Of a stretch of DNA of 64,000 nucleotides, positions 1 through 64,000 are shown piece by piece (position 1 is the first letter of the stretch; every line of letters begins with the position of its first letter). The notes beneath the pieces are model-generated. The model had not been told where the DNA came from. It saw nothing but the letters and a program-made list of their open reading frames with translations, and searched no databases. The translations under genes and the position numbers were made by a program. Source of the DNA: Ulva prolifera (lineage: Eukaryota > Chlorophyta > Ulvophyceae > Ulvales > Ulvaceae); contig CM041198.1 in NCBI GenBank assembly GCA_023078555.1, positions 3,395,354 to 3,459,353 on the forward strand. Direction: 5' to 3'.

Positions 1-461
1 TGCAAGTGAATTAGAACCATATGGTCATGCCGTGTCGTGTTCCCATGAAAACCAGTGAGGGTTACAGGCTGCTGCATTTTAATACCATGAGATTTGCCAA
101 TGTCATGGTTGTCATTGAGCGAAGGGTGACCCTTTTCCCAATCTGCTTTGTGCTTCTGCCAAGCAGATTTGGTGATGGTTTTGAGTTCTGCGCCCTCATC
201 AAAAGCGACTTTCAACCCCTGAGGGTGATTTTGCGCGCCGGCGCGGGGGACTTGAGATGTCAAGAACCCCGTGCACTTCCGCATTCCAGCGAATGGAACT
301 TCAAAGTTGGTCGTCTTGCCCGGCACTTTTGTCCATTTCGCGCTGGAACAGAGTATCTTGGACCACCGAGCGCTGACACCGCTAGGGTCTGCGCACGTGG
401 AAATGGCAGCAGCCAACACTTTCATCGTGTCGGGAGTGGCGCCGGCATGGGCAGTCACGAC
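1..461 (-). CDS. Open frame continuing past the TGA, truncated by window edge
   Basis: Directly after the TGA at 464-462 the same frame runs without a stop to base 1 (about 150 codons; first Met at 425-423). The predicted stretch looks like folded protein: mixed hydrophobic and charged residues including SARWSKIL, KTTNFEVPFAG and KSAWQKHKADWEKG. This suggests one gene carrying a nonsense codon. Alternatives are a second gene starting at 425 or readthrough. The product is unknown and the 3' end lies outside the window. Confidence 0.4.
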
Positions 462-1126
462 TCAACGGAGTGCGGCAGCCAGGACAGCATCAACGCTTTT
501 GCGTGGGCCGTCGAGCACATGCGCATCGTCCGCTTCACGCAGCGTCTTGGCAAATTGCACAAGGAACGTCACAAGGAGCGTCACAAGTCGGTCATGCGCA
601 GCGAGCGCAGCCAGCTCTGCCAGAGAAAGGGTGACCGTAGACTGCAGAATTGCTCGGTACACACGCGTGAGCACTTTACGATCTGCCATTTCGCGACGGA
701 ACTCATCGAGGTGCGCCCGGCGCGCGGCGACCGTGTCGGAGTCCTGCTCATCACATGTCACATCACACACATCCTCGCGGCCCGCCTGCAAATTTGGCCG
801 ACGTGCCGACGGCTTCTGCGCTAGGCGGGCTGGGTGCACTTCTTTGGCACCCGCGGAAGGTACAGTGACCCCATCCTGAGATCTCTGAGCAACAGCGTCG
901 GTACTGTCGCCGTGCGAACTGCTGGCGCTAGCAGGGGAGGACGTCTTTGTGCGCTTGTTGCATCTGCCTTTGCGCCCCCCCGCCGTAGCTGCGCGGTCAT
1001 CCGCGCCAGAAGGGACAGCGGACTCCACGTCATTCGCAACAGTCGGGAGTGCCGAAGGCGCGTCCTGGACAGGCGTGGGAGCCGTGGCGTCCAGACTCTT
1101 CAACGGCACTTCAACTGGAGGCTGCG
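462..1126 (-). CDS. Hypothetical protein, exon 2, ends at in-frame TGA
   Basis: Continues the frame of the upstream exon after the 56-nt intron. It is Ala/Ser-rich, with a short basic patch (GRKGRCNKRTK) that could act as a nuclear localisation signal, then a helical charged region (ARRAHLDEFRREMADRK) and a leucine-rich tail. It reaches a TGA at 464-462, but the same frame stays open beyond it to the window edge. The stop may therefore be a nonsense mutation rather than the true terminus. Not recognised as any known family. Confidence 0.45.
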
Positions 1127-1182
1127 CTGATATGGTACAAGGTTGCTCCTTATATAATAATTAGGATCATATGAGCGTTCAC

Positions 1183-1768
1183 GGGCAGTAGGGCTGAACT
1201 CAACTGTGTTGCGGGAGCGCGTGGCAGCAGCGACCGAAGCATGGCTTGGCTTTGCTGCCGGCTCCACGCTCGCTGCCAACATCTCCCAATGGTCTTTAAG
1301 CGGCCACACGGTGGACCCAACGGCTGGGGAGCGGCCATGCTGGAGGGCATGCGAATTCACCGCTGCCACGACTGCAATGGACATGTGCGCGCTTAGAGCA
1401 TTGGTGTGGACTGACATCTGTGGATCAGATGCCATAAGCATGTCAGGGGAGAAATCTTGCTGGACCGGTTGGTTCGCTTTTGGCTGGTCCCAACACGGGC
1501 CAGGGTCGCGATCACCACGACCACCGCCACGGCCACGGCCGCGACCGCTGCCGCGCCCGGTGGGAGTGCCCCGATCTGTCGGAGCTGCACCACTCGCGGC
1601 GACAGCCGCAGACGCAGCTACCGAAGGAGCACGCCGGGGCTGTGCTGAATGTTCGGCTTGCTCACGATCAAGCATATGGCACAACGCGCGAATGGGCTCT
1701 AGATCCCCCAAGTTATACTCGTCGGATGTCTCTGTGATGCCCTGCTCAAGCAAGTGTTTGCGAGCCAC
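1183..1768 (-). CDS. Hypothetical protein, exon 1 (RG-rich)
   Basis: Start codon at 1768. The frame encodes a low-complexity protein with an alanine-rich stretch followed by a Gly-Arg repeat (GRGRGRGGGRG type), as seen in RNA-binding or nucleic-acid-associated proteins. The frame would stop at 1100. A GT donor (GTGAAC) at 1182-1177 and a CAG acceptor ending at 1127 instead define a 56-nt intron that joins it in phase to the frame at 1126-464: one leftover base meets two. A CTAAT branch-like motif lies inside the intron. No family recognised. The function is unknown, and nucleic-acid binding is only inferred from composition. Confidence 0.5.
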
Positions 1769-1799
1769 AGTATGGAAAACGCGACCGAGCGTGTCGGCG

Positions 1800-2370
1800 T
1801 GATGTGTACCCCAAAATAACGTTATGTACAGCGCTGGGCACTAGGAGAATGGTGACGTGGTGGTGAGGAAGGTGCGAGGACGGCTCGCGGAAGAGGGGCG
1901 GAGGCGTGGCGGAGCCCCCGGATCGGCGAAAGGACTGTTGGCGGAGCGTCCGGAAGGCAGCCCGGAGTGTGGGAGGAAGTTCCGCGAGCGTTCCGACCGG
2001 GTGGCTTCCAAGTGCACTCCACGTGGGTGTACCGCCGGAACGTTTTCGAAGTGGTGCCGGAACGCGCGAAGGATCCGCAATGCATCCCGAGGACTGTTTG
2101 AGGAAGAATGCTTAAAATATCGGAATGGTGACGGATCCGGGAACGTTCCGGAAGAGCCTTGCGGAAGCCGTCCGGAAGCCTGGACGAACATGATGGTTCA
2201 TGAGGGGTTACTCTCTGACCGATCGTGCCGGAGGCAGATTACATACGTGGTGAGGTCAGCGAGGCCTCCTTTACATGTGTGCCACGTGTATGTTGCCGTT
2301 GATACGGATGAGGCTTGGTATCGGTGTTTGTTCTCTCCCATTCACTCTATTGTAACATGTTCGAATGCAA
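1800..2370. other. Noncoding stretch, CCGGA-rich
   Basis: No convincing gene. The stretch 1870-2190 is rich in short CCGGAA/TTCCGG words, which opens overlapping frames on both strands, so the frames here look like composition artefacts. Confidence 0.3.
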
Positions 2371-2638
2371 GCGCTAGTGGAAGCGTCATACCGAAAGTTT
2401 AGTTGGGCGAAATGTTAAGTATGTGTGCGGAGTACTTAGCACATGACGCTTGAGATCTGGGATCACACTTGCATGGTCAGTATATGAGTCAGATACTTGA
2501 GCCATGACCTTGTTCGACCTATACAGAGAGCTGGAATGTGTCTTCTCATTCGCGGGCTGGTGACTGCCACGTGTCACCCCGTGCGTGCATTCGCATGTGC
2601 ACCTGCCTTGTGCGCTACGAAGCACTTTCACAACATAA
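2368..2638 (-). repeat. Interspersed ~250-bp repeat, copy 1
   Basis: Reverse-complement match to 49823-50100. Shared landmarks are TTGTGAAAGTGC at one end, GTGACACGTGGCAGTCACCAG in the middle, and CGCCCAACTAAACTT followed by GGTATGACGCTTCCAC at the other end. Homology runs on into bases that in the other copy are gypsy protease-proximal sequence. Copy 1 may therefore be the repeat plus a sliver of the same gypsy element. No coding capacity. Confidence 0.6.
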
Positions 2639-2735
2639 CAGGTGTACCACGTTTTCGACAGAGAATCGCGATTGGCGCACACCACATGACATACGGTCCG
2701 GCGGGAAAGGCAGTTTTGCGTGCATTTATGCACAT

Positions 2736-2772
2736 ATAATATATATGTATATATATTTATATATATATACAA
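2736..2772. repeat. AT dinucleotide microsatellite
   Basis: Run of alternating A/T (atatatgtatatatatttatatatatata) just after the 250-bp repeat. The next 500 bases (2780-3260) show no gene that I can support. Confidence 0.7.
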
Positions 2773-3261
2773 GCAGCATGTACACCGTGGTTCCGGAACA
2801 AGACAACTTTGTTGATGTGTTCACACGAGTTCGTAGTCAGGTGGTCATGGCTTGCATAGGCAATCATAGACTATCATAGACATTGCTTACATTGAGATCT
2901 CGTCACCTTGCGACCTCTGCATGTCCATACGGAACGACATTACTACTATGACAGGTAGTGCCACCTCGACATGTCATATACTCCACTCATACACTCAGTC
3001 ACGAGCACCGCCTGTGTTCAGCGACAGTTTCTTCTGAGCCCACGTTGGTATACAACTGATTGACAGACTTCTTCCGGGTCATCTTCAACCTGAGTCTTCA
3101 CCCCACTCACGTCAGCATCTCGATCAAGGTCTGCTGAAGGGCCCGGCTCTCCTCCTGCACGCCCCGCCGCTGTATCATACCGCTGACACTACACACATAT
3201 TGCATGCACATCCGTCGTTGGTCCAAATCGTTGAGATTCACGGTGGCATACCGTGTTCTGT

Positions 3262-3480
3262 TTAATGGATTCTTCGAGTTGCTGTACCTGCTGACCCTTC
3301 CGGCCGCGGGCGGCGCCGGATGCCAGCTTCGCTAATTCGTCCTGAGACTTGGCTATTTTTTCATTGAGAACCTTGCATGCAATCGTGAGAGACTCTCTGT
3401 CGGCGTCTGCCTGGCGCTTCTCCAGAGCCGGATGCGTATCCTTCTTCTTTGCCTTCTGCGGAACAACGTTGCTGTCGCAC
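3262..3480 (-). CDS. Family X protein copy 1, C-terminal coiled-coil exon
   Basis: Reading the minus strand gives a charged helical segment (LEKRQADADRESLTIACK, then a K/Q/E-rich tail). It corresponds to a similar helical segment at 31636-31810 (LDAIARRKAKADKKADEEAR). Heptad-like spacing suggests a coiled coil. The exact end is uncertain. Confidence 0.4.
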
Positions 3481-3592
3481 GTTCTGAAACAACATGACCA
3501 ACATGCATACGATATTGATGCACATCAGCAAGCGCACTGCATCATCATGAACGCGCGTACATGAGCTTGGGCTTATGCAAGTACAGTTTATG

Positions 3593-3930
3593 TCAACCCT
3601 GTGGAGGTATGTACAGATCAAGGCGTACCGGTTCATCCTCTTGTATGTCCATGTCTGCTGTGTCGCTTTTACGAGTCTTGGGCTGGGGCATCTCGTTGTC
3701 CGCAACTTCCGGGGCGGCTGCCATTGTGTGGGGTAGAACCTCAAGTTCATGGTTGTCGCTGTCGGTAGGAGTTGAATCCTTCCGTGTTCGGGTGAGGATC
3801 GGAGGTGAAGGTGGGAGATCGGCGATTGACCTGTCGCAGCCTCTCTTGCGGGCGCGTCTCCCGCCGTTGCTGGTCTGGGCCTGCGTAGCAAGGCACGTCG
3901 CGATTCTGTGTCGGCGCAACTTCCACGACT
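3593..3930 (-). CDS. Family X protein copy 1, exon 4 (disordered, acidic)
   Basis: Frame with an ADLPPSPP-L-R-R motif followed by an acidic Ser/Pro-rich stretch. It matches the DDLPSPPRALARR segment and acidic tail at 31340-31540. Likely a disordered linker. Borders are inferred from the alignment of the two copies. Confidence 0.4.
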
Positions 3931-3940
3931 GACATCACAT

Positions 3941-4260
3941 TCATGTCCCTGCCTCATGTACAGCATGGCCGCGAACACGTATCCGGCCACCCTTTTGGCT
4001 CTTCCGGTGGGTGGGATGCAACGGAGATTCCGCTGTCAATTCCCTTTTTAGCTTGCCCTGGATGAACCTCCTAAAGGGCTCGTTGTCAGCCACGTACAGT
4101 CCGTCTTCTCGTGCCCACTGCGCGGCCGACTTCATCGTGCCCTCGCCGTAAGCAATCCTGGTTCCGACTCTGGACAGCTGCATGGATAGGTGATGTGTCA
4201 GTGGCTTGCGCTTGTCACGCGCACTAGTATGCTGTTGCCTAATGTATTCGTTGTGCAGTA
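3941..4260 (-). CDS. Family X protein copy 1, exon 3
   Basis: Encodes LLHNEYIRQQ... followed by an AxQWAREDGLYVADNEPF segment. The latter aligns with the AWAMEDGVYVCEN segment at 31000-31200 of copy 2, as does the basic tail (HRKSQKGGRI versus KRPRKSGKVL). Exon borders are approximate. No catalytic motif recognised. Confidence 0.5.
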
Positions 4261-4312
4261 GCACAACGTCCACATCAGATGGGTCTGCAGGGGTCAGTGA
4301 GGCGCGGCGCAC

Positions 4313-4495
4313 GAGAATGGTTGGTGGGCCACATCCATTCGGGCAATCATGCATGTCACGAGCCACGCGCCTCGGAATGGTTGTTGGGCCACCAACCATT
4401 CGGGCAGTCATGCATGGCATGATCCACGGGCCCCGGAATGGTTGGTGGCCCACCAACCATCCGAGCAATCATGCATGTCACGATCCGGGAGAAGG
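4313..4495. repeat. 60-bp tandem repeat, 3 units, with palindromic core
   Basis: Three units of exactly 60 bp, starting near 4318, 4378 and 4438. Each carries GGTTGGTGGGCCACCAACC-like dyads, CCATTCGGGCA and TCATGCATG. The array sits in the intron just upstream of exon 3 of family X copy 1. The corresponding intron of copy 2 also carries a tandem palindromic array (30845-30980). Confidence 0.75.
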
Positions 4496-4725
4496 AAGCA
4501 CGCGCCTGCTCTTCCTCTACGTCCTTCACTGCCGAGCTCACTTTTGGGTCCTTGCGGGCTCGCTCGCTCCGCCGCATCTTTTTGTTGTGATCAAAAGCAC
4601 GTTAAGCGAAGCCGCTGCAGGCTGTGCGTGTATGCTAATACGAACACAGGCTGACCACTGCTTATGGCCGAAACATGAGCTTGAAAGTTGTGCTGTCGTC
4701 TGCTCAAGAGGGAACGCACTTGTAC

Positions 4726-4811
4726 TTCAGGTCCTTCATCATCTTAGTCTGTCCGATAAACGCTTCTGCTATGTTCCTCGCAGCCGTGTACGCCGTCCCC
4801 TCTTTGCCCAG
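4726..4811 (-). CDS. Family X protein copy 1, exon 2
   Basis: Short exon behind a good acceptor: a CTGAT-type branch site followed by GCAG at 4815-4812. It encodes a GK-G-AY-AARNI--AF motif that is also present at 30514-30610 in copy 2, also directly after a CAG acceptor. The donor is probably GTACAAG at 4725. The motif is conserved between copies although the flanking introns are not, which supports splicing. Confidence 0.5.
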
Positions 4812-5029
4812 CTGCATCAGTCAATCAAATCAGGTCATCATCGATGTACTGTTGTGGACATAGCCTCCCGCGGCGCACAGTCCGCGGCGTCCACTTCCAG
4901 CACGAAAAAAACAACTGGGTAAATCACACAACAGGCTCAGCCATACATCACAACACGAATTCATCCCAATCTACCTTAATCTTTACACTACCGTAAGGCT
5001 ACCGCCCCAGCAAGTCAGCCCGGCGATAC

Positions 5030-5637
5030 AGATTCATGTTGTTAGCAGGCTTGCGCAAGCGTACCCCCGCTGCTGCCGCTGCGATCGCACCAACGTGTTG
5101 ATGCATCAGCATACTACCTTTGTACATTCGCAGCTTTGGGTCGCCGTTGTCCTTCAGCAGCGCCTGCATGAGCGGAGACGCCTTGTCCGCGTCCCTCATC
5201 TGGCCCAGGATCGCCGACAACTTGTCAGTCCACATTAGCACTCCCGATTGTAGTACCTCCCACACTCGATCGCTGTCGCCCGTCGCAGCGGTAGCAGTGG
5301 AGGCCGCTTTGCGTGCCGACGCCCCTGGAGCGGAGCCTCGATTCTTCCGGAGATTTGTGGGCTGCACCAGCACCGGGGGCTCGATGCCGCCAGCGATCTT
5401 CCCTTTCCGGAAGTAGAAATTAATACATCTCTTGAGGGACTCCACGTTGTCGACGTCCAAGGTGGCCTCCTCGTCGTTGGCCGACGCCAGTGTCATGCCG
5501 TCCGACCCCCCTCCCCTTCGCCCGACACTCCTCGCTAGCACATCTAGCATCCCATTCTCTAAATCGTCGTCCGCAGTGTCTTTGTCGATCACGATCGCGG
5601 CATGTCGCTTGAAGTGGAATTGAAGGTCGTCCGGCAT
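5030..5637 (-). CDS. Family X protein copy 1, exon 1
   Basis: ATG at 5637 (MPDDLQFHF...). It matches exon 1 of the copy at 29772 along its length. Shared features are an acidic run then GMLDVL, a DG-TLAS motif, a K-C-FxF-KG-IAG motif, an A/T-rich TATAA-G linker, a GVLMWT motif, and AAAGVR...NN at the end. Conservation of the protein rather than only the DNA suggests a real gene. A donor GTATCG follows at 5029. The frame upstream of this ATG has no counterpart in the other copy, so the internal ATG was chosen. No known domain recognised. Confidence 0.6.
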
Positions 5638-5849
5638 CGTGTTGACTAGTCGGGTAGCACAGGGAGCTGGGCACCCTAGCGAGCGTACAGAAACGACAGG
5701 AGAGAGAGACAGGGGTAACAATGTAGCACAGATGGAATGACTGGAACAGAAGCGCCCCATCGACCAAAGGTAATTGTGTCGATCACAGCAAAACACTTGG
5801 AATATATGTGCCCAGGCCCATCCCTGCTTTGTGCTGTCCACGCTACTGA

Positions 5850-7180
5850 TACCTCTGTGGAACTGTGGAATCGCGCTGCTCGTTGATCTCTGTACGGATC
5901 AGGGTGCAGCATCCCGCAAGATCTGGCGACCTTCTGCGGGCATTGGGAATTGGTATGTATCATCCTTTGTCAATCCAGTACAGCATGATGGTGCTGCATG
6001 GAGACACAGACGTAGACTGGCTGGCATGGTCATTGACGCTGCACCCCTGGCGTGCTCAAGCGCCGTCCAGGGGTATTCATGCGACGCATGCATGATGGGG
6101 CACGCACTGCGCTGGCACTTCGCACTGCCAAAATGCTAAGGCATAAGGTGGCATGACACATGGGATAGGTATGTGAGATTATACATGCTGAGGAATGCTG
6201 GTGGCACTTTATGGGCATGTGGAATTATGCACATGTAGCTGTGTGCATGCAGCTCATGTGCACAGCTCTGACGTGGTACAGGCTTGAACTCTGAGGTGCT
6301 CTTTGGGATACTTTTGGCTGACTCATTTTAGCAGGGTACTAGCCTGAGATACAAACACATGTATCCACAATCGGTGCCTGCACATCTGGAATAGGTGTGC
6401 TTCTAAGCAGACAGATTTGGCCATTACAACACCTCCCCCCACACACAGGAGCGGAGCAGGGCAAACAAGAGTATGCTCTGCAAGCTCATGACAAGTCTGG
6501 AAGCTCAGGTAAGCAGATAAATGGAGATATTAAATTGACTTGAATGGTAGGGTACATCATAAGACCGGGCCATTGTGGTATTTACAGAGAAGGGTCTACT
6601 CATTTGGAATACGGATGAGTGACCTTGTTGGAAATAAGGCTAGTTCTAGAGCTGGCTGGGGAACTCATCGCAGAGATCATGGAAGTACTCTGGCAACAAT
6701 TGTCGACCTGAGTAGCGGTTTATCATTTCACTCATGGCCTCATCTAGGTCTAGGACTGCATCATGCAGCCTGCGAGTAACTCTTCTGACATGGCAGAGGT
6801 CAGTGAGGTACTGCGAGTGGTACGTAGTCTCCAAGCGCTGGCATTGTAGTGGCATCTAGCATCAACTGGCGGACGATCTGGAGAAAGCGTCGACGCTGGT
6901 CGAGGGAATGGGATGTCGGATCTTGTGGGATCTCAAGGACTGGCAAGTTTCTTACTGCACACATAGGTGGGTTCAAGGATGATGGAATTGGGTCTGTCGG
7001 GTTTTATGGAAGTCACATGATGGAAAAACAGGTTGGTGCCCCGCGACATGCAACCTGGCGGATCAGATTTAGGCAGGGATTGGCCTTGCTCCCGGGAGCC
7101 CCCTCCTCACATCACCTATGGCTTGGAAATCCCCGGCCTCACAGAGGCAGTCTGCTTACATTCAGGCGTCCCCTTCAGCA
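5850..7180. other. No supported gene
   Basis: Nothing coding that I can support. On the minus strand this stretch lies downstream of the gypsy chromodomain and upstream of family X copy 1, so part of it may be the 3' untranslated region or LTR of the gypsy element. No TG...CA LTR pair was identified. Confidence 0.3.
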
Positions 7181-7920
7181 TCACAGCGGGGGGACAGCAT
7201 TAGCGCACATTCGCTTTGCGGACTCAATCCGCATCCTACCACAACAACTGCAGTAGGTGACCCTGGAAAGTGCTGCCTTATGGGATTCGCTCAACCGAGA
7301 ACTACGTCTACGCAGTTTGCGTTTGGGATCGTCGATGTTGCTGCCACCCGCGGGCACCTTCCCCCCAGCGACGGGACGCCTGGTGGATTCAGCCTTGGCT
7401 GCTATGTGGCACAGTTGTAGCCGCGCTTCACGCGGTAACTCATAAATCATGTGCGCTCTCTGAGTACTGGAGGCATTGTGGAACAGATAATCGGCAACTT
7501 TCTCCAGGCATCCGGACAACTCATCAACTGGTAACCAAGAGTCATGAGATGCATCGTAGCCAACCCAGCGCACCCGGTAGTGAGGGCACGCGATGGAGAT
7601 GTCGTCTTCGCGATGCCGCGACTGCATGTAATTGACTACACATTCAACTTCATAAGTGGTCGTGTCCACAGTGGCCGATGATTTGGAAGCTTCAGGGCTG
7701 GTGGCGCATGCAGCATCGAAGGACTCATTGTAAGGTTTCAGCACAGAGAAGTGAAAGACATCATGTAGACCTAGGCTCTGCAGCGTGGTCAGCAATGATA
7801 TACGGGCAGCGGCCCGGCCCACTACTTCCAGAATTTTACAGGGACCCAACTAGCGCGGAGTAAACTTCTTTCGGAGAGATGGATGATGCAGAGCAACCTT
7901 ACGTATAGATAGTAGGACCA
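7181..7920 (-). pseudogene. Ty3/gypsy chromovirus integrase C-terminus with chromodomain
   Basis: Minus-strand remnant. The first part (7920-7740) has the integrase C-terminal signature VLLSIRKVAL...GPCKILEVVG...VFHFSVLKPY. It is followed by a chromodomain (YEVECVVNYM ... HYRVRWVGYDASHDSWLPVDEL ... VADYLF), which chromoviruses use to target chromatin during integration. A TAG stop interrupts the join near 7852, and the upstream pol is absent because a TIR element starts at 7921. The tail to 7181 is basic and includes CSCC. The remnant is non-functional. Confidence 0.8.
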
Positions 7921-9510
7921 AGGGGGTCATGCACTCCCGCTACATGGTGGGACCCCGGTGGGCGCGCAAAATCCACCGCGAATTTGACACATTGGGGAAG
8001 GTTTCCACTTTTGTCTCAGTTGATTGGGCAATCGTAGTGTACGATCTCGGCGTTGGGGAGCCTCCCCAACAGAAGCAGCCCTTTTGGCGGAAAAGCCCGA
8101 TTCTCCCCAAAGCCGTTCAGATGCCCCCCAACGCTACGGCAACATGCCCAATGCACGCAAGACATCAAGAATAAGACCCAACACATCTCATGTTGTTCTC
8201 CTTGCGTATGGTAGCTGTCTGTGATTTCGCGAGGACTCGACGGTGATTGGCGGTACTGCACAATTGGGCCCATGGCTGCGCGAACACAGTCCGGTCGTTC
8301 TTGCGAGACGGTATCGACGACGTGTCTGGCGCATATTACATTAATCGAAAGCCTTTGACGGTGATACAGCTCCAAGAAGTTATGGAGGTCGTGGTGGCTC
8401 GCCACTGCCAAACAGCAATCTGCTGCTTCGCCAGAGCTCCTCGCTCAAAGTGAGGTTGAAATAGGGGGTGATGATGATGAGTGCGGGGATGCTGAACGTG
8501 TGCATGTCAGCGGCTCCTCTATCATCATGAGGTCAGTCAAAGTGGATTGGCAACGGTGTCGGTTGCTCGAGCCACAGCTAGTATGAGATACCATATTATA
8601 ATACTAGCCCCTATAGGGGCTCTTGTTCTATAGCATTAACATGTATGCGTATCGAATACGCTGGCAGTACTGTCCTCTTGTGAAAGTACCGCGTGCCCAC
8701 TAATAGACATGGATCAAGAGTTTATGACACTTCACCGCCAGGCCTGTTCACATGATAATGAACTTTTTCAAGTGATCGGTAGGGCACTTCGGAGAGGTGC
8801 GGGGTCCCGTCAGCATTTCGGTTGAAAGTATGACAGCACGAGGTATCCAGCTGCCTCCAGATCATTGCTCTCCTATGCAACATCCTCCTGGACAATGCAA
8901 TGAAATGTTATTGAGCAAGCCAACAGGCTTAATTAACATGAACGTTCCTCCTTGCTAAGCCAACGAGAGGCAGCGCTGGGTGCCTGCAACAAGCAGTTGT
9001 GCAGACCTACACCAAATCGGTGAACCACAGACAACAAGCACCTCAAGCTGTGTTATCACCGATGTAAATAAACACACCAGCACTTGATTTTATTAATACA
9101 CAGTCGCGTGGGCTCGTACAGCACAACTCAGGTCTACATGGGCCTGGTGTGTCATTCTCAGATGATAACACGTCCATATGACCACACCTGGACGCCCCAC
9201 TAAGAGGCGCGACCATCTACATGACACAAAACATCATGATAAGCGTTGTGGAGGCAGTTTGGGGAGAATTGGGCAAGCCGGCGAGGCGTTGGGCAGCTTT
9301 GGGGAGCAGCGCCCGCGAAAAGCGATTCTCCCCAACGAAACAGCCCTATTTGGCGAATTAGGGCCATTATCCCCAACAAACTAAAGTGAAACACTACGAT
9401 TGCCCAATCGACTGAGACAATAGTGGAAACCTTCCCCAATGTGTCAAATTTGCGGTGGATTTTGCTCGCCCACCGGGGTCCCACCATGTAGCGGGAGTGC
9501 ATGACCCCCT
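7921..9510. mobile_element. Non-autonomous TIR DNA transposon H1 (1.59 kb)
   Basis: Ends are inverted copies about 120 bp long beginning AGGGGGTCATGCACTCCCGC. The same TIR family bounds 53708-55130, where an 8-bp TSD is present. Subterminal regions carry repeated TTGGGGA words (CCCCAA on the other strand), likely transposase-binding repeats. There is no transposase ORF; the interior (8200-9200) shows no gene. The flanks of this copy show no matching TSD (TAGGACCA versus GTGCCTGG), so one flank may have been rearranged. TIR style and the 8-bp TSD of the sister copy point to the hAT superfamily. Confidence 0.75.
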
Positions 9511-10130
9511 GTGCCTGGTCCCAGCAAGCGCTCGGTATAAATACCGGGGTGTGTGGCCCAGGTCAATCCCCCTGTCAAAGCTGGCCTCGCCGAATCGTGC
9601 CGCATAACTGCCACACTGATCCCAGATCCCCATCAGCGCGGGAGATCTTAAATTGTGGCTAACAGAGCCTGAGATGAGTGTAAGCAAGGCTGCGCACGTA
9701 ATTCGTGGGCAGCTCTGAGTGGCTGTACAGATACTATCGTGCATGCCAACCCTGGAGCCCGCCGGGCGGACCCTGTGTAACGGCGGTAATGCACACAATA
9801 AGACGTAATATGTGCAGTAACGATTCGGCTAGCCGCATAAAGCCATAATAAGCCTATGACGGGACACATTGTGCCGGGAGAAGGCTGTATACACAGGCTG
9901 TGTATACACAGTGCTGATGCCATGTGCACGTAAGGCTGGTGGACGCGTGCAGTCACACGTGGCGAGTGCAGGCACGTCAGTCCACTGAGCGTACGTGTGA
10001 TCACACTGTGTACAACTCGATCGGTAATTCAAAAGCTATGCGTGTGCGACCGTCCACATGGCTGTACAAGGCGCTACGCATATAAGAAGAAGTGTTAATT
10101 GTGCCAGCGTGCGCTAGCGTGAGAGATATC
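9511..10130. other. No supported gene
   Basis: Spacer between the H1 element and a copia fragment. A TATAAATA box-like word lies at about 9536, but nothing downstream makes a convincing transcript. Confidence 0.3.
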
Positions 10131-10132
10131 TC

Positions 10133-10948
10133 ACAACACCGGGCCAGGGCATGTGCCACATAGCTCAGGTCAGGTCGTGTCACTCCTGCAATATACTGGA
10201 TGCTCCCTACAGCACTCATGAACCTGGAATGCTCAGCAGCACTGGCTTGCTCCAGGTCAGGATGCTTTTTCACACTCCTTAGTTGTTGCCGCAGCACTAA
10301 TGGAGTGGGAGATTTACGACAGTCAGACATGCTGTACTTATCCAGCAGGTTCTGGATTTTGGTACGTTGTGTCATTGTGATTGTTTTGGCCTTAGGATCA
10401 CGCGTGATCCCAGTGCCAAGTGCCCAAGACAGGTCACCTAGATCTCTGCCTTCAAATTTCGTGAGAATGACACTGATGATTTCCTGCAGCCCCGCAGAGC
10501 AACTGAAAATAAATAAATCATCCACCCACAGAAAAATAAAGCATCGACTGGTTGTTCTGACATACAGTCCAGGATCACTTTGTGCGCACACAAATCGCAG
10601 TTCAGCCAAGACCTTAACTAAAGCTTTTTTTTCACTCGCGAGCGGCTTGCTTCAGGCCATACAGAGTCTTATGCAATTTCCATACACGTGCTGTCCCGTC
10701 TGTGAAGTACGGGGGCTGTTCAACGAAAACCTCTTCCTCCAGGTCACCGTTCAGAAAAGCACACTGTATGTCTATATGCCAAATCTCCAAATCCTCCTTA
10801 GCAGCAATAGACAGCAACACACGCACTGTCGCGTAACTACCGACAGGGGACCAAGTCTCCAAGAAATCAACTCCTTCTACCTGAGAAAAACCACGAGCTA
10901 CATATCGTGCCTTATAACGCTGAATCTCGCCAGCAGGCTGTCCTCCGG
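10133..10948 (-). pseudogene. Copia family A reverse transcriptase fragment
   Basis: Minus-strand copy of the RT of the element at 18.6-19.4 kb, split into two frames near 10620. The first part holds the YKARYVARGF and IQCAFLNG motifs and ends LYGLKQAARE. The second holds FIFLWVDDLFIF (catalytic DD) and the WALGT and PLV-RQQLRS segments. The fragment starts at GEIQRY and ends at the ALAR position; integrase, RNase H and LTRs are absent. It appears embedded in a different, gene-like sequence on the same strand. Confidence 0.85.
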
Positions 10949-10959
10949 GAGAGCGGCGA

Positions 10960-11975
10960 GGATGCCCGCGGGTATGTGGACGAGCTCGGCACTGCACGAG
11001 TACCAGAGTTGCACCCAAATGAGGGTACACTGATGTGGCCACAGGGTATTTCATAAAATGTAGGGACACATCGTACAGACAATAGACACAGCAATCTAGT
11101 GAGCAGACACTCACAGGCATGGAAACACACGGCAGACGGGGTGTGCGCACTTGTAGCAGCTTGGGCTCTGCATTCCTTTGGCGATTGACTGCTTCGCGAG
11201 TTCCACTGCGCCGGCGTAGTCCCAGTCCTTGATTTCAGGAAATGTCCCAGGCCTTAGGCGTACGACAGTATTGGAGACCGGCCTGCCTGAACTGCTCCCA
11301 GCAGAGTCTTTATGTGCCACAGCCAGGTGCCGCCACCTCCTGAGCGCCCAGTGCCACAGCGTGTGGGACGGGCACAAGGGAAGCAGCTCGTCCACCAACT
11401 TCTGGACGGGAAGACCGTACCCCGACTTCACCAAGCCTGCACGCGCCGTGTGCTGCAGGTGTCCACAATGTCTGCTCATTATTGGCATGCCCCACACGAG
11501 GGGCAACTACAAGGCCGCACAGTGCACAGGCACAATGGCAAAAGGAAAGCGGACTGCGCACAGCTGGTATTCACCACGCACACCAGGATGGCGGCAAAGG
11601 CAGGATCCAGGAGGATGGGCTCCATCGCTGGAATGTCCTCTCTGAACCGCGTTTCAGGGTCAGGCGCCTCAGGATGGCCGGTAGCTGCCGCAGCGACTAT
11701 GCATCGGTAGGCATGCAGGAAAAGGTGGACACCACTTTCGGCGAATACCGCCAGGTCCGCGGTGGTCCGCCGCAGCCCAACACATGCTCCCATAATGTGG
11801 GAGTAGAAGTTCTGGACAGAGCTCCACGCGGGGCGGAGGGCTCGGGCAACTCGGTCTCCCTGCACGGATGGAACAAGATGTTAACCAGCCCGAGGGGATG
11901 GACAAACTGGTGGAAGCAGCCATAGCAGAACAAAGACACGAAGGTCAAGCTGACACTTACAGAACCTTGGCGCAT
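10960..11975 (-). CDS. Unrecognised spliced gene, minus strand
   Basis: Two long frames read like real exons. The first, about 11865-11480, contains SSVQNFYSHIMGACVGLR and VHLFLHAYRCIVAAAAT. The second, about 11506-11110, contains KLVDELLPLCPSHTLWHWAL and FPEIKDWDYAGAVELAKQ. A GTGAGT donor at about 11118 and a CAG acceptor near 11034 suggest a further exon (SAELVHIPAGILAALPED) that ends where the copia fragment begins at 10948. No domain recognised. It could be a host gene or part of an unclassified element. Confidence 0.35.
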
Positions 11976-12019
11976 CCCACCCCTAACCTGTCGAACAGCG
12001 GGTGCTCCGCCGCATAAGC

Positions 12020-12369
12020 TGTCAGAAAGCTATCATTCGTTAGGTCAGACGCGCAGTCTTATGGCAAGTCAGGAGGCCAGCATCTCATACCTGCTGCGCA
12101 CAGAGGTAGAACCAGAGAGAATGCTGAGAGAGAGACAGGATACTGCTAGTACCGTGAAACTGTGATAGTAATGGTTACAGATCTCAGTGCGCACATGCTT
12201 ATATGCACACTGAACACTCACGGTTACGGCGGGAAACCCTCGCACGATCTCTCTCACTACATCGAGACAATCTCGGCTGGCGGCTTACCCCTGCACTGGA
12301 TCCGCGGATCGTCCGTGCATGGGTGCACCTGTCACCACATTGCTGCCCGCAGGCTCATGCATTGTGACA
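12020..12369 (-). repeat. Copia family A 3' LTR (minus-strand element)
   Basis: Reads TGTCAGAAAG...ATTGTGACA on the plus strand, the inverse of the family A LTR (TGTCACAATG...TTTCTGACA). The polypurine tract (GGGTTTATGGGGGAG read on the minus strand) abuts at 12370-12384, so internal sequence lies to the right. This is the 3' LTR of the remnant that continues at 12751-13773. Confidence 0.85.
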
Positions 12370-12390
12370 CTCCCCCATAAACCCTGCTAT

Positions 12391-12745
12391 TGTCAGAAAT
12401 GCTATTCTTTGTGCAAGGCGGACGCGCAGTCCTCATTCAGATCAGGTCAGGTAAGCCAGCATCTCATACCTGCTGCGCACAGAGGTAGAACCGAGAGATG
12501 CTGAAGGGAAGTGCTAGTACCGGGAAACAGTAAAGAGAATGGTTACAGATCTCAGTGTGCACATGCTTATATGCACACTGAACACTCAAACACTCAAGGT
12601 TACGGCGGGAAACCCTCGCACGATCTCTCTCACTACATCGAGACGATCCTAGCTGGCGGCTTACCCCTACACTGGATCCGCGGATCGTTCGTGCATGGGT
12701 GCACCTGTCACCACGCTGCTGCCCGCAGGCTCATGCATTGTGACA
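12391..12745 (-). mobile_element. Solo LTR of copia family A nested in another copy
   Basis: A 355-bp LTR in minus orientation without internal sequence, flanked by the direct repeat GCTAT (12386-12390 and 12746-12750). It lies between the RNase H stop codon and the polypurine tract of a family A element, splitting the tract from the coding end. The TSD shows it inserted as an element and was later reduced to one LTR by LTR-LTR recombination. Confidence 0.9.
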
Positions 12746-12750
12746 GCTAT

Positions 12751-13773
12751 GTCTCCACTAGCTGGAGTTTATTACGAACTTCTAACAAAGCAGGTCCGGG
12801 CAGCACTTTAGTAAACACATCTGCTAACTGATCAACAGTGCCCACCCATGCTACCTTAAGTTCATCCATCTGGACATATTCCCGCACTCGCAAGTGCCGA
12901 ACACGAATGTGCTTGGATCTGTCAGTGGACACAGCATTAACAGCCAAAATGCTGGCACTCTTATTGTCACCCCATAGATTCGGCTTATGTGGGACGAGTT
13001 TCAAATCGAGAAGCAACTGCTTCATCCACATTAACTCGTTGGCTGTTGCACTCATCGCAATGAGTTCAGCCTCTGTTGTATCCCCAACCACTATACTCTG
13101 CTTCTTCGAACGCCAGAGAACAGAGTTCCCGTACACTCGAATAATCATACCAGACACGCTTTTCAGATCAGCAGAGTTCGCAAAATCTGCATCCGAAAAA
13201 GCCTCCAACAAACACCCGTGTCCCACAAAGCCTATAAATTTTATCCCTAGATTCTTTGTGGACTGCAGGTATCTCAGAACATGTTGCACGGCAGACCAAT
13301 GTTCCTTCAGACTACTAGACATGTGCCGGCCAGGGCATGTGCCACATAGCTCAGGTCAGGTCGTGACACTCCTGCAATATACTGGATACTTCCTACAGCA
13401 CTCATGAACCTGGAATGCTCAGCAGCACTGGCTTTCTCCAGGTCAGGATGCTCTTTCGCACTCCTTAGCTGTTGCCGCGGCACTAATGGAGTGGGAGACT
13501 TGCGACAATCAGACATACTGTACTTTTCAAGCAAGTTATGAATTTTGTGTCATGACGATTGTTTTGGCCTTGCGATCACGCATGATCTCTGTGCCAAGTG
13601 CCCATGCAAGTTCACCCAGGTCTCTGCCTTCAAATTTCGTGAGAGTGACATCGACAAGTTCTTGCAGCCCCGCAGAGCTGCTGAAAATGAACAAGTCATC
13701 GACCCACAAGAAAATAAAACAGCGACCAGATGTTCTAACATACAGTCCGGGATCACTTTGTGCCCCACAAATC
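12751..13773 (-). pseudogene. Copia family A RT-RNase H remnant
   Basis: Minus-strand end of pol. RNase H motifs (FSDADFAN; TTEAELIAMSA; GDNKSAN; VDQLADVFTK) end in LQLVET before the stop. Upstream is the RT thumb (PLVPRQQLRS) and the frame through GRDLGELAWA to CAQSDPGLYV. Frame breaks occur near 13330 and 13540. The coding sequence is cut abruptly at 13773, where a plus-strand LTR begins. Confidence 0.85.
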
Positions 13774-14120
13774 TGTCACAATGCATGCGCCTGCGGGCAG
13801 CAGCGTGGTGACAGGTGCACCCATGCACGGGCGATCCGCGGATCCAGTGTAGGGGTAAGCCGCCAGCCGGGATTGTCTCGATGTATTGAGAGAGATCGTG
13901 CGAGGGTTTCCCGCCGTAACCTTGAGTGTTTAGTGTGCATATAAGCGTGTGCACACTGAGATCTGTAACCATTATCTTTCCTGTTTCACGGTACTAGCTG
14001 TATCTTGTCTCCTCCCGCATTCCTCGGTTCTACCTCTGTGCGCAGCAGGTATGGAATGCTGGCTACCTGACCTGACCTAAGACTGCGTGTCTGACCTGAC
14101 AGATAGAGTACTTTCTGACA
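13774..14120 (+). repeat. Copia family A 5' LTR
   Basis: TGTCACAATG...CTTTCTGACA, 347 bp, followed directly by a TGGTATC primer-binding site. A TATA-like GTGCATATAAG at about 13937 is the likely promoter. It differs at many sites from the 3' LTR at 19982 (for example GGATCCAGTGTAGGGG versus GGATCACGTGCAGGGG). The left flank AAATC does not match the right flank of the element, so the two LTRs may not derive from one insertion. Confidence 0.85.
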
Positions 14121-14427
14121 TGGTATCGATGATCGTTTACGTTATGTCTATTTATGGTCGTGTTCAGGAAGTCATCGGCCGATGTCTGTGCGCAGACTCG
14201 GCGGGGCATTCCACTGTTCTGCCGGCGCTTAGACTGCGGTCAATAAGCGCAGGTATCATTAGCTGTCTCGTAGCATATTGTTATTAGATACAATTCGAGC
14301 AGCTGTTTCAAATGATTAGCGCTGAGAAAAGCGAATGCGTTCGCTTATTTTCTCAATCCGACGGCTTGCGAGCCAAACCTTTGCTTCGTTGCTGCGCGCG
14401 ACGCACAACCGCCTGTTCTACTGCAGG
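14121..14427 (+). promoter_or_regulatory. Primer-binding site and leader with conserved hairpin
   Basis: Begins TGGTATCGATGA, matching the initiator-Met tRNA 3'-end type of priming site used by many copia elements. At 14324-14354 lies a dyad (GAGAAAAGCGAA, loop, TTCGCTTATTTTCTC). It is conserved in the second family A leader at 41014-41046, although surrounding bases differ. By position, a dimerisation or packaging role is possible but is inference. Confidence 0.6.
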
Positions 14428-14814
14428 ATGTCTCACTCCAACCGCTCAGCTTCAAACTCTCCTCGCGAGGAGATTCGCGGCGAGGCTGATCAGCAGCCTA
14501 TCGTCGACAGGGGCGCTGACCAGCAGCTCCCTGGTGGAGAGCAGCCCGAGGGCATGCTGCTCCGTGGTGGACGAGTGGTCCGGCCACGCTCTTCCGCTCA
14601 GACTGGGCACAGCAGTCAGCAGGTGCCCAATCCTTCTCATGTCGTGAATGATTCAAGTCACGCTGAGTCGTTTATCACGCTTGAAACGTTGACCGAAGCG
14701 CTGCGAGCATCTCGGGGACGTAACGAGCCTGATTTGACAAAGGGAAAACTGCCTGAGTGGAATCATAAGACCGAAAGTTTCGTTGCGTACGAACAGAAGG
14801 CTTTTTGTGGTTAG
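14428..14814 (+). pseudogene. Copia family A gag N-terminus, frameshifted
   Basis: Starts at ATG 14428 (MSHSNRS...); the homologous gag at 40941 starts at the same position. The N-terminus is Ser/Gln/Glu-rich, followed by ETLTEALRASRGRNEPDL and KLPEWNHKTESFVAYEQK. A one-base deletion relative to the copy at 40.2 kb, just before codon 130, makes the frame end in FCG-stop at 14814. The rest of gag continues in the next frame from 14805. The gag-pol product of this copy would therefore be broken. Confidence 0.85.
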
Positions 14815-17800
14815 GGCAATACGAGTTAGACCATCTGTTGCAGCACGCACCGTCTGCGGACGAACAGCGTGTTCATGCTAGGGCGAGGACACAGGTCCTT
14901 ATGTCTTTGCCTGACGCTGATAGAACGACTGTCTATCGAATGTCGCATTTGTGCGAGGCCTGGGCCTACCTTACTGCCAAGTATAGGCCCAGCACCGAAG
15001 CCGAGATCCACAGGTTGTGGAGCCGGTTTAATTCTTTGTCACAGAACAATAGAGATGTCGCGTCTTATTGTGGTGATGTTATGAGTGTGTACACTCAACT
15101 GGAGGCACTAGGTGCCGATGTGGGCCAGCGATGGCTCAGACTTAAACTGTTAGAGGTGGGGGAGGAGTTCAATGCCGTGCGCGGCGAAGTTCTTCACTCC
15201 TCCCCTCATGTCATAATTTCACGTTTGACCGAACACGCCGATTTGCTGAAGCAACAGCGGCAGCTGCAGGCTAGGTCTGGGGCGCCCGCGGGCAAACCAG
15301 GCCAAGGCTGGCGAAAGCAACCCCGTGGTGATGGTCCTGTGGTCGCCGCTCTTGGGGCTGGCCAGGCTCCTCGCGAGGAGACCAGGACCTGTTTCTTCTG
15401 CAAGAAGAAGGGACATTTGCGTGCGAACTGCCCCCAACGCAAACAGGCTGCGGCCAAAGATGTGTGTGCGGTTGAGATGCCTGAGAAATATCCAATGCCT
15501 GACGCGTCTCTGCCATGGAACATTATTGTAGATAGTGGGTCGGACATGCACATAGTAGGGAATCGTGAAATGTTCACTGAGTACGGTCCGTGTCAGAAAG
15601 TTGCCAATCTCGCGGGACCTGGGCAGCTTTCTATCATGGGCAGGGGAACCATTTTGGTGAACCTGGGTACTTGCGTGGATAAGCATGGTCAAAAACATCC
15701 GTTAGATGTCGAGATCCCTGGTGTATACTATACTCCTGAATGTCCGTACAACCTGCTTAGTACAATGTGTCTTAGACACGAACAAATGTTCCTAGACACG
15801 CGTAGAAATGTGTTGTATGTCCCGGGTCTTGGTGACATGGCCACCGACGTAGAGGATGACGTCAAATATCAGGAACTAGATGTTGATGGTCACCCTGTGT
15901 TTGCGTTCAAAATGGCTGTGAAAACTAAGCCCATTCTCGTCGGTGGGCCTGTCAATAGGGGGGTGGTCTGGTCTAACCAGAGCAGTCCGACCTGCATGGT
16001 CGCGGACCAGCAACAATGGCATCATGTGGCAGTTGCGGCTGTTGATCTTGTGCGCCCCAATGCTGGGGGGGCCGAGGTCCCGCATGATGCGTATTTGCTG
16101 AACCCTGCTTTTATCGCGCATTTGTCTTTTCACCAGTCGAACTGGGTGCTCAAGCGTATGCAGTCGAACGCTGAGTTTTATGGCAGTTTGAATTTGAGTG
16201 TCGATTCCGAACCTTTCGGAAATAGATGTCATGGCTGCAGAATTGGCAAAGTACCTGCGGGTAGATTCTCTGCCAATGATCGTGAGCTCATGGGCCAGGC
16301 GAAATACCCTGGCGAGCAACTGCATGCCGATCTAGCTGGTCCTGTCACTCCAGTAGGAATTGGAGGTGTGAAATATGTCTTGTTTGTGATGTGTGCTTTT
16401 ACTCGTTATACTTTCGTGGTCGGTCTGCGCAAAAAGAGTGAGGCTGCGGCCATGATCTCTTATATCATAGAGCGCATTAGGGTAAATGTGGTGAAGCCAG
16501 GTGAACCGGGTGTGCGCATCCTTCACACTGACAAAGGGGGAGAGTTTATGGTCGAGGCCTTAAAGCTCTACCTCCAGCGTCGCGGCATCACTCACCGCAC
16601 TACCCCCACAGCTGATCATCGCTGTAATGGCATGATCGAGCGGAGGATAGGAGTCGCCTTTGAGGCACTCTGTGCTGTGCTGCTTGCGAGTGGCCTCCCT
16701 CTGTTCCTGTGGATTGAATGCCTTGCTAGTGTTGTCCATGGTCACAATCTGACGCCGTCCTCGGCGCTGTACCATGACAAGCTAGCACGTATCCTGAAAT
16801 CCCAGAAAGCTCAGATGGCCATAAACGCTGCGGCGGATGTGGCTGAGGCTGAAAAGGGTCAGGGAAAGCGCATGAAAAAGGCCGAGCGCGACAAGTTGAA
16901 AGAGGAGGAGCAACGCAAGTATAAATTGCTTGCGGGTACTGAGTTAGATGAGTTTCTAGTGCGGTCGTGTGATAAGGATATAATTCCTTATATGTCTTTT
17001 TTCAGGGACACCTCCGTTGAGGTGTTCCAGGATTTGCTGCAGCAGCAGCGTCCATGGGGGGTTGAGGTGTATGCGTATCCCAGGGATGACAAGCTGCGGA
17101 AGTTGTCCCCTAGGGGTGTGTTGGCACACTGGGTCGGGGCTGGGCTGGGCCCCAGCATGCAGCGCGTGTACGCCCAGGATGTTCCTGGGGGTAGGGTGTT
17201 TGTTGTGCGCCAGGTCATGTGCACTGCGGATCAGATGATCCGCCACGTACGAAAGTACGATGCGTCCGCCGTTGTGGACAAAAGAGAGCCTGCGGAGTTT
17301 GCGAACTCCTATAAGGTTGTCTTTGAGGGGGATAACGAGGGTGAACGTGTGACAGACAGCGATGTTCCTGATTTCCTGTCTGATCACACATATGATGGGG
17401 GAGTGCTGCGCCGTCTGCGTGACCAGCTCCACACCCCCCCTGGGCACAATAGGGTTCCTGTCATGGACATGACGTTCCGGCAGGACAACCCGGAGCCAAA
17501 CCCCACGGCATATTCACCTCGGCTTGGGTATGGCGACTCTGCGGAGGTAATTCGGCGTGACCCTGCTCGGGACACACCGGAAATGGCCAATGCAGCTCTG
17601 CATCGCACGCGTGCGATGTCCAGGGCTGCAGCCCATCCTGATGTCATCCCCCCTCCCCGTGTGCGTGGTGACCTGCGTCATTTAGAAGCTGGTCCCTCGC
17701 GCACAACTCGTTATGTGCCCACACGTGATGCTGCATTGCACGACCCCGGTGTAGAAGTTGCGTTTCCTGTTCATGTGTCAGCGAGTGAATCGGACGACGA

Positions 17801-18008
17801 CATGGACAGTGATGGTCCTGGCGTCTATGGTGATGACGATGAACAGGGCATGGACTACACCATCTCAGATGATGAACGGGCTGCGGCCCATCAGAATCTG
17901 GAGGCTCAGCGGGTCCGCTCAGGGAGTAATTCGGCTGCGGCCTCAGCATCTGGCGCGGGGGCAGTTGCTCCGCCCCTGCGAGGAGCAGAGGCGCCGAGGC
18001 CCTTCTAG
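14805..18008 (+). CDS. Copia family A gag C-term, protease, integrase polyprotein
   Basis: 1067-residue frame. In order: gag helical region; CCHC zinc knuckle CFFCKKKGHLRANC (about residue 196); retropepsin-type protease with VDSGSDMHI (Asp at about 242); integrase zinc region with H...H and CHGC (residues 430-480); and integrase core with HADLAGP (D about 508), HTDKGGEF (D about 575) and IERR (E about 611). The D-E spacing of about 35 is canonical. Then comes a C-terminal integrase region (GVLAHWVGAG) and an acidic, proline-rich linker. It ends at TAG 18006-18008, in the same frame as the RT ORF. Only one amber codon separates the two. Confidence 0.9.
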   Translation: MWLGQYELDHLLQHAPSADEQRVHARARTQVLMSLPDADRTTVYRMSHLCEAWAYLTAKYRPSTEAEIHRLWSRFNSLSQNNRDVASYCGDVMSVYTQLEALGADVGQRWLRLKLLEVGEEFNAVRGEVLHSSPHVIISRLTEHADLLKQQRQLQARSGAPAGKPGQGWRKQPRGDGPVVAALGAGQAPREETRTCFFCKKKGHLRANCPQRKQAAAKDVCAVEMPEKYPMPDASLPWNIIVDSGSDMHIVGNREMFTEYGPCQKVANLAGPGQLSIMGRGTILVNLGTCVDKHGQKHPLDVEIPGVYYTPECPYNLLSTMCLRHEQMFLDTRRNVLYVPGLGDMATDVEDDVKYQELDVDGHPVFAFKMAVKTKPILVGGPVNRGVVWSNQSSPTCMVADQQQWHHVAVAAVDLVRPNAGGAEVPHDAYLLNPAFIAHLSFHQSNWVLKRMQSNAEFYGSLNLSVDSEPFGNRCHGCRIGKVPAGRFSANDRELMGQAKYPGEQLHADLAGPVTPVGIGGVKYVLFVMCAFTRYTFVVGLRKKSEAAAMISYIIERIRVNVVKPGEPGVRILHTDKGGEFMVEALKLYLQRRGITHRTTPTADHRCNGMIERRIGVAFEALCAVLLASGLPLFLWIECLASVVHGHNLTPSSALYHDKLARILKSQKAQMAINAAADVAEAEKGQGKRMKKAERDKLKEEEQRKYKLLAGTELDEFLVRSCDKDIIPYMSFFRDTSVEVFQDLLQQQRPWGVEVYAYPRDDKLRKLSPRGVLAHWVGAGLGPSMQRVYAQDVPGGRVFVVRQVMCTADQMIRHVRKYDASAVVDKREPAEFANSYKVVFEGDNEGERVTDSDVPDFLSDHTYDGGVLRRLRDQLHTPPGHNRVPVMDMTFRQDNPEPNPTAYSPRLGYGDSAEVIRRDPARDTPEMANAALHRTRAMSRAAAHPDVIPPPRVRGDLRHLEAGPSRTTRYVPTRDAALHDPGVEVAFPVHVSASESDDDMDSDGPGVYGDDDEQGMDYTISDDERAAAHQNLEAQRVRSGSNSAAASASGAGAVAPPLRGAEAPRPF

Positions 18009-19964
18009 GAGGATGAGCCAGATGAGGTGGAGACCGGGTCCGAATTAGGGGGAGAGGGCCCGGACCCCTCAGCCGCTGTCGGGGTTGATTTGCCTGACGA
18101 GGTGAGGGCCATTCCAGCCGCCTTGCCCCGCATAAAAATCAATCCTCTTGTACGCAGACGCCTTGTTCCATTGGCTGCGGATGTAGCAGCTGTGCATATG
18201 AATGAGCCCGCGGGCTCTAATGCTAGTAGTGAAACAGTTGTTGCTGCTATTGAAGTTTCAGCTTGTAGCCAGGACACATCAGCCGCGGCTGACTGTGGAG
18301 TGTCCTGTGCAGGCCTGAAGCCTCAGCATGTGGAGTCTGGTGAGCAGCTGAGTGTTCAGCGTCGTGGGTCGCGCCGAGCAGCTGCCGCCAGGAAGCAGAA
18401 GGCCTCCTCCGACCCTGATATGCCTTCTATGAAGGAAGGACTTGCGGGTCCGGACAGGGATGCATGGCTGCGTGCCATGCAGGAGGAGGTAGATGCACTG
18501 GGTGAGCACGGAACCTTCGGGTTGTGCTATCTGCCTGCGGGCAAACGGGCTATCTCGGGCAAATGGGTGCTCAAGATCAAGCGTGGGCCTGCGGGGGAGA
18601 TTCAGCGCTACAAGGCACGCTATGTAGCGCGGGGTTTTTCTCAGGTAGAGGGTGTAGATTTTTTTGAGACTTGGTCACCTGTTGGGAGCTATGCGACACT
18701 TCGTGTGTTGCTGTCAGTTGCTGCTCAGGCAGATTTAGAAATTAGACACATAGATATACAGTGTGCTTTTCTGAATGGTGAGCTGGAGGAGGAAGTGTTC
18801 GTTGAACAGCCCCCGTACTTCACTGACGGGACAGCACGTGTATGGAGATTGCATAAAACCCTGTATGGCCTGAAGCAAGCTGCTCGCGAGTGGCATAAAG
18901 CTTTAATAAAGGTCTTAGCAGAAATGGGATTTGTGTGCGCACAAAGTGATCCCGGACTGTATGTTAGAACATCTGGTCTTTGTTTTATTTTCCTGTGGGT
19001 CGACGACTTGTTCATATTCAGCGGCACTGCGGGGCTGCAAGAACTTGTCGACATAATTCTCACAAAATTTGAAGGCAGAGACCTGGGTGAACTAGCATGG
19101 GCACTTGGCACTGAGATCATGCGTGATCGTAAGGCCAAGACAATCACCATGACACAGCGAAACAAAATCCATAGCCTGCTTGAAAAGTATAGTATGTCTG
19201 ATTGTCGACAGTCTCCCACTCCGTTAGTGCCGCGGCAACAACTGAGGAGTGTGAAAGAGCACCCGGACCTGGAGAAAGCCAGTGCAGCTGAGCATTCCAG
19301 GTTCATGAGTGCTGTAGGAAGCATCCAGTACATTGCAGGAGTGACACGACCTGACCTCAGCTACGTGGCACATGCCCTGGCCCGGCACATGTCCAGTAGT
19401 CTGAAGGAACATTGGTTGGCTGTGCAACACGTTCTGAGATACCTGCAGTCCACAAAGAATTTAGGAATACAATTTGTAGGCTCTGTGGGGCATGGGTGCC
19501 TGTTAGAGGCGTTTTCTGATGCAGATTTTGCGAACTCTGCTGATTTGAAGAGTGTGTCTGGTATGGTTCTTCGAGTGTATGGGATTTGTGTTCTCTGGCG
19601 CTCGAAGAAACAGAGTATAGTGGCTGGGGATACAACAGAGGCTGAGCTCATTGCGATGAGTGCAACAGCCAACGAGCTGATGTGGGTGAAGCAGTTGCTT
19701 CTCGACCTAAAGCTCGTCCCGTATAAGCCAACTCTGTGGGGTGATAATAAAAGTGCCAATATCTTGGCAGTGAATGCTGTGTCCTCTGACAGATCCAAGC
19801 ACATTCGTGTGCGGCACTTGCGAGTGCGGGAATATGTCCAGATGGATGAACTTAAGGTAGCATGGGTGGGCACTGTTGATCAGTTAGCGGATGTGTTCAC
19901 TAAAGTGCTGCCCGGACCTGCTTTGTTAGAAGTTCGTAATAAACTCCAGCTAGTGGAGACTTAG
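18009..19964 (+). CDS. Copia family A reverse transcriptase-RNase H
   Basis: Same frame as the upstream ORF after TAG. RT motifs: YKARYVARGFSQ, DIQCAFLNG, LYGLKQAAREW and FIFLWVDDLFIF (DD about 325 residues in). RNase H: DADFAN, TTEAELIA and GDNKSAN give the D-E-D triad, followed by the HIRVRHLRVREYV and DQLADVFTK signatures. Ends LQLVET. The GTG at 18027 is not a real start. Most likely gag and pol were one reading frame and the amber codon is a mutation; suppression cannot be excluded. Confidence 0.9.
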   Translation, partial: EDEPDEVETGSELGGEGPDPSAAVGVDLPDEVRAIPAALPRIKINPLVRRRLVPLAADVAAVHMNEPAGSNASSETVVAAIEVSACSQDTSAAADCGVSCAGLKPQHVESGEQLSVQRRGSRRAAAARKQKASSDPDMPSMKEGLAGPDRDAWLRAMQEEVDALGEHGTFGLCYLPAGKRAISGKWVLKIKRGPAGEIQRYKARYVARGFSQVEGVDFFETWSPVGSYATLRVLLSVAAQADLEIRHIDIQCAFLNGELEEEVFVEQPPYFTDGTARVWRLHKTLYGLKQAAREWHKALIKVLAEMGFVCAQSDPGLYVRTSGLCFIFLWVDDLFIFSGTAGLQELVDIILTKFEGRDLGELAWALGTEIMRDRKAKTITMTQRNKIHSLLEKYSMSDCRQSPTPLVPRQQLRSVKEHPDLEKASAAEHSRFMSAVGSIQYIAGVTRPDLSYVAHALARHMSSSLKEHWLAVQHVLRYLQSTKNLGIQFVGSVGHGCLLEAFSDADFANSADLKSVSGMVLRVYGICVLWRSKKQSIVAGDTTEAELIAMSATANELMWVKQLLLDLKLVPYKPTLWGDNKSANILAVNAVSSDRSKHIRVRHLRVREYVQMDELKVAWVGTVDQLADVFTKVLPGPALLEVRNKLQLVET

Positions 19965-20352
19965 CAGGGTTTATGGGGGAGTGTCACAATGCATGAGCCT
20001 GCGGGCAGCAGCGTGGTGACAGGTGCACCCATGCACGATCTGCGGATCACGTGCAGGGGTAAGCCGCCAGCCAGGATCGTATCGAGGTAGCGAGAGAGAT
20101 CCTGCAGGTAGCGAGAGAGATCCTGCATGCGAGGGTTTCCCGGCGTAACCCTCGAGTGTTTACAGTGTGCATATATTGTCGTGCACACTAAGAGCTGTAA
20201 CCTTTCTCTTTCCTGTTTCACGGTACTAGCTGTATCTTGTCTCCTCCCGCATTCCTCGGTTCTACCTCTGTGCGCAGCAGGTATGGAATGCCGGCTACCT
20301 GACCTGACCTAAGACTGCGTGTCTGACCTGACAGATAGAGTGCTTTCTCACA
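19965..20352 (+). repeat. Polypurine tract and copia family A 3' LTR
   Basis: Polypurine tract GGGTTTATGGGGGAG (19967-19981) precedes the LTR at 19982-20352 (TGTCACAATG...TTCTCACA). The LTR holds a tandem duplication of about 21 bp (AGGTAGCGAGAGAGATCCTGC twice, about 20085-20126). It is closer to the solo LTR at 40322 than to its own 5' LTR. The flank after it (GCCTG) is not a TSD partner of the left flank. Confidence 0.85.
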
Positions 20353-21600
20353 GCCTGACGATGCCACTGTCAGTGAGATCATCCAGCTTTTCCAACTAGT
20401 ATGCTCCGTCATTTTCTATTAACTTGCCCTGAACGTGACAGCTGTTTGCCCTAGCCCCCCACTGTTGCAATTGCTCCCCCAACCCATAACCTGTACCGCC
20501 GCTCCGCCCTGCCCCTTGTCCTCTATCGGTAGTTGATACGGCGTGACACGCTTCTCCAAGTGCAGGGACGCCAGACTACCTAGGGGCGGACTGTAAGGGA
20601 GTGCCCGGCGGTCGATGACGCACTACAGGGGGTATGTGGGCTTGCGGCAGGGTTCCGTGACTGGGTTCGGGGAGCGGTGTTGGAGCGGGGGGGGGGGGGG
20701 GGGGGGGGGATGGTTGGGACTGTGTGTGATTGCAATCTCGTTTCCCTGACGTGCGGTTGAGCCTTGATTTGTTGGGCGTATGGATGCAGTCATTCTGTGC
20801 TGTCGATGCTGGTTTCCCAGTGTCTGATGATGGTCCTTGGGGTATTAACGAAGGCCACCTGTTGGCATGCTGTACCTCAGTACATATGTGACAGATCGGC
20901 TGCGTGAGCCTGGGTATCAAATGTGGAGCTTTTCTTAGGCCTCTACAGATGTACTCAATAGACTGCGAACCCGCTACCCTTCGTCCTGCATATTATAGCT
21001 GATGCGTATCGTTTCTGTATTGTCGAGTGTACAAACTGTCCAAAATGTGACATGGTACAAGTAATCCTATCGCAAATATACAGGTTCAGCACTCAATGTA
21101 CAACTTCCGGTGTATCCGTTGTAACGGTAGGCAGTCAACCACCCTAGGTCGAGATTTGACATGTCTACCTCTACAGTAGCCCCTTCGCCAAAGGGACCCT
21201 GTGGCCACAGCCCCATGGTCTCCGCGTTCCTACGACCTACAGTAGCAGTGGCACATACAGGATCCCTGCCACCTGACTGGCGAGCACACCACTTGCTGCT
21301 TGGCTATGACTGTTATCGTACTGGCGATGATGTCCACGTCTACATGTCTCAGCGACGCAGTTGCAGGTTCTTGGCCATTAACTGGTTGTATTGCCTGCAC
21401 ATTGTTTTGACGTGCGGCTTTGCTTCCTCCATGAAGGCGTCAAAACTCGCTTGGAGATACCACAGCCTGCAGTCAGGTACTTCCTAGTGTGAGACATTTT
21501 TGATATTGCGGCGTTGCGGCGGGGTGGGGGGGGGGGGGGGGGGGGGGGGGGTGGTGCTCTCCCGAGGTTCTGAATACGTATGGGACTGCTACCCCTGTGG
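20353..21600. other. Noncoding stretch with two long G runs
   Basis: No gene supported. G runs of 23 (20687-20709) and 26 (21526-21551) flank a region that may include the 3' end of the CACTA transposon transcribed leftwards. No terminal inverted repeat could be assigned by eye. Confidence 0.4.
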
Positions 21601-21604
21601 AACC

Positions 21605-22110
21605 CTACTGCGCCGAGATGCATTGAGGGAAACAGGTAGCCCTGCTCATCACAGTTGGGTGTGGAGGTGCATACCTCAACTCTTCTTCGGACTTGCCTGA
21701 AAAGGGCGGAGACTGGAGGTGGCGGTCCCATCTCGCGTCGGCTAGAATGTTGGTGGCATCTTCGGCGCATAGGTGGCCCAGCACATCGCCACCTCTCCCA
21801 CCCCGGTGCCACTCTTGTATGAGTGCCCGGGTTAGGAGGATACGGTACAAAACCGCGTGTTGCACGCTGATGCGCTTTGTGCGAACAATGACCCTTCGAG
21901 TCACTTCCACGCCGTGCTGATCACTGCGCACCATTTTCCCCCCCTCCTGTCGCATCTCGCTCATGGCCTGGCATACCGCGTCGGCCATTAAAGCTGTGTA
22001 GACCCCGCAGTCGTGGCCGTTCGGTTGCTGCGGGACTCCGGCGACCTGTACTCCACAGTGGGGTCTGGTGGGGGACTGAGGTGACATCGGGTAACCGATG
22101 CAACGTACGG
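21605..22110 (-). CDS. Ulp1-like cysteine protease, C-terminal part
   Basis: Minus-strand frame with QQPNGHDCGVYTALMADAV, the Gln...Asp-Cys-Gly signature around the catalytic Cys of C48 (Ulp1/SENP) peptidases. A helical tail (RILLTRALIQEW) follows. Ulp1-like domains are common cargo of EnSpm/CACTA, MULE and KDZ-type transposons; their role in transposition is unclear. The His and Asp of the triad lie in the two upstream frames, so introns or frameshifts separate them. Confidence 0.75.
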
Positions 22111-22246
22111 TCCTGAACGATGGTACGGCCCAGTGGGGTGCTGTCAGGGGTGGGGCCGGGATGCGGATTGTTAACGGGGCTACAAGGTCATTTGATGCTT
22201 CATCCGACTCGCTGTACGCATATTTCAGGGACTGCTAGGCCTCGTT

Positions 22247-22624
22247 CTAAGCAGCGTGTCTAACAGTGAGATTCGAACCTTCGTCAACTTCAGCATTATC
22301 CTCGCCGTAGCTTTTGTCGGTCGGGTGACCAATCTCAGGTTGTGTCGCCGGCTCTGTCCTGCCGGCAGTGACTGGGGCTTTGGGGGGGGGGTTGGCATGA
22401 GCGGGGGCCCTGCCCTCCGCCTTGTCGAGAGCCCTGCACAGGGCCTCGCTTAGGGCGTCCTGCACCCGCTCAGCTGTGCCCGGCCCGGCTTCCGTAAAGC
22501 TGTCAAAAAATAACATACTCGGGGTCTTGTCTTGTAGCATGAGCCCTGCATCAAGCCGAAACAATGCGCGTTGACAGTCAGGGGCCTCCCCGCCGGGTGA
22601 GAGGACGATATCCCTACCTAACAC
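22247..22624 (-). CDS. Ulp1-like protease, middle part (catalytic Asp)
   Basis: Contains SMLFFDSFTEAG, matching the beta-strand plus Asp of C48 peptidases, followed by a Pro/Ala-rich linker (PPPKAPVTAGR). It overlaps the end of the upstream frame by 11 bases and precedes the Cys-bearing frame. All three lie on one strand in the order His, Asp, Cys, as expected for one protease. Confidence 0.65.
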   Translation of the reverse strand: MLGRDIVLSPGGEAPDCQRALFRLDAGLMLQDKTPSMLFFDSFTEAGPGTAERVQDALSEALCRALDKAEGRAPAHANPPPKAPVTAGRTEPATQPEIGHPTDKSYGEDNAEVDEGSNLTVRHAA

Positions 22625-25013
22625 TCTGCACAGGCATGGTCAGCTGAGGGAGCGTACATGGATGCCATACGACAGCCAGCGCCCAGTGGCCGTTCCGTGG
22701 GACTGGGACGAGGATACATTCGTGTTCGAATGCATGAGCTCCGTGCAGCCAGCTCCCCAAGGCGACGGTGCGGCTAGAAGTCCATTCTGCTCCCGAATCC
22801 CCAATGCACACCCTAGCCATGTTCTGGCTGGGCACGGCGATGACACCCCCACCTGCCAGCTGCACACATCTAGCGCACGCATAATCTACGTGGGGCGACT
22901 CCAGCCACTCCTCGGGCCAGCCTCTCCCGAGGGTTTCCAAGCTCACTACCACAAATACCCTAGCTTCCCCGAAGTGACCCAGCTGCACCGACACTCCCCC
23001 CGTCGGTGGAGATGGCTCGTCGTCTTCGCCGGAGGAAATCTCCGTCGCAGGTTCCCCCTCATGCAACTGTACGGCGCCAGCTCCTGGAGCACTGGGCGAC
23101 CACAGCTGCTTCAGTTTCGCCCGAGGCTTGGCTGGCAGGTTCGAAACCCACGCCGGAGGATCAGGCGAAGGCGGGGCCAGATGTGCGACGGACAACACCC
23201 CGCCACCTTCAGCCATGGTAGCAGCATCTCGGCCGGCCGCTCCCGGGTGGGGGGCAGGCAACCTCGGCCCCACCAGTCCGGGGGTAGCCCCGGACGGGTC
23301 GGCGTGTGGCTGCGCCGTGGGGTCTGCGCCGCCGGGGATGGGGGTGGCCGCGCTGTACCCGGCCGCATTGGGGGGAATGGGGCCAGGCCCGGCAGACGGG
23401 CCCGCGCCCGCTACCACCCTTCCACCAGGGTGGTGGGGGGCGTCGCTGGGACTGTCGTCCTCTCCTGCTGCTGGGAGAGGCTCTGTGTTGGACGCACCTG
23501 GCAGCACAGACTCCTTGGGCGCCGGCGGGGCGGCCTGTGATGGAGCGAGGCCCTCTATCGGTGGGGGCAGACATCCGGTGGTCCTGGAGGGTGGGGAGGC
23601 AGGGGCCTCTAGGGTGCCGGGCTGTACTTGCTCAGGCGGCTCTGCTGTCTGGGGCCCCCCATCGGCCCGGGGGTTCGCGTGCTCCCCCCCTTCGGCTGGC
23701 TGACTTCCCAAGGCCCGCTCTACTGCGGCAGCACCCCCTCGCCTGCCACGATGGCCCCCCCTTCGCAGCTGTGCTGGCTGTTGTAGGCTCTGCCCACGGC
23801 TAAGGGCATGCCGCCCCCGAACCGGCCTCCCCCCGTGCCGCCAGAGCCGCTGCCCACGCCCTCCCCTGGCCCCGCCCTCCGATGCACTGCCGACGCTGGA
23901 ATCAGCCTGCACCGAAGCACGGTCCTCCTCGGGTCCCGGGGATATGGCGTGCCTCGGAACTCCCACCGGACTCGAGCGAGTGGCGTCCCCCAGATCGATC
24001 TGCAATGCCATCAGCGGTGCCTGTAGCGGGGACTCCGTTACCGCAGCCGCTGGCCACTTCGGTACCGGATTCCGCGGAGCCGTGGACTCCCGCTCTACCC
24101 ATTCATTTATCCTCTCTGTCCCGCCTGTGAGCAGCACACGCTCGCGGGCGCCGCTGACATCCTCCGCCACTCCCACCGTGTCCAGGCACGATCTATACAA
24201 CACAACCTCAGGGGGCTCGCACGGGGCCTCGGTACGGACTGCGCGCTCGAACGCGAGTGCTCGAAGGTCATGCCACAAGGACACCATCTTCCATTCTACG
24301 TAGGAGTCGTTGTCCGTCGGGGTCACTGCGTCTGCCGCTTCTTTCATCGCCTGTATCGAATCAAGGTACGTCTCCAGCCCATCCCCTCCGGCAGCTACCA
24401 CACATCCCACCATGGTAATGTCTACTGCTGTAAGAACGTAGCCAAGACCCATGAGATCGACGGGGAATCCCGGGTCCCGGCCGCATAGCGATATCTCAGG
24501 GATGGGTTGCCCAGGCGTCCACTTCCCTCTCTCTGCGGCCTCCACGAATCGATAGAAAGATCTCTCATACGACTCATGACTGTTCAAGTTAGCTAGCAAT
24601 GTCCGTAAGGCCCCATCCGATATCATACTTGCACACGACAACAGTACTCTGATATTCACCGCGAATTGAAACCTCACTCCTTCGTCAATTTCAACATAGA
24701 CTGGCAAAGACGATTGCACAATCATCAGGTAGTATACTGTGCAATGGAGACGACATGCGCTAGCGATTGCGACCCCGGTGGTCGAAGAAGGCCACATGTG
24801 GCTACACGCGCACTGAGTACAGGGACTGGATGAGGCAGGTGACCACCGGTGTACATATGTTGACGCTGAACACGACCCGACTCGGTCCAACTTGGCCCCA
24901 AATGACCCGTCCCCCAGGGACAGAAGGGATAGCTTACATGACAGCAAGGGTCCTTCACACGGTGCGGCCTGATGCCTTGTTGGCAGTCGCCCAATACTGC
25001 ACACATTGTACAC
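22614..25013 (-). CDS. Transposon protein with Pro-rich linker and Ulp1 N-part
   Basis: 799-residue frame. The N-terminal third is a folded-looking region (LANLNSHESYERSFYRFVEA; ISLCGRDPGFPVDLMGLGYVL). A long low-complexity Gly/Pro/Ala region follows (residues about 330-620). The C-terminal section with GHWALAVVWHP carries the catalytic His of a Ulp1-like protease. The first 80 or so residues are probably intronic or an artefact. Several long plus-strand frames opposite the GC-rich linker are shadows. Confidence 0.6.
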   Translation of the reverse strand: MYNVCSIGRLPTRHQAAPCEGPLLSCKLSLLSLGDGSFGAKLDRVGSCSASTYVHRWSPASSSPCTQCACSHMWPSSTTGVAIASACRLHCTVYYLMIVQSSLPVYVEIDEGVRFQFAVNIRVLLSCASMISDGALRTLLANLNSHESYERSFYRFVEAAERGKWTPGQPIPEISLCGRDPGFPVDLMGLGYVLTAVDITMVGCVVAAGGDGLETYLDSIQAMKEAADAVTPTDNDSYVEWKMVSLWHDLRALAFERAVRTEAPCEPPEVVLYRSCLDTVGVAEDVSGARERVLLTGGTERINEWVERESTAPRNPVPKWPAAAVTESPLQAPLMALQIDLGDATRSSPVGVPRHAISPGPEEDRASVQADSSVGSASEGGARGGRGQRLWRHGGRPVRGRHALSRGQSLQQPAQLRRGGHRGRRGGAAAVERALGSQPAEGGEHANPRADGGPQTAEPPEQVQPGTLEAPASPPSRTTGCLPPPIEGLAPSQAAPPAPKESVLPGASNTEPLPAAGEDDSPSDAPHHPGGRVVAGAGPSAGPGPIPPNAAGYSAATPIPGGADPTAQPHADPSGATPGLVGPRLPAPHPGAAGRDAATMAEGGGVLSVAHLAPPSPDPPAWVSNLPAKPRAKLKQLWSPSAPGAGAVQLHEGEPATEISSGEDDEPSPPTGGVSVQLGHFGEARVFVVVSLETLGRGWPEEWLESPHVDYACARCVQLAGGGVIAVPSQNMARVCIGDSGAEWTSSRTVALGSWLHGAHAFEHECILVPVPRNGHWALAVVWHPCTLPQLTMPVQSVR

Positions 25014-26280
25014 TACTTCTGACGGGGACTAGTTGGCAGGGCACAGCATCCACGTCTATTACGTATCTGTCTTCATACGCCCTGGACCCAGGGTGTGCAC
25101 CCGCCACACAAAAAAACTCGGGGGGCCGCCCCAACATGGGGTCCGGCGCGCGGGCTCCGGGTGTGACTGGCTCCGTACTCCTATACAGGTCGGCAACCCC
25201 CACATACAGGGGGTCGGGCTTGTGCACACATGACACGCAGGTGACCCCGTCCCGGGGCTGCAACGTCGCCCGCATCAAGTACTGCAGCTCCCCTACGTAG
25301 TACGTCACTGTCCCTCCGCCCTCTCCCCGACCCCCCTCAATGAGGTAATTCACTAGGCACCACTTATTATCCTTCTTTCCTTGTGTCGACTGCTGTGCAC
25401 TGCTGAAGACGTCCCCCACGCGGGACTGTACCCGTTGGAATTTGCACAGGGTCATTGTGCCCTCCTTGCGACATTCATCTACAGAACCTGACACTGGCAA
25501 CCCAATAGCCCGGGTGACAGCCACCCGGCGGGCATGGCCCGCCCCCAGGCGACAGTGCGTAGGCCAGCCCTCTTCCTGGAGGGAGTCCTGGTGGAGGAGG
25601 AGGTACGGCAGCCCGGAAATGGCCCCTCCGTTGAAGTCCGGAGGGAGCACCTCGGCTGACTCCGACAGAGACAGCTCCCTGCCAGCACCATGCACCCGGC
25701 CGGTAACCCGGTCAATATCAAGTGATTGCTCGGGTGCTGACCTGCCTCTGCGCGTTCGCGCCCTCAGGCGTTTTTCGGTGGCAATGGCATCCGACAGAGT
25801 TGTCATGGCTGCATTCACTGTGCCAGCATCGTGCAATAACCGCATGCAAGTCCGACGAAGCAGTTCATCGTTCACATACACCTGTTCTGGACAACGAGTG
25901 GAACGGTACTTGATCAGCCTCTTCAGCAGCTGGACCATCCGCTCTATCCAGAATTCGAGACTGAAGAAGGCTGCACCGCAACACCTCACCTGATCTGGGA
26001 GGTGACAAGCCGCCAGATGCAGCTTGTAGGTACTGATAGCAGCTCCCTCGAATGTCTCCTCCGCGAGTTTGGCGTACTGCAGCAGCGTCCCCTGGGCCTG
26101 TGTGATCCGGGCTGGTGTGTGCTGCCCCGGTTCATATCTGAGAAAATACAGGGCCCCTGCTCGCAGGAGCCCCCACATCTGCTCAAACACTTTCCGAATT
26201 GGCAACTCGGACGGCTTCCACGGGAGATTGTGTAGGAGGTACAGGGAGAATGTCTCAGTAAAGGCCAGCCAGTCCTCCAT
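24955..26280 (-). CDS. CACTA transposase C-terminal region (DUF4218-like)
   Basis: The first 150 residues resemble the DUF4218 region that follows Transposase_21 (tnp2) in EnSpm/CACTA proteins: LPIRKVFEQMWGLLRAGALYFLRYE, KLHLAACHLPDQV and EFWIERMVQLLK. The rest holds segments typical of the following domain. It joins the tnp2 frames upstream on the same strand and the Ulp1-bearing frame downstream. Family assignment is from motif memory, not a search. Confidence 0.65.
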   Translation of the reverse strand: MEDWLAFTETFSLYLLHNLPWKPSELPIRKVFEQMWGLLRAGALYFLRYEPGQHTPARITQAQGTLLQYAKLAEETFEGAAISTYKLHLAACHLPDQVRCCGAAFFSLEFWIERMVQLLKRLIKYRSTRCPEQVYVNDELLRRTCMRLLHDAGTVNAAMTTLSDAIATEKRLRARTRRGRSAPEQSLDIDRVTGRVHGAGRELSLSESAEVLPPDFNGGAISGLPYLLLHQDSLQEEGWPTHCRLGAGHARRVAVTRAIGLPVSGSVDECRKEGTMTLCKFQRVQSRVGDVFSSAQQSTQGKKDNKWCLVNYLIEGGRGEGGGTVTYYVGELQYLMRATLQPRDGVTCVSCVHKPDPLYVGVADLYRSTEPVTPGARAPDPMLGRPPEFFCVAGAHPGSRAYEDRYVIDVDAVPCQLVPVRSSVQCVQYWATANKASGRTV

Positions 26281-26941
26281 GAGCCACCGACTGCGGTGCC
26301 TGCAGCAAACGATTCCGTTGAGCTACCCCTGCGGATGGGGTACCGCGGCGATGACCTGCTACAAGCGGGCCCCTCGTGGGCAGGGGGAGTATCAGCCCAT
26401 CCAAGGAACCGACAACTATGGTGACGCACTTGGTGATGTCAGTGTACACTTTCTTGAAAAGGGACGTCTGCATGATATGAGGAGCTCTGGCTGCGATCGC
26501 ATTGACCACATCAGCAGGCAACCGGTACAGGGCGCAGGGCCCCATCGGGGGGGCCTTCTTAGATTTCATCCTGCCTAGCGGAGGGAGCCACTGGTTCCAA
26601 AAGTCCATCAGAACACCAAGAAGGAAGACGTGCGCCACTCCAAGCCGGAAAAAATGACAGGGGCTGCACGCAACGCATGATGGGGTGCACAAAATTGACT
26701 CGAAGGCAAGGCAGGGAGCAGCATGCGGCAGAGGGTGCAGGGCGAACTTGAAGTAGGAGAGGATGCTGAACAGCGGGGACCCTTTCACACCCAATAGCTT
26801 GTACTCGTCCTTGGCGAGCTTAGCCCTTAACTCCGGCGTGTCTTTTTTGCAGAATCGATCCCAGGTCGGAGTGTGCACCTGAACGCCCACCCATGCATTG
26901 GGAATTCCTGCGGGGGTGCAATGGCACTCCTTCTGCGCCAC
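26255..26941 (-). CDS. CACTA tnp2 transposase, third segment
   Basis: Has the tnp2 signature of GVKGSPLFSILSYF and, after a gap, LGVAHVFLLGVLMDFW. This corresponds to the conserved G(V/I)-G...H-LLLGV-K-FW segment of Transposase_21. About 15 bases separate it from the middle segment, in another frame, so an intron or frameshift lies at the junction. Confidence 0.75.
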   Translation of the reverse strand: MAQKECHCTPAGIPNAWVGVQVHTPTWDRFCKKDTPELRAKLAKDEYKLLGVKGSPLFSILSYFKFALHPLPHAAPCLAFESILCTPSCVACSPCHFFRLGVAHVFLLGVLMDFWNQWLPPLGRMKSKKAPPMGPCALYRLPADVVNAIAARAPHIMQTSLFKKVYTDITKCVTIVVGSLDGLILPLPTRGPLVAGHRRGTPSAGVAQRNRLLQAPQSVAHGGLAGLY

Positions 26942-26957
26942 CTGCTAGTTGCATTGG

Positions 26958-27653
26958 TCAGACGGCTTTCAGGTCGTGTTGGCGACAGTACGCTAAACAT
27001 CGAGAAGGAGTGGCCACAAAGCGATCAATGCAGTAGTCCGGGAATGGGGAATAGGGGCCGAGCACACGAAGCTGCACCTGGGCGGTGATCTTGTCGCCCT
27101 TTCTGCCCCTGGCCATGATCTCCGCCGCCGAATACTTCAGTCGGTTGTCTGACATCCAAGAAATCGGTGGCACCGGCTGCGGTTCGGTCCACGCAGTCCG
27201 CGGGGGGATGCCCCCTGAGTCGGGTTGCACACTCCCGGCCACCATCCGCGGGGTTGCCGTCGATGCTGCAGCTTCCTCCTCTGGAGTGAGAGTCTTCCCC
27301 TTCAGAGGCCCGTTGACATAGCAAGGGGCGGGCTGCTGCAGAGGGCGATGGTGTCCCAGCCACCTGCACGCAGGTGAGGAGTGGTTGGAAGGTAACGTTT
27401 GGGCCAAGACAGGCAGGTGTAGGATGTGACTGGACGCTGACACTACGCACCTCACAGTGTTGGCGGAGAACACCCACACGCCGTTCTGTGCGCATCTGAA
27501 ACATGCCCTCTTGGCCGTATGACCGATGCTGTTAGTAAGCTTCTCCAGCCAGGGGATATCCCCCTCCACACAGCAGAGCACCGGCCAAACGGACAGTACC
27601 TCGCCCCCTGGCAGTGTGATTTTGAGTGCCTCACCCCCAGCTCCTGCATTCAA
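26958..27653 (-). CDS. CACTA tnp2 transposase, second segment
   Basis: Contains SVWPVLCCVEGDIPWLEKL then GHTAKRACFRCAQNG, the typical tnp2 'D-P...GH-A--GC-RC' zinc-binding-like segment. Later comes KYSAAEIMARGRKGDKITAQ. A Thr/Ala-rich insert between the two matches the composition of intron or linker sequence. Confidence 0.8.
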   Translation of the reverse strand: MNAGAGGEALKITLPGGEVLSVWPVLCCVEGDIPWLEKLTNSIGHTAKRACFRCAQNGVWVFSANTVRCVVSASSHILHLPVLAQTLPSNHSSPACRWLGHHRPLQQPAPCYVNGPLKGKTLTPEEEAAASTATPRMVAGSVQPDSGGIPPRTAWTEPQPVPPISWMSDNRLKYSAAEIMARGRKGDKITAQVQLRVLGPYSPFPDYCIDRFVATPSRCLAYCRQHDLKAV

Positions 27654-27657
27654 GCCC

Positions 27658-28701
27658 TCACCTGGTGCGAGGGCCAGACACTACGTGATCGGGAACTGTA
27701 CAAATCACGCGACAGTGACCAGGTAGGCAAGGTGAGTGCGCGCCCCGATCATTCTTCTTGAAGAACGCCATCACGGACTCCAGAATGCTGGCCATGCATG
27801 TCGGCTCGGATGGACCCTCCACCACACCAAGGGGAATCCAGGCCTCATTAGTACATGCGAGATGGGGCGGGAGATCAAGCAGGCGGATCCCCCAGATCGT
27901 GACGCCGTGCTGTTTGTTGACATACAGTTGTGCAGCATCCCCCCCTGCAAGTGAGTGGTGAGGCAACCAAGGGACACAATTCACTGCGTTTTCCAGTAAG
28001 CAGAGCGACAGATGGGGAGGGCTGAACACACCGAGACCGAAAAGCAGAACGACTTCCCCGGCAGCTGGGTTCGTAATCTTGTTCCCATATGCTTCGTCCA
28101 GGGCCTTTCCTGCAGGGGAGTTGATGAAGCTGGTCTTGTCCTCGATCGCTGCTGCCCTGGCTTCTTGGATGCTCATCAGCAGCCCCGGTTGCAGCAGGAG
28201 GTCCTTCAGTGACGCCTCTTCACCAAAGTAGAAGACAGAGCGGACTGGGACACCCTTTCCCGTGAGGTCGACGTCGAACCGTGGCTGTGTACATCCAGGT
28301 GTGCCACAGGTGTCCTCCAAGTGATGCTGATGGTCACTTGGATCAAGCTCAGGAAACAGTTCCCAGCACTGGGGACAAACGTGCCGCGTCACAGACGACA
28401 CATCCGGGACATCCAACACTGCCTTGACGAGGTGGAACGAGGGTGGGAAAAAGTTGCCATCAGGTAGCAGGAGGTAATGTATGAACCTGCACCACGTATC
28501 GACGACCACGTCTTGTATGCGAAAGAGGCTCTTCAACTGGGCAATCCACATGCACACCGTAAGTACGGTGAGGGCGCTCCCGGTGTATATGTGTTTCTTT
28601 CGTTGCTCATGCCACCAGGCTCCTGTGCCCTTCCGGGCCCCGGAGGTGGGGGGGGGGGCTGTCGACGTCATCGTCCTGCAAGAGGGAGACACATGCCACA
28701 T
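27658..28701 (-). CDS. CACTA tnp2 transposase, first segment
   Basis: Best-preserved part. GGDAAQLYVNKQHGVTIWGI is followed by LLDLPPHLACTNEAWIPLGVVEGP, the Transposase_21 core including the Asp of the D-G/D-A motif. N-terminal to it is a C-x2-C...C-x4-C zinc-like region (CPQCWELFPEL; CGTPGCTQ). Together with the next two frames it makes one EnSpm/CACTA transposase in the expected order, transcribed leftwards. Confidence 0.85.
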   Translation of the reverse strand: MWHVSPSCRTMTSTAPPPTSGARKGTGAWWHEQRKKHIYTGSALTVLTVCMWIAQLKSLFRIQDVVVDTWCRFIHYLLLPDGNFFPPSFHLVKAVLDVPDVSSVTRHVCPQCWELFPELDPSDHQHHLEDTCGTPGCTQPRFDVDLTGKGVPVRSVFYFGEEASLKDLLLQPGLLMSIQEARAAAIEDKTSFINSPAGKALDEAYGNKITNPAAGEVVLLFGLGVFSPPHLSLCLLENAVNCVPWLPHHSLAGGDAAQLYVNKQHGVTIWGIRLLDLPPHLACTNEAWIPLGVVEGPSEPTCMASILESVMAFFKKNDRGAHSPCLPGHCRVICTVPDHVVSGPRTR

Positions 28702-29077
28702 GGGAAATCACCACGCTAGGGGAGACACGACGTAACAGACCGATGTTGAAGTTGCCACACCTCGGACCTGTCCGTGCTGTATTCAGATTCGGACGAGGAG
28801 GGGATGGAGGAAGCGTCTGAGAAGCAAGAGTCCGAGTCTGAATCCCGGGCGGGGTACTCGGCCTCGTCAATGTCGGAGGGTGGGGGCAGCTGTAAAGTCA
28901 CGCGAATTAGTGCAGTAGCTGCAGATGCAGGTATGGGCAGCCGCACCGCTCGTCCTGGAACCACAGCGGGCCCACACATGGCCCACATCAGTCACTGGCA
29001 GACCAAACAACAGCAGGCAAGGCACGCGGGCATCGAGCAACAGCATGCATGGAGGGGTTCGCACAGCGAAGAGGTCG

Positions 29078-29680
29078 TCAGAGTTGGCGGGATGGTTGGG
29101 GTGGCAAGCCAGCGCAGGGGGGTATGGGCTGTGGCGAAGAGGGGCCGGCCCCATCGGGAACCCCGCTGACGTCAGCCCCAAGGGTAGCGGAGGAGAATGG
29201 CGTAGGTGGCCGCGAGGATGGACCTGCCCCATCGTGGCCACCAGCGGCTCCCGGGGCACGGGCCGCGGCGGCCTTCCTCAGGCGATTTTGGCAAGGCTCA
29301 TAGTGGTTTTGAGCGGTGGTATGTCTGACGAACTTCTCACCACAGGCTTGGCGCTGGAATTTAAGTGCATCCTTCCCCACACGCTCTGGACAGAGTAGAC
29401 GCTTACAGTTAACCTCTCCCATCAAGGCATCGACGTCATCCCTCGTCCTTCTGGATCCGGCCATCTTCTGCGGCCGGCATAAAAGGGTGGAAAGGCTACC
29501 TGAGTCTCTGGCACCTGCTGTGCGGACAACCGCATTCAGGTCGAAAGAGTACAGCGACACGTACACAGAACCACGGCGACGGGATGTGCGCCGGGATATC
29601 GAGGCAGACCGGTATTCGAAAGCAGACACCGCTACGACGCTTGACTGCCTTACCAGTGAAAGCGCGGCACAGCACAGCAT
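29078..29680 (-). CDS. Zinc-finger-like N-terminal ORF of the CACTA element
   Basis: Minus-strand frame with CGEKFVRHTTAQNHYEPC, a C...H...C pattern like the short zinc fingers preceding tnp2 in many CACTA proteins. A Pro/Ala-rich linker follows. It lies upstream of tnp2 on the same strand. The likely start is the internal Met beginning MAGSRRTRDDV (about 29463). The upstream 70 residues overlap the putative shared promoter with family X copy 2. Confidence 0.5.
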   Translation of the reverse strand: MLCCAALSLVRQSSVVAVSAFEYRSASISRRTSRRRGSVYVSLYSFDLNAVVRTAGARDSGSLSTLLCRPQKMAGSRRTRDDVDALMGEVNCKRLLCPERVGKDALKFQRQACGEKFVRHTTAQNHYEPCQNRLRKAAAARAPGAAGGHDGAGPSSRPPTPFSSATLGADVSGVPDGAGPSSPQPIPPCAGLPPQPSRQL

Positions 29681-29771
29681 GTCAGGACAAATATGTGTGA
29701 TACTGATTCACAATAACACCTACTGCCGTTGCGTATCTTACTGTCTAAACATCTACGTCGATTACCGCAGT

Positions 29772-30410
29772 ATGACCAACCTGCAGTTGAAATTTCTTCG
29801 CGCCTCGCCGGTTGTGATCGAGCAAGAAGTTGTAGATGATGTAGAGGTCGGAGGAGGGATGCTCGATGTGCTGGTGAGCAACGTATGGAGCAGAGGCGCC
29901 GGCGTCGACGGTTTAACTCTGGCGTCGACCGTTGACAAGGACAGCACCGTAGACATCGACAGTCAAGATAAACTGAAGACTTGCGTGTTGTACTTCTTCA
30001 AGAAAGGCACCATAGCCGGTGTGCTTGTGTCGCCCGTGCTCGTGAAGCCGCTGGGGAAAGGGAGAGGGGGCTTGGCAGCAGCGCCGACAGCGCAGGGCAC
30101 TGCCTGTTCCACCGCCACGGCTGCGTGCGGCGAGGATCAAGAGAAGTGGGAGCGGATGAAGGATGGGGTACTGATGTGGACGGCAGGGATGGAGAAAGTA
30201 GTCGCTGGCATGGCGGAGGCTGACACAGAAGGAAAGCTGGTGAATGCACGTGCATTCGTAGTACTCGTCAACGAGGAGGCCCCAGCAGACGAGAGGATGT
30301 TCCCAGGCAGCTTTCTAACGAAATTTTTCGCGGACGCGCTGAGGAATGCAGCAGCAGGGGTGCGACAGCCATGTCAGAATAACAACGTGCTTGGAACATG
30401 TCCACCCCGG
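29772..30410 (+). CDS. Family X protein copy 2, exon 1
   Basis: ATG at 29772 (MTNLQLKFLRA...). It aligns throughout with the exon at 5637-5030: GGGMLDVLVSNVWSRGAG, VDGLTLAST, LKTCVLYFFKKGTIAG, VLMWTAGMEK and AAAGVRQP. A GTGCTT donor follows the NNN codons at about 30388. Upstream in-frame sequence (29316-29771) overlaps antisense zinc-finger coding sequence and is not shared by copy 1, so it is excluded. Function unknown. Confidence 0.6.
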
Positions 30411-30513
30411 TCAGCCCTCCAGCACCTGTGGCTGCCGACCTATCATGTGAGCTCCTGACTCCGGTCCGTGATAATATATGCGTGCAGTAATTACTGACAG
30501 ATGTTGTGTACAG

Positions 30514-30612
30514 GACGGAAAAACTGGCGCAGCTTACGTCGCTGCGAGGAATATCAGCAGCGCTTTCTACAGTCAGATTGGCTGTCTGAGCAACAAGAAC
30601 AAACAGTGCGCT
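30514..30612 (+). CDS. Family X protein copy 2, exon 2
   Basis: Follows a TACTGAC branch-like word and a GTACAG acceptor. Encodes DGKTGAAYVAARNISSAFYS, matching GKEGTAYTAARNIAEAF in copy 1. Another possible exon (30620-30841, MLKFPACFDAAV...) has no clear partner in copy 1. Confidence 0.5.
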
Positions 30613-30844
30613 GCGCAGGATGCTTAAGTTTCCAGCTTGTTTTGATGCAGCTGTGGTGTTGCGTCCCGGGCCCGATATGGGCAGCCTGAGGGGCGTTTCC
30701 CGAGTGTGCAGGAAGTTTCCGGGACGGGCGTATGACCACAACATAGCGATGCGAAGGAAGGAATCGTATCGTAAAGCTCCCCATCTGCTTGCGGCACTGC
30801 ACAAGTCTGCAAACTCCAAGGCACGTCCTTCTCCTTGGTAGGGG

Positions 30845-30980
30845 TTGGAGAAGCCATTCGCCGAATGGCCACTCTGTGCGGTGTCATGCATTGTCTTGCA
30901 CTGCACGCGGCTGGAGTAGCCATTCGCCGAATGGCCACAACATAGCGGTGTCATGCATTGTCTTGCATTGCACGCGACGT
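30845..30980. repeat. Tandem palindromic repeat in family X copy 2 intron
   Basis: Two units of roughly 65-70 bp, each with GCCATTCGCCGAATGGCC (a perfect dyad core) and GTCATGCATTGTCTTGCA. It lies directly before exon 3, the same place as the 60-bp array in copy 1, and shares the words CCGAATGG and TCATGCAT with it. Confidence 0.75.
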
Positions 30981-30984
30981 ACCA

Positions 30985-31560
30985 AGAGCCTGTGCAGTTC
31001 ACCATTAGAGGAGACCGGACCCCAATAGACCACGAACCCTTGAAAACGCCCGAGGCATGGGCAATGGAGGACGGCGTGTATGTGTGCGAAAATCTCGTGG
31101 CAATCACTGGGGCCCGACGCGCTATAGAAGGGACCGCAGACTCGTCCATGAAGCCTGGCAAGAGACCACGAAAGAGCGGGAAGGTACTTCCACCTGACAC
31201 CCTGTACTGACTACGCCACTGATGTGTTCTACCTGTGACATCGACCGTGACAAGCAGGCGCTCCTGCAGGCACATACCGCAAACAAGGCATCGAGACAGG
31301 GAGGTCATCCCAACACAGGACGGCGCAAGGTGCTCGACGATCTGCCATCCCCACCACGAGCGCTGGCGCGACGATCAAGGGCAGACCAATCAGTTCATGA
31401 TAACAGTGTACAGCAGCCGGCAACGGACGAGGCAGATCCCGCCGAGTCGGATGAAGAGGCCGAACCTGATCAGCCTGCGGACGCACGCAGCCCCTCACCG
31501 GAGATGGAAGTGCAAGCAATGGCACCGGTACGGCTTCTCCAGCTAACTGCTTGTGTCTGA
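30985..31560 (+). CDS. Family X protein copy 2, exons 3-4
   Basis: First part: TPEAWAMEDGVYVCEN and KRPRKSGKVL. Second part, probably after a short intron near 31210: DDLPSPPRALARRSR and an acidic Ser/Glu-rich run. Both correspond to segments of copy 1 in the same order. Exon limits are approximate. Confidence 0.5.
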
Positions 31561-31635
31561 GATCTCTGTCCGTGGGTAATTGCCCCGTCCAATACCCTGC
31601 CAGCTGGAAGAGCTCTTGCGCGATGCAGAAGTCTC

Positions 31636-31812
31636 GACGCGATCGCGAGGCGAAAAGCCAAGGCCGACAAGAAGGCTGACGAAGAAGCACGTGACGAGTT
31701 GAAGAAAACGATTGAGGAGTACGAGACTCGGCCGGCGAAATATCGGCCCACGAGCAAGAAACCGGAAGTGCAGAAGCTCAAAGCTGATATTGCGCTATTC
31801 ACGGTACGTCAA
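31636..31812 (+). CDS. Family X protein copy 2, C-terminal coiled-coil exon
   Basis: Charged helical segment (LDAIARRKAKADKKADEEAR, ELKKTIEEYE, EVQKLKADIALF), then a GTACGT donor-like word at 31804. It matches the coiled-coil exon of copy 1 in position and character. A further 3' exon is possible but not seen. Confidence 0.45.
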
Positions 31813-31884
31813 TCTTCGATACAGTTGATACTACATTTAACACCAAAGTCTGTATTAAAATCAATGTTTGCATATGATTAACCC

Positions 31885-32760
31885 ATGCGACGAATGGATC
31901 CCCGAATGGTGGTCTGGGAGACACGGAATAATGCCGCAGACTCATGCATCTGGTCATGCCTGCAGGCGGAGTTGGTTAAGATTCAAGACTCCTTATTGCT
32001 TCACAAGTTGCGAAGGCGCTTCGGTCAATATTGATTAATCGTCCAACATAGGTCCTCTGCCCAGTCGGGTTCATATCATGTTACGAGATGTTGAGTGTCC
32101 CTGTAGCAGTGAATGCTTGCTCTGACTCGAGGTGAATGTGGGAAGTGCAGGCAATGTAAGCACACACATCACACTGATTCAGGCAAGCTGCCAATTCCAG
32201 ACCCGTGTTCACGTTCCCCAAATGGTCAACACTAGATTCCCAATCAAAGCACGTGCGTGCACGCCGAACACCACTCCATGTACACGTCAGTTGATGCAAC
32301 TCACGCCCAGCAAGCTCTTGGCGACTCATTGATCGGTGTCTACAAGTGCACTTGTCGAGTCACGAATGTATCAGCGTCCACGATTAACGAACCATTCGTG
32401 ACATGCCTCGCGAGATGTCACAAGCCGCACGTCATAAATCACCATGGACTACGGCCCAGCCTACGCTGTCCGTCGCCCCTTGTCGGACGCCATACGTATG
32501 CGCTCCGGATCAGGCAGTTTATGCAAATCTCCGTTCTCCGTCCGTCGGACGGCCAACGGATCCGTGATTTCCTCCGCTCAGTGTCCGATGCGGCTCCTAA
32601 GTGAGGCTGAAGGCAACCAGCGTTGCCCTGTGACTCACCGGACGGGAAACGGAACATCCTGCCTACCTCTATAACGTCGCCCCGATAGTCCGTGCAACAT
32701 ACGTCTGGCCTCCACCGATTCTCCGAAGGCTCTCCAACTGCCCCTCCGTACACACTACGT
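31885..32760. other. No supported gene
   Basis: Spacer between family X copy 2 and the LINE. Contains short dyads (for example CCGTCCGTCGGACGG near 32540) but no gene. Confidence 0.3.
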
Positions 32761-32794
32761 CAGCTCTCCGATTCACCGTGTCGCCGTTCTTCTA

Positions 32795-33395
32795 GTGGGA
32801 GCAGGTAGCCAGTCGCAGCGGGCGGGCCCCCGCAGACAGGCCGGGCTCCGTGCGGCTGCATCGGCCCCGCTAGTGCAGCGGGCCAACACGGCCCCACGGC
32901 TGCGCCTGCCGCAGCATGTCCCCCCAGTTGCCCGGCTGGGGTGGGTGGAGTCGTGCACAAGGGTGTGGGAGCTGGTGGTCGACGCGTGCACGCATGCGCG
33001 CGGCGACAGCGCGCGAGAGGAGGTTGTTGCCACGTTCGAGGAGCTGATGTGCCTGCCCATGCGCCTGCTAGCATACAGCAGGGGGCGGAACTCCGAGAAA
33101 GCGGCGGCAACGCGGTGCCGCGACTACGCCCTCGGGCTGCCTGTGGAGATGTGGGAGGACACGTCGCCCGGCCACTGGCCCGGGAGACGCAAAGCTCCCA
33201 TGTCTGCAGATCAGCTACAGGCGCAACACAACGACAGATGCTTGCGCATCAAGCGCTCCATTCACAAAGCTGGCCGCGGATTTCAGGATAGCAGGCCCGC
33301 AGATGCGCGGTCCCCGGAGGCCCAAGCCGGTCTTCGCGCATTGTTCCCACCAGCAGTTCCGCAGGCTCCTGTGGAGCCGAACTCGGATGTCCCCG
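32795..33395 (+). pseudogene. LINE-like ORF, N-terminal part
   Basis: GC-rich frame ending in SADQLQAQHNDRCLRIKRSI, then a Gly-rich and Leu-rich segment (AGLRALFPP). This resembles the region preceding RT in a class of non-LTR elements, in which a short 'leader plus LFP' segment precedes the fingers domain. The frame shifts near 33395 into the RT frame. Its GC content is much higher than that of its neighbours. Confidence 0.55.
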
Positions 33396-33399
33396 CTCT

Positions 33400-34656
33400 G
33401 TGCCTGACAACCGGATGCTGTCCGGCATGCTTCCACGGGAGATGTTCCTGCTGGACGGGCTTCTCATCGGCCAGGAGAAGCCGGACGGTGGCACGCGGCC
33501 GATCGCGGTGGGGAAGACCTGGTACCGGTTCGCGGCAGTGTGCGCCCTGCGCGAGTACGGCCGCGGCATCGGAGAGAGCCTGGCGCCGCTGCAGGTTGGC
33601 GTTGGCACGCGGAGCAGGACCGAGACAGTCGTGCACGGCCTGTCTTCTGCTCTGGCCGAGGGCGCTTCGGTGTTCTCGGTCGACATGAAGAACGCCTTCA
33701 ACTGCATCGACCGCGCGGCCATGTTCGCTACCGTGAAGGAGCGCGCCCCGGCGCTGTTGCCCTTCACGCAATGGGCGTACGGCGCCGGGACCCCGCTGCA
33801 CATCGCGGGCGCTCCGGAGAACATTGAGCCGGTCCTCTGCCAACGTGGCGTCTGCCAAGGTGACCCCCTGGGCCCCCTCCTGTTTGCGTTGACCTTGCAG
33901 CCTGTCCTGGAGCGCGTCGACGCGTCAGGCGCCGGCGCCCCTGTGGTGGCGTGCCTGGACGACATCTGCATTGCGGGCGACCTCGCGGCTGGAGCTGCCG
34001 TGTTCCGGCGGCTGTGCGTGGAAGCTGATGGCGTGCGCAGCATTGGGCTGGAGGTGAACCCGGCCAAATGCGGCGCCCACAGCGCCGACGCCGAGGCGGC
34101 GGCCGCCGTGGCCGCAGAGCTCGGCATTCGGGATCTGCACGCGGGCTTCAAGGCAGTCGGCACACCGCTGGGCACCCCGGAGTACGTCGCCGAGGCGCTG
34201 GACGCGCGGGCACGCGAGGTTGAGGGCCTCGTCGAGACCCTCGTGCGCATCCCGCTCTCAGTGCAGGCGCAGTTCCTCCTGCTGCGTGTGTCCCTAAGTG
34301 TGCGCATGACGCACCTGATGCGGACGGTGCCGTATGCCGTGCTCGAGCTGCACATGCGCAGGGCGGAGGCCGCTGTGTGGCGCGGTGCCGCTGCAATCCT
34401 GTGCGTGCCGCCTGAGGTTGCAGAGGCTGCTGCCGCGTCTGACAGCTCCGCCACTGACGTTGAGACGCGGCGGCTGTCTTGTCGGCTGATGTCCCCTGTC
34501 AGGCATGGCGGGCTCGGACTGTCGATGCTAGTGGACAGTGTCGCTGACGCGGCTTTCCTGTCGGGGGCCGGCATGGCCGAGCGCAACCTCGCCGGCTGCC
34601 CGGACCCGCTCCGCCCCCTCCGCGGCCGCAGGCGGGGCAGTCTGCTGCAGCGCTGA
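33400..34656 (+). pseudogene. Non-LTR-type reverse transcriptase
   Basis: RT motifs in order: KPDGGTRPIAVGKTWYR (fingers), QVGVGTRS, FSVDMKNAFN (motif A, about residue 93), CQGDPLGPLLFAL (motif B, about 153), CLDD (motif C, about 185), GLEVNPAKC and GTPLGTPEYV. This is the LINE-like RT arrangement, with CLDD in place of the usual YADD. A TGA at 34654-34656 interrupts the frame, which continues downstream. A 782-codon frame on the opposite strand is a GC artefact. Confidence 0.8.
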
Positions 34657-34980
34657 CAGGGCTTGTTCGACGAGCTGCATGAGCTGCTCGGGTGGGAGTC
34701 CGACGCTCGCGACCTACCGGACGAGTTCGCCGCGGGCAAGCTGCTGGCGGCCCAGCGCGAGGTGGGGCGCGCGGTCGCAGACCATGCGGCCTCACTCCAG
34801 CTACAGGGCATCGACCTCGACACGCCGGCCGGCAGGCGGGAAGCGGCGTGGCTCAGGAGCGCGTCGGGGGGGCCTGCAGGCGCCTTGCTCTCCGCTCTGC
34901 CGGGCGGCGTTCCCACCCTGGGCGACGACATGTTTGTCCTGGCGGTGTGGCACCGCCTACGATTCCGCATCCCGACGGAC

Positions 34981-35019
<39 letters not shown>

Positions 35020-35444
35020 GAAAATGCAGTGCAGGTGTTGCCGCCGAACCAGACCATGCCATGGTCTGCAAGAAGGTGGCAAAGGAGACCCAGATGCGCC
35101 ATGATAAGCTGGCTCGTGCCTTGCGCCGGGTTGCCTCTTACGCCGGACTGCAATCTGCCCTGGAGCCGCTCTACCGTGCCCTTGCCAGGGGCGCGGGTGT
35201 TGAGCTGAATCGCCGCGGGGACATCATCGTGGTCATGCCACGCTTGGAGATGGCGGCTGTGGACGTCGTGGTTACACATGCGCCGGCGGCATCGTACATG
35301 GCCGCTGCGGCGCGGGAGACGGGTGCGACGGCGGAGCGGGCAGTGGACCAGAAGCGGGACCGCTTCCGGCGGGACGTGCCTGACCATGCCGCATTCCGGT
35401 TTGTTCCGTTTGCAGTCGAATCGTGTGGTTTCATCGTAAACTGA
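34657..35444 (+). pseudogene. LINE C-terminus with zinc knuckle and nuclease-like tail
   Basis: Continues in frame after the TGA (FDELHELLGWESDARDL ...) until a run of 32 C at 34983-35014. The frame then shifts. The rest encodes a Cys-x2-Cys ... His ... Cys knuckle (CRCC, then a HAMVC-type end) and a tail with GDIIVVMP, DVVVTHAP and FVPFAVESCG, which looks like a restriction-enzyme-like or similar C-terminal domain of this LINE class. Stop at 35442-35444. The element is dead. Confidence 0.65.
34983..35014. repeat. Poly-C run of 32 inside LINE coding region
   Basis: Mononucleotide expansion within the proline-coding hinge of the LINE ORF. It breaks the frame between the thumb-like region and the zinc knuckle. 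Confidence 0.9.
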
Positions 35445-35449
35445 GTCTG

Positions 35450-35910
35450 AGGAGATTTGTACGCTGCAGATTAGTGCTGCATATGCTCCTCCACCGCTCA
35501 CTAAGCTGCGCGATGTCACTAAGCGTGATCGCTGTCCTTGAGCAGCGCAACCGCGCCACCCAATCGACACGACCGCTGTGCTGTAGTTCACCGCCATCTA
35601 AAATATACACACTACGCTAGACAACGATGCGAAAGTCTAGTATGCAGGGTCCTTGGCCAGGACACAACACTACTCGCTCAGGCTGGCAGTGCTTGCCCTG
35701 TGCCTTCCGCAAACACATGATAGTGCTTTGATGATTTGCAGTAGCTCACCTGCCCTCGGCATTATACTTTGCACACATGAATCGTGCACCCAGGCCTATC
35801 CCCGACCACAGATGTGTCAATGTAAAGGTGGTCCACACTAGCACACGCAACACATGCAAGCACATGGACATACACGCCAGCAAATTAGCAAAAAATATGA
35901 TGAAGTTGCA
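35450..35910. other. No supported gene
   Basis: Spacer between the LINE and the 3' end of the nuclease-kinase gene. Nothing recognisable. Confidence 0.3.
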
Positions 35911-35914
35911 ACAG

Positions 35915-36433
35915 CTATGAGGACTGTTCCTGCCACACGTCGGCTGCAGCCTGTGCAGATGCATATTCACCTGCAACCAGTCTACTCCCAAAACTGCGCC
36001 AGTCTGCATTGCCCATGCGGCGATCCAGCAGCCAAAGGATCATGTTGCCGATGCAGTACAGGTCGACTTGCACAGTCACCTTCGTGCTGCCAAATAGGGC
36101 ATCGTTCGCCTCTCCCCAGGCTTTGATGTGCTCATCCTCATCATTCACTTCCCAGTTGAGCGGAACAGCATGCTCTAGATCAATGATTCGTGCATGCTGC
36201 TGTATGCCTTCACCATTGTGGTCTTGATCACAAATCACAACATTGTCCCATCGCAAGTCACAGTGGATGTACTTCAATGTGTGCAAGTGGCAAATGCCCT
36301 TCAAAACATGCAAAATGATTCCGTGCCAAGTGAGCTCAAGCGATTCATCCAGACAACCCATGATCATCATGACTGGCGTTCCTGCACAATGCTTTCGATC
36401 AATCATGCAGTTTCTATGCATTGCAGCTGGCAT
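35915..36433 (-). CDS. Protein kinase C-lobe of nuclease-kinase gene
   Basis: Last exon region on the minus strand. Contains HLHTLKYIHCDLRWDNVV (catalytic loop H-C-D-L-R-W-D-N) and RIIDLEHAV, where DFG is replaced by DLE but the metal-binding Asp is kept. Then come VDLYCIGNMILWLLD and WRSFG. The HxDLRW-NV plus IDL form is typical of the divergent kinases found in Crinkler-type effector proteins and related fungal and algal proteins. Ends at a stop near 35915. Confidence 0.75.
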   Translation of the reverse strand: MPAAMHRNCMIDRKHCAGTPVMMIMGCLDESLELTWHGIILHVLKGICHLHTLKYIHCDLRWDNVVICDQDHNGEGIQQHARIIDLEHAVPLNWEVNDEDEHIKAWGEANDALFGSTKVTVQVDLYCIGNMILWLLDRRMGNADWRSFGSRLVAGEYASAQAAADVWQEQSS

Positions 36434-36571
36434 GTCACAAGCACAAGCGCCGTGCTAGGAATCGACAAAGCTGAAAATTTATAACCAATATGAGTCCAGA
36501 ACCTCCAAAATATGATATGACCATTGGCAGTGACGACATATGCGCAACTTCCCACTGCTCGATTTGTGCAA

Positions 36572-37080
36572 TCATCGAAGCAGCCGAAGATGGATGGGCA
36601 CACCCAACGGAGTGAAATCAATGTACGCCGGCCAGCCGTGGTTCAAATGCTTGATGCTGACGGGATGGATGATGTATATGCTCGGCCGACTCCGCAGCTC
36701 AGTGTACAGAGCCGTCAGCTTTGTCAGCCTTCTTAGACATTGCAGCTGCTGCTGGCTCTCGTGGCTGATGTGCTTACGCACCACAGTCCTTGCTCCACCC
36801 ACTTTGACCTCCACCTTGGAGCGGTGCGGCAAGGCGCCTGCTGTTAGTAATAACGGTGGCTGTGTCGGTGGAAGACACCTGCTCAAGCGGTACAATATTG
36901 CAGCGCTGAGCAAAGCTTTTCGGATGATGATCATGCGTTGGCGTGGGTCAGACATGTTCATCTGTTGTCCTAAGCGGAGGGTGGAAAGCTTGAAGCCATT
37001 CTCCACAGTGGGCCGCAGCACTGCCCAGAATTGCACTCGAGGGCCGCACGCAGTGTAGGCGAGGATGTATTTCACCTGAA
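36572..37080 (-). CDS. Nuclease-kinase gene, linker and kinase N-lobe
   Basis: Begins after a CAG acceptor at about 37078 (VKYILAYTACGPRVQFWAVL), continuing the nuclease domain's helical part (RLGQQMNMSDPRQRMIIIRK ... AAILYRL). The kinase N-lobe follows: VVRKHIS with a candidate ATP-binding Lys, and YIDFTPLGVP at the hinge. The order nuclease-kinase matches architectures described for Crinkler-type proteins. Intron borders are approximate. Confidence 0.6.
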
Positions 37081-37164
37081 ACAGGGCACCAGGGACCATC
37101 AGCAATGAACAGGGTGGCACCTTGCCAGATTATGCAAGCCACACGCACAAGCATTTGTCCCCGC

Positions 37165-37440
37165 AATCATACCCACCTTGTTCCCATATCTCAACTTGGC
37201 CCACCGCTGCTGCATCTTGCTCAGTAGCTCAAATTCTGCAACGTTCTGCATCTCTGGGCTTTCCTTCTCCTCTCCCTTGAAAAGGAGGACTGAAGAGAAC
37301 AGAAGCACCATGTCAGGCCGATCTCGACTACTGGTCACAGATGCATCTGACTTGTCGCGCGCAAAGCCCCATGGCTTGTGGGGTCTAGAATCTTGCAGCA
37401 GCAGGTTTTCCATTGGATTTGATATGAGATTGTCCCACTT
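37165..37440 (-). CDS. PD-(D/E)xK nuclease-like domain
   Basis: Contains SRDRPDMVLLFSSVLLFKGE, then EK: an Asp followed by an E-x-K core (residues D...GEEK), the active-site pattern of the REase fold in Crinkler-type proteins. It is followed by a helix, AEFELLSKMQQRWAKLRYGN. A GTGGGT donor follows at about 37173. It joins the kinase-bearing exons downstream on the same strand. Confidence 0.65.
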
Positions 37441-37606
37441 GCCTGTACATGTGCCTCAGCATTAGGCGCAACATGGAGCAATGACATGTTTTTCATGGGT
37501 CAGTGAAGATGTCAGGATGCCACAGTACGTCACTGCACATCGGCAACTTTCCTGAGACCTTCAGCACTGAGTAGACAACAGGCAGTGACAACAGTCCCCA
37601 CGCATC

Positions 37607-37900
37607 TCAAAGATCGAGCACACCAATCCACGCGCTTTCTCCTGCTCTAAAGTATTGAGATTGTCCACCAAAGGCAGCGTACATAGTAAATGCGCTCAGA
37701 ATTGCATCATCAAGCGTTCCTGTCCTGAACATTGCTTTATCTGCTTCTTGGAGCTGTATTGGTGCTGGCTGTGCACCGTCGACCCACGTTTGCAGTGGTC
37801 CAGTTACAGGCAACAACAAGCCAGTGCTCCTGCCTTCCTGCAGCTTGTACAGGCCTTCCAACATGTCAGGTTCGGGAGGATCCTCATCTTTCAGCAGCGC
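37607..37900 (-). CDS. Nuclease-kinase gene, upstream exon
   Basis: Frame with KDEDPPEPDMLEGLYKLQEG and a region ending AAFGGQSQYFRAGESAWIGV, consistent with the N-terminal part of the same protein. No motif identified by itself. Assignment rests on strand, order and codon-like composition. Confidence 0.45.
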   Translation of the reverse strand, partial: ALLKDEDPPEPDMLEGLYKLQEGRSTGLLLPVTGPLQTWVDGAQPAPIQLQEADKAMFRTGTLDDAILSAFTMYAAFGGQSQYFRAGESAWIGVLDL

Positions 37901-38374
37901 GTGTGTATCCGTTCCTGCACAACGCCAGAATGGTCACAAGAAGTGACGTCGATACTTCATACGCTAGCTTGCAGTTCATTTGCATGCAAGGCCCGAAATA
38001 GCCCAGAGACAAGACCGCGGAGCGGCACACCTCGCAGGGTCGACTGGGATAGCTGTTCTGCATGGAAGGCACCCCGTTTAACCTGTCTCGTTTTTTGACA
38101 GTATGTCAGAGCTAGAGCAGTCCCTCAAATGTTCAGGAGCAGGCGCACCTAAAGCGCTCGCGACGTTTCCATCCCAATCGGATCCGGTCAAATTGCGAGC
38201 GTGTTCAAACACAGCCTTGAAAGCAGCTTCATCTCTCTTACAAAGTTCGTGCAAATTCTGCCGAAGCGCCTTACTGCTGACAGAATCGAGCTTATCCAAG
38301 TCACTGTCATTGGATGGTGGCAGTGGCTGGTCTCCTGCATTTCTGACTGCTGCAACAGAGGTTGCTGACTCCAT
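37890..38374 (-). CDS. Nuclease-kinase gene, 5' exons
   Basis: ATG at 38374 (MESATSVAAVRNAG...) starts an acidic helical N-terminus (SKALRQNLHELCKRDEAAFK). A GTTAAA donor lies near 38082. After a CAG acceptor at about 38059 comes NSYPSRPCEVCRSAVLSLGY. The join to the next exon is unresolved; a frameshift or short intron lies near 37905. No recognisable signal peptide. Confidence 0.4.
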
Positions 38375-38409
38375 AAAATATTCAGTGTGGACCAGACCCT
38401 GAACACGAC

Positions 38410-38925
38410 AGCAAATCAGCAGAATTCAGACACATGCCACTCCTCCTTCATACTAGCAAGATGCTTTAGGGGACATGGGAGACGATGTAGCCTTGACAGG
38501 ACACTTACTTTCCCTCGCAACATTTGCACATCCACAATGTACGAACGTAGTTTATGCGAATCGGTCGTACACGTTCAGCGTTTTGCCCCGTACGCCACGC
38601 TCGCGTGCATCGGACTTGAGAGCATTGCTCTGACGAAAAAGAAAACAAGAGATTATTAAGGCCTAAGCATCGGCAGATATTTTTCACTATGAAATCCGAC
38701 GTTAACTGACATTGCGCCCTGTGCTTTGTTGAATCCATGTGCATGGACGCACATCACGTCTATCACGTCCGCACCGCGTGTGCAATTTAAACACAATGTG
38801 CTGCTACAGCGGTATCGGCCCCATGAGAAAGCTTTTGACAAGCAGAGCTCACAGTCACGATGTTGTTCGAATGCTGGAGTATCTGGCGCTGGATCTTAGG
38901 CGATGGGCAGCTGTCTGCAGCCTTT
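38410..38925. other. No supported gene
   Basis: Upstream region of the nuclease-kinase gene. No coding frame is supported and no clear promoter motif was identified. Confidence 0.25.
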
Positions 38926-38929
38926 GAGG

Positions 38930-39045
38930 TGGGGCGGGGGTGTGCACGTGCCGCGCAGGGGCTGCCCTGCCTTCTGCTGGGTGTGTTTCGTGCGCAGATG
39001 GCTGCATCGGGTGCGATGGCCGGACCATGATGTGCGTTCGCATTT
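38930..39045 (-). repeat. 115-bp inverted repeat, left copy
   Basis: Reverse-complement match to 45325-45440. Shared words are CGGCCATCGCACCCG, GCAGCCATCTGCGC and CGGCACGTGCACACC. The two copies bracket the interval containing gag, the split LTR and an unrecognised gene. Confidence 0.75.
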
Positions 39046-39079
39046 GGTCGCCTGGGCCGTGCTTGTATTGGGGTTCTAG

Positions 39080-40316
39080 CTAGACCTAGGCTTCTTGATG
39101 GAACACATTTTGAAAGCAAAGACATGACACTTGTCCTCAACCAGCTCCTAGTATTTGGACGCATCCTCAATACCAGTAGCCATATCTCCGAAACCGGGGA
39201 CATACAACACACTCCTACGCGTGTCTAAGTAGATCTGCTCGTGACGAAGACCCATAGTACTCAGTATGTTGTACGGACACTCAGGGGCATAGTACACACC
39301 CGGGATTTCCACATGCGGAGGATGCTTATTACCATGCTCATCCACAGAAGTGCCCAGGTTCACCTGAATGGTTCCCCTGCCCATAATGGGGATCTTGCCT
39401 GGTCCCGCGGGATTGGCAGTCCTCTGGCACGGACCATACTCAGTGAACATGTCGCGATTGCCCACAATATGAATGTCAGAACCGCTATCAATGATAAAAT
39501 TCCACGGTGCCAATGCATCATGATCCGGGAACTCTTTAGGCAGTTCTACAGCACAAACATCTTTGGCCGCGGCCTGTTTGCGCTGGGGGCAGTGCGCACG
39601 CAAGTGTCCCTTCTTCTTGCAGAAGAAGCAGGTCCTGGTCTCCTCGGAAGGAGCCTTGCCAGCGTCGAGCGCGTCAACTGCAAGACCGTCGCCTCGCTGT
39701 TGATTGCGCCAACCTTGGCCTGGTTTGCCCGCGGGCGGACCAGACCTAGCCTGCAGCCGCTGCTGCTTGAACAAATCAGCATGCTCAGTCAAACGTGCAA
39801 TGATGACATGGGGGGAGGAGTGTTGGACTTTGCCGCGCACAGCATTGAACTCCTCCCCCACTTCTAAAAGTTTTAATCGGAGCCATCGCTGGCCCACATC
39901 GGCACCTAGTGCCTCCAATTGAGTGTACACACTCATCACTTCACCACAGTAAGACCCAACGTCTCTATTTCGCTGTGACAAAGAGTTGAAGTGACTCCAC
40001 AGTCTGTGGATCTCGGCTTCAGTGCTAGGCCTATACTTTGCAGTGAGATAGGCCCATGCCTCACACAGATGTGACATGCGATAGATAGTGGTCCTATCCG
40101 CGTCAGGCAAAGACGTAAGGACTTGAGTCCTTGCTCTAGCGTTGACATGATGTTCGTCCGCGGACGGTGCGTGCTGCAACAGATGATCTAACTCAAACTG
40201 TCCTAACCACAGAAAGACTTTCTGCTCGTACGCAACGAAGCTTTCGGTCTTCAAATTCCATTCAGGCAATTTTCCTTTGGACAGATCAGGCTCGTTACGT
40301 CCCCGAGATGCACGCA
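39080..40316 (-). pseudogene. Copia family A gag-protease (minus strand)
   Basis: Second family A copy. It holds gag (KLPEWNLKTESFVAYEQKVF ... in the intact frame), the zinc knuckle CFFCKKKGHLRAHC, and protease IIDSGSDIHIVG. A TAG at 39148 ends the frame, but similarity continues to about 39080 (CHVFAFKM), where the element is broken off before integrase. The N-terminal codons of gag lie at 40941-40673, separated by a solo LTR. Confidence 0.85.
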
Positions 40317-40321
40317 GCGCT

Positions 40322-40667
40322 TGTCACAATGCATGAGCCTGCGGGCAGCAGCGTGGTGACAGGTGCACCCATGCACGATCTGCGGATCACGTGCAGGGGT
40401 AAGCCGCCAGCCAGGATCGTATCGAGGTAGCGAGAGAGATCCTGCGAGGGTTTCCCGGCGTAACCCTCGAGTGTTTACAGTGTGCATATATTGCCGTGCA
40501 CACTAAGAGCTGTAACCTTTCTCTTTCCTGTTTCACGGTACTAGCTGTATCTTGTCTCCTCCCGCATTCCTCGGTTCTACCTCTGTGCGCAGCAGGTATG
40601 GAATGCCGGCTACCTGACCTGACCTAAGACTGCGTGTCTGACCTGACAGATAGAGTGCTTTCTGACA
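40322..40667 (+). mobile_element. Solo LTR of copia family A inside gag
   Basis: 346-bp LTR (TGTCACAATG...CTTTCTGACA), opposite in orientation to the gag it interrupts, with the 5-bp direct repeat GCGCT at 40317-40321 and 40668-40672. Removing it restores a continuous gag frame. It is close in sequence to the LTR at 19982. Confidence 0.92.
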
Positions 40668-40672
40668 GCGCT

Positions 40673-40941
40673 TCGGTCAACGTCTCGAGTGTGATGAAAG
40701 ATCCAGTGTGACCATGATCGTTCACAACATGAGAGGAAAAAGGCACCTGCTGGCTGCTCTGCCCAGTCTGGGAAGAGGGACGTGGTCGGATAACTCGTCC
40801 GCCACGAAGCAACATGCCCGCGGGCTCTTCTCCTTCAGAGAGCTGCTGCTCAGCGTCCCCGTCGACGAATGGTTGCTGATCAGCCTCGTCCCGCCTCTCC
40901 TCGCGAGGAGAATTGGCGTTAGAGCGATCGGAGTTAGACAT
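40673..40941 (-). pseudogene. Copia family A gag N-terminus (minus strand)
   Basis: ATG at 40941 (MSNSDRSNANS...), same start context as the gag at 14428. Ends at the solo LTR after LETLTEAL. The leader with the conserved hairpin (41014-41046) and the primer-binding site (TGGTATC, 41247-41241) precede it. Confidence 0.85.
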
Positions 40942-41247
40942 CCTGCAGTAGGACGGACGGTAGTTTGTAGCGCGCAGCAACTAACCGTTGGGGTGGCTCG
41001 CAAGCCGACAGCTTGAGAAAAATAAGCGAACGCATTCGCTTTTCCCAGCGCTGATCATTATAAGCAAACTGCTCGAATTGTATCTAATAACAATGTGCTA
41101 CGAGACATCTTAATGTTGCCTGCGCTTGTGACCGCGGTCTGAGCGCCGGCAGAACAGTGGAATGCCCGCCGTGTCTGGCACAGACTTTGGTTGATGGCTT
41201 CCTGAACAAGACCATAAAAACATAACGCAAACCTCTCATCGATACCA

Positions 41248-42351
41248 TGTCAGAAAGTCTATCCTTCGACAGGTAAGACGCGCAGTCTTAAGTCAAATCA
41301 GGAGGCCAGCATCTCATACCTGCTGCGCACAGAGGTAGAACCGGGGAGATGCTGAGGGGACAAGATACAGATAGTACCGTGAAACTAGGGCTGCTGAATT
41401 ACAATTAAACACGGATTAAAGCACAAAGTACAGAGAATTATGCTGTTGTAATTAAATGTTATGTTGAAAACATGTGATTAACAAGACTAGTTATTATCAA
41501 TTTTGTCTGGCGATTACAGTGTACATCATAAGATAATCAATGAATGCATGAATGTAAATGGTCCACCTGCATACGCAGGACTATGACCTGCAAAAATCTT
41601 GTAATTTCTGGGGATAGTATACCCCGGGACTGCAACATTGTGCCTATCACGATGTTCTACGGATCACAACATCTGTGTCATTGCCGAGAACAGTGCCCGG
41701 CAGCGAAGACTTCTGCACTAGAGCTTACACTAGATTTACACACGAGCTAAAACTGTAACATCTATACATGCCATCGTCACACAGCCTAATACTCGCCTGG
41801 CGAGCACAGCTGCAGCACTCGGCTTGCTGCATAGCACCCCCGCTGGTAGTTGATAGAGGCAGTATACAATGATATTGTATACTATACCATATATGCGACC
41901 GCGGAATGTAGCAATGCCCTGTGTCTGTGTCGATTAAACGCGTGAATGTTGACTAGCTGAAAGGCCTAAAAGGCAATTACAGGAAATAAGTAGCTGCTTA
42001 ATTAAGTGTTAATTGGACACCGAAAAAGCTGATTAATTCAATGTAAATGATGTTAATTCCGATAATTTTGTTTACAGATAATTGACAGTGTAATTATACT
42101 TTGTAATTAAGTGTTAATATGAGACATGGAGAATGTAATCAGCAGCCCTACGTGAAACAGTGAAGATAATGGTTACAGATCTCAGTGTGCACTGAACACG
42201 CAAGGTTACGCCGGGAAACCCTCGCAGGATCTCCCTCACTACATCGAGACAATCCTGGCTGGCGGCTTACCCCGACACTGGATCCGCGGATCGCCCGTGC
42301 ATGGGTGCACCTGTCACCACGCTGCTGCCCGCAGGCGCATGCATTGTGACA
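41248..42351 (-). repeat. Copia family A 5' LTR, split by a hAT-like MITE
   Basis: LTR parts 41248-41385 and 42159-42351 read TGTCAGAAAG...ATTGTGACA on the plus strand. It is next to the primer-binding site at 41247-41241, so it is the 5' LTR of the minus-strand gag. The interruption is a separate element with its own TSD. The outer flank (GTGCG) finds no partner at the 3' LTR at 47901. Confidence 0.85.
41386..42150. mobile_element. hAT-like MITE, 765 bp, AT-rich
   Basis: Ends TAGGGCTGCTGA and TCAGCAGCCCTA are inverted copies. An 8-bp direct repeat CGTGAAAC flanks it (41378-41385 and 42151-42158). The interior is AT-rich with many TTAAT words and no transposase frame. The 8-bp TSD and TAGGG terminus fit the hAT superfamily. 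Confidence 0.88.
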
Positions 42352-44640
42352 GTGCGAGTACCTCTCGCTGCACATTTGAGTGCTTTGACTAGCTTTGACC
42401 TAGTTTCGACGGAATTCATGACAGCACCCAAGGCGTAGGCGATATACAACGCATTGTTTAGTTCCCATGAGCTTGCTTGAAGCAAAATTTCTTTCGGCAC
42501 CCTGTACAATGTTGATGGCGTCAGCCTGTACACCTTTACCAAGCAACAACCTGTAGCTGTGTGGACATGGCAGTGTATACTACAAAACTGTGTGCATATG
42601 GTCACCACTATCTGTCTACGCACCCAGCCAGATGTAGCATCTCCGCCATGATACGCCAAACCAAGTGCAGAGTCTTTTTGATGTTGTCACGGCCATAGCC
42701 AAACGAGTGCCATTTTTTCAGCCGGTCTGAGAGCCTGTCCAACTTGCATGAAGAAGTCTTGAAGTCTCGGTCCGACAGGGATATTTGTGTCTACAAATTG
42801 GAACAAACGCCTGCAATGTATCAATGCTTTGCAACAGTATACGCATAGTGATGCAAAGGGCTGGCATGTGCTTGTCAACATGAACATGAAATGAAATTGA
42901 CATGATTACCATTAGTGACGCACCAAATGCCACTGATGATGTCTGCCCACTGCAAAGGTTTACCATGCGGTGGACTCAATTTTGCCATTATGTGAATGCC
43001 CGTGCTCACAAGTGCACATGCATGCACATGCCTGCCATCGACATTCGCCTCCGTGTCCAATTTATCCCCTGTCCGATTCTGCTTGTCAAACTGCAACTTG
43101 AGCTCTATTCCATCGATGTTGTAAGGGTTGGTGATCTGATTGGAGTACGGTGCGAGTGCCTCCAACTTCACTGATTGCTGGCTATCCCCGCGGAGGAGCA
43201 TGGGTGCCATGGCTTGTTGTTGGTGGTTGCAACAACACCAACATTGTATGCATGCTTTGACACTACAACGTCGCGGGCAAGCCATCAGAGAGTGGCCAAT
43301 GGCAGGGACAGGGACAAGCAGTGACAATCAAGTTCAAATAGGAGCAGATCGGATCGCACAAGGTGGAGGACAACTCCTCCATGTCTCGGACAAACACCGA
43401 TTAAACGTCTTGACCATTAGGACCAAGTGGCGGTATGAGTGTAGGGTCAGTCGGGTGGGTGTCGCGGTGCTCCATTGGCCCCACCAACCAACCTTTTATC
43501 TTCATCTTTTCAATTTCATCTAGGACAAGCAATGAGTCTGCGACTTGAGCCTTGTTTGACATCTCACCGGTTTCTTTGCTGCATGCATGGACATCATGTG
43601 GGCACTACTAATGACCAAGTGGATGCTGAGAAACAATCAGTGCTTACGCCATGGGCTACATTGTGTATAGAGACGCACATGTATGTAATGTGGTTGTCTA
43701 GAATGATCTTCTGGTGTTGAATCCAGGGTCCCCGCGAATCGTATCAGAAAGACCTGTAAGACCTCCGTGTTCACACCTGACTCAGCGTGTGCATGTGGGC
43801 CGTGCTGCTGGCTCGAATGTGAGGAATGCACGCAGCACACATGATTAAGGACACAGTTATGTGTAGCATACACCCTTCTCATCATGCACAAGCTGTCTCA
43901 GCTCTCAAGCTCCAAGGAGCTGTGCATGCTGCTCATTCCAGCAAGAGGACACACAGAGACAAAAGTGACAGGACAGCACATGCAGGCGGGCAACAGCCAA
44001 CAGTAAAATATCGCATGTCCCTCTTAGTGTACTGTGGCAGCTAGCTGGCTGCAAATGTGACCTCGCAGTGGTCGGGGCTGTACCATATTGCTGGCACGTG
44101 CTCCATGAGCCACTCATGCAGCATGCTGGAGGTGAAAACTGATGCTTTGTGAGTAACTGAACACATGAAAGACTTGTATGTGCTCTGATGTGTTGAAGAC
44201 CTGCAGCTGTGATTGACTGGAGCCCGATCGCATTGTCAGCTGCGGGCCTTCAGCAACAGGACCTGTGTGCAAGCCTTCAAGAACTTCCGACCCGGACAGC
44301 ACGATTGCGGCCGACCATGTAGTAAAAACGTGCATGAAATTGGGATGTAGCTGCGGACTGGGTCGATCGCGCGGCCATCTACACACAGCTCGGTGATGAA
44401 GCGCTTGCACGCCACGGACAGCACCGGGTCGCGCTTGCAGGCCCTTGTGAACTCCGGCAGACCGCACTAGCCAGAGACGTTCCACGAGACACAATAGAAG
44501 CATCGATATAGCAGCTACGCGCATGATCACACACATGTGAAGAATCATCAACTATTCCGAGCAGGTCATGTGCGACAGGCGCAATGGATACGGTGATAGC
44601 CTGCGCGAAATCATCCCAGCGTGCATGGAACATGCAACTG
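42352..44640 (-). CDS. Unrecognised multi-exon gene, truncated by LTR
   Basis: Minus-strand exon-like frames. About 44500-44340: LPEFTRACKRDPV, ACKRFITELCVDGRAIDP. About 43180-42910: YNIDGIELKLQFDKQNRTGD, HACALVSTGIHIMAKL. About 42740-42620: DRLKKWHSFGYGRDNIKKTL. About 42560-42360: VYRLTPSTLYRVPKEILLQA, NNALYIAYALGAV. The last runs into the LTR at 42351, so the 3' end is lost. Exon borders are not resolved and the family is unknown. Confidence 0.35.
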
Positions 44641-45324
44641 CTGCTCTCTCGTCATGAACATATCCGTCAATCGCTGTCTACTTCGCCGATGCCGGACGGC
44701 GAGCCGAAACTGTGCACGAATGTGGCTGAGGTGACACGCCTCCAACAGGCGTGGGGGCGGGATTGGCCGTGCGGCCGGGTTTGCGCCGGGTGCAGCACCA
44801 CCTGATCACCGAATTGCGCATTGCACAGCATCCCTGATGTACCTGAAGAGGCGGCGGCTACAACGGATGCTTATTATGGAATTTATAAATGAGAATACGC
44901 ATGGATTTGCGTGTGAATTCCTAGCAATGGCTCGATGCCCGGCCTCTGTCCTTTGTAACTACATACACAGGTCTGGCGCAGTACATGGCCGGGCCTGCGC
45001 CCTGCACCCGCAAGCCACCGCCGTAACACACACGTTGCGAAATCACCCAGATACACCCGTCACCAACACCACCCGCGCACACGCGACCGCACAGCCACGC
45101 CCAGACGCGGCATCCGGTGGTGTGGCTGTGCTGGTGCATTTCCCCAGCGCTGCTACCCGCCTGTCCGACTTTGTCCTTGTATCGCACGGCAACACCCTCA
45201 CCTGCGCGCATGCAAACAAATCTCCCGCGCACACACGCGTGCACCCAGCCCACGTTGTGACAGAATCCCAATGCATCTGCTGGCGCTTGAACCTCATTGT
45301 ACGCGCAGCCTAGGTGGTCGAATG

Positions 45325-45440
45325 CACCATGGCCCGGCCATCGCACCCGCTGCAGCCATCTGCGCCCGAAACACACCCAGCACAAGGCAAGGCAGCCCCT
45401 GCGCGCGGCACGTGCACACCCCGCCCCCACTAGATGCATC
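45325..45440 (+). repeat. 115-bp inverted repeat, right copy
   Basis: Inverse of 38930-39045. Directly to its right, after about 215 bases without a gene, starts the 3' half of a copia pol on the plus strand. Confidence 0.75.
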
Positions 45441-45659
45441 ACTCAGTGCGCGCCACAGCGGTAGATTGAGCGGCGGTGCGCACGTGTCTGGCCCAGTGTT
45501 GGATTGCTTTGCAGCATTTCCGGGGCTGCCACCCAGAAATTATAGCTGCATATTCGGACTTGTTCAATGCGATCGGTCCGTTGACCCAACACTCGGCCAC
45601 AGCGTGAGCAGGACGACCCGGCAACAAGTACATCATGTGCGCACAAGGTTTCCTACGCT

Positions 45660-47541
45660 GTCGGGGTAGATTTGCCTGATGAGGTGAGGGCCATTCCAGC
45701 CGCCTTGCCTCGCATAAAAATCAATCCTCTTGTACGCAGACGCCTTGTTCCATTGGTTGCGGATGTAGCAACTGTGCAAATGCATGTGCCTGCGGGCTCT
45801 GACATTGCTAGTAGTGAGACAGTAGTAGCTGCTATTGATGTTTCAGCTTGCGATCAGGACACATCAGCCGCGGCTGACTGTGGAGTGTCCTGTGCAGGCC
45901 TGAAGCCTCAGCATGTGGAGTCTGGCGAGCAGCAGAATGCTCAGCGTCGTGGGTCGCGCAGAGCAGCTGCCGCCAGGAAGCAGAAGCCCTCCGATCCTGA
46001 CATGCCTTCTTTGAAAGAAGCACTTGCGGGTGCTGAGAGGGATGTATGGCTGCGTGCCATGCAGGAGGAGGTAGATGCACTGGGTGAGCACAGAACCTTC
46101 GGGTTGTGCTATCTGCCTGCGGGCAAACGGGCTACCTCGGGCAAATGGGTGCTCAAGATCAAGCGTGGGCCTGCGGGCGAGATTCAGCGTTACAAGGCAC
46201 GCTATGTGGCGCGTGGTTTCTCTCAGGTAGAGGGCGTTGACTTTTTTGAGACTTGGTCTCCTGTCGGTAGTTATGCGACGCTGCGTGTGTTGCTGTCTGT
46301 TGCTGCTCAGGAAGATCTAGAGATAAGGCACAAAGATATTCAGTGCGCTTTTCTGAATGGTGAGCTAGAGGAGGAAGTGTTCGTTGAACAGCCCCCGTTC
46401 TTCACTGACGGGACAGCACATGTATGGAGATTGCATAAAACAATGTATGGCCTGAAGCAAGCCGCTCGCCAGTGGCATAAAGCTTCAATCAAGGTCTCAG
46501 CTGAGATGGGATTTGTGTGCGCACAAAGTGATCCCGGACTGTATGTTGGGACATCTGGTCGCTGCTTTATTTTCTTGTGGGTCGATGACTTGTTCATTTT
46601 TAGTAGCTCTGCGGGGCTGCAAGAACTTGTCGTCATTCTCACGAAATTCGCAGGCAGAGACCTGGGTGAACTTGCATGGGCACTCGGCACTGAGATCATG
46701 CGTGATCGCAAGGCCAAAACAATCATTAGGACACAACAAAATAAAATTCAACTTGCTTGAAAAGTACAGTATGTCTGATTGTCGCAAGTCTCCCACTCCC
46801 TTAGTGCCGCGGCAACATCTAAGGAGTGTGAAAGAGCATCCTGACCTGGAGAACGCCAGTGCTGCTGAGCATTCTAGGTTCATGAGGTCTGTAGGAAGCA
46901 TCCAGTATATTGCAGGAGTGACACGACCTGACCTGAGCTATGTGGCACATGCCCTGGCCCGGCACATGTCTAGTAGTCTAAAGGAACATTGGTCTGCCGT
47001 GCAACATGTTTTGAGATACCTGCAGTCCACAAAGAATCTAGGGATAAAATGTATAGGCTCTCTGGGACCTGGGTGTTTGTTGGAAGCTTTCTCCGATGCA
47101 GATTTTGCGAACTCTGCCGATCTGAAAAGTATATCTGATATGGTTATTCGAGTGTATGGGAACTGTGTTCTCTGGCGTTTGAAAAAGCAGAGTATAGTGG
47201 CTGGGGATACAACAGAGGCTGAACTCATCGCGATGAGTGCAACAGCCAACGAGTTAATATGGGTGAAGCAAGTGCTTCTCGATTTGAAACTGGTCCCACA
47301 TAAGCCAACTCTGTGTGGTAACAATAAGAGTGCCAACATTTTGGCCGTGAATGCTGTGTCCACTGACAGATCCAAGCACATTCGTGTGCGGCACTTGCGA
47401 GTGCGGGAATATGTCCAGATGGATGAACTTAAGGTAGCATGGGTAGGCACTGTCGATCAGTTAGCGGATGTGTTTACTAAAGTGCTGCCCGGGCCTGCTT
47501 TGCAAGAAGTTCGTAATAAACTCCAGCTAGTGGAGACATAG
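45660..47541 (+). pseudogene. Copia family A RT-RNase H, 3' half
   Basis: Starts abruptly at the sequence equivalent to 18078 of the long copy (GVDLPDEVRAIPAAL...). Carries RT (DIQCAFLNG; FIFLWVDDLFIF) and RNase H (DADFAN, TTEAELIA, then GNNKSAN where the catalytic Asp has become Asn). A frameshift near 46745 separates the RT and thumb parts. Ends in LQLVET and a polypurine tract. Gag, protease and integrase are missing on this strand; gag and protease lie inverted at 39-41 kb. Confidence 0.85.
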
Positions 47542-47558
47542 CAGGGTTTATGGGGGAG

Positions 47559-47901
47559 TGTCACAATGCATGAGCCTGCGGGCAGCAGTGTGGTGACAGG
47601 TGCACCCATGCACGGACGATCCGCGGATCCAGTGCAGGGGTAAGCAGCCAGCCGGGATTGTCTCGATGTAGTGGGGGAGATCCTGCGAGGGTTTCCCGCC
47701 GTAACCTTGATTGTTCAGTGTGCATATAAGGATGTGGACACTGAGATCTGTAACCATTCTTCTTACTGTCTCACGGTATTAGCATCTCCCCGTCTAGTGT
47801 TCCTTGGTTCTATCTCTGTGCGCAGTAGGTGTGGAACATTGGCTAACCTGACATGTACCAAGACTGCGCGTCTGACCTGACAAGATAGAGAAGTTCTGAC
47901 A
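47559..47901 (+). repeat. Copia family A 3' LTR
   Basis: TGTCACAATG...GTTCTGACA, 343 bp, directly after the GGGTTTATGGGGGAG tract. It carries private changes against the other LTRs (for example TAAGCAGCCAGCC). Right flank GCGAA. Confidence 0.85.
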
Positions 47902-48434
47902 GCGAAGTGGTTTGTGCACAGTGGTGTGCAGGCGGCTGAGCTTAAGTGTCGTAGCGCTCGGTTGCAGCGAAGTCACGCGTCGAATTTTAGATTTGTGGTC
48001 AGTACGCCGTACGTGCAGTCTATTGCGTTGCGCCGTGTGCGGAGATTGTGTGGTCTGGTCATGCATCCCACACGAGTAACGGCCCGTGTCTTCCGACACT
48101 AGGCAATGTTATCTCTGAACAGCGTTTGTGTTTGTTTCGTAGGTTTTGGCTCGAGGAGGGTTCAGCTCTGCAGGGCTGTTCTCGTAATCGAGGGTTCGAC
48201 GTGGTCGATCCACCCAGTCACAATATCATAGTTTACATTCACACACAAACCCCTAGGGTTGATCGTGCGCACGAATGACAGTGAGACGAATCGTGGTGTC
48301 TCACATAATGCACTTATGTATGGTGACGCAAAATCTATGACCTGCGCACAGGTCGCGTTCACCACAGCGTTTCCGGCAAATGACGGTCCTACACCAAACA
48401 TTTATGTACCCGGCAGCCCAGCCACTAAATAACT
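47902..48434. other. Leader or spacer before gypsy gag
   Basis: No gene supported. It probably includes the gypsy leader or LTR remnant, but no primer-binding site was identified. Confidence 0.25.
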
Positions 48435-49382
48435 ATGAACTCTCCGACCATAGCTGATCGAGTTAGAGAGAGACGTCGCTTGGCTACACCCACTAGTATC
48501 AAGCGCAGTAGAAGTTTACCCTTGCCCTCGGATCACACTGTACCAGGTCCGGGGGACGACCCCGTTGTTCACACTGATCCGTCATCGAGTGCAACTACAG
48601 ACGAACCAGCCCTCCCCCTCCCGCGGCCGAATGCCGCGATGTCGGCCAACTTCAACCCCTACTCAGTGATCAAGCCCCCGACCTTCAAAGGAGGTAAGCT
48701 CCAGGACTCAGTTCCTGCTTTGAAATTTCTTGATGAGTTAGAGGAGTTTTCCTCAAGTAGCGCGTATTTTTGTGACGCCGCCTCAGGTTTCACGCGTCGT
48801 AAGGTCTGCATACAAACTGTTTTTTCCCCCGAATCGTCATACGCACGCACGTGTTTTGCAAAGCACAAAGCATCATTTGCTGACTTTGCAGCGTTCCGAA
48901 CCGCGTTCCAAGAGCATTTTGCGTCGGCCGCAGCTGACTTAGTATCTGTCCAATCACAATGGGTCAATGCACGTCAACGTAACAGTGATACCGTTGCACA
49001 CTTCATTCAGCACATGGCCAAAATCGAAACATTGTTATCACACTTAGGTCACAATGTATCTGATGCTAAAGCCATCATGCGGTTCACGGAAGGCTTACAA
49101 CCTGTTTTACGGCAGCGCATTTCTGAAAAACGCATAGAAAGTCCCGGTCTTTCTATAATCCAATTGCACTGACAAGCACAAGTGCACGAGCAATCCACGC
49201 GCCAAGCGCGCAATGCCACAGGCACAGGTCGCCCCGCTCTGAATGCCATGCACGGCAACATTAAGTCAGGCTGGTTCTGCAAAAAGCGAGGCCTTGTGGC
49301 CGCCGACTGTCGCAAAATTGCGGCGCGTCAAGCTGCGGGCACATGGGTTGAAAAACCCCGAGGTGATGCTCCAAGGGAGTAA
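48435..49382 (+). pseudogene. Ty3/gypsy gag with degenerate zinc knuckle
   Basis: ATG at 48435. Disordered N-terminus, then a capsid-like region (KPPTFKGGKLQDSVPALKFL ... FADFAAFRTAFQEHF ... LVSVQSQWVNARQRNSDTVA ... AIMRFTEGLQPVLRQRI) typical of the retrotransposon gag fold. A TGA at 49170 breaks the frame. A degenerate CCHC remnant (FCKKRGLVAADCRK) follows at about 49270. The element is inactive. Confidence 0.75.
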
Positions 49383-49466
49383 GCCTGTAAGGTCCACCGG
49401 TCCTAGAGGCCATTGGACGCACTTCGGTGCATGACTCACGCGCTTAGTCGCAACGAGTTTGATTGA

Positions 49467-50416
49467 TTGACGCCAGCTGGCGCAGAAAACATGTTCAAGC
49501 CACCAAAAGCTCCATTGCCTAATGAGACAATTGTTTTTGTTTCAAAACGTCCGCCTAAGACGGACCATCCAAATGAGTTTGCGAACTTTGAGCATATGCA
49601 TGAGGATGATGAACTCGTGTATGCGCCCAAGTTACAATTGACACACGTTCCCGGGAAGAAATCCTTGGTGTTCGAAGGGTTATTGGACCACTCATATTGT
49701 CGGTTCTTCCTCGATAGCGGTGCCACGCACTCTTTTGTGTCACTAGATTTTGTGCAAACGAACCACGTGAACTTCACACCAACGGCTCACTATAGCGCTG
49801 CGCCTATTAGCGCATCGTTGGCGGATGTGTTGTGAAAGTGCCTCGTAGCGCACAAGGCATGTGCACATGCGGATGCACGCACGGGGTGACACGTGGCAGT
49901 CACCAGCCCGCGAATGAGAAGACACATTCCAGCTCTCTGTATAGGTCGAACAAGGTCATGGCTCAAGTATCTGACTCAGACTGACCATGCAGGTGTGATC
50001 CCAGATCTCAGGCGTCATGTGCTAAGTACTCCGCACACATACTTAACATTTCGCCCAACTAAACTTACGGTATGACGCTTCCACTCGCGCTTGCAATCGA
50101 ACAGGATGGTACCGGCGTCTCGATTCATAGAGTTGTTCGGGACCTGCACATCAAATTTGGTACATTTCGGGTCAAAAGCACATTTCTTGTGGTCGACGTG
50201 CCGAAGTACGATGCCGTGCTCGGCATGGACTTCCTCCATAGGCACAATCCTGCGCTGAATTGGCGCAAGCGGTGCATGGATTTAACGTTCCCAACGAGAC
50301 ATGGGTCGCGTCAAGTGCATGTGGCAGCGTATCGAGAGAGCTGTGAGGTTCCTTCGATCGACTCTAAGGCCGTGTTTAGTGGCGAGCGGTCACATTGGCG
50401 GTCAAAAGCGATGTGA
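49467..50416 (+). pseudogene. Gypsy retropepsin and start of pol, interrupted by repeat
   Basis: First part (49467-49830): EGLLDHSYCRFFLDSGATHS with the DSGA active site. A 250-bp repeat (49823-50070) splits it. The second part (50072-50416) has VLGMDFLHRHNPALNW, the flap-to-C-terminal signature of gypsy protease. RT is missing; the sequence ends shortly before the LTR of copia family B. Confidence 0.75.
49823..50100 (+). repeat. Interspersed ~250-bp repeat, copy 2
   Basis: Inverse of 2368-2638 and inserted in gypsy protease coding sequence. It contains GTGACACGTGGCAGTCACCAG, a near palindrome. No TSD was clear. The right border is uncertain because similarity to the other copy continues into gypsy coding bases. 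Confidence 0.6.
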
Positions 50417-50461
50417 CCGGTCACATTGCCTGCCGTGTTTAGTGGCGATTAATGCAACCAA

Positions 50462-50720
50462 TGTTGAAAGTGAGTCAGCATCTAGAAGCTTCTGATTACG
50501 TATGGTGATGGAGTGTACTGGAAGTATCAAGTTGGGGCCAGATAGGCCTGGATACTCTAGAGGACTCTAGATACATTGTGTGAGACAAGTGTGCTATGGA
50601 GCACAGCACAAGACAGGCACTAGGCCTGGTGTGCGGAACATATATAAAGGCGCGGTTGCGTTGGTGTTGTTTACTCTTTCTCTGTCTCCGTGTAACATCG
50701 ATATATACCAATTCTCAACA
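50462..50720 (+). repeat. Copia family B 5' LTR
   Basis: 259 bp, TGTTGAAAG...TTCTCAACA, with matching TGTTGA/TCAACA termini. A TATATAAAGG box at about 50640 is a likely promoter. No matching 3' LTR is seen near 61.2 kb, so the element is truncated. Confidence 0.75.
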
Positions 50721-50738
50721 GGTTATGGGTCCAGCGTG
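50721..50738 (+). promoter_or_regulatory. Half-tRNA primer-binding site
   Basis: GGTTATGGGTCCAGCGTG directly follows the LTR. It is complementary to the anticodon region of initiator tRNA-Met rather than its 3' end, the priming mode known for Drosophila copia. Family A in this window uses a conventional TGGTATC site instead. Confidence 0.7.
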
Positions 50739-50823
50739 TTATACGCTGCGCGATACTTCGTAGAATATTCTTGATTCCGGAATCTAGCCGTTCACTCTTT
50801 CCAAGTTTGCCTTTCGAGTAGTC

Positions 50824-51147
50824 ATGGGCAGTACTGGCGACTCGTTTGATGTTCCTCTGTTGACATCAGACAACTATTGGGAATGGGCGATTCTCATGCA
50901 AGGTCATCTGTGTCAGAAGGAGATCGAGGACTTCATCTTTCAGGAGCTTCCTGATAACGCATCTGAAGCTCAGAGGCGCCGAGATCGCAAGGCGATGACG
51001 GCGATATGGGGTAAAGTGAGTCGGAACCTTCTGTCGATCGTGACCAGGCACCAGTCGGCGAAAGCCACGTGGGATGCGCTAAAGGCCATGAACGATACTG
51101 GTCTGCCGGCTCGGAGGATGGTCACTACAAGAGGGACTGTCCGCTGA
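50824..51147 (+). pseudogene. Copia family B gag, internally deleted
   Basis: ATG at 50824. DUF4219/UBN2-like start: VPLLTSDNYWEWAILMQGHL, then KAMTAIWGKVSRNLLSIVTR and AKATWDALKAM. The gag is cut after about 90 residues and the following frame enters only the last half of a zinc knuckle (EDGHYKRDCPLKG), so about 200 residues are missing. Confidence 0.75.
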
Positions 51148-53700
51148 AAGGAGCTCAAGGCAAACGGCACAACGGAAAGAAGAAGGCTAGTGGCAGCATG
51201 GCAAACATTGCCGTGGCTGGGGGGAGTCGAGAGGAGGCTATGCATGCTGCATGTATGCATGAAAAGCATGAGAAGGGTCAGGTCATCCGATGGGTCGTGG
51301 ACTCTGGCTGTACACAGCATATGCTGAAGGATGCACAGTTTGCAAGCAACGTCCGCGCATGTGATGTCGACGTGATGATTGCAAACGGGGAGTCTGTGAA
51401 GGCTCGTGGCAAGTGCGATCTGAAGCTGACCACCTGGGTTGGAGACAAATTCTTTAAGATGCATCTCAAAGACATCCTGGTGGTGCCTCAAGCCCCGCAT
51501 AATTTGCTGTCGGGACCAGCGCTGGCGCGGAGCAACAATGATGTTGAGCTCCAAGGCGGCAGCTGCAAAGGGGTTCTGAAGCGCGCAGGCGGGTATGTGT
51601 GGGGTGTCACGACACCTGATGACAAAGGACTTAGTATTCTGGTTACATATCGGGCAGCACCGGAGGGTGCCGATGCCCATATGGGTGTCCCGACGGGTGG
51701 CAAGAAGATGCAAGAAGCTCTGTGCGCGAGCCGCGATTCGGCTGCGCTGTGGCACAGGAGGTTGGGGCATTTGAGCTACGCAGCCATCGCAAAGATGGCT
51801 CGGGATGGAGCAGTCGCCGGAATGCCGGTGGAGGCAAAGCGTCTGCAGGCCAAGGTTGGCACGGCGTGCAAGATCTGCATGGAAGCCAAGCATGCGGCGG
51901 AGCCGCATGGGATATCGGAAACCAGAGCGACGTCACCACTGCAGTTGGTGCACTCTGATCTGATGGGGCCGCTGAGACCAGCGAGCGCTGGAGGCAATCA
52001 ATACATCCTGACGGCTGTGGACGACTACAGCGGGTACGCTCAGGTGAAGCTGATTAGCCAGAAGAGTGACGCCGGCAAGGCGTTGCAGGAGATCCTACTG
52101 ATGTGGGAGCGGCAGTTGAATGCAAAGGTTAAGCGAGTCCGGACGGACAGGGGTGGCGAGTACGCGTCATTCGATCGCTGGTGTGGCACCCGAGGCATCC
52201 TGCGTGAGCGGTCTGTTGCATATACACCGGAGCAGAACGGCCGGGCTGAACGGTTCAATCGAACTGTGACCCAGAAAGCCAGAGCAATGGTGATTGATGT
52301 TGCATTTGCCAAGAAATATTGGGTTGATGCATTCACTACGGCTGTGCTGGTGTACAATGTGTCTGCGCGGATGACACAACCGAACACACCGCATGAATTG
52401 TTCTGGGGGTTGAAGCCAGACATCGGCCACTTGCGGGTGTTCGGCTGAAAAGTATTCTGCAAGCGAAACCCGTCAGACTGCAAGAAGTTCACTGCTTGGA
52501 GTGACGAGGGGCGTTTCCTCGGATATGATGAGGGTACCAAGGGCTGGAAGGTCTTGCTGGACAATGGCAAGATCGTCATTCGGGCGAATGTGAAGTTCGT
52601 CGAAGAAGCAGCAGCGGAGGAGGAGCACGCAGCGGATCATGCAGATCAGAACGCTGCTGCATCTGATCATGCTGATCAGCATGCTGCTGCATCTGCGAAC
52701 GAAGGTGCATGCTCGAATGAAGGCATGCTGCCCGATGACAATCACTCTGAGATGGCAGCTGACCCTGAGGTCAATGATCATGAAGATGCTGAGAACTCTA
52801 AGGATGATGCTCATGATGATCCGGCAGAGCCGGAGGTTGCAGAGGAGGAAGTGCAGTTGCCTCAGAAGAGGGTGCTGCCTCCGCGAACCAGAGAGCCGTC
52901 CGAGTAACTCAGAGATGCGTATGCTCTGCTTGCAAAAGATGGGCTGCCTGATGAGCCGGAGCTTCATGTGGCTCAGCAGCAACCGGACTGGTCGCTGTGG
53001 GAGATCGCTATTGAAGAGGAGATGCAATCTCTGATTCAGATGAAAGCATTTGAAGTGATTGACAAGCCGGACGCTATTGCAAAAGCAAAAGCTTTGAAGT
53101 GCAAGTGGGTTCTGAAGAGGAAGAGGATCAAGGAAGGTCACATCGAGAGGTACAAGGCTCGCCTAGTGGCCAAGGGCTTCACGCAGCAGAAGGGAATCAA
53201 CTACGATGAGGTATTTGCTTCGGTAGTCAAGTATTCCACAGTGAGGGCAATGCTGGCTATGGCTGCAGTGGAGGACCTCGAGATCGAGCAGATAGATGTG
53301 AAGACAGCCTTTCTGAATGGGCCTCTACATGAAAACATCTTCATGGAGATCCCGGAGCTGTATGAATTCGGGAAGAACAAGGTGCTGCATCTCCAACGAG
53401 CATTGTATGGGCTAAAGCAGGCTGCCAGAGCATGGCATCAAGAGCTTAATCGCGTGTTGAAGCGATATGGCTTTGAGGTTTCATACGCTGATTCATCTCT
53501 CTTTGCGTTTGAGAGGGATGGAAGGCGCTCGTTCCTGTTATATATGTTGATGATGGCCTCGTGATTGGCTGCAAAGCAGATACCAATCATATCATTGACA
53601 TTCTGGCTGTCGAGTTTGATATCAGAAAGTTGGGGGCAGCATCCTACTTACTGTCGATGGTGATACAGCGTGACAGAGGCGCACGCACAATCACATTGCA
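51120..53700 (+). pseudogene. Copia family B protease-integrase-RT
   Basis: One frame from 51120 to 53564 with two in-frame stops (TGA 52446 in the LRVFG-Cys segment, TAA 52905). Protease: WVVDSGCTQHM. Pre-integrase: LWHRRLGHLSYAAIAKM. Integrase: HSDLMGP, RTDRGGEY, AERFNRT. RT: ERYKARLVAKGFTQQKG, DVKTAFLNGPL, LYGLKQAARAWH. A one-base shift at the YVDD motif moves the frame at 53561. Coding is interrupted at 53707 by element H2. Confidence 0.88.
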
Positions 53701-53707
53701 TCAGAAG

Positions 53708-55130
53708 AGGGGGTCAACCACTCCCGCTACATGGTGGGCCCACCTACGGCGCGCAAGATCGGCTGCGATTTTGGCCGCTTGGGGAAGACTTTGGCTATTG
53801 TCTATGATGAATGGGCATTCGTAGTGTATCATCTCGCTGTTGGGGAGTCTCCCCATCGCAAACCCGGGTTTTGTCGAATTTCCGCGCTTTTCCCCAAACG
53901 AGGGTCGTTCATGCCCAAACGTGTGCCATTGCATCGAGAACACGTAGCACACTCAAAATATGCTATGATACTCACCGGGTTATGACATATTGCTTCTGTC
54001 ACATTTGTGGGTAGCGTTCGGTGAGGCACTATTCAACGGCGCGCTAGCTGATCGGGCCGACATGGCGGGGCGCTCACGCACTGGTCAGGCAACATGTCAG
54101 CATTGATTGGCAGCATATTGCGTGTTGAATATTGCGTGTTGAATATTGCGTGTTGAAGGACCCTGCCTCAATTTTATGTGCAATGGGGAATGCCCATGTT
54201 TTGTAATGCACCGTCACATCTACACCTTATTTCACAGCATGTCACTCTAATGATACCGCAAAATTAATGCGCATCAATGATGTATCCACCGTGTATCCAG
54301 CATCCACCGCTCGATTGAAATGATTCATTAGTGTACAATGGCGAGGCATGATCACAGCAGGCCAGAGTAACTCAAAACGTCTCCAGTGACACTACGCAAA
54401 AGATGACCTAAGCATACCTACGCTGACGTCTTCGTTGAGAAGTACACACCTAGCAGGTGGACTGCAAAGCTCCGGATCATGCTCCATCACAAGGGCCTGT
54501 CAGGCCTGTCAAAGGAATCAAGATACTCATGCGCCCCATGCCGATATCAAACATTCTACGAGAGTGACGATCAATCAGGATCAGGCAGTGAAGCTTTGAT
54601 ATCTCGTGTTTGAGCCACTATCCCATCCTACACACAGATCGCAGGTAGGACGCCCTGTCCGGATATCAAGAGATTCGGACCTATCCAGCATTATTAGAGG
54701 GATTAATACGACTCAAATTGCATAGCGTGCGTCACTATGTGGCCAGCCCCAAGGAAACTCAGCCGTATACAGCTTCATGAAGCCTCACCAACGAAAAAAA
54801 TGCACATACAGCCTTGCGATCACCAACAAGAGCTTTAAAGAGCTCATTTTAAAGGCGTTTGGGGACGCCTGCGAACGATTGGGGAGGTTTGGGGAGGCGA
54901 CTGAGCGTCTGGGCCGGTTGGGGAGCCAGCGTCGCGAAAGGCCGATTTTCCCCAACCAGACGAGCCATATGGACGATCATGGGCCATTTTCCCCACCCGA
55001 GTGAGATGACACACTACGAATCCCCATTCAACATAGACAATAGCCAAAGTGTTCCCCAAGCGGCCAAAATCGCAGCCGATCTTGCGCGCCGTAGGTGGGC
55101 CCACCATGTAGCGGGAGTGGTTGACCCCCT
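53708..55130. mobile_element. Non-autonomous TIR DNA transposon H2 (1.42 kb)
   Basis: TIRs of about 125 bp starting AGGGGGTCAACCACTCCCGC, flanked by the 8-bp direct repeat ATCAGAAG (53700-53707 and 55131-55138). Removing the element restores the copia B frame. The right subterminal region is dense in TTGGGGA words (54855-54955). There is no transposase ORF; the interior 53990-54770 has no recognisable gene. It belongs to the same family as 7921-9510. Confidence 0.92.
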
Positions 55131-55138
55131 ATCAGAAG

Positions 55139-55265
55139 TATGCTGAGGAGATACTGCAGCGGGGGGAATGGCCGAGGCTAAGCCCAAGTCCATACCGCTG
55201 GCAGGGAATCTCAAGCTCAGCAGCGAGGGTGATGATCAGATGGAAGATTCGTCTGATTATGCAAC
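55139..55265 (+). pseudogene. Copia family B RT 3' part
   Basis: Continues the RT frame after H2: QKYAEEILQR, KPKSIPLAGNLKLSSEG, DSSDYA. Ends at the GCAAC duplication (55261-55265), where the palindromic copia C block is inserted. The rest resumes at 60961. Confidence 0.85.
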
Positions 55266-55650
55266 TGTTATAAACGAGAACCTATTATGTGTGCATTAGG
55301 AGGTTAGTAGTGCCTATACCTGGAGAGCCGCCAGGTCGTACGATAGGTCACTACACAGATCAGGGAGAATACTGCACAGGTTGCAAGACAATGCAGGATG
55401 TAAGAGGTTACTATGGAAGATGTAAGAGAAAGGTTACTTCAGACTTGGACGCATACGACTATATGCGACCATTCGTGCATGTCTACCGTGGCCCAATGAC
55501 AATGGCCCGGGGCGAGCCGCTCACGGAGCGCCCCAAGTATGCTCATGCATACTATCCTAACATAACACGGGTTGGGCCCTTGGCCACCATACCCATGCGC
55601 AGACTTGCGCGTCATGCATTGCAGGTGTACCTAGACACTGATTTATGACA
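55266..55650 (-). repeat. Copia family C LTR, left arm
   Basis: 385 bp, on the minus strand TGTCATAAATCAG...CGTTTATAACA. Compared with the right LTR it carries about 13 extra bases near 55400 (AAGAGGTTACTAT region) and scattered substitutions, so the arms are similar but not identical. Confidence 0.88.
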
Positions 55651-55655
55651 CTCCC

Positions 55656-58600
55656 CTAGAAGGTCTTCTGATCTTGAATTAGATGCAGCTTCTCTCGAAC
55701 GTCCTTCAATGCAGGTCCAGGCAAAACCTTAGTGAAGACATCAGCTAACTGGTCTTTGGTCCCTACCCATTGCACTTGGATCTCATCCGCCTCTACAAAT
55801 TCTCGGACCCATAGGTGCCGCACTCGAATATGTTTGGACCTATCACTAGAGATTGGATTGTTTGCAAGGATATTCGCACTTTTATTATCTCCCCAAATCA
55901 CCGGTTTTTCTGGACGAAGATGCAAGTCTAGCAACAATTGCTTGGCCCACATCAATTCGTTTGCTGCACTACTCATTGCTATCAATTCTGCCTCGGTCGT
56001 ATCACCAGCTGTGATCGCCTGTCTCTTTGACCTCCAGAACACAGTATTGCCATACACCCGTAGGAATAGGCCACTTATGCTCTTCAAACTCTTGTCATTT
56101 GCAAAATCAGCATCAGTGTATCCCTCAAGCAAACAGCTCTTCTCGGACGAGCCCTTAAACACCATACAAAGTCCCTTCGTGGACTGCAGGTATCTCAGCA
56201 CATGCTGCACCGCTGACCAATGCTCCTTTAAGCTACACCCCATATGCTTAGCCAAAGCATTACAGGCATAAGAAATATCAGGTCGCGTAACTACAGCCAG
56301 GTACTGGATTCCCCCTACAGCACTCATGAACTGAGCGTGCTCTGCCTGAGTGGCAACCTCAAGGTCAGAGTAGTCCTTCGCGCTCCTCAACTGTTGCCGT
56401 GGCACCAGTGGAGTCGGACTGGGTCTGCAATCTGCCATGCTAAACTTTTCTAGCAGATACACAATCTTCTGCTCTTGGGACAACGTGATCGTTCTCTTCT
56501 TCCTGTCACGCTTGATAGAGGCGCCTAATGCCCAAGACAAATCGCCTAAGTCCCTTCCGGTGAACACTTTGAGAATTCGGTCTATCAACTCCTTCAGGCC
56601 CGTGGACCGTCCGAAGATAAACAAATCATCAACCCATAGGAAGATGAAACATATACCAGTTTTCCTAACATGCAGTGCAGGATCTGAGTGTGAGCGAACA
56701 AAGCCCATCTCACCCAGTAGACGTGCAAGCGCCTTGTGCCATTCACGTGGTGCTTGCTTCAAGCCATACAGGGTCTTAAGCAGTTTCCACACTCTACTGG
56801 TGCCATCGTTCAAAACCTGGGGTTGTTCTACATAAACAGTCTCATTCATGACCCCATTGAGAAAGGCACACTGGATGTCTACGTGTTTCATCTCTAAATC
56901 TTCCACTGCAGCTATTGACAGAACAACACGAAGAGTGGCATAGCTCCCTACTGGAGCCCACGTCTCAAAGAAATCTACACCCTCCTCCTGGGTAAACCCT
57001 CTAGCAACATACCGCGCCTTGTAACGCTGGATCTCTCCTGTAGGTCCCCTCTTAATCTTCATGACCCATTTACCAGAGATGGCCTTAGCCCCTACGGGCA
57101 ATTCTACCAATTCATAGGTGCCATGCTCACTCAAAGAGTTCACCTCTTCCTCCAGAGCTACCATCCACTTCTCCCTATCAGGCCCAGCCAACGTTGCCTT
57201 CCAGGGTGGATTGTCTGGATCAGCAGGTTTCTTCTTCATGACAGCAGCAACCCGGCGGGATGGACGTCGCCGGCTTGACTGACCACCGCCATGTTCCACA
57301 TGCTCAGCTACCTCTGCATCAAGCAACGCACTGTCAGCCGTAGCTGCCATGCTTGAACTGCCCGCAACCTTTGGTGCTACTGTCTGCTCACTCACATCAC
57401 TATGCTCATCATCACAAGCTACAGTATCTATCGCAGCAACATCTGCATGTGGAATCAAGCGCCTGCGTACAAGCGGGTTCCATTTTTGTCTAACTGGACC
57501 AGAATGCGCTTCCTGCCCATGGGCATCAGCAGCAGTGTCATCATGCAAACTAATCTCCTTAGCAGGATGCATGGACTCTCCAGCGACAGGTGAGCTGGGC
57601 GGACTTACCTCTCCCCTAGGGACAAATCCGCCTCCTGAACTGAACATGAGTTCCTCCCCTGGACCCAGGCGGCTAGCCATAGCTTGGCCAAACCCGGGCA
57701 TGTCAAGGGAGGGTCCCCCAACATCAGTTGCGTCACCTCGCGGCGGGGCAGCTGCTCCCGCCGCGGCAGTTGGCGGCGGATGTTGTTCCTCAACGCCGTC
57801 CATGACGCTCACCTCATCAGTCTGTGGGGCATTTGACCTCGCAGCTCTGGCGGGGCTGCCAGATTCCAGAGGTCTCCCCTGCTGGGCACGGCTCCTGGTG
57901 ACGGGCCTCATGTCGATCTGAGCGCCACTCAAGTCCCGGAAGTTGTGGACGTTTGAATAGTTGAGAGCGTCCCTATTGGCATACATCTCCCCCGATTGAG
58001 GAGGGTAGCGCACTGCTGTATGCCCCAACACTTTCGTGCGCACGACATCATGCACTCCTTCTACCACCTCAGGTGTGGACATCTTAGTTCTTCCCTGCAA
58101 CTCTACCGGACCGTCCGGCGCACCGACTCTGGGCGCGATGCTACGACCTACTTGCAATTCCTCACGCAAGTCACGCAGCTCTGGCGTGTCCTCCATATGC
58201 TGCGCGGGCGCCAGCTGGATAAAATCACTGTCATGTAATTCACCAAGTTGTCTACCTATGGCGAACCCATCGAAATCAAAAGTAGCAGCGCCATGCACGC
58301 GCATGTGCTCTTTGCGGGACTCAATTAAATCCAGATCGGGAAACGGAGGGGCACCAGACATCACACACTTATCCAGATCGGGACCAAACGTTAGCTCCTC
58401 TTCCGGGCCCATAGGCACCAGAGGCACATTTCCCGGCGTCACAACATCTAGCGTACGCAAGTGATCACGCAACATGGCAGCACTGTATGACATTTGCCGC
58501 ACCTCCAGCACTCTGCCACCCCCGGGGCAACGCTGGAAGACTCTATTCATGTGGGGCCCTTGCCCTGGCCCCATCCACAGTACAAGTTCACCCCTGGGGT

Positions 58601-59063
58601 CTAACCTACGCAACTTATCAGAATCAAGGTAGACGTAGACCGGCAGCCCCCATGGGAGCATCTGCGCAATCATGAGCTTGACACGCTCAGAGTCATATGT
58701 GTCTTTGTAAAACAACATATACGGGATGACATCTGCAAGATCATTGTCTATCCACTCTTTCCGCAGCATTTCGTTTTCTTTTGCTTGATCTATCTGTTGC
58801 TTAACTCGTTCTATAGTTTCTTTGCTAGGTTCGACAGCCGAAATGTCGGCAGTGGTCTTATGGACCCCCCCGAACTGCACTGTATTGATGTCCCTACCCG
58901 TCGCATTCCTATATCTACCTAAATTGGCCAAAAGGCGCTCAAGCTTGTCCGCAAGATGTTCTTTTTGCAGGCGTTTCATGACAGCGGAACTAGGAACCAG
59001 ATTCGCTGCAGCGGTCCCACACAACATCCCCTCAGGCCATGCACGGCGTGTTATGTTGGACAC
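55656..59063 (-). CDS. Copia family C integrase C-term, RT and RNase H
   Basis: 1135-residue open frame, the longest intact frame in the window. Integrase C-terminal region: IPYMLFYKDTYDSERVKLMI ... GELVLWMGPGQGP. Then an acidic Pro-rich linker, RT (RYKARYVARGFTQEEG; DIQCAFLNG; FIFLWVDDLFIFG) and RNase H (YTDADFAND; TTEAELIAMS; GDNKSANIL; DQLADVFTK). A frameshift at about 59055 separates it from the integrase core upstream. Layout parallels family A, with roughly half the residues shared. Confidence 0.9.
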   Translation of the reverse strand: MSNITRRAWPEGMLCGTAAANLVPSSAVMKRLQKEHLADKLERLLANLGRYRNATGRDINTVQFGGVHKTTADISAVEPSKETIERVKQQIDQAKENEMLRKEWIDNDLADVIPYMLFYKDTYDSERVKLMIAQMLPWGLPVYVYLDSDKLRRLDPRGELVLWMGPGQGPHMNRVFQRCPGGGRVLEVRQMSYSAAMLRDHLRTLDVVTPGNVPLVPMGPEEELTFGPDLDKCVMSGAPPFPDLDLIESRKEHMRVHGAATFDFDGFAIGRQLGELHDSDFIQLAPAQHMEDTPELRDLREELQVGRSIAPRVGAPDGPVELQGRTKMSTPEVVEGVHDVVRTKVLGHTAVRYPPQSGEMYANRDALNYSNVHNFRDLSGAQIDMRPVTRSRAQQGRPLESGSPARAARSNAPQTDEVSVMDGVEEQHPPPTAAAGAAAPPRGDATDVGGPSLDMPGFGQAMASRLGPGEELMFSSGGGFVPRGEVSPPSSPVAGESMHPAKEISLHDDTAADAHGQEAHSGPVRQKWNPLVRRRLIPHADVAAIDTVACDDEHSDVSEQTVAPKVAGSSSMAATADSALLDAEVAEHVEHGGGQSSRRRPSRRVAAVMKKKPADPDNPPWKATLAGPDREKWMVALEEEVNSLSEHGTYELVELPVGAKAISGKWVMKIKRGPTGEIQRYKARYVARGFTQEEGVDFFETWAPVGSYATLRVVLSIAAVEDLEMKHVDIQCAFLNGVMNETVYVEQPQVLNDGTSRVWKLLKTLYGLKQAPREWHKALARLLGEMGFVRSHSDPALHVRKTGICFIFLWVDDLFIFGRSTGLKELIDRILKVFTGRDLGDLSWALGASIKRDRKKRTITLSQEQKIVYLLEKFSMADCRPSPTPLVPRQQLRSAKDYSDLEVATQAEHAQFMSAVGGIQYLAVVTRPDISYACNALAKHMGCSLKEHWSAVQHVLRYLQSTKGLCMVFKGSSEKSCLLEGYTDADFANDKSLKSISGLFLRVYGNTVFWRSKRQAITAGDTTEAELIAMSSAANELMWAKQLLLDLHLRPEKPVIWGDNKSANILANNPISSDRSKHIRVRHLWVREFVEADEIQVQWVGTKDQLADVFTKVLPGPALKDVREKLHLIQDQKTF

Positions 59064-59462
59064 ATGAGCGCTCTCAGTCTATCAGAAGTGGCACCACATT
59101 CACGCTCAGCTATGCCATTGCCCTGATGATTGCCTGGTGCACAGTCTTCCCAAACAATGTGCTTCTCACGAAGATAGGCCTGGAAGACATGGCCCAGAAA
59201 TTCTCCGCCACGGTCACCACGCGAGAATCTAACACGTCCTGGAACAGGCGGCTGGCCTTTCTTGATGACAACTTGCCCAGGAACAACTGTAGAATTGCAG
59301 TGTTCTATGATCTCTACTAGCAATTCAGGGACGCTGGACTTTGCATCCATAGGGATAGTGAATCTAAAAACGGGAAAATTCATCAACTACAATCAGCGCA
59401 TACTTTGCTTTCCCAACTCCCATAGGAGTAATGGGACCTAGAACATCCGCATGCAAGCACGC
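59051..59462 (-). pseudogene. Copia family C integrase core, cut at palindrome junction
   Basis: Holds HADVLGPITPMG (first Asp), DRGGEFLG (second Asp) and GNGIAERE (Glu), the D-D-E triad. It begins mid-protein at about 59460, where the sequence switches to plus-strand RT (LYGLKQAAREWH) with at most a few bases of overlap (CCC). Confidence 0.85.
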
Positions 59463-60580
59463 CCCTGTATGGCTTGAAGCAAGCAGCACGTGAATGGCAC
59501 AAGGCGCTTGCACGTCTACCGGGTGAGATGGGCTTTGTTCGCTCACACTCAGATCCTGCACTGTATGTTAGGAAAACTGGTAGATGTTTCATCTTCCTAT
59601 GGGTTGATGATTTGTTTATCTTCGGACGGTCCACGGGCCTGAAGGAGTTGATAGACCGAATTCTCAAAGTGTTCACCGGAAGGGACTTAGGCGATTTGTC
59701 TTGGGCATTAGGCGCCTCTATCAAGCGTGACAGGAAGAAGAGAACGATCACGTTGTCCCAAGAGCAGAAGATTGTGTATCTGCTAGAAAAGTTTAGCATG
59801 GCAGATTGCAGACCCAGTCCGACTCCACTGGTGCCACGGCAACAGTTGAGGAGCGCGAAGGACTACTCTGACCTTGAGGTTGCCACTCAGGCAGAGCACG
59901 CTCAGTTCATGAGTGCTGTAGGGGGAATCCAGTACCTGGCTGTAGTTACGCGACCTGATATTTCTTATGCCTGTAATGCTTTGGCTAAGCATATGGGGTG
60001 TAGCTTAAAGGAGCATTGGTCAGCGGTGCAGCATGTGCTGAGATACCTGCAGTCCACGAAGGGACTTTGTATGGTGTTTAAGGGCCCGTCCGAGAAGAGC
60101 TGTTTGCTTGAGGGATACACTGATGCTGATTTTGCAAATGACAAGAGTTTGAAGAGCATAAGTGGCCTACTCCTACGGGTGTATGGCAATACTGTGTTCT
60201 GGAGGTCAAAGAGACAAGCGATCACAGCTGGTGATACGACCGAGGCAGAATTGATAGCAATGAGTAGTGCAGCAAACGAGTTGATGTGGGCCAAGCAATT
60301 GTTGCTAGACTTGCATCTTCGTCCAGAAAAACCGGTGCTTTGGGGAGATAATAAAAGTGCGAATATCCTTGCAAACAATCCAATCTGTAGTGATAGGTCC
60401 AAACATATTCGAGTGCGGCACCTACGGGTCCGAGAATTTGTAGAGGCGGATGAGATCCAAGTGCAATGGGTAGGGACCAAAGACCAGTTAGCTGATGTCT
60501 TCACTAAGGTTTTGCCTGGACCTGCATTGAAGGACGTTCGAGAGAAGCTGCATCTAATTCAAGATCAGAAGACCTTCTAG
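59463..60580 (+). pseudogene. Copia family C RT-RNase H, right arm
   Basis: Plus-strand copy starting at LYGLKQAAREWHKAL and running to the stop after IQDQKTF. It is nearly identical to the equivalent residues of the minus-strand frame, with a few changes (LYVRKTGRCF versus LHVRKTGICF; PICSDRS versus PISSDRS; LRVREF versus LWVREF). It ends in a polypurine tract (AGGGGAG) next to the LTR. Confidence 0.9.
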
Positions 60581-60585
60581 GGGAG

Positions 60586-60960
60586 TGTCATAAATCAGTG
60601 TCTAGGTACACCTGCAATGCATGACGCGCAAGTCTGCGCATGGGTATGGTGGCCAAGGGCCCAACCCGTGTTATGTTAGGATAGTATGCATGAGCATACT
60701 TGGGGCGCTCCGTGAGCGGCTCGCCCCGGGCCATTGTCATTGGGCCACGGTAGACATGCACGAATGGTCGCATATAGTCGTATGCGTCCAAGTCTGAAGT
60801 AACCTTTTTCTTACATCTTCCATAGGTTCCTGCATTGTCTTGCATCCAGTGCAGTATTCTCCTTGATCTGTGTAGTGACCTTTCGTACGACCTGGCGGCT
60901 CTCCAGGTATAGGCACTACTAACCTCCTTATGCACACATAAAAGGTTCCCGTTTATAACA
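60586..60960 (+). repeat. Copia family C LTR, right arm
   Basis: 375 bp, TGTCATAAATC...GTTTATAACA, immediately followed by GCAAC (60961-60965), which repeats 55261-55265. Confidence 0.9.
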
Positions 60961-61190
60961 GCAACGATCGTGGGCAAGCTAATGTATTTAGCTACATGCA
61001 CACGATCGGATCTGGCGTATTCTGTGGGGCTGCTGGCTTGATTTATGGCCAAGCCTTGGGAGGAGCATTGCCAGTCACAGAGGCTACAGCAGGATTGGCC
61101 CACCCGGGTGCGCCAAGAAACCAAATGCGCTAGATGGGGGTGCGCGGACATCTGTAATGCTGGGAACTGCTCAGAAATCAATTTTAGGGC
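60961..61190 (+). pseudogene. Copia family B RT-RNase H linker, resumed
   Basis: After the GCAAC repeat the host copia continues: IVGKLMYLATCTRSDLAYSV, matching the conserved (I/V)G-L-YL-TRPD-YAV segment directly downstream of the interrupted DSSDYA. A TGA follows in the next motif. Similarity fades by about 61150 and no RNase H or LTR follows, so the 3' end is deleted. Confidence 0.85.
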
Positions 61191-61199
61191 CTGTATACT

Positions 61200-63500
61200 G
61201 ACTCAGTAAGAGTGCTAAGTTGCAAAATGTGTTTTGTTATCAGTTTAGTGCACTCTAGCGCTTGTCAAACCAAATGTGGAGACCCGACCGCGCATCTATT
61301 GGCTGCGCGGTGTCATTGGGTGCGCGGATTGTGGGTGAGCTTCCTGTGTCCGTGCCTCGTTCGATATGTAATCAAGCGCAAAGCTGTTCAAAACGTGCAC
61401 ATTTGTGTATGTGAAGCAGGCGGACGTGCATAACATCGCCAAATGACTCGATGCTGATGTGCTGCCTTGAGAGCTGCGCACCGGAGCAGGTGCTCCACCG
61501 AGTCGGGTGCGCAACAAGGCGGTGCGCCAAATTGACACAAGACCTGCGTTTAGATATCATTCGAGCCCCTATGATGTTCTCTGTACATTTGGCCATAGAA
61601 GGCGGAAAATATTTACGGTGTAGGTGCTTGTCGCCTCGATCGCCATGTATGCACAGATAGACTCGGTTCTCCGGTTGTGTGCCTTGCGTCATTCCCGTCA
61701 ACCATGTGGCACTTGCAGCCTATACTGCATTTCATTTGTAGAATATGTAGACTGGCGAGGGACGCATCGCTATGCACACGTGCTGCGTTTTGAACGATGG
61801 TTTTGCCAGCACCCGTGTCTGTGGGTCGATTACTGGGATGCGGTAGCCAAATTTTTGGCACACGCAGTCACATACCTATGCGTGGACGCTGCGTGATTGT
61901 CAGCGACATGCAGCTTGCTTGTGTTCCCTGAGAGAGAGAGAGAGTGAGCTTTACGTTACTGGCTTAGCCGATCTCGCCACAGTCGTTCACAGCCATACAA
62001 CACAATATGTACATTGGCTTCCCGCTGTCCAGTACACGGAAACTTGTTGTGGAGCTGTCAATGATTGCGGAGCCCTGTGTGCACATTTGCTGGCCATGGG
62101 GTGTTGACCCCGCGGCCGCTTGTTGCCACTCTTCGACAATGTGACGTAGGGCACCAGGCAAGCGCAATTGTGTTGTGTGATGTTTTTCCTGAAGAATATG
62201 AAGCAGGGTTCACATAATGTCGGCCAACTTGCATGCTGTACCGACTGCAATATGTCGTATTTCTCTGTCGACATCGTCGATTTCTGGCACTTGCGAGGTC
62301 GTGGCATGCGGGCAGCCCTCCCTTCGCTCAAGTTTTGATCGCTTTCATACACATCGCTGCTCATATGATATCATCCCGATAGTCACCGTTCTTCATACTC
62401 GCCAGCTCTTGCATGCTGCAACCGTACCTGCAACTCTCGACACTACGCAAACAATGGACCTTCATCTAGCGCTCTCGCTGTTGACTACGCAACGATTCAG
62501 TTCTCTTAGTGCATGGTATGCTCCTCATGCCTGGTGTAGTGAAGCGCGCCATATACAAGCTCGCGTTGTTGATCAGCGTGTCAGACGATCCGGCCCCGGG
62601 CCTGGCGAAGACCATAGCCTACTTGCTTGTATACAAATCATGATCATAGATAGTTTTACAGAGATTACGCTTCAGCGAGTGTGCACGCCCGGAAACGTTA
62701 TCGTTGGACTTTGTCGAGGGTTGCTGGTGCAGAGTTTTGCGTCACTGTTTCAGCTCCAGCCGCGAAGCCAGCAATAATGCAAGTCAGTAGTTTGATGCTG
62801 CAGACACGCGATTCGTTTCTTAGACTCTTACGCCAGACGTGTCGCACCATGGTCGTCTCAAAGAGTTCCCCATCCAAAGAAGAGCCTTGCTCTAGGAGCA
62901 AGAGTCATGATTTAGCATGTCCTGACCTGATCAGACACCGATGACTTGAGCAAGGTCCACATATGCAGGCATCAGAAAAAGAGAGCAAGTTGACTTTGAA
63001 AGCTTCACTAGTCCACTATCTGTGCCATCAGGTGCAAAGCATACACAGTCCACTATCTCTGCCAAGACCCCCTCACCTATAGATCTGGCTCAAATCATCA
63101 GATAGATACCATCGCTGTGATCCACATTACTCTATCGCTTAAGCTTGGGCTGTCTGTGCAGATATCTAATACTCGTTGGCGTGCAAGCCTACCAGCTTCG
63201 TCTGTGGTCCAAGCCGGTGTCCAAGTTGTGGCCATGGACAGCTGACTTCTTGACCAGGAGATGTAGTACGTAATGGAAGTTTTTTTTTACAACAACAGTA
63301 TCGTTTGCAGAATGTTGTAACTATGACTCCCAAGTTCGACCTCACGCCAATTTGGCCCTATGTAGCTATTCGAGGCCGGTTTTTTTGCATGGAAAGCATG
63401 GCACGGCGCATAAGCCAGGACACCTACAATGCTGCCCCGATTGAAGAACAGAATAATGTTATAGGATGACACACATCCGAATCACACAAGTGGGCCTGGA
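61200..63500. other. Mostly noncoding; possible short exons near 62.0-62.3 kb
   Basis: No recognised gene. On the minus strand near 62300-61965 there is an exon-like frame (RHIAVGTACKLADIM; LPGALRHIVEEWQQAAAG), and a 186-codon plus-strand frame covers 62217-62777. Neither resembles a known family. A GA run lies at 61931-61945. The stretch 62950-63500 shows nothing. Confidence 0.25.
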
Positions 63501-63524
63501 CATAGGCTGTGTATGCTAGTATGC

Positions 63525-63995
63525 CTGAGCTTATGTCTGCGTATGCATCGATCGGGCCCGGGTCCTTACCTGAGGTTGCAGTGAGTCTGAAATTCATGAC
63601 AGTATTGAAAGATTTACTATGATAGCTTATCCGGCCTGCATGTACTGCTCTGCTGCACGAGTGTGCGTGTGTGTCAAAATGCTGGCACGATGCACGATTG
63701 TAGCGGTGTCTCCCGAGCAGCCCACTTGCTGCACAACCCCAAACTCAAGCACTGATGCATAGCAAATCAAACATGTGTATTAATGGACCGTTTGTGGGCC
63801 ACCAAACAAATATTCATGTATGCACTCCCTGAGGGCTGCAGCCTACCATTATTTAGCCCAGACACGAGCTGCCAGAGGTGATGTCTGCATATGCATCGAG
63901 GCCGGAACCGTGGCTGGGAATACAGTGGGTATGAATGTCCGTACAGTGGTGAAAGAATTAATATGATAGCTTGACAGGCCTGCATGTGATGCAGT
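63525..63995. repeat. Diverged direct repeat pair at window end
   Basis: 63530-63652 and 63875-63996 share ATGTCTGC(G/A)TATGCATCGA, GAAAGA-TTA-TATGATAGCTT and GGCCTGCATGT in the same order, about 345 bp apart. No gene is visible; the pattern may continue past the window. Confidence 0.6.
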
Positions 63996-64000
63996 GTTGC

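Follow-up and report, generated by a model that had tools for sequence, protein, structure and literature searches.

An inverted retroviral circle was reportedly described in a paper of 1980. For LTR retrotransposons of grasses, Sabot and Schulman (2007; PMC1950507) described template-switching complexes of Angela, Squiq and Opie, copia-type composites that carry one 5-bp duplication and that were ascribed to two RNAs followed by a single integration. Autointegration of Ty1 and of retroviruses yields, in the passages cited here, inverted or truncated circles (PMC4751563, PMC2644782). As to the ends that integrase can use, the cited portion of a study of prototype foamy virus reports that intasomes assembled with U5 DNA retain concerted integration activity (PMC3738965). 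Here, we describe a chromosomal locus of Ulva prolifera. It lies in a window of 64,000 nucleotides (the whole stretch of DNA analysed), within contig C3 of an assembly of 88.9 Mb and 44 contigs. The block at 55266-60960 is a Ty1/copia-family insertion with U5 facing outward at both borders and GCAAC on either side, and we take it as the product of one integration that used two U5 ends.

The block consists of two 5'-truncated copies arranged head to head. The left copy, on the minus strand, extends 4.2 kb inward from its own U5 end before it breaks off in integrase-like sequence; the right copy, on the plus strand, extends 1.5 kb and breaks off within the reverse transcriptase (RT). The structure reported in the initial annotation is confirmed, with a correction as to its extent: the outer arms (55265-56773 and 60961-59463) form an inverted pair with 98.0% identity by BLAST, and the mirror image stops there, so that it takes in just the outermost 1.5 kb of the longer left copy. 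U5 points outward in both LTRs, the left one on the minus strand at 55266-55650 (385 bp) and the right one on the plus strand at 60586-60960 (375 bp, placed by LTR reading and by a genome search with 40 of 228 candidates scored). Read in that direction, both block ends finish in ...TTTATAACA; both are exact and lack any primer-binding-site remnant, and at the left outer tip the sequence is that of U5 from base four onward, with no U3/U5 hybrid. A normal insertion has one U3 and one U5 border; here, the border reading confirms what had been claimed at the outset, namely U5 at both ends and GCAAC at both junctions. The LTRs had also been said to differ by substitutions and a 10-13 bp indel; differences there are, and the indel amounts to 10 bp net, an insertion at 55401-55410 in the left LTR.

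Copia-type RT (PF07727, RVT_2) is recognised by Pfam in both arms, with E values of 8.9e-51 and 5.9e-16. In the left arm it lies in an intact open frame of 1140 codons (55656-59078, minus strand), together with what we take to be the RNase H end of pol. In the right arm, the second half of RT and, presumably, the same RNase H end form an open frame at 59463-60585 (plus strand), and a polypurine tract, AGGGGAG, adjoins the right LTR. The left RT is preceded by a truncated and frameshifted integrase-like stretch (59051-59386, minus strand), which has no Pfam match and in which we presume an integrase motif; relative to five other copies, its frame is broken by a 4-bp deletion at about 59060 and by an extra base at about 59370.

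The two truncated copies meet at about 59463-59465, where they overlap by 3 bp (CCC), in keeping with the earlier remark that the centre joins integrase to RT with almost no homology. The mark of autointegration is an LTR end joined to internal sequence, and this joint runs from the integrase side to RT with no LTR end. Among 40 scored matches (141 candidates), the block alone spans it, and the other 39, the block's own left arm included, cover one side. Because no other scored match crosses the joint, there is no sign among the candidates scored that the block has multiplied as an element. A central polypurine tract was considered as the cause of the joint and rejected: the sequence at the left break, which by exact search matched in copy L063 and not in three other copies tried, reads CCGGGGGCG there, and in L071, the one copy for which they were listed, purine tracts at least 10 long lie more than 1 kb away.

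The target site speaks for a single event. The left flank (55131-55265, plus strand) is a fragment of a host copia, from the C-terminal region of its RT; it ends in GCAAC (55261-55265) and is in frame with the sequence from 60966 on. After the second GCAAC (60961-60965), also read at the junction, the host copia continues (60966-61075, plus strand) and is matched in paralogous copies. Fusing the flanks through one GCAAC restores an open copia frame (...DSSDYATIVGKLMYLATCTRSDLAYSVG...), and the site is uninterrupted in four other host-copia copies (95, 95, 91 and 83% identical), in all of which the five target bases are aligned without a gap and present once, as GCAGC, GCAGC, GCTAT and GCAAC. 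The view that the host reads straight through when the block is removed is therefore well founded. A fifth host-copia match (71%) also crosses the site and lies outside the four copies read. A five-base match by chance would be expected about once in 1000, assuming equal base frequencies.

Normal full-length copies of the family follow the same rule. All five checked carry perfect 5-bp duplications and TGT...ACA LTR ends; their 375-bp LTRs start (U3) with TGTCATAAATC and end (U5) with TTTATAACA, with the exception of one 5' LTR ending in ACC and not ACA. In these copies the primer-binding site comes immediately after the 5' LTR, and the polypurine tract before the 3' LTR. The single duplication, the paralogous empty site and the 5-bp rule of normal copies together argue for one integrase event with two U5 ends.

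Similar insertions were sought across the genome. The U5-end pattern matched 99 places, at least two of them from a related family; as the reversed pattern, used as a control, matched 5 times, chance may account for a few of them. The block is the only outward-facing pair within 9 kb. Within 25 kb, the block's family forms six outward U5 pairs, of which the block alone behaves as one insertion. In the related family, 100 of the 125 U5 ends were listed, and the four outward pairs that they form do not qualify as one insertion either. In these nine pairs, at least one member is a 5' LTR followed by a primer-binding site, or a solo LTR flanked by a duplication of its own, or else the flanks disagree. 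Thus, the reading of the block as one integration with two U5 ends rests on flanks and an empty site that fit, and on the fact that none of these nine other outward pairs behaves likewise. The search for further copies with inverted arms, which the initial annotation had called for, has yielded one example in one assembly, the block itself. Inward pairs within 25 kb number five in the block's family; in the closest (C7:3961904/3974241), both members are solo LTRs, each flanked by a repeat of its own, GCGTT and GTACAC. Two of the four inward pairs of the related family, C7:4450231/4451841 and C3:11281558/11282607, were read on both sides and are not U3-U3 insertions, since a separate duplication (TACGG and ATAAT, respectively) flanks the left member and a primer-binding site marks the right one. 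As for the open-access literature, none of the titles and abstract openings among the matches listed describes an LTR element inserted into a chromosome by two U5 ends.

How are the two arms related? They were aligned with 16 of 20 fetched copies (18 rows); L054, L061, L062 and L072 were excluded for not being unbroken across the arm. Besides the 10-bp insertion in the left LTR, the arms differ by 21 substitutions over 1498 aligned positions, 19 of which are private, being confined to the left arm in 12 cases (two of them touching the insertion) and to the right arm in 7. The remaining two are an A at 60217, also present in 4 of the 16 other copies, and a G at 60387, present in one of them. 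Five derived sites are common to both arms and occur in none of the 16 others, and a tree built without the outer LTR part places the arms as sisters with support of 92/95, from a bootstrap that had not settled. Given these shared derived sites, the sister placement and the mostly private differences, the arms descend from one source, most of their divergence being younger or consisting of errors made during the event itself. The initial annotation had hinted at two templates. As the main cause of divergence, two different templates are rejected in view of the private substitutions and shared derived sites, and of the 18 rows compared, none is closer to either arm than the other arm is. Two RNAs from one locus in one particle may have been copied, and they fit the arm data as well as one RNA does; slightly different templates would also fit the alleles at 60217 and 60387. 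Gene conversion between the arms may have played some part: three of the five shared sites fall within 503 bp in which the arms do not differ (gap chance 0.0096, for a stretch chosen afterwards), but a runs test comparing the shared with the private sites was not significant (0.197).

To explain this anatomy, we think it probable that two sister cDNAs of the same source element each gave a U5 end to one integration and that their inner ends were end-joined. Borders, duplication, empty site and joint are read directly from the DNA; the steps that follow are our reconstruction. Two cDNAs of one element, probably within one virus-like particle, would each donate a U5 end to one integrase complex, which would attach the two ends to opposite strands of a single target and so create the 5-bp duplication. 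The inner ends, having lost about 2.7 kb and about 5.4 kb of the 6.9-kb element, would be joined at the 3-bp microhomology, and both arms would later diverge through private mutation. Integrase recognises LTR tips. When the U5 end is read inward, as TGTTATAAACG, it agrees with the U3 start in 8 of 11 bases; with such a match, two U5 ends may well resemble a normal end pair to the enzyme. The concerted integration activity of foamy-virus intasomes built with U5 DNA (PMC3738965) also speaks for this model. In reverse transcription, the exact plus-strand U5 end arises late, after removal of the tRNA primer. The exact U5 borders without primer-binding-site letters thus favour finished cDNAs over very early aborted ones.

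The sequence of the joint does not reveal whether joining came before or after integration. Tentatively, the likeliest order is a trans integration of two U5 ends after which the free arms were trimmed and joined, and what places it slightly ahead is again the exact U5 ends of finished cDNAs. Against this order, if two free ends had lost several kilobases once integrated, the chromosome would have been left with an open break in need of repair. Joining of the cDNAs before integration, whether through end joining or because nascent minus strands switched template, comes close behind and is itself rather doubtful. With the same reserve as for the first order, the block may be a natural record of bimolecular integration in trans, in which a copia integrase paired the U5 ends of two finished sister cDNAs on one chromosomal target and left a brief chromosome break, capped by the two cDNA arms, that was healed by microhomology end joining. 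The initial annotation had invoked aberrant reverse transcription. Its single integrase event with two U5 ends is upheld by the one duplication and the empty site; its palindrome, necessarily formed in reverse transcription, is not, as two separate finished cDNAs, synapsed through U5 and then joined, would explain the anatomy at least as well.

Such a palindrome could have formed if a nascent minus strand had folded back and primed its own copying, the hairpin then being copied into a linear molecule with two U5 ends that integrated. Sister arms with five shared derived sites are what one template predicts, and the 3-bp overlap at the joint could have served as the primer; yet sister RNAs of one locus yield equal arm similarity, and a hairpin would have one double-stranded U5 end, so that a second primer and copying of the full hairpin would be required. 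It is because the hairpin offers one usable end that we rank this course of events lower and find it unlikely. We give slightly less credit still to a later rearrangement, in which two opposite elements had inserted at the same GCAAC, or an inverted copy had driven conversion, and the middle was then lost. Nested and rearranged copia copies do exist in the window and in the genome, but this course would require a second insertion at the exact 5 bp, or a switch at most three bases from the LTR tip, while the left outer end is U5 from its fourth base with no hybrid and neither arm is as close to any of the 16 other copies in the tree as it is to its partner. The block is known from assembled sequence alone, and a chimeric join near 59463 would make it an artefact; we consider this very improbable, as a false join would not make a left U5 border with a matching duplication, and as the 21 substitutions and the 10-bp indel mean that the arms are not one folded-back read.

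One feature falls outside the account given by two sister cDNAs: private changes are over-represented in the outer LTR parts of both arms. With a boundary at column 1393 that was set after inspection of the data, the outer 156 of 1518 columns hold 8 of 17 private arm substitutions (the two beside the insertion omitted), compared with 23 of 170 in the same columns of the 16 other copies (Fisher, 0.002). Five of the eight are A-T transversions, and the left outer LTR carries its 10-bp insertion beyond this excess. Against 39 other scored matches (40 of 115 candidates scored), the outer part of the left arm reaches an identity of at most 92%. The excess might, for instance, stem from error-prone synthesis at the ends. 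As to age, private change in the left copy is 0.93-0.98% across spacer and arm body, and the highest of five normal copies (of the 20 fetched, the set used for this comparison and for the frame) shows 0.80-0.86%. Private change only slightly above that of normal copies, together with the open 1140-codon frame, suggests that the insertion is not ancient.

With two U5 ends, one target and one duplication, the block is a clean case for reading the end choice of integrase off a chromosome. If such insertions recur, outward U5 pairs with a shared duplication would provide a signature for the rate at which ends of different cDNAs are paired, and they would supply natural inverted repeats. Inverted repeats can trigger silencing or instability. 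If integration in trans is the true order, it would be a route by which retrotransposons produce inverted repeats and, in the same step, break chromosomes.

How does the block compare with the described systems? Like the complexes of Sabot and Schulman, it is a copia composite with one 5-bp duplication (PMC1950507). Those complexes have three LTRs, the internal one shared by two complete cores and formed through a jump in the R region (PMC1950507); the block, unlike them, has two opposed LTRs, two truncated inverted cores and U5 at both borders. With autointegration, as presented in the passages cited, it shares the generation of inverted structures from integrase and cDNA; there, the cDNA itself is attacked and circles result, whereas the block struck an outside target with two U5 ends (PMC4751563, PMC2644782). 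With the foamy-virus intasomes, in the portion of that study cited, it shares the sufficiency of U5 ends for concerted integration; theirs is a test-tube reaction on short DNA substrates, and the block is an insertion in a chromosome (PMC3738965).

The U5-end pattern of the related copia family, which is distinct from that of the head-to-head block, matched at 125 places in the genome, and six of its LTR pairs are spaced at exactly 6455 bp each (in the assembly, G000, at contig positions C1:4120479-4126957, C2:8644375-8650853, C2:11978404-11984882, C5:5992213-5998691, C6:2433136-2439614 and C7:4801280-4807758). This suggests that the family was recently active. In the window, at 12020-12745, another copia family has left a minus-strand solo LTR (12391-12745) with the duplication ATAGC, nested in a related copy immediately ahead of its 3' LTR; this nesting is ordinary.

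Private substitutions, i.e. changes in one block arm only relative to 16 other genomic copies, are in excess in the outer LTR parts of both arms (55266-55428 and 60808-60960), where five of eight are A-T transversions. The left outer part also holds the 10-bp insertion, which resembles a slipped copy of LTR sequence close by. Adjoining the block lies an element with inverted ends of ~140 bp (53708-55130); ends of this kind form nine inverted pairs at ~1.3 kb spacing among the 40 genomic matches scored. Elsewhere, two LTRs 77 kb apart on C7, L088 (C7:3613877) and L074 (C7:3691060), share ten identical upstream bases, GTCATGCGCC (L088:58-67, L074:31-40), perhaps through local duplication.
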